Source: a virus. Taken from it: 31,867 nt of DNA. Both the position numbers and the translations under genes were made by a program. Positions 1-31,867 of this stretch are shown here, piece after piece. The stretch covers positions 1 through 31,867 of IMG/VR virus record IMGVR_UViG_3300044799_000135. One strand, given 5' to 3'. Under the pieces are notes generated by a model. It was not told the origin of the DNA. It ran no database searches and saw only the letters and a program-made list of their open reading frames with translations. Position 1 is the first letter of the stretch. Each line of letters begins with the position of its first letter.

Positions 1-679
1 GAATCGCTTCTTTTCCCGCAGCAATCTTTAGGGCATTTACCGAATCGGTTAGATCGTCAAGTTTTATCTCGTAATCACGCGCCTGGTCCAACGCCTTTTG
101 GTCGAGAATAAGTCCGTCCTGGATCGCGGCTGATTTGGCCCGAATCGCGGCCCCGCCCGCCAGCATGATCTCTGCAAAGTCTACTCCCTGACGACCAAAC
201 TTTTCAGTAAGAAATATTTGGCGCTCGACGCCACTTCCAAGTTGTAAATATTCGTCGGATAATTGCGCTAGAGATTCAATCGTGAGCGGCATCTCCTCGG
301 TCGCCATTTTGCGCATGACGGTATTAAGTGATTCGGTTCTGATCTTATAATCATCAGTAACTTGAATTAGTCGAGAGACTTCCTCGGCTTGTTGCCCCGT
401 CACTTGCGAAATCTCGCGCACCTGCCCAGCATAGGTGACAAATACGCCAACGGTTTCATCAACCGCGCTTTTGAGTAATCGATATGCCTGTTTCGCCACG
501 CCGATAGCCGAATTGATCTCCGTCCAGGACTGTTTGAACTGTTGTCCCAACGTTTTTTGTTGTTCGGCCATCTCCGCGACAGTTGTTCTAATACCACCAA
601 GCTTCGCCTGTATTTCCTTCAACGCGGCGGCATTGCTTTCGATGACTTCAACTGGTATTTGGATCGGATCAGTCTGCAT
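1..679 (-). CDS. Tail tape measure protein, N-terminal part (runs off window)
   Basis: The frame stays open for 226 codons from an ATG at 679 to the window edge, so the C-terminus is missing. GAGGT lies 7 bases before the ATG. The N-terminus is mostly helical: an initial segment beginning MQTDPIQIPVEVIES, a heptad-like stretch (residues about 18-60), then a region around residues 85-130 with QVTGQQAEEVSRLIQV, the style of the conserved N-terminal domain of siphovirus tape measure proteins. It follows the frameshifted tail assembly chaperone, the standard position for this gene. Tape measure proteins set tail length, are coated by the chaperone during assembly and are ejected with DNA. The start overlaps the end of the chaperone extension by 11 bases, suggesting coupled translation. 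The role is inferred from order and composition; length and any C-terminal hydrolase domain cannot be seen. Confidence 0.85.
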   Translation of the reverse strand, partial: MQTDPIQIPVEVIESNAAALKEIQAKLGGIRTTVAEMAEQQKTLGQQFKQSWTEINSAIGVAKQAYRLLKSAVDETVGVFVTYAGQVREISQVTGQQAEEVSRLIQVTDDYKIRTESLNTVMRKMATEEMPLTIESLAQLSDEYLQLGSGVERQIFLTEKFGRQGVDFAEIMLAGGAAIRAKSAAIQDGLILDQKALDQARDYEIKLDDLTDSVNALKIAAGKEAI

Positions 680-947
680 CGCGTAACCTCATGGCCCAGG
701 TGTATATCTCAGCGGCGTTTGGATTATCCTCTGCCCATTTTGACCAGTCCGGCGCCCTTGCCGCGCTCCGGCAGGCATCGAATACATTTAATGCAAGCGT
801 CATTCTCGTAAGCAATCCAGCGGGCTGGTCAAACAACCCGCCCGCCTCGGGCAGAATGCCCCACATTCGGGATTGTAATGCCAGACGTAATTCGCGCGGC
901 GGTTCTTTGATTATGCCTTCGGCGTAATCGGCTGCCGCGACGGCAAG
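669..947 (-). CDS. Tail assembly chaperone, -1 frameshift extension (T-like)
   Basis: This reading frame joins the upstream G-like frame through the heptamer at 953-947. After the slip the next codon is CTT at 947, and the frame stays open for 92 codons to a TGA at 671-669. The fused product would be about 176 residues (84 plus 92). The extension begins LAVAADYAEGIIKEPPRE and ends RLRDAD. An ATG inside it at 866 has no convincing ribosome binding site, supporting translation by frameshifting rather than separate initiation. Its end overlaps the tape measure start by 11 bases. In lambda-like phages the T domain contacts tail tube subunits and the G domain contacts the tape measure protein. Confidence 0.8.
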   Translation of the reverse strand, partial: LAVAAADYAEGIIKEPPRELRLALQSRMWGILPEAGGLFDQPAGLLTRMTLALNVFDACRSAARAPDWSKWAEDNPNAAEIYTWAMRLRDAD

Positions 948-1198
948 TTTTTTGAGTCAAATCCCATTGACGCGCTGTAGGCTTTATAAATCATAGTTGC
1001 TAGATTTACAACGTCCTTCGGCTCCATCTCGTCCACGTCCGGCTTTTCACCCTCGAACCAGCCGAACTCTGCTGCTTTACGAACAACCATCGCAGAGGCG
1101 GCGGGTTGCGAGTGCTCTTGGACTTTCTCGGAGAAGATATACTCCGCCCACGGTTCGACGTGGCGCGTTTTCAGTGGGTTTATTAGTTTATATTCCAT
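911..1198 (-). CDS. Tail assembly chaperone, short form (G-like)
   Basis: A 95-residue protein beginning MEYKLINPLKTRHVEPW. I chose the ATG at 1198 over an in-frame GTG at 1228 because the GTG lies inside the end of the upstream tail tube gene, while the ATG follows GGAGAAAG. It lies between the tail tube genes and the tape measure gene, exactly where siphoviruses encode the two-form tail assembly chaperone (lambda G/GT arrangement). Its 3' end carries the slippery heptamer A AAA AAC in the correct phase, so a minority product should continue in the -1 frame to 669. In this family the short and long forms coat the tape measure protein and recruit tube subunits. Position and the frameshift signal carry the call; the sequence itself is not diagnostic. 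Confidence 0.8.
   Translation of the reverse strand: MEYKLINPLKTRHVEPWAEYIFSEKVQEHSQPAASAMVVRKAAEFGWFEGEKPDVDEMEPKDVVNLATMIYKAYSASMGFDSKNLPSRQPITPKA
947..953 (-). promoter_or_regulatory. Programmed -1 ribosomal frameshift site AAAAAAC
   Basis: Read on the minus strand, the zero-frame codons are TCA AAA AAC, which gives the canonical X XXY YYZ heptamer A AAA AAC. A -1 slip enters a frame that is open for 92 codons and ends where the tape measure gene begins. A GC-rich segment with CGTCGCGGCAGCCG follows and could act as a stimulatory structure, though I did not establish a specific stem. Confidence 0.85.
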
Positions 1199-1217
1199 TG
1201 CTCCAAACTTTCTCCGC

Positions 1218-1718
1218 TTACGCGGCACTTATTTGTGCGGTTCCCCAGGCGGGATCAGCTGAACGGTTTCCGGCAATAGAGAGCTTTGCCGTATACGTCC
1301 CGGCGGCGGGGTCTACTGTATATTGTGTAATAATCGCGCAAGCAGAACCACCAAAGACAGGGTCGTTCGTTGTCCAATATCGCTGTATACCGATGTAGAT
1401 GCCGAACGAACGTGGGGTAACCACTCCGTTGAGTTGCGATAATACAGGATGCGACCCAGATAACGCGGCGGCAAGACCTGTAGTAGATGCGCCTATTTCG
1501 ACAGTTGTGTCGAATGGCCCCGAAATGGTTGTGCTAAATGAACTCTGTCCATTTAGCACACTGGTTATTGCGTCCTGCAAAGCGGTTACATCCACCTCGG
1601 CAAATGTCAGGCCGACATTGCCGAATGTATTAACTGCGATATCGCGCAGCGTGTTGTCGTGGTCTGCAATCTGGAATTTTACGTACTTCCCCGCGGTTCT
1701 ACCTACATTAGCGGTCAT
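1218..1718 (-). CDS. Major tail tube-like protein, copy A
   Basis: A 166-residue protein beginning MTANVGRTAGKYVKFQIAD, with AAAGGAG before the ATG. It is a close paralogue of the next gene upstream in transcription (1731-2237): long shared blocks include QDAITSVL, GQSSFSTTISGPFDTT, TPRSFGIYIGI and QYTVDPA.GTYTAKLS. By eye about two thirds of positions match. Small size, beta-rich composition, a gene just before the tail chaperone and a probable SISGPFDTT-like loop all fit a tail tube subunit, which polymerises into the hollow tail. Which of the two copies forms the tube, or whether they alternate or form a minor tip or collar ring, cannot be told. Confidence 0.65.
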   Translation of the reverse strand: MTANVGRTAGKYVKFQIADHDNTLRDIAVNTFGNVGLTFAEVDVTALQDAITSVLNGQSSFSTTISGPFDTTVEIGASTTGLAAALSGSHPVLSQLNGVVTPRSFGIYIGIQRYWTTNDPVFGGSACAIITQYTVDPAAGTYTAKLSIAGNRSADPAWGTAQISAA

Positions 1719-1730
1719 AATATTTCTCCT

Positions 1731-2237
1731 TTACGAAACTGTTATTTGTGCCGTACCCCAAGTCGGGTCTGCTGTCCGATTGCCCGCCAGACTGAGTTTT
1801 GCGGTGTACGTTCCACTCGCAGGGTCTACGGTGTATTGCGAAACCAACGCAGCCCCAATCGCTCCGAACACGGGTGCACCATCTTCCCAGGGTGCGCGAA
1901 TGCCAATATAAATCCCAAACGAACGGGGAGTAGTGCCGCCATTCAGAACCGACAGGACGGTGTGCGATCCCGACAGGAGAGGCGCTTCCTCTGTTACCGA
2001 TGCCGTTGTCAATCCGGTCGTGTCAAACGGGCCGGAAATGGTTGTACTGAATGAACTCTGTCCAGCCAAAACACTTGTAATCGCATCCTGGAGAGTAGAC
2101 ACATCCTGCTCGGCGAATGTGAAGCCAACGTTTCCAAATGAATTAACAGCGATGTCACGCATGGCGGACGACCCACTTCCGTCAGCAATCTGAAACTTAC
2201 AAAATTTCCCTGCGGTTCTACCTACTGATGCTGTCAT
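1731..2237 (-). CDS. Major tail tube-like protein, copy B
   Basis: A 168-residue paralogue of the neighbouring copy A, beginning MTASVGRTAGKFCKFQIAD, with TAGGAGAT before the ATG. Differences cluster in two places: a short insertion near residue 20 (DGSGSSAM) and the stretch following PFDTT (residues about 76-90), likely surface loops. The conserved blocks on either side suggest the same fold. Only 12 bases separate it from copy A, consistent with a tandem duplication inside the tail operon. Expected role: structural subunit of the tail tube or of a related ring. Confidence 0.65.
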   Translation of the reverse strand: MTASVGRTAGKFCKFQIADGSGSSAMRDIAVNSFGNVGFTFAEQDVSTLQDAITSVLAGQSSFSTTISGPFDTTGLTTASVTEEAPLLSGSHTVLSVLNGGTTPRSFGIYIGIRAPWEDGAPVFGAIGAALVSQYTVDPASGTYTAKLSLAGNRTADPTWGTAQITVS

Positions 2238-2247
2238 GGTTTATCTC

Positions 2248-3054
2248 CTAAACATAGTTCCTGACGAATGCCAAAACGAACGTCACTGACGTTGCTGTGG
2301 TAAGCGTTATCTGCCATCTCACGAATTGTTTGATCGTTGCAGTTGGGGCTAAGGCAACTACCCCACTGATAGGCACGGCGGTATCTCCACCAGTACCACA
2401 ATTGATTGTCCCGGACGATAACAGAGTGCCGTACGATCCGTTTACTTCCTCGGTGGAATCTTGTACGATAATCGCGGCGGTCATATAGCCAGCTCCGGCA
2501 GCTGTAGTTACCTGATACATCATGTAGCCGCCCTTGTGTGTATCCTCGCCGTTGTCAATGCCCGTGCTGGTATATGCAGCAGTTGCAGCCACGTTGGTAT
2601 GCAGCAGGATGCCCCAAGGTTTTGAGTATTTTATAGCCGACGTGGTAGCTCCGGTGTCCCCAGAAGCGGGGGCGAATTTGATTGTTGCAATTAGCGGAGT
2701 TTCGCCTGGGCCGACGGTGTAATCGTCCTGCCTGAATTGCCCGCAGAACACTGGATCGCCAATCGCGGGGGCCGCCCGGATCCCCTGGGCAACTAAGACA
2801 TTTCTCAGAGCATCGGGGGCTTTCATGAGCGCGTGAATACCAGTCGTGGCCGTAGTATCGAAAATCCCGTTGAGCGTCCCTGGGCTGATGGTCGCCTGGC
2901 CGAGCCACGTTCCCACAAGTTCTGCGCTGAGCGGGTCGTCTACGCCCTCGAGGAACACGCAACTCAGCGGACCAATCGAGCGCGCATACCCAGATAGGTC
3001 GTACCCGCCCACGTACACGCGAGAGTAGCGATTAAGCGTTCGGCCAGTCGCCAT
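2248..3054 (-). CDS. Tail protein, distantly tube-like
   Basis: A 268-residue protein beginning MATGRTLNRYSRVYVGGYDLSG, with a strong GGAGGTG eight bases before the ATG. It overlaps the small gene before it by 23 bases. The N-terminal half, with ISPGTLNGIFDTTATTG around residues 56-72, resembles the SGPFDTT segment of the two tube paralogues downstream. The C-terminal half is threonine-, glycine- and alanine-rich and probably beta-structured. Position between the head-tail joining genes and the tube genes supports a tail role: a tube-like ring, a decorated tube protein or a tail terminator partner. I do not recognise a named family. Confidence 0.55.
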   Translation of the reverse strand: MATGRTLNRYSRVYVGGYDLSGYARSIGPLSCVFLEGVDDPLSAELVGTWLGQATISPGTLNGIFDTTATTGIHALMKAPDALRNVLVAQGIRAAPAIGDPVFCGQFRQDDYTVGPGETPLIATIKFAPASGDTGATTSAIKYSKPWGILLHTNVAATAAYTSTGIDNGEDTHKGGYMMYQVTTAAGAGYMTAAIIVQDSTEEVNGSYGTLLSSGTINCGTGGDTAVPISGVVALAPTATIKQFVRWQITLTTATSVTFVLAFVRNYV

Positions 3055-3217
3055 TTGGCACCTCCACAGCTATGGTCACTGCCCGTTGTTCCCGGATCCA
3101 TTCATTTGCACTATCCGCTGGAATGGTAACGGTTTCTCCCGGCAACATCAGCCGGTCGCCCAGCCTGCAATCCGGGCCGGTTATTTTTACAGTGATCTCA
3201 CTCTTTTTCTTAGCCAT
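3032..3217 (-). CDS. Small structural-region protein, 61 aa
   Basis: Begins MAKKKSEITVKITGPDCRLGD. The ATG at 3217 shares one base with the TGA of the upstream gene (TGATG) and sits behind GGAGG, which decides the start over an in-frame upstream ATG at 3259. A central LPGETVTIPADSANEWI looks like the small SH3-like or short beta proteins found in phage head-tail regions, similar in style to the 51-residue protein at 4966-5121. No catalytic motif is visible. Function unknown, probably structural or assembly related. Confidence 0.55.
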   Translation of the reverse strand: MAKKKSEITVKITGPDCRLGDRLMLPGETVTIPADSANEWIREQRAVTIAVEVPNGDWPNA

Positions 3218-3669
3218 CAGACCTCCAAAAACTGCTTTATGGTTATCGAAACTTCGCAACCGTGATAAGTATTTCCTGCCGCGTCCACCACTGGCCCAAT
3301 TTTGCCAATTTGCGGCGCGCCGTTGTCGATTGCGCCCGACAAAGTCGCGTCATTCGCAAATGCCTTGATGATCAATGCCAACTTGGCCAGCATCGCACTA
3401 TAAATTGCGAACATCCCACCTAGGCCCCCGGCAATTTTGCAGTGATAATATTGATAATGCAAGGTATAAGACACATCCAGGTTCTGCTTCGATAATTCCG
3501 CCGGAGTGATTGTTAATCCGGTTATAAAATCATCCGGTCGGGGCGCAAGAATGGCTGTACCTAAACCAATGCTATCTGTTATCTCATCCGAATCCTTGAT
3601 CGTCACGCCAGAGATTGACAGAGCGGCGATGGAATTGGTCACAGAAAGAAAATCAATCGTTGTACTCAT
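3217..3669 (-). CDS. Head-tail joining or tail protein, 150 aa
   Basis: The ATG at 3669 overlaps the upstream stop as ATGA and follows AGGAAG; an in-frame GTG two codons earlier is less likely. The protein begins MSTTIDFLSVTNSIAALSI and has a hydrophobic helix-like stretch around residues 85-105 (MFAIYSAMLAKLALIIKAF). Its place, directly after the head-tail connector candidate and before the tail genes, fits a neck, head-closure or tail-terminator role. I do not recognise the family, so this is a positional inference. Confidence 0.5.
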   Translation of the reverse strand: MSTTIDFLSVTNSIAALSISGVTIKDSDEITDSIGLGTAILAPRPDDFITGLTITPAELSKQNLDVSYTLHYQYYHCKIAGGLGGMFAIYSAMLAKLALIIKAFANDATLSGAIDNGAPQIGKIGPVVDAAGNTYHGCEVSITIKQFLEV

Positions 3670-4283
3670 AGACACTTCCTATACTTCGCAATGACCCTTT
3701 GTCCCCAATCGGGGACATCCTGCGGACGGATAACCACTCCGGCGGCAGTTACAGTGATGTTTCCCGGACTGGACTGCCCGGAGCGGGCCTGGTAGTTGTT
3801 GAACGCTATCGCGAGGCAAAGTCCCTTCACATCATCAGGAACGGCAGGGAAGCCGAATTTGCCAACGACCTTCACGCCACGCCTGGTTACAGGAAAATAT
3901 GCAGAACTGGTTGGAAGGATGTGAATTTGCGTATATGGCCAGCCATCCAGGGAGGCATTGGGCGGATTAATCTCGTAGTCTGTCGTGGTGGAAAGAGCAG
4001 TATAGGTGCGGTCGTCCGAATAGTCTACGCTCACGCTCGTGGGTGCAGCGGATAGGTCGTCTACATGGCAGCGGTACGAATTGTTTGTCTCAAAATAGCG
4101 TGTCTCGTCCGTGCTGTTTTTCCAGAACCTGCGCCCGGTCTCGCCTTCGAGATAACGCGAAACTTGTTCGATAATATCCTCGGCAACCGCATCATCGCCG
4201 GTGTCGGTCGTAGACGTGCCGCCCCGGACGGTGGCGTATGCTTTGAATTCCGCTAAAGTCGCCAGTCCGTTTGTGATGGTCAT
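3666..4283 (-). CDS. Head-tail connector protein (gp6-like adaptor)
   Basis: A 205-residue protein whose N-terminal third contains LAEFKAYATVRG followed by an acidic helix (DDAVAEDIIEQVSRYLEGETGRRF cut here at residues about 30-53), the usual pattern of phage head-tail connectors that bind below the portal ring. The middle is beta-rich, and a C-terminal helix around VKGLCLAIAFNNYQAR is also typical. Both ends overlap neighbours by four bases. The adaptor would form a dodecameric ring between portal and tail. Moderately confident from the helix pattern and gene order. Confidence 0.7.
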   Translation of the reverse strand: MTITNGLATLAEFKAYATVRGGTSTTDTGDDAVAEDIIEQVSRYLEGETGRRFWKNSTDETRYFETNNSYRCHVDDLSAAPTSVSVDYSDDRTYTALSTTTDYEINPPNASLDGWPYTQIHILPTSSAYFPVTRRGVKVVGKFGFPAVPDDVKGLCLAIAFNNYQARSGQSSPGNITVTAAGVVIRPQDVPDWGQRVIAKYRKCL

Positions 4284-4543
4284 TGATTTTTTACCATGAG
4301 CAAAGTAATTAGACTGTCTTGCATACCCGCGCGCACGGCATATAGAACTTCACCCGGGCCAAGATCGAGATGCAACGGTGCATCATTTTTGTTGTGCAAG
4401 TATCCGGTGTCGGTACTTACGCTGGCATTGCCAATATAGATATTCTGCGAGGTAGTCAGAACAATTTGCGCCCCATCTGCGTCTGGCGAATGCAATGCAA
4501 CGGCTGTCGTCGAAACGGTCACTTGCTGATTTGTGATAGCCAT
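4280..4543 (-). CDS. Small head-region structural protein, 87 aa
   Basis: Begins MAITNQQVTVSTTAVALHSP after GAGGA, and its stop overlaps the next start as ATGA. The sequence is almost all short beta strands, with NIYIGNASVSTDTGYLH in the middle and a GPGEVLYAV turn near the C-terminus. This is the style of small phage capsid-decorating or fibre-like beta proteins encoded near capsid genes. No specific family is claimed. Confidence 0.5.
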   Translation of the reverse strand: MAITNQQVTVSTTAVALHSPDADGAQIVLTTSQNIYIGNASVSTDTGYLHNKNDAPLHLDLGPGEVLYAVRAGMQDSLITLLMVKNQ

Positions 4544-4546
4544 TGA

Positions 4547-4921
4547 TTAATCCTCGTAGTATAGAATAATCAGACCAGCAAGAACACTGCCGCCCGCGGC
4601 TACAACGAGTTTCGGGACGCCGTTCAAGAGCGGACAAACCCGATCTCCGCCGTCCGTACCGACCAAAGCCACACCATCTGCAACACCATGTACCAGGTCG
4701 CGCGGATAAAACCAGGCGTTTGCCGTGCCTGCGCTGGCTTTCGTCAAGAGCGGTTTCGATGACCCGTTGGGGCCATTACAGGTCAGGATAATGGTCGCGC
4801 CAGTGGCGAGTGTACCAGGCTGATATTCAACTGCATACAATTCGCCACAGATAGCATGTTCTCCTAGCGTGGTTGCCGCGCCGTTGGCGTCGGTGGTTGC
4901 TTTCAAGATGATGTCTTTCAT
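4547..4921 (-). CDS. Small head-region protein, 124 aa
   Basis: Begins MKDIILKATTDANGAATTLGE behind GGAGGTATC. It is beta-rich and ends with PKLVVAAGGSVLAGLIILYYED. Proteins of this size and composition are common between capsid and connector genes in siphoviruses, but I cannot name the family. A GC-rich hairpin (4933-4958) lies just before its ribosome binding site, so expression could be tuned by RNA structure. It is followed after 3 bases by the next small beta protein, and the two may work together on the capsid surface. Confidence 0.5.
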   Translation of the reverse strand: MKDIILKATTDANGAATTLGEHAICGELYAVEYQPGTLATGATIILTCNGPNGSSKPLLTKASAGTANAWFYPRDLVHGVADGVALVGTDGGDRVCPLLNGVPKLVVAAGGSVLAGLIILYYED

Positions 4922-4932
4922 GATACCTCCGA

Positions 4933-4958
4933 GGGGGCGGGTTTTTATGCCTGCCCCC
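4933..4958 (-). promoter_or_regulatory. GC-rich hairpin before a ribosome binding site
   Basis: Bases 4933-4941 pair with 4950-4958 (nine pairs, one of them G.U) around an 8-base loop. No U-tract follows on the minus strand, so it is not a clear terminator. It sits between the stop of the 51-residue gene and the GGAGG of the 124-residue gene and may stabilise or process the structural mRNA. Confidence 0.5.
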
Positions 4959-4965
4959 GTTGGGT

Positions 4966-5121
4966 TTACTTCTTGGGTTTGACCGGTTCGACTTTGGCAG
5001 TTTTGACTTCTACAGGCTCACAATATCCCGCCTCTATTAAACACTTTGCGGTTTCCTCTGCTATGCCTACTATGTCACCGGCACTAAAGGGTTCGTAATC
5101 TTTCAGGAATTTGACTTTCAT
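4966..5121 (-). CDS. Small protein, 51 aa, head region
   Basis: ATG at 5121 behind AGAGGTGAT; 51 codons then TAA. The product begins MKVKFLKDYEPFSAGDIVGI, continues with AKCLIEAGYCEPVE and has a lysine/valine/proline tail. The pattern (short strands, a glycine turn, then a helix ending LIEAGYAEP) is common in tiny proteins near phage capsid genes. It was judged real because the ribosome binding site is good and it fills the gap between two structural genes with normal spacing. Confidence 0.6.
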   Translation of the reverse strand: MKVKFLKDYEPFSAGDIVGIAEETAKCLIEAGYCEPVEVKTAKVEPVKPKK

Positions 5122-5132
5122 CACATCACCTC

Positions 5133-6146
5133 TTAGGTTTCATCATCAATCGCACCGCCACTTGCGCTGTTAATGTTGTCGGAGAAACTGAGATTAGCGG
5201 TTCCGCCAGTAACAATTACGCTATCTGCGCCTGCGCCACGATTCCCAAACGCTGAACCGCTTGCGCCAATGCTGATGCAGTGAGTATATGCCCCGCCGGA
5301 TGCTCCACCGCCACTGTGCAAAACATTGTAGTCGGTTGCACCCTTGACGGCCTGGTTGGAAATACCAACCGCGCACGTACATCCATCACCAATGGTAATC
5401 TCGTTATATTTCACCCTGCACGACGTTGCACTGGCATGGATGTTAACGAGACAGGCGATAGAAGTGGCCGTTGTATTGCTCACCAACCAGTTCCGCTCAA
5501 TTGAACCCCACGATCCGCCATCATTGATGGTGTTTCCGGTAACCTCATTATCAATCAATGGTTCGCCGGTAGTACCATCATACGTCATGGAAAGTGTGTT
5601 ATTGTGGAAGTTGGGCGCATAAGCATTTTGGGCAAATTCCACGGCCGTAATCTTGGTGTAGTTTTTGAGGTAGAAACCAGCGACCTCGACACTTGCATCG
5701 GAGATAGTCATCACGGGCGTCGCGGCTGTGCATTGGTGGATACGAGTCGCGTTGGTTGCGCCGACATCGTTGCCTAGACCTGCTGGGCAAATCAGATGTA
5801 CAGCTTTTTTGCTCAACGTGAGAGCTGCACCGATATTATAGTCGTCCTGACTCGGCATGACAATCACATAGTCGTTCCGGTTGGCAACGCATTTGTTCAA
5901 CGCGTCTTGGATGCCAGTATTCAGCAGTGATCCCGCAGAGGTATCAGCCAAGTTACCCGCATCTGGACAGATGGAGTTTGAACCATCAAAGTAGTCTACG
6001 CTGTACTCGTCAACAAACTGTGAATAGTAAGCCGCAGTTGTTTTGATTACATAGTAGACATTGCCTACGCCCAAACCGAGAGCGGCTTTACCACCACGCA
6101 GGTCGGACAAGGTTGAAACGTTTTTACGTAAAACTTTTAGAGACAT
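5133..6146 (-). CDS. Beta-helix-like structural protein next to capsid
   Basis: A 337-residue protein beginning MSLKVLRKNVSTLSDL behind AAGGAT. From about residue 95 onward it shows short strand-turn units with Asn and Gly ladders (LKNYTKITAVEFAQNAYAPN, NNTLSMTYDG, NEVTGNTINDGG, SFSDNINS), the appearance of a right-handed parallel beta-helix as in pectate-lyase-fold proteins. The N-terminus (residues 1-60) differs and may attach it to the capsid. It directly follows the capsid gene, from which it is separated by a strong hairpin. A head fibre, decoration protein or glycan-binding surface protein is likely. No catalytic residues were identified. Confidence 0.55.
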   Translation of the reverse strand: MSLKVLRKNVSTLSDLRGGKAALGLGVGNVYYVIKTTAAYYSQFVDEYSVDYFDGSNSICPDAGNLADTSAGSLLNTGIQDALNKCVANRNDYVIVMPSQDDYNIGAALTLSKKAVHLICPAGLGNDVGATNATRIHQCTAATPVMTISDASVEVAGFYLKNYTKITAVEFAQNAYAPNFHNNTLSMTYDGTTGEPLIDNEVTGNTINDGGSWGSIERNWLVSNTTATSIACLVNIHASATSCRVKYNEITIGDGCTCAVGISNQAVKGATDYNVLHSGGGASGGAYTHCISIGASGSAFGNRGAGADSVIVTGGTANLSFSDNINSASGGAIDDET

Positions 6147-6165
6147 GATGTTTTATCCTTTGCCT

Positions 6166-6191
6166 TTGGAGGCGGATTCCTCCGCCTCCAA
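6166..6191 (-). promoter_or_regulatory. Perfect 11-bp hairpin after the capsid gene
   Basis: TTGGAGGCGGA (6166-6176) pairs perfectly with 6181-6191 around a 4-base loop. It lies 24 bases downstream of the capsid stop. No U-tract follows on the minus strand. Likely an mRNA-stabilising or processing hairpin, or a weak terminator, at the end of the capsid message. Confidence 0.6.
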
Positions 6192-6214
6192 TTAGGCTAT
6201 CGTATCAGAGTTGA

Positions 6215-7684
6215 TTAAACCGTCAAGCCATACGTAATGCTTGACGCGCTCGTAGAGCGTGATTGCAGGCCAAGACGCGCCAGGGCAACGATCTCCCAAG
6301 CGTCCGCGTTTGCAATGCGGGTCGTCTCGATGGTCATCTGGCGCTTATAGCCAAACTTCCACTGATCCCACCGCACGGCCATGATTGCGCCGTACGCGTT
6401 ATTGGCGACGGTCGTCTGGTCTACCTTGCCCGCGCTGTTCGACTTGCGGGTAGCAGATTTGAAGTGCATGAACCAAGAGGGGAAGATGCTATAACCCCAC
6501 AGTCGAGTCAGTACGCCATCTTCCAGCGTGGCGTTTGCCCAGACATCCTTCGTCTTGACGCTCGCCATCATCAGCGATTTCTTGTACACGTTCGGGTCAA
6601 TCACGAACGCGCACTTCGCCATGTCCGCTCCGGCTAAACCGGCGGTATCCATCAACCACATGGTCTCAAGATAATCGTCCTCATCCAGAGCGCCTCCCGC
6701 GCGGCTGTTATTGGTCAGCGCGCAGTGGCGCAGGCCGTCGAGTTGCAGAAACAGCGTTCCAGCGGTCACGACAGACGAGTTACCAATATCGTTGATGTTG
6801 GTAAGAGCGGTGGTCGTGGTATCGCCGTCAATGATGAGATGCTCCAGTTGTTCCTTGCCTGACGTGATGATCTGGCTGCGCAGTTGAGGAACGAACGAGA
6901 TTAGCGCGTCTTCAACCATTTCGCCAGTATAGAGCACGCGTGCGCCAATTTTCTTGACACTCAACGTGCGCTGGGCTGGAGTCGTAATCTGTGAAGATGT
7001 CACAGTAGCAGCAGGCACTTTCAATGTGCTGTCGCCAGCGGATGTTTCACTCACGCCGTACCAGGTCGGATCGGTTCCCTCAAGTGGGAACGCTTCGGCG
7101 GGGAAGCCGTCGGGGATAACCACTGATGGGATTTTGGCGACAATGTTCGCCTCGGCTCGCAACACGCCCCACAATTCGCGGGCGTAAGCAGTGCCGAGCC
7201 AGTATGCACCCTGAGTCGTTCCGCCGGTGTACAGCGGATCACCCTCAGTTTTGACGGCAGCGGGGTCAATCCCGGCCGCCTTCATCGCGGCCAGAGAATA
7301 ACCGGGGCCTAGTTCGGGTTGACCGAAGTCGCGCTTGTCCTCAACCAACTTGATCGCCAGGGCTTTGATCGCAGCAGCGGAGGGTTTCCCTTTGCCGGAT
7401 GCGTTCAGGACATCAATGACCAATCCCAACTCGCCAGGACTCAGGTTATCGTACTTCCATGTATCGCCAAATTGCGCCACGAACGGCGCACCGTCGCCCA
7501 TCGGCAATCGGCGACCTTTTGCGGCCTCGGCTTTGTAGGCGTCAACCTGCTTCGCCACCTCAGCGGCGATTATGGCCTGCCGATCCGTTTCGGCTTTCTG
7601 GGCCAGTGCGTTGGCTTCGCCCTGCGCTTTCATTGCATCAGCGACGGCGGAAGCAACAACGGTTTTAACTTCTTTTTCGTCCAT
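6215..7684 (-). CDS. Internal-start product: scaffold-capsid, 489 aa
   Basis: Within the 758-codon fusion, AAGGAG stands nine bases before an in-frame ATG at 7684, giving a product starting MDEKEVKTVVASAVADAM. This is a better ribosome binding site than most codon contexts provide by chance and falls exactly at the protease/scaffold boundary. It would supply many capsid subunits per protease, as in phages that use nested genes for protease and scaffold. Whether the N-terminal helical region is removed at maturation, as in HK97, cannot be shown here. Confidence 0.65.
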   Translation of the reverse strand: MDEKEVKTVVASAVADAMKAQGEANALAQKAETDRQAIIAAEVAKQVDAYKAEAAKGRRLPMGDGAPFVAQFGDTWKYDNLSPGELGLVIDVLNASGKGKPSAAAIKALAIKLVEDKRDFGQPELGPGYSLAAMKAAGIDPAAVKTEGDPLYTGGTTQGAYWLGTAYARELWGVLRAEANIVAKIPSVVIPDGFPAEAFPLEGTDPTWYGVSETSAGDSTLKVPAATVTSSQITTPAQRTLSVKKIGARVLYTGEMVEDALISFVPQLRSQIITSGKEQLEHLIIDGDTTTTALTNINDIGNSSVVTAGTLFLQLDGLRHCALTNNSRAGGALDEDDYLETMWLMDTAGLAGADMAKCAFVIDPNVYKKSLMMASVKTKDVWANATLEDGVLTRLWGYSIFPSWFMHFKSATRKSNSAGKVDQTTVANNAYGAIMAVRWDQWKFGYKRQMTIETTRIANADAWEIVALARLGLQSRSTSASSITYGLTV

Positions 7685-8491
7685 GTCAATATCTCCTTGT
7701 AATAGATTGTTTGCTTTGACCGCCGCCTCCGAGCCTGTGCGCTCCGGCGCATTCACTGCGCCCTGTGCGCCGCCAGCGGGAATATTGGCGGTTGCGTTAT
7801 CGTCTTGTTCAGACGGGATAACCGGAAAATCAATTCGTGCCTTTTCGTAAATCGCCTTCATCGCAGGTAGGGCAAGCGCACGCGGGGAGGCGGGGAGAAA
7901 ATTGCCAGCCACTTTGTCCCACAAACTCACGCCCGCTAATGGCCAGACGGCAATGCGCCCTGGCCTGCTCTTGTCGTAGGGGATGAGCTTGCCGCCAATG
8001 TCGAGCCGCGCTAGATGTGCTATCGAGTCGGATGATGCTACAGCCAATCCTTTCTTGGCAGCCTCCCAGACTCGTTTCGCAAATTCGACGGTTTTGTCCA
8101 GCAGCACCCGCAGGTAAATACCATCCTTGCGCTTCTCTACCGATAGAGTTTTGCCGATAATAACGGGGTCTTGCTGGGCCCCAGTCTTGCCCGGCAGGAT
8201 GCCATGATGGTAGGTGATGACCGGACTGGCAAAGGCATCGAGCATGTAATTTGCATTTGCGTCGAATGTCTGTTCGTCGCCGTCCGCGCCGAAGGGTACG
8301 GCGCAGACTTCAAGTTCCCAATCGCCGACGGCCTTGACCGCGTGCTCCGCCGCCGGTTCCTTGTCTTTGTCGCGCCACATCTGCATACACGCGGCGACGG
8401 CTTGATCTTGGTCTTTGCCCTCACTTAGAAATGTAGGGACACAGACTTCCATCCATTCCTTCTCATCATCGTATTCGGCTGGATCGGGCAT
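6215..8491 (-). CDS. Prohead protease - scaffold - major capsid fusion (HK97-like)
   Basis: A single 758-codon frame behind GGAGGTACT. Residues about 8-45 match the small acidic domain often found at the front of phage prohead proteases (DEKEWMEVCVPTFL, then DQAVAACMQMW). Residues about 55-225 form the protease, with probable catalytic His in TYHHG and Ser in VASSDS, the HK97 U35-type layout. Residues about 270-330 are a helical, alanine- and glutamine-rich scaffold-like region. The rest, from about 390, is the HK97-fold capsid (AYWLGTAYARELW, VKKIGARVLYTGEMVED, WKFGYKRQMTIE). Fusion of all three is uncommon but known. A well-placed internal start at 7684 suggests that free scaffold-capsid is also made. 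Confidence 0.88.
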   Translation of the reverse strand: MPDPAEYDDEKEWMEVCVPTFLSEGKDQDQAVAACMQMWRDKDKEPAAEHAVKAVGDWELEVCAVPFGADGDEQTFDANANYMLDAFASPVITYHHGILPGKTGAQQDPVIIGKTLSVEKRKDGIYLRVLLDKTVEFAKRVWEAAKKGLAVASSDSIAHLARLDIGGKLIPYDKSRPGRIAVWPLAGVSLWDKVAGNFLPASPRALALPAMKAIYEKARIDFPVIPSEQDDNATANIPAGGAQGAVNAPERTGSEAAVKANNLLQGDIDMDEKEVKTVVASAVADAMKAQGEANALAQKAETDRQAIIAAEVAKQVDAYKAEAAKGRRLPMGDGAPFVAQFGDTWKYDNLSPGELGLVIDVLNASGKGKPSAAAIKALAIKLVEDKRDFGQPELGPGYSLAAMKAAGIDPAAVKTEGDPLYTGGTTQGAYWLGTAYARELWGVLRAEANIVAKIPSVVIPDGFPAEAFPLEGTDPTWYGVSETSAGDSTLKVPAATVTSSQITTPAQRTLSVKKIGARVLYTGEMVEDALISFVPQLRSQIITSGKEQLEHLIIDGDTTTTALTNINDIGNSSVVTAGTLFLQLDGLRHCALTNNSRAGGALDEDDYLETMWLMDTAGLAGADMAKCAFVIDPNVYKKSLMMASVKTKDVWANATLEDGVLTRLWGYSIFPSWFMHFKSATRKSNSAGKVDQTTVANNAYGAIMAVRWDQWKFGYKRQMTIETTRIANADAWEIVALARLGLQSRSTSASSITYGLTV

Positions 8492-8500
8492 AGTACCTCC

Positions 8501-8546
8501 AAAATAAAAAGCGGGCAGTCTCGGATTGTTCCGATAACTGCCCGCT
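8501..8546 (-). terminator. Intrinsic terminator just before the capsid fusion gene
   Basis: Bases 8510-8519 pair with 8537-8546 (10 pairs), and an inner five-pair stem (8521-8525 with 8530-8534) caps it. On the minus strand it is followed by TTTTTATTTT, a good U-tract. It ends only a few bases before the GGAGG of the capsid gene, so it would stop or reduce readthrough from the portal genes unless antiterminated. A promoter candidate lies immediately upstream. Confidence 0.75.
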
Positions 8547-8598
8547 ATCTCGCTAACATGCGTTCACGCGGGGCGCGTGATTCATTCGATTGTCAAGT

Positions 8599-8629
8599 AT
8601 TATACCACGAATCATACGTGTTCTCTCAA
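8599..8629 (-). promoter_or_regulatory. Extended -10 promoter candidate upstream of capsid terminator
   Basis: On the minus strand TGGTATAAT occupies 8607-8599 (extended -10), with TTGAGA at 8629-8624, a 19-base spacer. The predicted +1 is near 8592. It shares the GTGGTATA core with promoters at 23464-23474 and 26546-26556. It would start capsid transcription ahead of the terminator at 8501-8546. Confidence 0.5.
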
Positions 8630-9091
8630 CCACTCATTAACTTTTGCAACAGCATGCCGAAACGCGTCGCTCGTGTTGTCAATGATATTTTGCGAGATTT
8701 TGCGCCAACCCTGTTTTTGCGAGTGTAACGATTGCGCAGCATCACCAACCAACCATCCGGCATAGACCACATCGTTTGTGATATTGTACCTCGGCGCTTC
8801 GCCGCTGATTTGCCAGGCGTCTCGAAAATATCCGGTGGACGCAGATATGCCAGGGTCTATTGATCCCTCACGGATGCGCGCCATGACGTAACGCCGCTGT
8901 TTGTCTGATTTGAATCCGCCAATCTCCGAGTAAGGAACATGTTTATAGGGTGGGTAGTGCTTCAGTCCATGCGATACATCACCAACCAGATACTCGGCCA
9001 TCGCACGCCCGGCCACTGTCTTGGTACCCAACGGGATAGAACGAAGAAATGCCTGGACGTTCTCAATGCCCTTGACTGCGATTCTTATCAT
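8612..9091 (-). CDS. gp10-like minor structural protein
   Basis: A 159-residue protein beginning MIRIAVKGIENVQAFLRSIP. The start overlaps the upstream stop as ATGA. An N-terminal helix followed by a GRAMAEYLVGDVSHGLKHYPP segment resembles HK97 gp10-type proteins, which help complete the head-tail interface, where a helix is followed by a basic beta domain (here RYNITNDVVYAGWLVGD). The position upstream of the capsid gene is less usual for a gp10 protein, so the call is tentative. It is the last gene before the terminator. Confidence 0.5.
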   Translation of the reverse strand: MIRIAVKGIENVQAFLRSIPLGTKTVAGRAMAEYLVGDVSHGLKHYPPYKHVPYSEIGGFKSDKQRRYVMARIREGSIDPGISASTGYFRDAWQISGEAPRYNITNDVVYAGWLVGDAAQSLHSQKQGWRKISQNIIDNTSDAFRHAVAKVNEWLREHV

Positions 9092-9813
9092 GCACCACCA
9101 CCGGTAAATTGTTCTCCGTCATCTGCTACTAAAATGTGTTGGCAATTAAATCCACCACAATCGTAGTTGCTATTCCCTGGCCCTGGTATCAGTCCATGCG
9201 CAACCCACCATGACGCCCGATGCCGTTGCCCCATGAGTCGGACACATGTCCCGCCTGTGCTTTGACAGATATGGTCAGGCGAACCATCTTTCCCTGTAAA
9301 CGTCAGCATCTTATTTTTAGATGCGCGTAATCTGCCCTCGGCATATACACTGTTTAGCGTAGCAGTATATCCGTCCGCCCGCTCAGTCGCGAACGAAAAG
9401 TAATCGAAATCCTTCTCGTCTTTCAAGTCTTTCATCTGCGCAAATAAAACGTTGACGAATCCATATTCTTGTTCTTGTCTGGCATTCAGCCAATCCAGAG
9501 CATCGGTGTCATCAATTGGCAATTCCCCGCCCCCATCAATCCAACCGGTCTCGAAGCCATCCCCGAACGCGTTCGTGGTCGCCTTCCTAAAATCACCGTT
9601 GGCGTCCTGCCTGCGGCGCACATCGGTAAAATACTCGATGATAGCCTGCGTTATAGAGTCGTGGTACTGTGCACTGATGGCGGTGATGTCGCCGACGGCT
9701 TTGATTGCTGAGGCCAACACGCCCAGGTCAACAAACTGTTCATCGGTTATAAATAGTTTATTGGCATAGCACCAATCAACAGCGTTCCGTAATGCGACTT
9801 TTAGATCATTCAT
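9088..9813 (-). CDS. MuF-like minor head protein
   Basis: A 241-residue protein overlapping both neighbours by four bases. The C-terminal third carries the MuF signature layout: GRLRASKNKMLTFTGKDG, then cysteines in HICQSTGGTCVRLMGQRH, and a CGGFNCQHIL ending that would complete a metal site. In Mu and SPP1 relatives (F, gp7) such proteins bind the portal, enter the capsid in few copies and help DNA delivery. It directly follows the portal gene, as expected. The N-terminal half is helical and not diagnostic. Confidence 0.75.
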   Translation of the reverse strand: MNDLKVALRNAVDWCYANKLFITDEQFVDLGVLASAIKAVGDITAISAQYHDSITQAIIEYFTDVRRRQDANGDFRKATTNAFGDGFETGWIDGGGELPIDDTDALDWLNARQEQEYGFVNVLFAQMKDLKDEKDFDYFSFATERADGYTATLNSVYAEGRLRASKNKMLTFTGKDGSPDHICQSTGGTCVRLMGQRHRASWWVAHGLIPGPGNSNYDCGGFNCQHILVADDGEQFTGGGA

Positions 9814-11372
9814 GCCTTCGCCTTCAGTGCCTCCACGCCCAACCGGATGCCTTCCAGAACATCGGCGGCGGTAGTCTCTGACCGTGTTCCTTTCACGCGC
9901 TCCCGCGCCTGCTCGAACGTCATCTCGCCTTTCTTGACCGCGGCGTGAATGCCCTCGGATAAATCCACCGCGTGCCAGCGCGTAAGTTTCCCGGCCTTCG
10001 CACTTTTTTCTTCCCAGGTATCCAATTCTACTAGCGCCTTGATTTGTTCGGGGGACAACTCGTTAGTCGGAGTCTCTTGGGTCGGGATGGTTTTCTCAAG
10101 TTGTGGCGGGACGGGTGCGGATTGTTCTGGCGGCGACTGCGCGCCAAACGGGCCGGCTGGTTTCAACTGACTGGGGATTAGATCGTCGCGTTCGTCGCCT
10201 AGCGGTTCGTCTTTATAATACTTCTTGCGGATTTCCTCGATTGTGTGCGTCTTGGAATATTCTGTCGTTTCCAATAGTTCCTGCGCCTTATCTGACCAGC
10301 GGATGTCCTCGAATTCGCCGTAAAGATTTTCGCCGTAGGCAGGTAGAATACTATTCGAAATTTTCTCTGCAATTGCCCCAAGTTCGGGATATACCGCGCG
10401 TTCGCGGAACGTTGCCCGGCCCGCCAGCGCGTTGGCCTCGGTCGCAGACACGTCCAGCATGGAGGATAAACCAGGAGCCAGGACGGTGAAAATTTCCTCC
10501 CGATTCGCTGTCATCTCACCCAGAAATTCCATGTCCTTCTGCGACATAGCGTTTTGCAAAAGTTTGACATCGCCAGACCCCGTGCCGCGCAACATCATAA
10601 AATCTTTCTCGACCGCTGCCTTACGAGTATCGGTTTTAATTTTGTCCCACTGGTCATCATTGATCATTTCCGCGAACAGAATGAACGCGGGTGGACGCCC
10701 GCCGGATTCGTTGTAAACTTTATTTGAATATTTCTGCATCCCGAATGTCGCTTGTGCAGTTAGAGCAAGCGACTCGATTGCAGACAACCCGAGAAAACGC
10801 GAGAACGGGTTGAACGAACGAAAATGCACAACCTCCCAGGGCTCCAACGCGATCTCCATTCCGTTGCCAGGATAGTACAAAAAGTTCTTGACATACATTT
10901 GTTTGTCTGGCAGTGGCTTAATCATGTGCGATGGAATGAGCCATAGTTCATCCGGCTCCGCGTTCTCGTTTGTCCGATTCATCCACCAATACGCGTTACC
11001 GGTAAGTTTCTTCATGGCAACCGTGCCGTAAAGGAATTCGTAACGCGAATCAAGATCGTTGGGTCGGCGTATCCGCAGCTCGAATGGATGGTTCTTGATT
11101 TCCTTCGAGTCTTCTCCCTCCAATTTTTCGACCGAGAACGTCGTCAGTGCTGCTTCGCTGGCGACGTGCATTACGGCGGCCAGAACCCAGGACAATCGGC
11201 GGTACAGATCCGCTTGATTGGCGTATACAGATGGATTTGGTAGATTGTATTGTTCTCTGCCTGCCGTTTCAAGCAACCATTGTGGATATTTCGCTTGTGT
11301 CGTCTTTACTGCTTTTTCGATTTGCTGTTGTAATTCCTTGCGTGTGGCAAGTCCAAAGAATTTATTCAACAT
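9810..11372 (-). CDS. Portal protein
   Basis: A 520-residue protein with AAGGAG seven bases before ATG 11372, starting MLNKFFGLATRKELQQQI. Portal features of the HK97/phi-lambda group are visible: YRRLSWVLAAVMHVASEAAL early on, GNAYWWMNR, PWEVVHFRSFNPFSRFLGLS in the wing and stem, then KMTREEI-like NREEIFTVLAPGLSSML. A proline-, glutamine- and serine-rich linker around residues 405-445 leads to a C-terminal helical extension. The portal ring is the DNA gateway for packaging and ejection. The homing endonuclease gene directly upstream overlaps its ribosome binding site region by 11 bases, so the two are translationally linked. Confidence 0.88.
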   Translation of the reverse strand: MLNKFFGLATRKELQQQIEKAVKTTQAKYPQWLLETAGREQYNLPNPSVYANQADLYRRLSWVLAAVMHVASEAALTTFSVEKLEGEDSKEIKNHPFELRIRRPNDLDSRYEFLYGTVAMKKLTGNAYWWMNRTNENAEPDELWLIPSHMIKPLPDKQMYVKNFLYYPGNGMEIALEPWEVVHFRSFNPFSRFLGLSAIESLALTAQATFGMQKYSNKVYNESGGRPPAFILFAEMINDDQWDKIKTDTRKAAVEKDFMMLRGTGSGDVKLLQNAMSQKDMEFLGEMTANREEIFTVLAPGLSSMLDVSATEANALAGRATFRERAVYPELGAIAEKISNSILPAYGENLYGEFEDIRWSDKAQELLETTEYSKTHTIEEIRKKYYKDEPLGDERDDLIPSQLKPAGPFGAQSPPEQSAPVPPQLEKTIPTQETPTNELSPEQIKALVELDTWEEKSAKAGKLTRWHAVDLSEGIHAAVKKGEMTFEQARERVKGTRSETTAADVLEGIRLGVEALKAKA

Positions 11373-11937
11373 TTGATTGCTCCTTGCGTTTCCGCCAAGA
11401 TTCCTTAATAGCAATACTTAATCTTTTGCAAGTTTCGGGACTAACAGGCATACCTTTATTAGCAATGCTAATTTTTTGTTTTGATTCTTCTGAAAAGTGA
11501 TACCCCAGAAGGTTCTTGTTTCCCTTTGATGCCTCGGCTATTTTTCTGCGCGCCTCTTCTGTATGATGATACCCCAAAAGATTTTTATTCCCTTTAGCTG
11601 CCATACTAAGTTTGGCACGATATTCTTCAGATCTTATATATCCTGTCGATCTACCAGCAAAAGGTAATAGATTATATTCGGGATGTAGAATATCCATATA
11701 GTATTGTTCTAGTTTTATCAAATCCTCTTTTGCGCATGCCCTCATAATGTCCAAAACAAAAGCATCTTCTCCATATTTAATAAATGCGTTTTGTAAATAG
11801 TTATTACAATGGCGATTATGGCGGAGGAGAAATAAGTGCATATAATATCGATATTCGATGTTCACACTTGAACCAATATAAAATTTACCGTTTGCAGTAT
11901 TTTTAATTCTGTAAATTCCACAAATGCCGTTTCGCAT
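11362..11937 (-). CDS. Free-standing GIY-YIG homing endonuclease with NUMOD3 repeats
   Basis: A 191-residue protein; ATG 11937 has AAGGA seven bases before it. The GIY-YIG nuclease covers residues 1-95: GIY at 7-9, YIG at 20-22, Arg 30, a glutamate in LEQYYMD (Glu 77) and Asn 89. Residues about 103-175 hold three NUMOD3-type DNA-binding modules, two of them nearly identical (AKGNKNLLGYHHTEEA and SKGNKNLLGYHFSEES). This is the seg/I-TevI-type layout. It sits between the large terminase and portal genes and is AT-richer than both, the mark of a mobile homing endonuclease. It would cut uninfected-type alleles lacking the insertion and spread by repair. Both flanking genes are intact, so it is intergenic, not intron-borne. 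Confidence 0.9.
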   Translation of the reverse strand: MRNGICGIYRIKNTANGKFYIGSSVNIEYRYYMHLFLLRHNRHCNNYLQNAFIKYGEDAFVLDIMRACAKEDLIKLEQYYMDILHPEYNLLPFAGRSTGYIRSEEYRAKLSMAAKGNKNLLGYHHTEEARRKIAEASKGNKNLLGYHFSEESKQKISIANKGMPVSPETCKRLSIAIKESWRKRKEQSNVE

Positions 11938-11950
11938 TTTGCATTCCTTA

Positions 11951-13237
11951 TTATGCCCAGCCGACCAAAGTCTCTGGGCTGTAACGTTTAGCCAATTCTG
12001 TGTCGGCCCAGACTTTTGCATCAAGCCGATTTGGGCTAATTTTATCACCTTGTACCCATTGGCACAACTCGCCTTCGAGCAGTGGAAACTCACCTACCAT
12101 GTGATCTTCTCCGCGCTCGGCCAGCGCGGAAATCGGCTCGGCACGTACGGCTTTGCCGCGCGTAGCATTGACCAATTTTATGTTTACGCTTGGGTCGGTG
12201 TCCTTGATAACCTTCTCGACCATCTCGCCGCCATAGTTCTGTTCGGCAGCCATGACATCAGCCTTGAGCAGATGATACAAGGTACAAGCGGCGTTTGCCC
12301 AGGTATTCGGACTGCCCTGGACACTTGAATCAGCCAGCGTGTAATGGTGACCATCCACATCACCGCCGCGCGCTATCCCGCAGCCAACAATCCCGCACTC
12401 CGCGCCGCTGCTGGACCCGGATGGGTCCACCCCGATAACGATGCGCGCCAGTTCGGGAGCCTGGCGCACGCGATTATCTTCGATGCCATATAGTGTCCGG
12501 CCTGCCACAACCCGCGTCTGCCTATGCCATAACGCGCCAGGAGCCTCGTCAACATCCTCGGCCATGATCTCCTGGCGGATTGCCAAATGGGTCATGTCCT
12601 TTGTGATTTCTTCCAGTGCAACCCCGCTCAGGTACGGGTTATCATGACTGGTAAACGTCAAGGCCAGATAGCGCGGATTGCCTGCCTTCTGTTCGGCCTC
12701 GAATTTCGCGTACATCTTGGCAGCGTGGCGCGGGTCGCGCGCTTTCGACGTACTCCGGCTGTGCAGACTGGGCGGGGTGTAAATAAATATCGCGTCGCCG
12801 TCATTGTCGAGCAACATCGGCGCGCCGACCACGTCCCACGTATCCTCATCCATAAGCTGCCATTCGTCCAGGTTCAATAAGTCCGCGTAGTCACCCCGCA
12901 GAGTATCGGGACTCCAGCACGTTTTCCCACGTATGCGCTGTTCTGTCCCAGGAAGTTCTATCAGATGTTCCGTTTCATTTTTGCGGAACACTCCCGCTTT
13001 TATTGGCTCAGCCAGCGCACGCGTTACCACTGTCCACCATCTGTCCAACTGGTCGGCGGTTGGCACGCCATATAAGACGCGTTTCCCGTCCAAGAATTTT
13101 TGTATGTCATAGATTGCCACGCCCTCAGTCTTGCCGCCGCGCCGCCCAGCACGGATGATTTTCCGCTTGGCTGGATTCTCGATAAAAATCCGCTGCTTTT
13201 CGTGGGGCGTGGGTAAGAAAACCCTGTAATCAGGCAT
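11951..13237 (-). CDS. terL: Terminase large subunit
   Basis: A 428-residue protein with both terminase domains. The ATPase has a Walker A-type AGRRGGKTEG at residues 30-39, a Walker B LLNLDEW at 120-126 and a coupling motif FIYTPP at 151-156. The nuclease (RNase H fold) shows VIGVDPSG with Asp 271, AAEQNYGG with Glu 332 and RLDAKVWADTEL with Asp 406. The protein packages DNA into the prohead through the portal and cuts concatemers. Its start overlaps the upstream gene by 8 bases with no strong ribosome binding site, implying coupling. It is complete, which shows that the neighbouring homing endonuclease has not interrupted it. Confidence 0.95.
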   Translation of the reverse strand: MPDYRVFLPTPHEKQRIFIENPAKRKIIRAGRRGGKTEGVAIYDIQKFLDGKRVLYGVPTADQLDRWWTVVTRALAEPIKAGVFRKNETEHLIELPGTEQRIRGKTCWSPDTLRGDYADLLNLDEWQLMDEDTWDVVGAPMLLDNDGDAIFIYTPPSLHSRSTSKARDPRHAAKMYAKFEAEQKAGNPRYLALTFTSHDNPYLSGVALEEITKDMTHLAIRQEIMAEDVDEAPGALWHRQTRVVAGRTLYGIEDNRVRQAPELARIVIGVDPSGSSSGAECGIVGCGIARGGDVDGHHYTLADSSVQGSPNTWANAACTLYHLLKADVMAAEQNYGGEMVEKVIKDTDPSVNIKLVNATRGKAVRAEPISALAERGEDHMVGEFPLLEGELCQWVQGDKISPNRLDAKVWADTELAKRYSPETLVGWA

Positions 13238-13586
13238 TGGAATTATTCGTTTTTTCTCGATCTGTGTACTCGACCAGCAAACGGATCACACTATCACCCA
13301 AATCTATTTCATCCTTCAACAATCCAGGATACCCACCCTTCAGGATGGTCTGCTTGTCCGCCGGCGCGCGGCTAGAAAACATCGCGGTAAGTAAAGCCTC
13401 GAGGCGAGTAATGTACCGCTTTCGCTTCTTCGCCGCTTTTTCTTGCTCCGATTGCGGCAAAGGTAGTTTCTGCGCGCCGATGGCCTGAATCAGACGACGC
13501 ACCTCAATCGCAGTTGAGGGAACGCCGCGAATATTCCGGCGCGGGTCGTAGCCTTTTTTGAATGGTTTTAGATTCTCATCGTTCAC
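13230..13586 (-). CDS. Terminase small subunit candidate (DUF5681-like)
   Basis: A 118-residue protein beginning MNDENLKPFKKGYDPRRN; the FKKGYDPRRNIRG segment matches the N-terminal pattern of DUF5681 proteins that often take the small terminase place. It continues with a basic helix (KKRKRYITRLEALLTAMF) and ends acidic. It lies immediately upstream of the large terminase and overlaps it by 8 bases. Small terminases recognise packaging sites and stimulate the motor. There is no clear ribosome binding site before ATG 13586; initiation may once have been coupled to a gene that now survives only as the fragment at 13594-13743. Confidence 0.6.
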   Translation of the reverse strand: MNDENLKPFKKGYDPRRNIRGVPSTAIEVRRLIQAIGAQKLPLPQSEQEKAAKKRKRYITRLEALLTAMFSSRAPADKQTILKGGYPGLLKDEIDLGDSVIRLLVEYTDREKTNNSNA

Positions 13587-13593
13587 AGCAAGC

Positions 13594-13743
13594 TCACAGT
13601 TTTTCTATCTCAATGCCAGGGAACGCGGTCGCCATGCGCTCAAGACAAACCGCGACAAATTTCGGCTCAATCTCAATGCCATAAACGCGCCGCCCCTCGT
13701 TCTGGCCTGCTATAAATTGACTTCCGCTCTGCCGCGAATTACA
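13594..13743 (-). pseudogene. Broken C-terminal fragment of a DNA methylase
   Basis: With no start codon, the frame between the TAA of the 70-residue gene and a TGA at 13596-13594 encodes about 49 residues containing GSQFIAGQNEGRR, VYGIEIEPKFVAVCLERM and PGIEIEKL. This is the closing segment of beta-class N4/N6 DNA methylases, where GSGSTLIA, RRC.GIEIDPKYV and RW follow one another. The upstream catalytic part (DPPY) and the target-recognition region are absent. It shares the frame of the 70-residue gene, separated only by TAA. It is most simply a decayed remnant of a phage ParB-methylase or orphan methylase gene. Confidence 0.7.
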
Positions 13744-13956
13744 TTATACTTTATTTATGGGAATACCACGATAACGGCGCAGGGCGGCGGTTTTTCGGTT
13801 GTGCCGCCAAAATTGGACAATCAACTTATCATTGTCAATCCTAAATTGCATTTGGTGAACAAGATTACAATCGCAACAGGCAAAAAATAGACCGTTGATT
13901 TTTGGATCAACAATAATTTCTTGACCCGGCCTTATCTCAGAGAATGATTTTTTCAT
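13744..13956 (-). CDS. Small CCDC-motif protein, 70 aa
   Basis: Starts MKKSFSEIRPGQEIIVDP, with a weak AGAAG before the ATG. The core is FACCDCNLVHQMQF, then FWRHNRKTAALRR. The CCDC.LVH pattern with a following FWR..R.TA..RR tail is a familiar small phage protein type, perhaps metal-binding; its function is not known to me. It overlaps the 35-residue gene before it by 20 bases, and its frame runs directly into the methylase fragment after its stop. Confidence 0.6.
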   Translation of the reverse strand: MKKSFSEIRPGQEIIVDPKINGLFFACCDCNLVHQMQFRIDNDKLIVQFWRHNRKTAALRRYRGIPINKV

Positions 13957-14044
13957 AAACTTCTTTTGGCGGAATCGTACCGCCCTTGCCACCCTTTTCA
14001 ATCGCCTGTGCTACGCCTGTTTTAGGTTCGGGTTCGTCAGTCAT
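13937..14044 (-). CDS. Micro-gene, 35 aa, coupled to IbrB-like gene
   Basis: ATG 14044 overlaps the TGA of the IbrB-like gene as ATGA, with AAAGG just before it. The product starts MTDEPEPKTGVAQAIEKGG. It is too short for family recognition; it is included because coupling, spacing and overlap with the next gene form one continuous series. Confidence 0.45.
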   Translation of the reverse strand: MTDEPEPKTGVAQAIEKGGKGGTIPPKEVYEKIIL

Positions 14045-14697
14045 TTTACCTTTTTTGTTTCATAATCGTGTTTGATTTTTATCTGTTTTCGCGTCATCCA
14101 AGCCCGATTATATTCCCGATCCGCGAACAATTTCGAGAATCCAGTAATGTGTTTTAGACGGAGCAATTCTTCGGGTTCCATCCCCAATTCATTACAGATT
14201 TCCGTATCATCCCATCCGTTGTCCAACATAATAAACACTAGATTTGACATTCCCTGGATAGAATGTTTTCCTCGCGCTCGATTATGCCGAATAGTGGAGG
14301 CCATGCAATTATTAATGGATTTATGGATAACCGTGCATGGTAATAATCCATGATTCCGTTCATAAATATCTTTGTTGACTTTCATCACGTAATAACGATG
14401 AAAACCGTCTACAATAATATATTTCTGTTTTTCGGGGTCATAAATCGTTACGATTGGTTGAGTAAACCCATCATGATCTATAGATTTATAGAGCAAACTC
14501 ATTTCGATCTGCGCGACACTATTTGGGTTGTAATCATTTGCTTCTATTTGGTCAATCGGTATCCAGCGCACAAAATCAACGGGCTGGGCAGTGTTTAAAT
14601 GCAACTCATGAAGAATAGCGCGGATTTCTTCGATGGCCGCCAATTTGTCAGAGGCAGAGTTGACATATTGTTGCACTTGCTGAAATAGATTATCCAT
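14041..14697 (-). CDS. ParB-like protein, IbrB type
   Basis: A 218-residue protein. Residues about 43-150 form a ParB/sulfiredoxin-like domain: VRWIPIDQIEANDYNPN, the core IVDGFHR at 95-101, and TIRHNRARGKH at 135-145. A helical C-terminus with DTEICNELGMEPEELLRL could be a helix-turn-helix. In E. coli IbrB is found next to the PAPS-reductase-like IbrA, and the same pair recurs in many phages. Here the two genes overlap by 8 bases. ParB-family domains can bind or cleave CTP-type nucleotides and can act on DNA, but this subgroup's biochemistry is unsettled. The surrounding operon suggests a role in DNA modification, host takeover or transcription. Confidence 0.75.
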   Translation of the reverse strand: MDNLFQQVQQYVNSASDKLAAIEEIRAILHELHLNTAQPVDFVRWIPIDQIEANDYNPNSVAQIEMSLLYKSIDHDGFTQPIVTIYDPEKQKYIIVDGFHRYYVMKVNKDIYERNHGLLPCTVIHKSINNCMASTIRHNRARGKHSIQGMSNLVFIMLDNGWDDTEICNELGMEPEELLRLKHITGFSKLFADREYNRAWMTRKQIKIKHDYETKKVK

Positions 14698-15799
14698 TCA
14701 TCGCCGCTTTTATTCTGTTTTTGTCGTAAGGAACATGACAGGTGGCAAAATTTCCTAATTGTGTCCCATGATAATCATTTGTCAATATACAATTTATTTC
14801 AGTTACAACAAGATCGTTCTGCGCGGGTTCCGTGTATTTCTGGTCATATTTCTCAAAATCGTGTTTTAGTTTTTCTTTCTGTTTTTTATCAGTTATTAAA
14901 TTCTCCAATAAATAATCTCTATACTCCCACCAATTTCCAAACATGAAAGGAAGATTTGAGGGACATCGAATACCAACGTCTTGCAGAATCCCCGCCGTGT
15001 TTATACCGGAAATTCTATTACAAACTTTATTCCATGTCTCGAATTCAATCTCTTGAAGTCGGTATAGATTAACTACTGCTGTTTCGTGGTGTAGATTTGA
15101 GACCCTCATGTTCTTAATCGGAACTCCACATTGGTACATGTAATCATAAATCGGGCAGTAGCTCCAAGAATTATCGTGTATTGCTTTCCAAACATCACCC
15201 AACCCCCAATCATAAATGGGATAAAAAGCGAAATGTTGCTGCGTTTTAGAATCAACGCTACCCCATGTAGCATCTCCATATGTAGCAGCCCCAGTAAGTC
15301 CTATCCAGCGACTTGGACTTTCATCACATCTAACCCCGCCAAGATGACAGGCTTTCTGATGTGAAAATTCAACCTCCATGAATTTTCCAAACAACGTTTT
15401 AAATCTATCAGTGCCGTATTTATTCACGTGAATACTATCGGGTTCCTTCTCGCGTATCCATTCTTTTCCCTCTTCCCAACAATAAAGCCAAGGCTCTGTG
15501 GTGCTGGTCGCGTTGAATATTTTTATGGGAATTTGCAGCCAGTATGGTTTTATGCGTGAATCTGCCATCACTGCTCGAACATAGTCAATAACCGCCTGCC
15601 ATTCTGCCTCCTGATCAATGAACATAACCCCCAATGGTAGACGGTTTTTCTCCTCCGCTACTTTAAGCGCAAGATTCATAACAACTGTGCTATCCTTGCC
15701 GCCAGAAATATTCACAATAACATTTGGGAATTCATCGAATAACCAACGTATTCTGTCGAGTGCGGCATCGAAAACATTCTGTTTCAAGTAAAATTTCAT
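14690..15799 (-). CDS. PAPS-reductase-like ATP pyrophosphatase, IbrA type
   Basis: A 369-residue protein; ATG 15799 is coupled (ATGA) to the methyltransferase stop and preceded by AAGGA. The PP-loop ISGGKDSTVV is at residues 31-40. Downstream are FIDQEAEW and KEWIREKEPDS, and the second half, with FYPIYDWGLGDVWKAI, matches the IbrA/DUF3440 arrangement. PP-loop enzymes adenylate a carbonyl or sulfate; relatives include PAPS reductase, DndC (DNA phosphorothioation) and TtcA. There is no sulfate-assimilation gene nearby, so an assimilatory role is unlikely. The codon use is AT-richer than in the capsid genes. Substrate unknown. Confidence 0.85.
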   Translation of the reverse strand: MKFYLKQNVFDAALDRIRWLFDEFPNVIVNISGGKDSTVVMNLALKVAEEKNRLPLGVMFIDQEAEWQAVIDYVRAVMADSRIKPYWLQIPIKIFNATSTTEPWLYCWEEGKEWIREKEPDSIHVNKYGTDRFKTLFGKFMEVEFSHQKACHLGGVRCDESPSRWIGLTGAATYGDATWGSVDSKTQQHFAFYPIYDWGLGDVWKAIHDNSWSYCPIYDYMYQCGVPIKNMRVSNLHHETAVVNLYRLQEIEFETWNKVCNRISGINTAGILQDVGIRCPSNLPFMFGNWWEYRDYLLENLITDKKQKEKLKHDFEKYDQKYTEPAQNDLVVTEINCILTNDYHGTQLGNFATCHVPYDKNRIKAAMNG

Positions 15800-16599
15800 T
15801 GTTTTCCTTGTACGATCCAAAAATTGCCGAACTCCGAGAGTTTCCCTGGAAGCAACAAATGATTTCCTTTATGGTGTGAGATTTCAATCCCCGATTTGAT
15901 ATAGGTAATCGGGAAATAATCGTCTTTGTAAAACATAACAAACCAGCGACCACCCTTCTTCACCATGCATGGGATTCGAGCTATTGCCTCAGGATGGATA
16001 TGATTTGCAGAACCAAAAAGAGATATGACCAAATCGACTTTCGGGCCAGCATATTCCTCAAAAAGCGTTTGAATGGTTTGAGCTTTAGGATATTTATTTT
16101 CCAAACATTTAAGCATAATCCTGGATGGATCAATTCCCACATAATCAACTAGTTGAATATAATCAAGTAAAAGACCTGTTCCACAACCAATATCGAGAAC
16201 ACTTTCAGCATGATATTGGATTAAATCAACTATGTTCTGATTGTCCTGTAAACTTTCAGGATCAGAGAACATGCCATCATAATTTTCGGCAATGTCGTCA
16301 TAACTGGAAAAAGGCGAGATATATTTCCGGTTTATCAGAATCGTGGCCGGGATTGGCGCGCCCATCGTCCAATATTTCATTCCGTTGACATTGGCTGTCG
16401 TAAATTTTCTGCCATGCCAAAATTCATTACGCCCTATTTTTCGTATCGCTTTCACCGCTCTATCGAAAAAAATATCATCATTCCATTCCCGGCGCAAAGT
16501 GTACCAATGTGGGTTTTGCGGCATGGTTTTAGCAAAAATCCAGCGTTTTGATAAAAATGCCTCTCCCAATAAATCCAAAGCATCAAAATCGAAAATCAT
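15796..16599 (-). CDS. Class I SAM-dependent methyltransferase
   Basis: A 267-residue protein coupled to both neighbours by ATGA overlaps. Residues about 30-92 form a distinct N-terminal region (HWYTLRREW, WTMGAPIPATILINR). The Rossmann methyltransferase follows: motif I VLDIGCGTG at 134-142, an acidic motif near VGIDPSR at 154-160, and a motif IV-like VDLVISLFGSANH at 188-200. There is no DPPY/NPPY signature, so it is not a classical DNA N6/N4 methylase; a small-molecule, nucleotide, base or protein substrate remains possible. The gene precedes IbrA and IbrB in one operon, which may mean that the three act in series. Confidence 0.8.
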   Translation of the reverse strand: MIFDFDALDLLGEAFLSKRWIFAKTMPQNPHWYTLRREWNDDIFFDRAVKAIRKIGRNEFWHGRKFTTANVNGMKYWTMGAPIPATILINRKYISPFSSYDDIAENYDGMFSDPESLQDNQNIVDLIQYHAESVLDIGCGTGLLLDYIQLVDYVGIDPSRIMLKCLENKYPKAQTIQTLFEEYAGPKVDLVISLFGSANHIHPEAIARIPCMVKKGGRWFVMFYKDDYFPITYIKSGIEISHHKGNHLLLPGKLSEFGNFWIVQGKQ

Positions 16600-17237
16600 T
16601 TTATGTCATCCTTATCAAGATAAAATTCTTTAGCACAATAGGGGCAAATCACCTCCAGATATTCGGAGTTTTCCTTGAAACGGTTATCTAAACGCATTTT
16701 TTCTTTCACTACATCCTCGTCCAATATTTTAGCGGTTGAAAACATTGGATTGAGATTGGGGGTGAATATTGGAGTATTTGCCATCCCCTCCAGCATCCTG
16801 CTGAATACTTTGTCCTCGTTCCGCAGTGCAATTAGCAGCGCGTTGTCCCCCGCCGCCAGCGCGGCCAGGGCATCCACATCATAATCCAAACTCTGATGTG
16901 CGCTCTCGTTATCTTCCAGCCCCAGCGCGACGGCTTCGGGGCTGCCTGGTTCGATGTCGTCTCGCACCACGTTAATAATCTGGGTGCCGCGCACGTGGAC
17001 ATTGACGATTTCTTTGAAGCCCGCTTCGACTGCGGTCTGCAAAGTTAAATTGCCAGCATACACCACCGGTGTCTTGACGTTCTTTCCAGCGGAGGCAATC
17101 GAGCGAAACGCGCCGCGCCGTTGTAAGGAGTTCTCAACCAACGCGCGTCCGCGTGCTGTGTGCCTGTTAATGTTACTCGGATCGGTAGTCGCGCCTTCCT
17201 CGATGGGAACAATTTCTACTCGTGGGGGATTGCTCAT
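16596..17237 (-). CDS. ParB-like protein with C-terminal CxxC, probable leaderless gene
   Basis: A 213-residue protein starting MSNPPRVEIVPIEEGATT. Residues about 20-135 follow the N-terminal ParB-like domain of phage ParB-methylase proteins: NINRHTARGRALVENSL, then GNLTLQTAVEAG, and INVVRDDIEPGSPEAVALGL. There is no methylase domain. A single CPYC pair is near residue 198. I used ATG 17237, not an upstream in-frame start, because a TGnTATAAT promoter ends 6 bases before this ATG and puts +1 on its A. It leads the operon with the methyltransferase, IbrA and IbrB. Confidence 0.65.
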   Translation of the reverse strand: MSNPPRVEIVPIEEGATTDPSNINRHTARGRALVENSLQRRGAFRSIASAGKNVKTPVVYAGNLTLQTAVEAGFKEIVNVHVRGTQIINVVRDDIEPGSPEAVALGLEDNESAHQSLDYDVDALAALAAGDNALLIALRNEDKVFSRMLEGMANTPIFTPNLNPMFSTAKILDEDVVKEKMRLDNRFKENSEYLEVICPYCAKEFYLDKDDIK

Positions 17238-17243
17238 GCCATA

Positions 17244-17252
17244 ATTATAGCA
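17244..17252 (-). promoter_or_regulatory. Extended -10 promoter for the ParB/MTase/IbrAB operon
   Basis: TGCTATAAT occupies 17252-17244 on the minus strand; +1 is predicted at 17237, the A of the ParB-like start codon, so the message would be leaderless. No good -35 was seen at usual spacing, consistent with an extended -10 promoter. Confidence 0.7.
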
Positions 17253-17317
17253 CTTTTTGGATAGACAAATGTCATATAAATTACAGACGAATAGCACTAC
17301 AAGCCACCCTGATAACG

Positions 17318-17326
17318 TGCTATCAT
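17318..17326 (+). promoter_or_regulatory. Extended -10 promoter for the rightward early operon
   Basis: TGCTATCAT at 17318-17326, opposite to and about 70 bases from the leftward promoter. Counting 7 bases from the hexamer puts +1 at 17333, the A of an ATG (24-codon ORF). It resembles the leftward sequence TGCTATAAT, so both may answer to the same polymerase or regulator. Confidence 0.55.
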
Positions 17327-17332
17327 GTAACC

Positions 17333-17407
17333 ATGGTACAGGGTAGCGCGAGGAACCCAAGAGCGGCTACCGACCGACCGGAGGACGAGACCCCCGCACG
17401 AGCATAA
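17333..17407 (+). CDS. Possible leaderless 24-aa peptide of the early leader
   Basis: ATG at the predicted +1; 24 codons (MVQGSARNPRAATDRPED at the start) then TAA. Hydrophilic and rich in Arg, Ala and Asp/Glu. No family. It may be a leader peptide for the structured leader that follows rather than a functional protein. Confidence 0.3.
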   Translation: MVQGSARNPRAATDRPEDETPARA

Positions 17408-17572
17408 CGAAAGCAGGCGGACGGCACACCCCAGGCAACGGCAGAGAAACCACCAGGCGACACGGCGCGGAAACGGCGTACATGGACTGGGGCGAATGGA
17501 ACTCGAAACACGCGGAGATTACCCCGCGTGTCGCCAGATAAACCGGTCTGGCCTGAATGAGAGGAGAAAATG
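17408..17572 (+). other. Structured early-operon leader
   Basis: No convincing gene is present between the leaderless peptide and the gene at 17573. GGCGACA at 17456-17462 pairs with TGTCGCC at 17530-17536; inside it ACACGCGG (17508-17515) pairs with CCGCGTGT (17524-17531), partly competing for the same bases. Upstream, GGTAGC at 17342-17347 can pair with GCTACC at 17366-17371. The base composition is G/A-rich and purine-spaced. It may be a leader controlling translation or attenuation, though no U-tract follows any stem. A 19-codon ORF at 17482-17541 lacks a binding site. Confidence 0.4.
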
Positions 17573-17911
17573 ATGAACGCAAACCAGATCAAACAACTTG
17601 AAAAAATCGGAAGCGACTGGAAAAAGAACGAGATGCACCGTATTTACATCAACGATATCGCCGAACTCTACGGGATGCACCCTACCTACTCTCAACTCAA
17701 CAGTATACAGATCAGCAACACCAAAGCCGGGAGAATCCGGGTGACATGCGCAGAGATGAAACTTTGGTACGATTTTTCCGACGATAAATTCCACTGCAAA
17801 ACCGATGTAGCAGCCAGCATTGATGAAATTTTTCAGGTAGTGGTTGCAAAAATCTACAAAAGCCTAATAGAAGATGTTTCAATATCGTCGAAGACTACCA
17901 ATGCTATCTAG
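17573..17911 (+). CDS. Unknown early protein, 112 aa
   Basis: Behind GAGAGGAGA, with two adjacent ATGs; the second (17573) has better spacing. Starts MNANQIKQLEKIGSDWKKN. It has a basic, amphipathic N-terminus, then MKLWYDFSDDKFHCKTD in the middle. The layout could be a small nucleic-acid-binding or regulatory protein, but I recognise no domain. It is the first gene of the rightward run after the structured leader. Confidence 0.6.
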   Translation: MNANQIKQLEKIGSDWKKNEMHRIYINDIAELYGMHPTYSQLNSIQISNTKAGRIRVTCAEMKLWYDFSDDKFHCKTDVAASIDEIFQVVVAKIYKSLIEDVSISSKTTNAI

Positions 17912-18013
17912 CCGGTTAGAGTCCGGCAGACCTGGACAACCACGCCAAACAGGATGCACGTAACAGACCTGGCTGATCCTGTGTGAACGTGAAACTGACT
18001 GGAGGATGAAACC
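17911..18013 (+). promoter_or_regulatory. Intergenic hairpins with repeated CAGACCTGG
   Basis: GCCGG (17911-17915) pairs with CCGGC (17923-17927). ACAGGAT (17949-17955) pairs with ATCCTGT (17976-17982). CAGACCTGG occurs at 17927-17935 and again at 17964-17972. No gene seen. It probably acts in mRNA processing or stability before the gene at 18014. Confidence 0.4.
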
Positions 18014-18220
18014 ATGAAATCACCCGAAAAAATGACGTTGGAGGAACGCAAGGCAACACTTATCGCCTTGCAGTTGTCAACGCCAGAAATCCTGGACCAC
18101 CTTATTCAGATACACCGCGACGCCCTGGCGCACACAAAGCCAGACAATGTAACACGATTCTGGCAAACCGTCCTGACCGATTTGCTTGACCTACGTAATC
18201 ACTACCGCGCCGGAGGATAA
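18014..18220 (+). CDS. Unknown small protein, 68 aa
   Basis: Starts MKSPEKMTLEERKATLIALQ behind TGGAGGATGAAACC. Mainly helical. The same GGAGGAT.A.ACC leader comes before the next two genes (18225 and 18435), suggesting duplicated initiation modules. No family recognised. Confidence 0.6.
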   Translation: MKSPEKMTLEERKATLIALQLSTPEILDHLIQIHRDALAHTKPDNVTRFWQTVLTDLLDLRNHYRAGG

Positions 18221-18224
18221 GACC

Positions 18225-18419
18225 ATGAACTGCAAAAAGCCGAATTGCGATATGCCAGCCTGTCAAACAATAAGAGGTTGGCATGTATGCCAGCCCCACG
18301 CACGTTGGGCACAGGCTCAACCTGTGAAAATCACCCCCGCCAAAACCGCCACCCCCCGACACTTAGACAGCGGCGAGGCATGGACGGAATGGTACGCTAG
18401 GCACCCGGAAACGGATTAA
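18225..18419 (+). CDS. Small Cys/His metal-binding protein, 64 aa
   Basis: ATG 18225 behind GGAGGATAAGACC; an upstream in-frame ATG at 18186 lies inside the previous gene and is not used. MNCKKPNCDMPACQ then GWHVCQPHARW gives Cys/His ligands spaced like a zinc finger (C-x4-C-x4-C ... C-x2-H). Early-gene context favours a DNA- or protein-binding role. Confidence 0.6.
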   Translation: MNCKKPNCDMPACQTIRGWHVCQPHARWAQAQPVKITPAKTATPRHLDSGEAWTEWYARHPETD

Positions 18420-18434
18420 CTGGAGGATGAGACC

Positions 18435-18614
18435 ATGAAGAAAACATATAATTACTCGGAACGGTCAAAACTATACTTCATCACATGTCCGGCTTGTCGT
18501 CATCACTGGACATCAACAATACAAAGCGACCGCTGCCCGGAATGCCATCAGTCAATCCAGCTTACACTAAAGTTGGCTAAACTTTCCCGAGAACTTAACC
18601 GAGATCTCAAATGA
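18435..18614 (+). CDS. Zinc-ribbon protein, 59 aa
   Basis: Behind GGAGGATGAGACC; starts MKKTYNYSERSKLYFITCPA. CPACRHHW and CPECHQSI give a CxxC ... CxxC zinc ribbon around residues 18-37, followed by a basic helix (LKLAKLSRELNRDLK). Such small zinc ribbons often act as transcription or host-takeover factors. The TGA overlaps the next ATG (ATGA). Confidence 0.65.
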   Translation: MKKTYNYSERSKLYFITCPACRHHWTSTIQSDRCPECHQSIQLTLKLAKLSRELNRDLK

Positions 18615-18838
18615 ACGCAAAAGAAGCTAGAAAACTTGCAATGAAAGCACTCGCAGAAGTAATCGTGGGCTCACCGATTATCGTTTCCGGACCAGTCACT
18701 GTCGCAGACGCCACCGCTCTATTCAAGAATACCGATGGCACTTGGTCGGTGTGCGATAATGGCGAAGAGATTGTCTGCCACACAGAATACGAGACTGTCA
18801 GGATCATCACAGAGAATCTATATCATCCCTACCGCTAG
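18611..18838 (+). CDS. Unknown small protein, 75 aa
   Basis: Starts MNAKEARKLAMKALAEVIVG with an ATGA overlap from the zinc-ribbon gene. N-terminal helix then beta strands (SPIIVSGPVTVADATALF). No family recognised. Its stop is followed by the sequence TAGCATCCCCGCC, which is repeated after the gene at 18909-19178. Confidence 0.55.
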   Translation: MNAKEARKLAMKALAEVIVGSPIIVSGPVTVADATALFKNTDGTWSVCDNGEEIVCHTEYETVRIITENLYHPYR

Positions 18839-18908
18839 CATCCCCGCCCGCGAAGGCAAAGACGGGCAACGCGAAGGATAGCGAACTCAACCATGAAAGG
18901 AGAAAAAA

Positions 18909-19178
18909 ATGACCACCTACGACACAACCAAAACCAGCACATATGAGATCGAGGCCGACATCGTTGAGGGCGCGATCGCTCACGGCACCTCGTCTGAGGA
19001 AATTCTCGCATCGTGCGAGAACAACCCAGATGTCGCCGCGAAAGCGATCGTTGAGTTCTACGAAACCGAGGGGGCGGATGCAGAGTTTCTCGACGAGGAC
19101 GGCGACGACCTGCCGATTTGCCGATACGCACTCGCGTACTTTGAGCGCCTAGCGAAAACACTAGCCGCAACCGCGTAG
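18909..19178 (+). CDS. Acidic small protein, 89 aa
   Basis: Starts MTTYDTTKTSTYEIEADIVE behind AAAGGAG. Strongly acidic in the second half (ETEGADAEFLDEDGDDLP). Acidic phage early proteins sometimes mimic DNA or bind host factors, but nothing here proves it. Flanked by two copies of TAGCATCCCCGCC at the neighbouring stop codons. Confidence 0.55.
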   Translation: MTTYDTTKTSTYEIEADIVEGAIAHGTSSEEILASCENNPDVAAKAIVEFYETEGADAEFLDEDGDDLPICRYALAYFERLAKTLAATA

Positions 19179-19261
19179 CATCCCCGCCGGTTATACTGCC
19201 TCCGACTCAACTCATGTTGGAGGCAGGCTAAAATCAAACTTATGTTGGAAGGAATCTACCC
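19179..19261 (+). promoter_or_regulatory. Intergenic hairpin with weak promoter-like sequence
   Basis: TATACT at 19192-19197 is a possible -10 without a TG extension. TGCCTCC (19198-19204) pairs with GGAGGCA (19220-19226). The phrase ATGTTGGA occurs on both sides of the arm (19215 and 19243 regions), one being just before the ribosome binding site of the gene at 19262. Weak. Confidence 0.3.
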
Positions 19262-19570
19262 ATGAATACAGAATTTAGCGAATTCGACGAACAAGCCACA
19301 AGCAAGAAACAAGCGCTCGTCAACTATTGGCACGCGTACGCGCAGTACATCGCGGGCCTTGAAACATGGGGCGTTGTAGACGGTTACGAATCCGCCGCTC
19401 GAAACGCCGGAGCCACTGAGGTAGATTTAGACACTAAAACCGTTCGCCGGATGGTAGAAACGGCCATAGAACGGGGCGGCTCATGCTGGAGCGGCAGTAA
19501 AGGCGGCTTTTACTCCTGCCCTGCTGGTATATCCCCGCAAGTCAGCGCCATCAGGTTTTACCCCGATTGA
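19262..19570 (+). CDS. Unknown early protein, 102 aa
   Basis: Starts MNTEFSEFDEQATSKKQALV; GGAAGG is eight bases upstream. It carries ANYWHAYAQYIAG-like aromatic helix content near the N-terminus and CW.GSKGGFYSCPAG near the C-terminus. I recognise no domain. It lies in the same operon as the small helical proteins that follow. Confidence 0.6.
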   Translation: MNTEFSEFDEQATSKKQALVNYWHAYAQYIAGLETWGVVDGYESAARNAGATEVDLDTKTVRRMVETAIERGGSCWSGSKGGFYSCPAGISPQVSAIRFYPD

Positions 19571-19585
19571 AAGGAGAATAACTCC

Positions 19586-19960
19586 ATGAGAACCATAACT
19601 GTAAAAGATTTGCCCTGCCCACCTTGTGTTGCCTACCTGAATGAAATCGGCGCAAGGTTGCCCAACGAGGCCACCGACCGCATCAAGGAGAATAACCCCA
19701 TGACCCTACCCTATCCCACCCCAAATGCTTGCCCCCGTTGCGGAGAACCGAAATTCCCCGCCGCGCCCGTATGCCACCAGTGTCTACAAGACGACCTGGC
19801 AGATGAACAGAAGATTAACGCTGACCTGCTGGCCGCGCTGGAAGAAATAGCAAAAGGCGAAGGTCCCTATAGCCTTGACCAATTGACCCATGCCGAGAAC
19901 GTAATCGCGAATATGGTAAACATTGCCAATGCCGCGATTGCCAAAGTGAAGAAAGGATAG
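19586..19960 (+). CDS. Cys-rich helical protein with a second in-frame start
   Basis: A 124-codon frame starting MRTITVKDLPCPPCVAYLNE behind GAAAGGAGAATAACTCC. At 19700 an in-frame ATG (MTLPYPTPNACPRCGEPKF) is preceded by an almost identical AAGGAGAATAACCCC. The domain after 19700 has CPRCGEPKFPAAPVCHQC (zinc-ribbon-like) and a coiled-coil tail (INADLLAALEEIA). Either two products are made, or a 38-codon gene has fused with its neighbour by loss of a stop. The second half resembles the tandem helical proteins downstream. Confidence 0.55.
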   Translation: MRTITVKDLPCPPCVAYLNEIGARLPNEATDRIKENNPMTLPYPTPNACPRCGEPKFPAAPVCHQCLQDDLADEQKINADLLAALEEIAKGEGPYSLDQLTHAENVIANMVNIANAAIAKVKKG

Positions 19961-19964
19961 CCCC

Positions 19965-20312
19965 ATGAACTGCCCCAATTGTGAACACCCAATCGAAAAA
20001 CACAAAGAGAATATGGGATGTACGGTTCTGCTTCCGTTTCATGTTGCCGGAAAGTTTTGCACTTGCCTTTTCTCTCCGAAGGACATAGAGGCGGGACAAA
20101 TGGAAAACGAAACATTAGCGCAAAATCTAAAAGAACAATGGATGGTGCTGATAGAGTGCCAGATCAAAATCGCCAACCTGCTGACCGCACTGGAAAATCT
20201 ATTAGCGCATCACGAAAAATACCCCGACCACGAATATGGGAAGTTACACAAATGCGAACGCCCAGAAGCAAAAGCCGCCCGCAAAATTATCGCAGAATTG
20301 GAGAAACCATGA
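19965..20312 (+). CDS. Cys-rich coiled-coil protein, 115 aa
   Basis: Starts MNCPNCEHPIEKHKENMG behind AAAGGATAG. CPNC ... C ... CTC gives metal ligands in the first 35 residues, then a coiled coil (NLTALENLLAHHEK) and EAKAARKIIAELEKP. The same LLTALE phrase recurs in the next gene. It overlaps the next gene by ATGA. Probably a member of a small phage family with a zinc module and a helical arm. Confidence 0.55.
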   Translation: MNCPNCEHPIEKHKENMGCTVLLPFHVAGKFCTCLFSPKDIEAGQMENETLAQNLKEQWMVLIECQIKIANLLTALENLLAHHEKYPDHEYGKLHKCERPEAKAARKIIAELEKP

Positions 20313-20533
20313 CCCGTACAGAAGAAGACGAGAAACTGATTCGCACGCTGGATGAAAGTGAGGCCAGACTCAAGGCACAGAACATCAGACTACTGACCGC
20401 GCTGGAAATGGCCGAACGCCACATATCCGCCCTTCTGGTTATCGCGGACCCTGGCAACACTCGCTATATCGCTACTCGCCGGACACTTCGGCGGATCTGG
20501 GCTATGATTGCCAAAGCAAAGGAACAACCATGA
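20309..20533 (+). CDS. Small helical protein, 74 aa
   Basis: Starts MTRTEEDEKLIRTLDESEAR behind GGAGAAACC. Helical throughout, with RLLTALEMAERHISALL as a heptad-like core. Overlaps both neighbours by four bases. Resembles the preceding protein in its coiled-coil core. No function known. Confidence 0.55.
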   Translation: MTRTEEDEKLIRTLDESEARLKAQNIRLLTALEMAERHISALLVIADPGNTRYIATRRTLRRIWAMIAKAKEQP

Positions 20534-20748
20534 CCTACGCCACTCCTAAGAACCTGGCTTATCCGCTCAAGTCACATCCGGGCATTTCCGGGCCCAAGCC
20601 CAAACCGCTGGAACTGCGCTCCCCGAATCTCCCCTATATGATTCGCATACCCCCGTCCGTGGAGGCTGCCATCCGAATTTATGGTGACGGCAGTCTGAGC
20701 CACGGAATCGTGATCATGTATGAGTATTGCGTGCGAACCAATCCGTGA
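20530..20748 (+). CDS. Unknown small protein, 72 aa, last gene of the rightward block
   Basis: Starts MTYATPKNLAYPLKSHPG; start coupled by ATGA. Pro-rich N-terminus, then IRIPPSVEAAIRIYGDGSLS, which looks like a ribbon-helix-helix-like or short DNA-binding segment without certainty. A strong terminator follows. Confidence 0.5.
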   Translation: MTYATPKNLAYPLKSHPGISGPKPKPLELRSPNLPYMIRIPPSVEAAIRIYGDGSLSHGIVIMYEYCVRTNP

Positions 20749-20764
20749 ACAAACTATCCCCATG

Positions 20765-20790
20765 AGCCGCCTGATGCAGGCGGCTTTTTT
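20765..20790 (+). terminator. Intrinsic terminator of the first rightward early block
   Basis: AGCCGCCT (20765-20772) pairs with AGGCGGCT (20778-20785) around a 5-base loop, followed by TTTTTT. No U-tract appears on the minus strand, so it serves the plus strand mainly. It separates the rightward operon from the convergent minus-strand operon ending at 20800. Confidence 0.9.
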
Positions 20791-20799
20791 ATTACCAAC

Positions 20800-20988
20800 T
20801 CATGTTTGATTTTCTTTCCCAATTCGCTTTGCTATATCTACCCGCCTTTTGTGTGCGCATTCGTAGCAGAGTCCTACTAATGTGCCATCTTCGAGCAGCA
20901 GGTATTCTTCTATCGGCTCCCATTCATGGCAATCGTTACAAAAAACGACTTTGGGCCGCGCGGGAAAATCAAAATCGGTTTGTGTCAT
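20800..20988 (-). CDS. Zinc-ribbon protein, 62 aa
   Basis: Starts MTQTDFDFPARPKVVFCNDC behind GGAGAG. CNDC ... CYEC is a CxxC-x(n)-CxxC zinc ribbon; the tail is basic (KRRVDIAKRIGK). Last gene of the minus-strand operon 23422-20800. Likely a DNA or nucleoprotein binding partner of the nuclease/methylase genes before it, but this is only context. Confidence 0.6.
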   Translation of the reverse strand: MTQTDFDFPARPKVVFCNDCHEWEPIEEYLLLEDGTLVGLCYECAHKRRVDIAKRIGKENQT

Positions 20989-21017
20989 ATCATCTCTCCG
21001 GTCAATCATTCAGCGCG

Positions 21018-21542
21018 TCAGGGCCACTTTATTTTATGGACGGATAGAATAGAACCCAAAACATCCGCAATGGGTACTATCCTGCATTCTGTATGGTTTA
21101 TCTGCGCGGTAACAGTTTTGGTGTATTTCTCGAAACGATTGTTCTCGAAAAACCACTTTTGCAAAGCGGAAAAAGGAATGGCATATCCAATAATGTCTGT
21201 GCCGTTTTCTTGAACAAAACAGTAAAACAGAAGATCGCATTTCGCGGTATACATCCATCCCTGCCGCTCCCGGCCAGGAACTGTACACGACCAGGTTTCC
21301 AAAGCGAATGCGGTATACGGATAACCAGGCCAGCGGATTATCTTTTCTTCTATCGCCAGAATTGAATTTCCCGACTTCTGTAAGATCGTATCAACCGCTA
21401 GTTCCTTCTGCAAAATGTCCGCCAATTTTCCTTTATCTGCAAAAACAAACCTGCCCTCGCATCCTGCTTTTTGATAGAGAGGTTTTAAAATTCGTTCCCG
21501 AATTCCTTTTTGCCAGCGATCATCAATAAAAAATTCACTCAT
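21018..21542 (-). CDS. Probable PD-(D/E)XK nuclease, 174 aa
   Basis: Starts MSEFFIDDRWQKGIRERILK. A PD-(D/E)XK-style core is suggested: Asp 51 in VDTILQKSG and Glu 65/66-x-Lys in AIEEKIIRW (residues 63-71), followed by ALETWSC and by MYTAKCDLLFYCFV, the usual hydrophobic strands. The gene overlaps the MT-A70 methylase stop/start by ATGA. This reads like a compact restriction-modification-like or nuclease-guard pair in which the methylase protects and the nuclease cuts, but no specificity domain is visible. AT-richer than the methylase. Confidence 0.55.
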   Translation of the reverse strand: MSEFFIDDRWQKGIRERILKPLYQKAGCEGRFVFADKGKLADILQKELAVDTILQKSGNSILAIEEKIIRWPGYPYTAFALETWSCTVPGRERQGWMYTAKCDLLFYCFVQENGTDIIGYAIPFSALQKWFFENNRFEKYTKTVTAQINHTECRIVPIADVLGSILSVHKIKWP

Positions 21543-22498
21543 GCTTGGTTACCCCAAAAACACCAGTTTTCGCGAGGTGTCGCCCCTCGTGCAAAAAGTT
21601 CGAGTTTTTTGAAGTCGGGGTACATTTTTTCGATGATGTCATAAACAACGTCCGGTTTCTTACTGTGTTCTTCGCGTGCTGCCTCGATGACAGAATCGGG
21701 TTTATTCTCCCCCATTGGGGTTGGCATATCGCCCCTCACACCGATCATAAGTAATTCGTGTCTCTGACGAACCCATTGTCCGGGGCCAATAGATGGTTTA
21801 ACCCACACGGCGTTAGTTCGATATTCAAATCCCCACGCCTCCAAAACCATTATTGCCTTCTTCGTAAAAGCGGGCGGACACCATAAAAAGACGATACTGT
21901 CTTTTTCCGCCAACTCTTGAACGGGTTGCCCGCCAATTTCCAGTGCACAGATTTCCTCCAACTCCATCGTCGGATATTGATTCTCTATCGCCCGGCTATC
22001 GCTAAGCGGAAAGTCGTAACGCCAGGGCGGATCCGCGTAGAAAACTTGATATTTGCCAGTTAGAGAAGCAGCGTCCGCCAAAAGATTCTGATGACGCAGG
22101 TGGCGAACAAGAGTGCGTAGGTCTCGGCTGGATAAATGCTTTTCCGCTGCAGCAGAAAGAAGAGCATCGGCTATTTCCGGGTCCAGGGCGGCGACCTCCG
22201 AATGATGAGTAAAGGACACAACCTCCCGGCGCCGGGAGGTTTCAAATCTCCCAGCTACCCATTTGTAGTTCATCCATGTTTGCGGTGGCGCCCCCGCGTC
22301 CAGGGCCTGTGCATATAGTTCCCCATAATGCAGTTCCCCGTAGTTTAACCAGTCTCCGACCAACCATGCAATCGCGCCCTCCACGAAGCGTAGTTTTTTG
22401 CCGTATGCCTCCCAGATTTCGTAAGGTGGTTCGCCGGTAATAACCAGGCCAGTCGCGGTTGGTTTGAAAAAACCATTTTGTGCTATAATTTGTTCCAT
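21539..22498 (-). CDS. MT-A70 family adenine methyltransferase
   Basis: A 319-residue protein behind GGAGATGC, starting MEQIIAQNGFFKPTATG. Residues about 40-135 hold a helical phage-associated domain (GDWLNYGE, NYKWVAGRFETSRRRE, SFTHHSEVAALDP). The MT-A70 catalytic domain follows with YADPPWRY (DPPW at 156-159) and VFLWCPPAF. MT-A70 proteins make N6-methyladenine in DNA or RNA. Phages use them to protect their DNA against host restriction or to mark replication/packaging state. The ATGA overlap with the nuclease and own promoter suggest a functional pair. Confidence 0.85.
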   Translation of the reverse strand: MEQIIAQNGFFKPTATGLVITGEPPYEIWEAYGKKLRFVEGAIAWLVGDWLNYGELHYGELYAQALDAGAPPQTWMNYKWVAGRFETSRRREVVSFTHHSEVAALDPEIADALLSAAAEKHLSSRDLRTLVRHLRHQNLLADAASLTGKYQVFYADPPWRYDFPLSDSRAIENQYPTMELEEICALEIGGQPVQELAEKDSIVFLWCPPAFTKKAIMVLEAWGFEYRTNAVWVKPSIGPGQWVRQRHELLMIGVRGDMPTPMGENKPDSVIEAAREEHSKKPDVVYDIIEKMYPDFKKLELFARGATPRENWCFWGNQA

Positions 22499-22554
22499 CG
22501 AAGCATCTCCTACGTGCTTTGGTCACAGCCCGGACGCTATCACGCCGCGGGCTT

Positions 22555-22563
22555 ATTGTATCA
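22555..22563 (-). promoter_or_regulatory. Extended -10 promoter candidate for the MT-A70/nuclease genes
   Basis: TGATACAAT at 22563-22555 on the minus strand (TG-n-TACAAT); +1 near 22548. The leader then starts with AGCCCG ... CGGGCT, a 6-bp hairpin, before the GGAGATG ribosome binding site. Confidence 0.5.
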
Positions 22564-22635
22564 TACCTGCCAGACCTCGGCGTCGCCGGCCCGGTCGTGA
22601 TTAATGCAGTCTTGTAACAACTGTTCGTAGTCCAT
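22561..22635 (-). CDS. Possible micro-gene, 24 aa
   Basis: ATG 22635 shares a base with the TAA of the gene before it (TAATG). Product MDYEQLLQDCINHDRAGD and six more residues. Its last codons overlap the -10 of the methylase promoter. Real expression is plausible through coupling; function unknown. Confidence 0.35.
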   Translation of the reverse strand: MDYEQLLQDCINHDRAGDAEVWQV

Positions 22636-22967
22636 TATTTGTCCACCACAATCGGCCACCAGCCCGAATCGCGCTGCGCGTGCTCCGCCAACTGCTTTTC
22701 TATATCCTCAAGAGCTTTTGCAATGCGCTCCAACGGATCGAGGCCGAGCGTGTAATAGTCTGGATGGCAGCGCGGTAAGCAATTGTGCCAGTGACCACTC
22801 TGTACCCATTGCTGGCAATTTGGACATTGCCAACCCGAGCCAATTGTATTGCCCCCCGTTTTCGTAGCCTCTGGGCACTCGTGCAAACACAGAAAACCTT
22901 TTCCCTGTTGACCACACCCTGAACAATGCCAGCAAACATCAAATCCAGCAGTACCCATTCCGTCCAT
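22635..22967 (-). CDS. Cys/His-rich protein, 110 aa
   Basis: Behind AAAGGAG; starts MDGMGTAGFDVCWHCSGCG. Three Cys clusters (CWHCSGC, CLHEC, CPNC) and a HNCLPRCH end point to two or more metal-binding modules, followed by a coiled-coil helix (LERIAKALEDIEKQLAEHA). Possibly a nucleic-acid-binding accessory for the NinG/HNH-like gene that precedes it. Confidence 0.55.
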   Translation of the reverse strand: MDGMGTAGFDVCWHCSGCGQQGKGFLCLHECPEATKTGGNTIGSGWQCPNCQQWVQSGHWHNCLPRCHPDYYTLGLDPLERIAKALEDIEKQLAEHAQRDSGWWPIVVDK

Positions 22968-22996
22968 TTCAAACTCCTTTCAATCCAACTGTTTGA

Positions 22997-23422
22997 TTAG
23001 GCCCACCCCGAAAATGGCAGCCAACCAATTCGCCCGCCAGCACGAATTCTCAGCATGTTTGCGTAACACTCTCTAAAGAACGCGGCAATTTCGCCCTTGC
23101 CCTTTGTGCGACGAATTATTTTGGCGAGGTCGGTATTTTCAGATTTTTTCATCACCATATCATAAATCTCTTGGCCGCGCCGCTCTATAAAAAACTGTGC
23201 GAACGATCCTTTTCGAGAGTCGAAAAATCTATGATGACCATAGCAAAACGCAAAACAATTTTCCGGCTCAAACCTGGTCGCCCAGGCTCCCCTTCCCTGA
23301 AAATGTGCGCAGTGCAAACCTCTGGAACCGCGAGGGTATTCCGTACTACACTTCTCGCAAATCCACTGTGCGCGCTCTTTCACGCAAAGTCCAAAAGCAA
23401 TATCGGCGGGAGTCAAAAGCAT
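22997..23422 (-). CDS. NinG/Rap-like HNH endonuclease
   Basis: A 141-residue protein starting MLLTPADIAFGLCVKERAQW. The start at 23422 is used because an upstream 14-codon leader peptide overlaps it. Cys-x2-Cys at CEKCSTEYP, then HCAHFQGRGAWATRFEPEN and CYGHHRFFDSRKG give the His/Asn/His and Cys arrangement of NinG/Rap-type HNH recombination nucleases of lambdoid phages, which act on recombination intermediates. Similar genes lie beside recombination or replication loci. The first gene of the minus-strand operon. Confidence 0.7.
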   Translation of the reverse strand: MLLTPADIAFGLCVKERAQWICEKCSTEYPRGSRGLHCAHFQGRGAWATRFEPENCFAFCYGHHRFFDSRKGSFAQFFIERRGQEIYDMVMKKSENTDLAKIIRRTKGKGEIAAFFRECYANMLRIRAGGRIGWLPFSGWA

Positions 23423-23457
23423 TTTGCCGCCCTGTCTTCTCTCGATAAGTTTTCCAT
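23413..23457 (-). CDS. Leaderless 14-aa peptide overlapping the HNH gene
   Basis: ATG 23457 lies at the predicted +1 of the minus-strand promoter 23464-23474. It encodes MENLSREDRAAKCF and ends within the first codons of the HNH gene (TGA 23415-23413), so it can couple translation of that gene, which itself lacks a good ribosome binding site. Confidence 0.4.
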   Translation of the reverse strand: MENLSREDRAAKCF

Positions 23458-23463
23458 GCCGCA

Positions 23464-23474
23464 AGTATACCACA
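23464..23474 (-). promoter_or_regulatory. Extended -10 promoter, leftward (HNH operon)
   Basis: GTGGTATACT on the minus strand: TG-G-TATACT with the -10 at 23469-23464. It overlaps the left arm of the palindrome 23468-23492. Predicted +1 at 23457. Confidence 0.65.
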
Positions 23475-23492
23475 AAATAGCAATTTGTGGTA
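23468..23492. promoter_or_regulatory. Palindromic operator between divergent promoters
   Basis: TACCACAAA (23468-23476) and TTTGTGGTA (23484-23492) are perfect inverted arms around a 7-base spacer (ATAGCAA). Each arm ends where one extended -10 element begins. A dimeric regulator bound here would cover both promoters. The gene at 23503, a probable small DNA-binding protein, is the obvious candidate. Confidence 0.8.
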
Positions 23493-23496
23493 CAAT
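23489..23496 (+). promoter_or_regulatory. Extended -10 promoter, rightward (regulator operon)
   Basis: GGTACAAT, preceded by TG, gives TG-G-TACAAT with the -10 at 23491-23496. Predicted +1 is 23503, the A of the regulator ATG, a leaderless message. Confidence 0.65.
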
Positions 23497-23502
23497 AACT
23501 CC

Positions 23503-23691
23503 ATGAAAAATAAAGGCGGCCGGCCTCCGCTTCTCCCAGAAGCCCGAAAAGTCAATGTTCCACTTAGACTATATCTTCCCATTTTGAACGCAATCAAACG
23601 TCACGCAACAGGCGGATTACAACGCTGGCTGGAGCGAGCAATTATCGAGCGCCTTCACTGCGAGGAACAAAATGACCAGCGGCATATATAA
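23503..23691 (+). CDS. Probable DNA-binding autoregulator, 62 aa
   Basis: Starts MKNKGGRPPLLPEARKVNVP at the leaderless ATG. The basic GGRPP start followed by a strand (RKVNVPLRLYLP) and two helices (ILNAIKRHATGGLQRWLERAI) resembles small ribbon-helix-helix-type phage repressors. It sits immediately beside the palindrome 23468-23492, so it is likely to repress both divergent promoters. Binding is inferred, not shown. Its end overlaps a 31-codon gene by 20 bases. Confidence 0.6.
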   Translation: MKNKGGRPPLLPEARKVNVPLRLYLPILNAIKRHATGGLQRWLERAIIERLHCEEQNDQRHI

Positions 23692-23767
23692 AATCAAATT
23701 ACAGGCAAAATCCGCGGGCTTCTATGTCAAGTCTGTAACAGGTCACTGGGCAAATTCAGTGATATAG
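23672..23767 (+). CDS. Micro-gene, 31 aa
   Basis: ATG 23672 behind GAGGAACAAA; starts MTSGIYKIKLQAKSAGFYVK. Basic and beta-like. It is inside the end of the regulator gene and in the same operon. Too short for family assignment. Confidence 0.45.
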   Translation: MTSGIYKIKLQAKSAGFYVKSVTGHWANSVI

Positions 23768-23814
23768 AAATTTTATCGAAGGCAATCAAATATTTAGAAA
23801 GGAAACCATGAAAG

Positions 23815-24051
23815 ATGAACAAAAAAACAATCGAACCCGAAACTATGTGGGCCATCTATAACCCAGATTATGGTTTTTACATCGGAACTTTCCCCACAAA
23901 GCGAGGAATGATTTATCTGCATACGCAAGGCCGGGGGATTTCCTGGGCAGAATGCAGGAAGGACGGCGACATTGCCGTCAAGGTCACTATCAGCGCAGCC
24001 AAACCAAACAGTGAAAAAACCAATAAAGCGCCAATCGGCAAACAAGCGTGA
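23815..24051 (+). CDS. Unknown small protein, 78 aa
   Basis: Starts MNKKTIEPETMWAIYNPDYG. GAAAGGA lies 11 bases upstream; a shorter 17-codon frame also begins at 23808 and may be the leader. Aromatic beta-strand content (WAIYNPDYGFYIGTF) then a basic Lys/Asn tail. No family recognised. Confidence 0.5.
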   Translation: MNKKTIEPETMWAIYNPDYGFYIGTFPTKRGMIYLHTQGRGISWAECRKDGDIAVKVTISAAKPNSEKTNKAPIGKQA

Positions 24052-24337
24052 AGGGCACCTCCAAACCCTGGAGGATGTTCAGGAGCGTCTCAATAGCGAA
24101 AGACGCCTACTAGGTAGTTGGGTGGCAGTTGCGGCCAAAAATGGCATTTCGCTCGGAACGGTCTGCAGAATAGCACGGGGCTATAATCCACATAAATCGT
24201 ACATCCGCGCCGCCCTGCATCTTGCGCCCATCTGCCCCGCCTGCTCTCGGCGAATACGTCCCGTTCCTCCCGCCTGGGTCACGGAAGCGGCTGATTGGCT
24301 GGCGGCGCGGGAAAGGACGAAAGTCACGTCAGGCTAG
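24011..24337 (+). CDS. Phage helix-turn-helix-like protein, 108 aa
   Basis: A GTG at 24011 gives a product starting MKKPIKRQSANKREGHLQTL; it overlaps the previous gene by 41 bases. The middle, SWVAVAAKNGISLGTVCRIARGYNP (residues about 36-60, shortened here), is a helix-turn-helix-like segment, followed by a small Cys pair (CPAC) and an AAS-type helix. Similar short HTH proteins with a C-terminal LGLP-type tail occur in phage early regions. No good binding site precedes the GTG, so the start is uncertain. Confidence 0.45.
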   Translation: MKKPIKRQSANKREGHLQTLEDVQERLNSERRLLGSWVAVAAKNGISLGTVCRIARGYNPHKSYIRAALHLAPICPACSRRIRPVPPAWVTEAADWLAARERTKVTSG

Positions 24338-24385
24338 GAAGAATGTCACTGTCGAAATCCGCCCCACCTAGATTAAAATTCAGGC

Positions 24386-24553
24386 ATGAAAACCCCGCTT
24401 ACTCTAACTATCGTTATCACCCACTTACCGCAAGAAGACCATCCCTGGCGCGTACTTTATGGCGATGTCATTGCACCGTTCGTGTCCATCGTCAGAACCA
24501 TTGAGTATATCGCGGACATAATGAAAGCCGCCGTCAAACGGGAGAAATTATGA
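24386..24553 (+). CDS. Small hydrophobic-start protein, 55 aa
   Basis: Starts MKTPLTLTIVITHLPQEDHP. The N-terminus is moderately hydrophobic but short of a clear membrane segment. Its stop overlaps the next start as ATGA. No GGAGG is visible before it, so start and existence are less certain. Function unknown. Confidence 0.4.
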   Translation: MKTPLTLTIVITHLPQEDHPWRVLYGDVIAPFVSIVRTIEYIADIMKAAVKREKL

Positions 24554-24753
24554 TTGTAGTAAATCTGAGAATCCCAAATGAACTGCATGGCCTATTGCAT
24601 GGCCTGTACCGCGCCACGTGGTTGCGTATGCCCGACATGGGCGAACCGGTCACAATTTATTACAAGGGCGTCAAGATTGGCAAAGGCAAGGTCATTGCCG
24701 TGGACGCTAGAAAGCGGATTTACGACGTGGAAATCGAGGAGAAAGATGAATAA
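24550..24753 (+). CDS. Unknown small protein, 67 aa
   Basis: Behind ACGGGAG; starts MIVVNLRIPNELHGLLHGLY. It has MGEPVTIYYKGVKIGKGKV, an SH3-like or beta-barrel-like small domain. Its last codons overlap the next gene (ATGAATAA). No family recognised. Confidence 0.55.
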   Translation: MIVVNLRIPNELHGLLHGLYRATWLRMPDMGEPVTIYYKGVKIGKGKVIAVDARKRIYDVEIEEKDE

Positions 24754-24916
24754 AAAGGCCGTCCGCGAACTGGTCAGATACGCGAGATTGAAGGGACTGG
24801 ACGAAATATCCGAAGTCCAGGATTACCTGGCCGAGAAGGATTCGCATTTCAGCCGCCGCAAGGTGGAAAGAATTATCGCGGAAGCGATGCAGGAGAAGAA
24901 ACATGGCACTCTATAA
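24746..24916 (+). CDS. Small helical protein, 56 aa
   Basis: ATG 24746 behind GAGGAGAAAG and overlapping the previous stop. Starts MNKKAVRELVRYARLKGLDE; helical with SRRKVERIIAEAMQEKK. Overlaps the next gene by 14 bases. Possibly a small DNA- or RNA-associated helical protein. Confidence 0.5.
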   Translation: MNKKAVRELVRYARLKGLDEISEVQDYLAEKDSHFSRRKVERIIAEAMQEKKHGTL

Positions 24917-25724
24917 ATCACTTACGAACGAAAATAAAGGACCGTATTCTAACTTTGATTACACTCCATATTTGCCGAAAAAAAGCTGGCACGATTGCCC
25001 TGCGTGTCACAATGACGGGAAAGATTGTGAGAAATGCGATGGCGAAGGCGGTTATACAACATATAGACCCGACAAATGGTTGCCAAAAATCAAGCAACTC
25101 GAATTATGCGTATCAGGTTGGCACGGCTCGAAGGACGGTCAAATTCTGGAATGGCTTAACGCTAATATCTACAAAATTGAGACAAGAGGGAAAATTCTGA
25201 GTGATAATAATAAATTCACCACTGAACAGATCCGGCTCGTGCGAAAATGCGAGGGTTGGAATAAACGCACCGCGCGTTTATTCGCTTGTGATTGCGCAGA
25301 ACATGTCCTCCCCATTTTCAAGACGAAATATCCTAGTGATGAACGATCGCGCATTGCAATCGAAACAGCACGCAGATTCGCAAATGGCAAAGCCACCTCT
25401 GAAGAATTAGCTGCGGCCTGGGCTGCGGCCTGGGATGCGACCAGGGCTACGGCCAGGGCTGCGGCCAGTACTGCGGCCTGGGATGCGGCCAGTACTGCGG
25501 CCAATACTGCAGCCAGGGCTGCGGCCAGTACTGCGGCCAGTACTGCGACCTGGGCTGCGGTCTGGGCTGCGGCCAGGGCTGCGGCCTGGGATGCGACCAG
25601 GGCTACGGCCAGGGCTGCGGCCAGTACTACGGCCAGGGCTGCGGCCTGGGATGCGGAAAAAAAATGGCAGACGAGAAAGTTAATGCGCCTTCTGAAGGTC
25701 AATAAACAGGAGAAGAAACCATGA
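24903..25724 (+). CDS. Imm-5-like protein with alanine-rich tetrapeptide repeat
   Basis: A 273-residue protein. Residues 30-48 carry a DnaJ-type zinc knuckle ([17 protein letters not shown]). Residues about 105-165 have [16 protein letters not shown] and [20 protein letters not shown], the pattern of the Imm-5-like helical family. From about residue 170 to 250 it is a chain of four-residue units such as [12 protein letters not shown] and AAAS, encoded by a 12-nt tandem repeat (25411-25656). Zinc-finger plus repetitive helical scaffold suggests a binding platform; in immunity or anti-defence it would act by binding a toxin or host protein. Length of the repeat may vary between relatives. Confidence 0.5.
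25411..25656 (+). repeat. 12-nt tandem repeat coding Ala-rich tetrapeptides
   Basis: Around 20 imperfect units such as CTGCGGCCAGGG and TGCGGCCAGTAC. The block ending [13 protein letters not shown] occurs twice. The register is in frame, so unit gain or loss keeps the reading frame. Confidence 0.85.
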
Positions 25725-25912
25725 CCAAGCCTAAAAAAGTGATTATCGAACAGTTGGGGTTCGGCAAGGAAAAGGAATTCCGGCCGTTCACCAAAGCGGA
25801 ACTGAGGGCACGCCATAACGGACATATCCCAGACCCGCGTTCCGAATTGGAAAAAGAACTTGACTGGTTGGCAGAAGATGAATTTCAAACACGCGAAAGC
25901 GTTAAACCCTGA
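25721..25912 (+). CDS. Unknown small protein, 63 aa
   Basis: Behind AGGAGAAGAAACC; starts [24 protein letters not shown] overlap with the preceding stop. Acidic C-terminal helix. No family recognised. Confidence 0.5.
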   Translation: MTKPKKVIIEQLGFGKEKEFRPFTKAELRARHNGHIPDPRSELEKELDWLAEDEFQTRESVKP

Positions 25913-25922
25913 AAGGAGAAAA

Positions 25923-26540
25923 ATGAAAGAAGAACTAGAGTTCCCCCTATCCCCCACCGGCGCGTGGATCATCACGCGCGTGTTCTCGGCAACCGGTATC
26001 TCAATTGACGTGAAAGCCAGCGGCACGAACGCGGTCGCCGCCATTGACGACCTATATACTGGTATTGCCCACGGAATCGAGAAATACCATTGGCAATTGG
26101 AGGTCCCGAAAGCCCCGACTGCGCCGCCGCCCGCCAAAGACGCGGCCGCCAAGATCGCCGCCGAAGAAGGCAATCAGGAACTTGCCACAGAACTAGAGGT
26201 GCAGGGTCTTGAAGTTCCGCCGCCGCCGAAGGACAAAGAGTGGCAAATTACCGACTGCGTGTTCCTCGAAATTCTACCCCAACCCGATGAACGAGTCACG
26301 TTGAAGTTTTACGGCAATGACCGTAAGCAGCCCCATAACGACTATCCGTCCGTCTCTGTTAATAAATGGGCGTGGGAGCAGGCGCAGGGACTATTGAAAC
26401 ACGTCACTACAGCCGACGTGAGTAAGGCCGCCGAGTTCAGTTTGCCCTGTAGAGTCTATTGGACACTCGGAAAGTCATATACAAAACCAGATGGTTCTAC
26501 CGGTCAATATAAGGATGTAGCACATGTTCGACCTTTATAA
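25923..26540 (+). CDS. Unknown early protein, 205 aa, possible OB-fold
   Basis: ATG 25923 behind GAAAGGAGAAAA; starts MKEELEFPLSPTGAWIITRV. The N-terminal half has a small alpha/beta segment (residues 1-65) and a Pro/Ala-rich linker (KAPTAPPPAKDAAAKIAA). The C-terminal half, ending YKDVAHVRPL, has strand content like a nucleic-acid-binding OB-fold (RVTLKFYG, RVYWTLGKSY). A single-strand DNA-binding or recombination role is possible but only suggested. Confidence 0.5.
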   Translation: MKEELEFPLSPTGAWIITRVFSATGISIDVKASGTNAVAAIDDLYTGIAHGIEKYHWQLEVPKAPTAPPPAKDAAAKIAAEEGNQELATELEVQGLEVPPPPKDKEWQITDCVFLEILPQPDERVTLKFYGNDRKQPHNDYPSVSVNKWAWEQAQGLLKHVTTADVSKAAEFSLPCRVYWTLGKSYTKPDGSTGQYKDVAHVRPL

Positions 26541-26545
26541 CAAAC

Positions 26546-26556
26546 TGTGGTATACT
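26546..26556 (+). promoter_or_regulatory. Extended -10 promoter of the structured RNA
   Basis: TGTGGTATACT: TG-G-TATACT with -10 at 26551-26556; +1 near 26563. The TGTGGTATACT string is identical to that at the HNH promoter 23464-23474, and so shares the palindrome half-site. Confidence 0.65.
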
Positions 26557-26561
26557 GATGT

Positions 26562-26669
26562 TTATCACAGTCATGTCGGGCGTTTTGTTTCCTAGACAAA
26601 CTGCCGCTAATCTGAGACACCCGAAATGGCTGTGATAAGACACTAGGAAATCAGGTTGGCGGCATTTTG
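26562..26669 (+). ncRNA. Candidate structured leader or ncRNA with interleaved helices
   Basis: The predicted +1 lies at the start of a long stem: TTATCACAG (26562-26570) with CTGTGATAA (26630-26638), extended by U.G, CAT/ATG and CGGG/CCCG to 17 of 19 positions, closing at 26620. Its loop holds TTTCCTAG (26588-26595), complementary to CTAGGAAA (26643-26650), and TGCCGCTAATCTGA (26602-26615), which pairs for 14 positions (2 G.U) with 26652-26665. A TTTT follows. The outer stem and the 14-bp helix are interleaved, giving a pseudoknot or two exclusive states. It ends 17 bases before the start codon of the gene at 26682, so it may control that gene. Confidence 0.55.
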
Positions 26670-26681
26670 CTGGAGACAACC

Positions 26682-26921
26682 ATGAGAAGGCGATGCCAGA
26701 AATGCGAAGCCAAATGCGAAGAATACAAGAAACAACAAGCTATTTACAACGCCAGAGAATATGCCAAGAAAAGACCAACAACACTTGCTTATAGGTCTAA
26801 ATATCTCTCTGAACATAAAAAGGAAATCGCTCTCCACGCCACCCTGCGCTATGCAGAGAAAAAGAAAAATAGAAAGACCATTGACTATCGCACCGACGTG
26901 TCTCACATGCGGCCACTCTAG
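26682..26921 (+). CDS. Basic Cys-rich small protein, 79 aa
   Basis: ATG 26682 behind TGGAGACAACC; starts MRRRCQKCEAKCEEYKKQQA. CQKCEAKC near the start, then a long basic helix (NAREYAKKRPTTLAYRSKY). Resembles a small zinc-linked nucleic-acid-binding protein. The start is placed just after the structured RNA. Function unknown. Confidence 0.55.
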   Translation: MRRRCQKCEAKCEEYKKQQAIYNAREYAKKRPTTLAYRSKYLSEHKKEIALHATLRYAEKKKNRKTIDYRTDVSHMRPL

Positions 26922-26960
26922 CCGCGCCAACTAGAATTACCACTAGAAAAGGAGTAGAAA

Positions 26961-27410
26961 ATGAACGAGAACCTTAACACCTTGCTGCAAATTCTTCACC
27001 AGGCGCGCGTATCCGAAACCTGCGCCAAAGCCCTTATGTCCGAGATGGTTGACATGCTCCAGGCGCGCCCGGACTATCAACAGGCCAAGTTGGATGTCGG
27101 CGATGCCGCACAAATTATCGAGGTCACGAAGGCGAAGATCGAGAATCTTTGCCTGCCGCAATTCGCCGCAGATGGCAACAAGCAACCCCACGATGCTATC
27201 ACCATCAAGGAATTCGACGTTGTGACCATTCCTGACGAAACGAAGGCGCGCTACTGGTGTTTTACAGACTTCCACGCTGGTCTGAAATTCGATGCCAATA
27301 CTTTCAAGAAAGAAGTAAAGACGGGGAACGTTCCCGCAGAACTGGCAACGGTCACGAAAGAAGCGCGTGTCCAGATCGCCGCAGATCTAAGCGAATTCAC
27401 AATGGCATAA
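26961..27410 (+). CDS. Unknown early protein, 149 aa
   Basis: Behind AAAAGGAGT; starts MNENLNTLLQILHQARVSET. Mainly helical in the first 60 residues (SEMVDMLQARPDYQQAKLD), then beta-like, with CFTDFHAGLKFDANTFKKEV near residue 100. The frame continues after TAA for 28 more sense codons (27411-27494). I do not recognise the family. Confidence 0.55.
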   Translation: MNENLNTLLQILHQARVSETCAKALMSEMVDMLQARPDYQQAKLDVGDAAQIIEVTKAKIENLCLPQFAADGNKQPHDAITIKEFDVVTIPDETKARYWCFTDFHAGLKFDANTFKKEVKTGNVPAELATVTKEARVQIAADLSEFTMA

Positions 27411-27497
27411 CGTATCCCGCCAGATGCTGGCAAACGTGATACTTGGCTGCATCACGAAGGGAAGTTGGTTGGCGAAACTCCCGATTATGTTGGATGA
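27411..27497 (+). pseudogene. 28-codon in-frame tail after TAA, protein-like
   Basis: Directly after the TAA of the 149-residue gene, the same frame reads RIPPDAGKRDTWLHHEGKL and nine further residues to TGA. The sequence looks protein-like and there is no other gene. It could be the tail of an older longer protein, a decayed small gene or natural readthrough of UAA. No binding site for independent start is visible. Confidence 0.35.
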
Positions 27498-27511
27498 AAG
27501 GAAAGGAAACC

Positions 27512-27781
27512 ATGAAACAGGAAATTGTTATCAGGACACATATTGAGGATGCTTTGTCAAACTATTGGCTTTTTATGCAAAGTGACAATGCCCAAGATAT
27601 TGAACCCGTTCACGACGAAGAATCCATTGCAAAAGCTGCGAAGGCGTGGAAAATGACACCCGAGGCCGTGAAGGCGATCAAAGATTCCCTCGACTATTTG
27701 GCGGAAACCTTGGTTGATTATCTCAAGGAAGACCTGCAAGACCTTTGGAAGGAGACCAAAAATCATGAACAGCGCAATTGA
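27512..27781 (+). CDS. Unknown small helical protein, 89 aa
   Basis: ATG 27512 behind AAAGGAAAGGAAACC; starts MKQEIVIRTHIEDALSNYWL. Helical, with acidic and Lys-rich C-terminus (DYLKEDLQDLWKETKN). Its end overlaps the next gene by 17 bases. Confidence 0.55.
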   Translation: MKQEIVIRTHIEDALSNYWLFMQSDNAQDIEPVHDEESIAKAAKAWKMTPEAVKAIKDSLDYLAETLVDYLKEDLQDLWKETKNHEQRN

Positions 27782-28076
27782 TGAAGCTTTGGAACTTTTG
27801 AGAACTGGCGAATTTCAGAAAATTGGAAGTGGCGCATTAGTTATAGCCAAAAAAGCCGCCGCCGAACTTGCGGCGCTTATGGATATGCACAAGGGATTGA
27901 GTAATCGCAATGATGAACTCCGTGCCGAACTAGACAAGGCGCGGAAGGTGATTGAACCAATGAAACGGGAGTGGGAATTGATTCAAGCGTCAAGAATGAT
28001 ACCCGATAACAACTTTACGCCAGACGAATATAAGGCCGCCGCCACATGGCTGGAGGAATACAAGGAGACACTATGA
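27765..28076 (+). CDS. Small coiled-coil protein, 103 aa (tandem family 1)
   Basis: ATG 27765 behind GAAGGAGACC; starts MNSAIDEALELLRTGEFQKI. Central RAELDKARKVIEPMKRE and a C-terminal TWLEEYKETL. The two following genes carry the same two elements (LDEARRVIEDL ... LWLMKYGEQK and KARKVIQAY ... AWLKKYEKEK). Together they look like a tandem expansion of a short coiled-coil protein. Ends in an ATGA overlap with the next gene. Confidence 0.6.
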   Translation: MNSAIDEALELLRTGEFQKIGSGALVIAKKAAAELAALMDMHKGLSNRNDELRAELDKARKVIEPMKREWELIQASRMIPDNNFTPDEYKAAATWLEEYKETL

Positions 28077-28267
28077 GCGAGGTTGACGAACTTTATGAAC
28101 GGATTAGAGAGTTGAATCAAGAAGTTTTAGATTTCTTGCATGAACGCGCACAACTCCAAGCCGCGCTGGACGAGGCGCGGAGGGTAATTGAAGACTTGAA
28201 GCACGACAAACCCAATGCCTGGGCACGTGCCAGTTTATGGTTAATGAAATACGGAGAGCAAAAATGA
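28073..28267 (+). CDS. Small coiled-coil protein, 64 aa (tandem family 2)
   Basis: ATG 28073 coupled by ATGA; starts MSEVDELYERIRELNQEVLD. Leucine-rich heptads, ALDEARRVIEDLKHDK, and ends with a Trp/Leu-Lys-Tyr-Gly segment shared with its neighbours. No catalytic features. Confidence 0.6.
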   Translation: MSEVDELYERIRELNQEVLDFLHERAQLQAALDEARRVIEDLKHDKPNAWARASLWLMKYGEQK

Positions 28268-28488
28268 ATGTCAAAAGGTTCACCGATGATTATATCGAGA
28301 AAGTGAAGTATTCCACCCACGATGTTATTGACCTACGCGATGAGGTTATCAAACTTCGCGCCTGCAAGGACAAAGCGCGGAAGGTGATACAAGCATACTC
28401 GGATTATCTCGAGGGCGAATACGAAGTAATTCCCGAACAAAAAGCCGGCAACGCATGGCTGAAGAAATACGAGAAGGAGAAACCATGA
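28264..28488 (+). CDS. Small coiled-coil protein, 74 aa (tandem family 3)
   Basis: ATG 28264 coupled by ATGA to the previous gene; starts MNVKRFTDDYIEKVKYSTHD. Contains CKDKARKVIQAYSDYL and GNAWLKKYEKEK. Shares the RKVI and LxKY elements with the two genes before it, so likely from duplication followed by divergence. Confidence 0.6.
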   Translation: MNVKRFTDDYIEKVKYSTHDVIDLRDEVIKLRACKDKARKVIQAYSDYLEGEYEVIPEQKAGNAWLKKYEKEKP

Positions 28489-28739
28489 GTGAAAATCGGC
28501 CCCAATACGGTAAGCCCAATCTGCTCTACCCGCTCCGAGAGGCGATAGACGCCCTGGAAACAGCGGAGGAATCGCTTTTCCGCCTTTGGCGCGCCAGCAA
28601 TATTGACCAGAAGGTGAATACACTCTCGCGGCATAGCATTTACGAGATGTACGAGCAGGCCGGAAATAATGCAACTCGGTTGCGCCGCCTGCTGGAAATT
28701 CAGGAAGCGGCCACGCTTAATGCGCTGAAATCCGATTGA
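28485..28739 (+). CDS. Unknown small protein, 84 aa
   Basis: ATG 28485 behind GGAGAAACC; starts MSENRPQYGKPNLLYPLREA. Helical with DALETAEESLFRLWRASN and a C-terminal LRRLLEIQEAATLNAL. Coupled to its upstream neighbour. No family recognised. Confidence 0.5.
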   Translation: MSENRPQYGKPNLLYPLREAIDALETAEESLFRLWRASNIDQKVNTLSRHSIYEMYEQAGNNATRLRRLLEIQEAATLNALKSD

Positions 28740-28780
28740 CAATAGACGCGCCGCCATTCACGGCGCGCCAAAAGGAAACC

Positions 28781-28999
28781 ATGTTTGCGGCGCTACTTAC
28801 ACTTTTTGCAATATTATCGGCTCTCGAAGGATTTTTTACGCTGACCCAGGTCACTCAAGGAGTGGGATTTATAGCTATTGCCTGCTTTTTGGGCATCCTG
28901 GCACGCCTGGCACAGGCAGAGGCGTACCAGAAGAAAGTCAAGGAACTCCTGACGGCTCTCATAACCATTACGTTGAAGGATAAAGAAAAACCAAAGTAA
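28781..28999 (+). CDS. Small membrane protein, 72 aa
   Basis: ATG 28781 behind AAAAGGAAACC; starts MFAALLTLFAILSALEGFF. Two hydrophobic stretches (residues about 2-17 and 27-46) then a basic tail. Could be a holin-like or membrane-remodelling protein, but it is not beside the lysis genes. A strong promoter for the RNA at 29048 begins just downstream. Confidence 0.55.
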   Translation: MFAALLTLFAILSALEGFFTLTQVTQGVGFIAIACFLGILARLAQAEAYQKKVKELLTALITITLKDKEKPK

Positions 29000-29013
29000 T
29001 TTGATCGAGTCGC

Positions 29014-29041
29014 TTGACAACTGGCACAAAAAGAGTATAAT
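29014..29041 (+). promoter_or_regulatory. Consensus sigma70-type promoter
   Basis: TTGACA (29014-29019) and TATAAT (29036-29041) with a 16-base spacer: the only consensus pair of this quality I saw. +1 near 29048, ahead of non-coding sequence. Confidence 0.85.
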
Positions 29042-29047
29042 AGAAAT

Positions 29048-29209
29048 TGTCAGCGTGGCAACCTGGCGAAAGGACAAACTTGTGAGACTAAAGGCGAAAA
29101 GAACTTCTGTATTTTGTACCGGCGGTAAGGCCCTCTCTTACCGCACGCCTTGCGGTGAAATGCCTTTGGTCTCACCCTTGCCGCCAGTACAAAGCACAGG
29201 AGTTTTTTT
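29048..29209 (+). ncRNA. Candidate pseudoknotted ncRNA with intrinsic terminator
   Basis: From +1 (about 29048) no gene is present. Bases 29097-29130 pair with 29176-29209: 34 positions, only two mismatches and a few G.U, ending in a T7 tract, so transcription should end here. The loop holds an inner hairpin (ACCGCA 29140-29145 with TGCGGT 29151-29156) and the segment 29162-29174, which pairs with 29083-29095 (GTGAGACTAAAGGC region; 13 to 14 bp, one G.U). That helix is interleaved with the long stem: either a true pseudoknot or a two-state switch. Not recognisable as 6S, tmRNA, RNase P or a CRISPR RNA by eye. Confidence 0.65.
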
Positions 29210-29216
29210 ATTCGAC

Positions 29217-29256
29217 AATGCGTCTGCCTCGCTCGAGGCATGGCGCATTTTGATTT
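29217..29256 (+). terminator. Second intrinsic terminator
   Basis: AATGCG (29217-29222) pairs with CGCATT (29244-29249), and TGCCTC (29225-29230) with GAGGCA (29235-29240), separated by a small internal loop; TTTTGATTT follows. It lies just after the first RNA's terminator. Confidence 0.7.
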
Positions 29257-29260
29257 AACA

Positions 29261-29640
29261 ACGCCTATCGGGCCGCGCTCCGGTAGACCACAAGATTGAT
29301 GCAGCGCGGTGCATGGGCCAATAAGTCTGGTCAACTGTAGACAATCATCAATCCCCCGCTCGACTGTGGACGTAAGTCCAGGGGACTGTTCGCCAAATCT
29401 TGGTAGCGTCGAGAACAGCGAGTTTGAGGCGAACGGTGTGAGGCCAGCACGAACAAAAGTTGCCTGGGGTGACGCACCTCCAAACCGCGTCCTTATACTC
29501 AGTCTGTTCCCAACCCGAAGCCCGTTTTCCTTCCCGCGCCGCGTATCCAGGTACGGTAGGGGGAACGTGCCAACAACTTAACTCAGTAAAGGTTAGTGAC
29601 AGACTCCGGTAGAAGAAGCCCGCGCATTCCGAGAGGATAA
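29261..29640 (+). ncRNA. Candidate structured RNA or long leader, 380 nt
   Basis: No convincing gene on either strand. Helices visible: CTATCGG 29265-29271 / 29280-29286, with its loop pairing 29273-29279 / 29303-29309 (an H-type pseudoknot); GATTGATG 29294-29301 / 29346-29353 (8 bp); 29385-29394 / 29428-29437 (10 positions, one G.U); a GUAA tetraloop hairpin 29367-29380; GGGGTG 29466-29471 / 29475-29480; AGTCTGT 29501-29507 / 29599-29605; 29550-29555 / 29566-29571. Ends at the ribosome binding site of the gene at 29644. Short helices can occur by chance, but several in one stretch and the pseudoknot are suggestive. Confidence 0.45.
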
Positions 29641-29643
29641 AAA

Positions 29644-29901
29644 ATGAAAGCAATACAAGAGGAATTACTACCTCGAATAATCGAGAAGATAGACATAATT
29701 ACACCCTCGCCCGAAGAGATTGAGGTTGTCAGAACACATGGAGGCTGGACACGAAAGACTTTACTTAAATGGGGTGTACCCTGGCTTCCCGAAGAAATAT
29801 CTCCTCCAAAAGGATGGAGGCGCGAACTTATAAGGCGCTGGGGCAGAGAGACCTATCCACTAGACCCGAAAGACCGCATTGATGTAGGCGGTTTATTCTG
29901 A
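29644..29901 (+). CDS. Unknown small protein, 85 aa
   Basis: Behind GAGAGGATAAAAA; starts MKAIQEELLPRIIEKIDIIT. Contains THGGWTRKTLLKWGVPWLP and WRRELIRRWG, a basic Trp-rich segment like a small DNA-binding or recombination-associated protein. First gene after the long non-coding stretch. No family recognised. Confidence 0.55.
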   Translation: MKAIQEELLPRIIEKIDIITPSPEEIEVVRTHGGWTRKTLLKWGVPWLPEEISPPKGWRRELIRRWGRETYPLDPKDRIDVGGLF

Positions 29902-29913
29902 AAGCGAGGAGCG

Positions 29914-30429
29914 ATGGATAAACGAGAAGCAATCCAGAACGTGTTAAAGAAGTACCAGATAGTTGACCATGAAGCATTGCTTGACGAACTCATTGATCTT
30001 TTCGATAGGTTGCGCGTCGCCCCCAACCTCCCCGCGCCAACAGGCGACACGGTAAGCGACTGGGCACGAATATCCGCCCTGCACCAGGAACGGGAACAGG
30101 CGGAGCAGTCCATGCTCGATCGGCTCGAGGAGGCCCTCGGCATCACGCCGAATGGAAGACCAGAGTGGGATACCATTGCCCGTTTCCTGATTGAGAAGGA
30201 GAGCGAACGGTGCGCCGAAACGATTGAGACGTTCGCGGCGAATTGTCGACTCGACCCGTTCTCGACACCAAAGACACATCAGATTGCCAAAGATCCGATG
30301 CAGATCAAGACGAACTGGATACACGTCATGGCTATGAAAACTGAGCCGAGCAAAGGCAAGGGGAACAACGAGCAATTTTTTGACCAACTCAAGAAAAAGA
30401 AACTGGAGTATGCAGATGGCAACAATTGA
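29914..30429 (+). CDS. Unknown early protein, 171 aa
   Basis: Behind GCGAGGAGCG; starts MDKREAIQNVLKKYQIVDHE. N-terminal helix followed by DELIDLFDRLRVAPNLPAP, a middle helix (QEREQAEQSMLDRLEEAL) and a charged C-terminus. It overlaps the next gene (helicase loader candidate) by 14 bases, so it is likely in the same replication module. Confidence 0.5.
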   Translation: MDKREAIQNVLKKYQIVDHEALLDELIDLFDRLRVAPNLPAPTGDTVSDWARISALHQEREQAEQSMLDRLEEALGITPNGRPEWDTIARFLIEKESERCAETIETFAANCRLDPFSTPKTHQIAKDPMQIKTNWIHVMAMKTEPSKGKGNNEQFFDQLKKKKLEYADGNN

Positions 30430-30997
30430 CGATATTCTAAACGTGATCGCTTACATGAAACTGGCGTTCCCGAATTACAATCCCAACATTACCGACAAAC
30501 CGTGTACTGCCGATGTCTTAATGGACTTGTTGGGTGATCTTACCGCCGAAACACTCCAGGCCGCCGTCCGCTCTTGTTGCGCCGAGTCGGGGCGCGCCTT
30601 TGCGCCATCCGCCGGGGAGATCCGCGGCGCGGTCTCAAGTCTGCGTTCTAAAATTGACGGCGTTCCGAGCGCGGGTGAGGCATGGGGCGAGATCATCGGT
30701 TCATTTGAGCGGATGCCGGGCGGGAACATGGCAGGCGGAGGACACACGCCCATCCTGGACCATCCGCTAGTACGGAAGGCCGTGCATTGCATAGGTGGAT
30801 ATGTTGCCATTGGTGCGGATTTCTTCGAGAACCAGATGGCGAATCGTGCCCATTTCCTGCGGATATATGCAGACCTATTGGATACCTGGAAAGACGATGC
30901 CGCCGAGTTGCCGGCGATCACGGAGTATGTCCAGAAACAAATTGGCGAGGCAACAAAAATGCTGACTGATAAGTTATCGGTGAAAGAAAGGAGATAA
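30416..30997 (+). CDS. Replicative helicase loader-like protein (G39P-like)
   Basis: A 193-residue protein; ATG 30416 with GGAG seven bases upstream, inside the end of the previous gene. The N-terminal LNVIAYMKLAFPNYNPN, then MDLLGDLTAETLQAAVRSC and RAFAPSAGEIRGAVSSL follow the pattern of phage G39P/helicase-loader proteins that bind the DnaB-type helicase. The middle has EAWGEIIGSFERMPGG and PLVRKAVHCIGGY. No helicase or primase is inside this window, so its partner may lie just to the right or be the host DnaB. Confidence 0.6.
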   Translation: MATIDDILNVIAYMKLAFPNYNPNITDKPCTADVLMDLLGDLTAETLQAAVRSCCAESGRAFAPSAGEIRGAVSSLRSKIDGVPSAGEAWGEIIGSFERMPGGNMAGGGHTPILDHPLVRKAVHCIGGYVAIGADFFENQMANRAHFLRIYADLLDTWKDDAAELPAITEYVQKQIGEATKMLTDKLSVKERR

Positions 30998-31001
30998 TAA
31001 A

Positions 31002-31352
31002 ATGAATGTACAACTATTTCAAGCTCTGGAAAATTTATTCCAGGCGTGTGCGGATTTACCACTCGAAGAAATGGATCGCATGGAAAAAGAAATCAACGTG
31101 GCCTCCCTTGCGCTTGAAATGACTGCGTTGCAAACCCCCCCCAATACCAGGAAAGGAAAACTGATGATATTTGATTACATTTACCGCTGGAAGAATAACA
31201 CGAAACGCGCAACGATGTATAAACGAGTTTGTCGTGTTATAGCCCGCGGGAAACTTAATTCTTGCCTGATAGAATTTCTCAACGGCCAACGAGAGGTCGT
31301 GTCACGTAATTCGATTAGAAAGGAAAAACCATGTTCAAAAAACTCAGACTAA
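31002..31352 (+). CDS. Small protein with a second in-frame start, 116 aa
   Basis: ATG 31002 behind AAAGGAGAT; starts MNVQLFQALENLFQACADLP. At 31164 an in-frame ATG (MIFDYIYRWKNNTKRATMYK) follows AGGAAAGGAAAACTG. The second half, YKRVCRVIARGKLNSCLIEF and REVVSRNSIRK, is a familiar small phage domain; the first half is a separate helical unit. It may be a fusion of two small genes or may yield two products. It overlaps the next gene by 22 bases. Confidence 0.55.
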   Translation: MNVQLFQALENLFQACADLPLEEMDRMEKEINVASLALEMTALQTPPNTRKGKLMIFDYIYRWKNNTKRATMYKRVCRVIARGKLNSCLIEFLNGQREVVSRNSIRKEKPCSKNSD

Positions 31353-31555
31353 GTACTGCAATCGTAATCGTGCTAGTCGTGCTTGCTTTAGTGGTCGTCG
31401 TCTATGGATTGTGGACGATTGAGTCTGCGCCCGACCCGCTGGCACAGTTTATAGTAAAAAGGTCGTGTTCATTCGTCGAATGGGGCGATTTTCACGCCTT
31501 TGCCTGCACGGATGGGTTTGTGGGCAGTTTTGCCCCTTTAGCACCGTCCCCGTGA
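31331..31555 (+). CDS. Single-span membrane protein upstream of transglycosylase
   Basis: Behind AGAAAGGAAAAACC; starts MFKKLRLSTAIVIVLVVLAL, a strong membrane segment (residues about 8-30) or uncleaved signal anchor. The remaining 44 residues are not diagnostic. Its TGA (31553-31555) overlaps a GTG (31552) in the -1 frame of the transglycosylase gene. CCC TTT A at 31534-31540 would also allow a -1 slip that fuses the anchor to the enzyme. Likely partner of the lysis or entry enzyme. Confidence 0.55.
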   Translation: MFKKLRLSTAIVIVLVVLALVVVVYGLWTIESAPDPLAQFIVKRSCSFVEWGDFHAFACTDGFVGSFAPLAPSP

Positions 31556-31867
31556 CGCCCGTTGCCCCCAGAAACAACGCTACGGTAGATAGTGGTACAA
31601 CAACACAAGAAACGACCACAGAGTTTCCAGACGCCGTACAGGGCAAAACGGGTATTTCTTCATATTGGCCGCCCAATATTGCCCAATGGTCTGATTTAAT
31701 TCAGCGTTACGCCGCGCAATACGACATCGCCCCCGATATAATTGCCGCCGTAATGACCGTTGAATCAAATGGCAATCCAAACGCGATGGGAGTAGCGGGC
31801 GAGTTGGGTCTGTTACAGATTGTTCCCAAATTCCACGTTTGCGCATCACTTGACCCCGAAGAGAATA
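31552..31867 (+). CDS. Lytic transglycosylase (SLT-type), N-terminal part
   Basis: From GTG 31552 the frame stays open to the window end. A short Thr-rich linker is followed by LIQRYAAQYDIAPDIIAAVM, then the catalytic ESNGNPNA and GLLQIVP, the hallmarks of SLT-type lytic transglycosylases (the Glu of ESNGN cleaves the peptidoglycan glycan strand). Position after the membrane-anchor ORF fits lysis or virion-associated entry. An alternative start at 31480 in the same frame (MGRFSRLCLHG) lacks a binding site. The C-terminus lies outside the window. Confidence 0.8.
   Translation, partial: MTPVAPRNNATVDSGTTTQETTTEFPDAVQGKTGISSYWPPNIAQWSDLIQRYAAQYDIAPDIIAAVMTVESNGNPNAMGVAGELGLLQIVPKFHVCASLDPEEN

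Follow-up and report, generated by a model that had tools for sequence, protein, structure and literature searches.

A 31,867-base phage record in IMG/VR (the whole of it hereafter called the window) carries an RNA element that we read, with somewhat better than even confidence, as the 5' leader of a replication operon, attenuating transcription through a topological gate. In related phages, the genes directly after the element are mostly ones that initiate replication; hence, it probably acts as an RNA brake on replication and not as a free-standing small RNA. The element and the genes downstream of it comprise the following features:

29014–29041, plus strand: sigma-70 promoter TTGACA-16-TATAAT (12/12 match)
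29048–29210, plus strand: predicted terminated leader RNA of ~160 nt, class I element (fold z −4.23, covariance models R1/R2, seven other phages)
29079–29093, plus strand: weak small hairpin H2 (CUU/AAG), with the crossing-helix 5' arm in its loop (sequence, folds)
29082–29096, plus strand: 5' arm of crossing helix A/B (GTGAGACTAAAGGC, plus G at 29096; 0/1000 shuffles, pairing in 8/8)
29097–29130, plus strand: 5' arm of the terminator stem, with the conserved U.G / A x C internal motif (shuffles, covariation)
29122–29144, plus strand: putative alternative hairpin GCGGTAAG/CTTACCGC (from the sequence)
29161–29175, plus strand: 3' arm of crossing helix A/B, abutting the 5' end of the terminator 3' arm (shuffles, nascent-RNA folds)
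29176–29209, plus strand: 3' arm of the terminator stem and U-run (AAAGCACAGGAGTTTTTTT; fold, shuffles)
29914–30429, plus strand: downstream gene, homologue of the gene beside the element of the relative G002 (33% over 72 aa, E 1.7e-10)
30416–30997, plus strand: helicase loader (G39P/P-like; PF11417 above cut-off, phrog_9804)

The promoter has its −35 box at 29014–29019 and its −10 box at 29036–29041, separated by a spacer of 16 nt, and the predicted transcription start is at ~29048. The RNA from 29048 to 29210 folded with −63 kcal/mol, and none of 200 shuffles was as good. Its terminator stem (29097–29130/29176–29209) has 34 positions per arm with 31 pairs and ends in a U-run at 29203–29209. 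A second helix crosses this stem: the 5' arm lies just 5' of the terminator 5' arm, and the 3' arm lies just 5' of the terminator 3' arm. This crossing helix comprises 14 bp including one G.U pair (29082–29095/29162–29175), and a further G.U extends it to 15 bp (29082–29096/29161–29175). No shuffle out of 1000 of the flanking and loop segments equalled it. An earlier sequence-only reading of this DNA had described a perfect promoter, a 34-position terminator stem and an interleaved helix of 13 to 14 bp; all three were recovered, the helix now at 14–15 bp.

The layout of promoter, terminator and crossing helix in the window exceeds chance. A scan for the combination (promoter of at least 10/12, long-loop terminator and crossing helix) gave no strict match in 60 dinucleotide shuffles of the window (1.9 Mb) and none in 0.44 Mb of bacterial DNA. 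The hairpin H2 was stronger in most relatives, for example ACCG...CGGU (L105, L158) or CCACC...GGUGG (L087). The hairpin at 29122–29144 would cover part of the terminator 5' arm until the 3' arm is made, and its conservation was absent among the relatives. In the alignment, the window element has a longer apical part. A divergent promoter-like site (TTGCCA-16-TATACT, 10/12, 29034–29061, minus strand) overlaps the −10 region of the element and points upstream.

Searching Rfam 15 at gathering thresholds (including c4 antisense RNA, isrK, riboswitches and type III antitoxins, as far as present) gave no matches in the window, in keeping with the earlier impression that the RNA belongs to no common class. 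There were also none in the loci of ten relatives, and a lax search gave one chance match only (E 1.6). Such an element was not found described in the literature, most subscription journals being outside the coverage of the search.

A blastn search of phages and plasmids gave nothing, and protein-based scans with single window proteins yielded no relatives. With the terminase as the query, 57 IMG/VR loci were obtained. The closest record, G002, matched the terminator end over 17 bases, and the surrounding sequence repeats the layout of the window element, with TTGACA...TATAAA and a long terminator stem crossed by the helices GTGGCAGGT/ACTTGCCAC and AACAGGC/GCCTGTT. L105 (identical to L128) and L087 were found by a 3'-arm pattern and L158 by a two-arm pattern. 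L292, L293 and L294 were found upstream of homologues of the helicase loader, with no criterion on the element sequence. Class I thus has eight members from IMG/VR phages: the window, G002, L105, L087, L158, L292, L293 and L294. The covariance model R2, built without the window, recovered the window with E 0.0017 in 0.47 Mb. The locus L223 (Oscillospiraceae; R1 E 0.0021) was rejected as a member because the crossing helix was absent.

The sequence-only reading had made its interpretation depend on conservation of the paired segments in relatives; both helices were indeed conserved and covaried. For the terminator stem, changes on both sides were found at 9 of 25 pairs in five members and at 15 of 24 pairs in six members with the window left out. 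None of 500 shuffles matched the observed covariation score, and in slid controls the pairing dropped from 94–95% to 46–58%. Helices A and B were fully paired in all eight class I members despite their differing sequences, with changes on both sides at 5 of 6 positions in helix A and 6 of 6 in helix B (0 of 2000 partner shuffles as good). As the A/B arms had been chosen by eye for complementarity, shuffles per member are the stronger tests. In these, a crossing helix as good was obtained in 2 of 1000 shuffles for L292, 9 for G002, 14 for L158, 39 for L105 and 88 for L087 (each of 1000), and the test was not significant for L293 and L294.

Seven of the eight class I members have kept, inside the stem, a U.G pair next to a mismatch (A x C or U x C), and the U.G pair was present in 5/5 and 6/6 sequences of two covariation alignments. 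The AAGCA stem motif was absent from L292. Across those seven members, the U.G/[A,U]xC stem motif was the only conserved part, and an aptamer-like core, as in a riboswitch, was not seen. Loop sequences varied among the class I members, and the A/B sequences varied freely while their pairing was kept. Sequence conservation in the 3' arm partly reflects how members were chosen, because L087 and L105 were picked by a 3'-arm pattern; the pairing evidence is unaffected by this.

The surroundings of the elements were compared for class I together with a second class (class II, see below). A promoter of at least 10/12 was found in 13 of the 15 elements, compared with 8 of 2000 random 65-nt phage segments. 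Twelve of the 15 elements terminate 0–45 nt 5' of a Shine-Dalgarno sequence and start codon; L105 is included by virtue of a short ORF at a distance of 25 nt, and its 310-aa gene begins after 99 nt. The next gene in L087 takes as its Shine-Dalgarno sequence the AGGAG within the terminator 3' arm (AGGAG-TTTTTTT-ATG). The distance to the next gene is 436 nt in the window and 323 nt in G002. No promoter above 9/12 was found in the window gap after the terminator, and no clear second promoter was found between element and gene in either phage. The arrangement is that of an attenuator leader: promoter, leader, intrinsic terminator and a downstream gene without a promoter of its own.

The neighbour in L105 is a replication initiator (phrog_1032), that in L158 is a DnaD-like loader (phrog_186), and those in L293 and L294 are O-like initiators. 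G002 and L128 have large DnaB-helicase-like ORFs further downstream (by eye). The first gene in L087 and L292 is an HNH or homing-type nuclease, not a replication gene. In the window, the next ORF (29644–29901) had no PHROG or Pfam match. Homologues of the window helicase loader adjoin elements in L087, L158, L289–L294 and L297. For the downstream genes, no relatives in cultured phages were found for three proteins, and one protein matched a RepA-like initiator. The 432 nt at 29212–29643 contain no evident gene, are moderately structured (z −1.97, 2 of 100 shuffles) and include an inverted repeat with 15-nt arms (29501–29515/29591–29605). The 323-nt gap of G002 resembles this gap, with no detectable sequence similarity. 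The gap is possibly an origin or a second RNA.

The sequence-only reading had taken the region for a stand-alone small RNA gene. The terminated ~160-nt transcript would then be the product, acting in trans on a protein or on RNA of the host or phage, and its place before replication genes would merely time its synthesis. The perfect promoter and the strong terminator suit such a gene, and the long non-coding gaps that follow make a separate small RNA possible in the window and G002. However, in most relatives the gene begins at most 45 nt past the U-run, in L087 with the Shine-Dalgarno sequence inside the terminator arm, and the element directly precedes genes, mostly replication genes. Moreover, loop sequences are not conserved, as a shared target would demand, and a 12-nt perfect complement is absent elsewhere in the window. 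We therefore consider a stand-alone small RNA unlikely. A discrete RNA of ~160 nt would still arise whenever the terminator acts.

For the attenuator leader, the following course of events is proposed. RNA polymerase would initiate at the perfect promoter, and helix A/B would form ahead of the terminator 3' arm, looping out the terminator 5' arm. With connectors of no more than 0–4 nt, the terminator stem could not close completely as long as A/B holds, and transcription would read through into the replication genes. If A/B formed late or was opened, the stem would close, transcription would stop in the U-run and only the ~160-nt RNA would be made. Candidates for the signal are a protein of the phage, a host factor, a ligand and transcription speed. 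The choice may be regulated in vivo, with the onset of replication as the controlled step.

A/B and the terminator share no nucleotides. An A-form helix of ~31 bp measures roughly 85 Angstrom, and A-form geometry suggests that the crossing helix and the terminator cannot both form fully. This changes the picture of one pseudoknotted RNA given by the sequence-only reading. The crossing topology stands, but two alternative leader states are more likely than a single static fold; coexistence of the interleaved helix with the complete terminator is contradicted by connecting loops of ~0 nt against a stem of ~31 bp.

When nascent RNAs, cut off after the crossing-helix 3' arm, were folded, helix A or S1 (the corresponding helix of class II), or B in L158, had P ≥ 0.8 in 13 of the 15 elements. 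In L293 and L294, A and B are short (6–7 bp) and were not dominant in the nascent RNA; in L158, B alone was dominant. The crossing helix of the window had P = 1.00 in the nascent RNA and 0.00 in the full-length RNA. In all eight full-length class I RNAs it had P 0.00, with the terminator in its place, and three full-length class II RNAs retained S1 (P 0.58–0.94). As folding programs exclude pseudoknots, this replacement of the crossing helix is partly built in; the folds show the order and relative stability of the helices, not their exclusion.

The window contains a second element, at 26562 in the sequence-only reading, where a similar topology had been noted. Its helices do cross in this way:

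26528–26668, plus strand: class II element (promoter TCGACC-17-TATACT; 1/1000 shuffles; covariation)
26561–26580/26620–26639, plus strand: helix S1 (sequence)
26588–26595/26643–26650, plus strand: helix P3 (sequence)
26602–26615/26651–26664, plus strand: terminator, crossed by S1 (sequence)

All three helices cross one another, and the element is the leader of a 79-aa ORF with its ATG at 26682. Class II comprises seven elements: that of the window, two in L289 and one each in L290, L291, L292 (at 5067) and L297. They share a plan in which a 9- to 20-bp helix S1, which begins at most a few bases from the predicted start of the transcript, is crossed by a 12- to 14-bp terminator; P3 is common to four of them. 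Shuffles gave covariation as good in 0 of 2000 cases for S1 and 4 of 2000 for the terminator, and P3 is less certain (76 of 2000). The second class II element of L289's phage (L289:10370–10405) lies 11 nt 5' of a 271-aa ORF, which points to several such leaders per phage. Classes I and II co-occur in the phages of the window and of L292.

The crossing helix could also be a passive device that only makes the terminator weaker, at a fixed read-through, or shields the mRNA 5' end from decay, with no regulated switch. This would fit the free variation of the A/B and loop sequences under constant pairing, and a conserved ligand-like pocket is not evident. Against it, a weaker terminator would be obtainable more simply, and two sequence-unrelated classes retain the elaborate crossing design within the same phages. 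We regard a passive device as quite unlikely.

Control by an antisense RNA of the pT181/pIP501 type, in which a counter-transcript pairs with the leader and causes termination, has a precedent in the leader attenuation of plasmid replication genes. In c4 or P4-type immunity and pT181-type rep attenuation, too, leader termination controls replication genes, and an antisense or immunity RNA is required. In contrast, antisense promoters of at least 10/12, sought across the element and in the 200 nt that follow it, were found in 2 of 15 elements (26 of 400 random segments), with none in the window, and there was no c4 match. This mode of control is improbable here.

That the element is a DNA-level site (an origin, packaging or recombination palindrome) is hardly credible: long inverted repeats do lie close to the replication genes, but promoter and U-run are at fixed places, and the invariant U.G of the stem would not pair in DNA or in a transcript of the other strand, which, together with the covariance-model score (68.7 bits for the sense strand, 37.7 for the antisense), argues for a function in the RNA of this strand. 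A type III toxin-antitoxin RNA, in which tandem RNA repeats precede a ToxN-like gene, was rejected since the element is single and non-repetitive and the next ORF has no matching family.

Several known leader RNAs resemble the proposed attenuator in part. The crcB fluoride and pfl/ZTP riboswitches combine a co-transcriptional pseudoknot, a competing intrinsic terminator and a downstream gene (PMC11077080, PMC10085676, PMC2864571). The likeness is in the leader RNA with a crossing pairing predicted during transcription, the terminator and the gene downstream. In those riboswitches, however, strand displacement decides whether shared nucleotides go to the aptamer or to the terminator, whereas the crossing helix and the terminator here share none; moreover, a conserved ligand pocket and an Rfam match are absent here, and the genes are phage replication genes. 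By binding RNA polymerase, the put RNA of HK022 keeps it from pausing and terminating in early transcription (PMC9378689). This RNA is likewise a phage early leader RNA governing downstream termination without a phage protein, but the element described here contains its own terminator and crossing helix. IsrK of the prophage Gifsy-1 serves antQ and targets, in trans, the longer isoform of itself (PMC4825925). There, too, transcripts from one phage promoter either terminate early as a short RNA or read through to give an mRNA, with alternative structures; the present element differs in its replication genes and in having no Rfam match.

An attenuator leader is a known kind of device, and the family looks new, matching no curated RNA family. 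Known transcriptional riboswitches switch by strand displacement; in this family, by contrast, the helices cross without overlapping. Because it is mainly pairing that has been conserved, the family would escape a search by sequence alone.

In bacterial genomes, the R2 search of Chloroflexota gave perfect hairpins and repeats only. Homologues of the helicase loader were found in 2 of 400 Chloroflexota genomes, in 13 of 299 genomes from the phylum of a Bacillota MAG and in none of 297 genomes from the phylum of a Geobacteraceae MAG. None of the bacterial helicase-loader loci examined had the element. The phages are an environmental group. Elsewhere in the window, an ORF on the minus strand (11362–12093) overlaps the terminase end, resembles a GIY-YIG type homing endonuclease by eye and has a homologue in L158's phage (40% over 183 aa). 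A phosphoadenosine phosphosulfate reductase-like gene adjoins a ParB-like gene at 14044–15820 on the minus strand (phrog_2302, phrog_2159), and a 273-aa ORF at 24903–25721 has a repetitive C-terminal half rich in Ala, Arg, Trp and Thr.

Termination control by a helix that crosses the terminator, without competition for bases, would be unusual. Tentatively, and with less confidence than we have in the attenuator itself, both classes may form one phage-specific family of topological attenuators. In each, a non-overlapping antiterminator helix would be threaded through the terminator, so that either could close only once the other had opened, with multiple elements per genome timing the entry into replication and possibly one common factor acting in trans. 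That the same uncultured phages have two classes of unrelated sequence, placed before replication initiators, suggests a general timing device.
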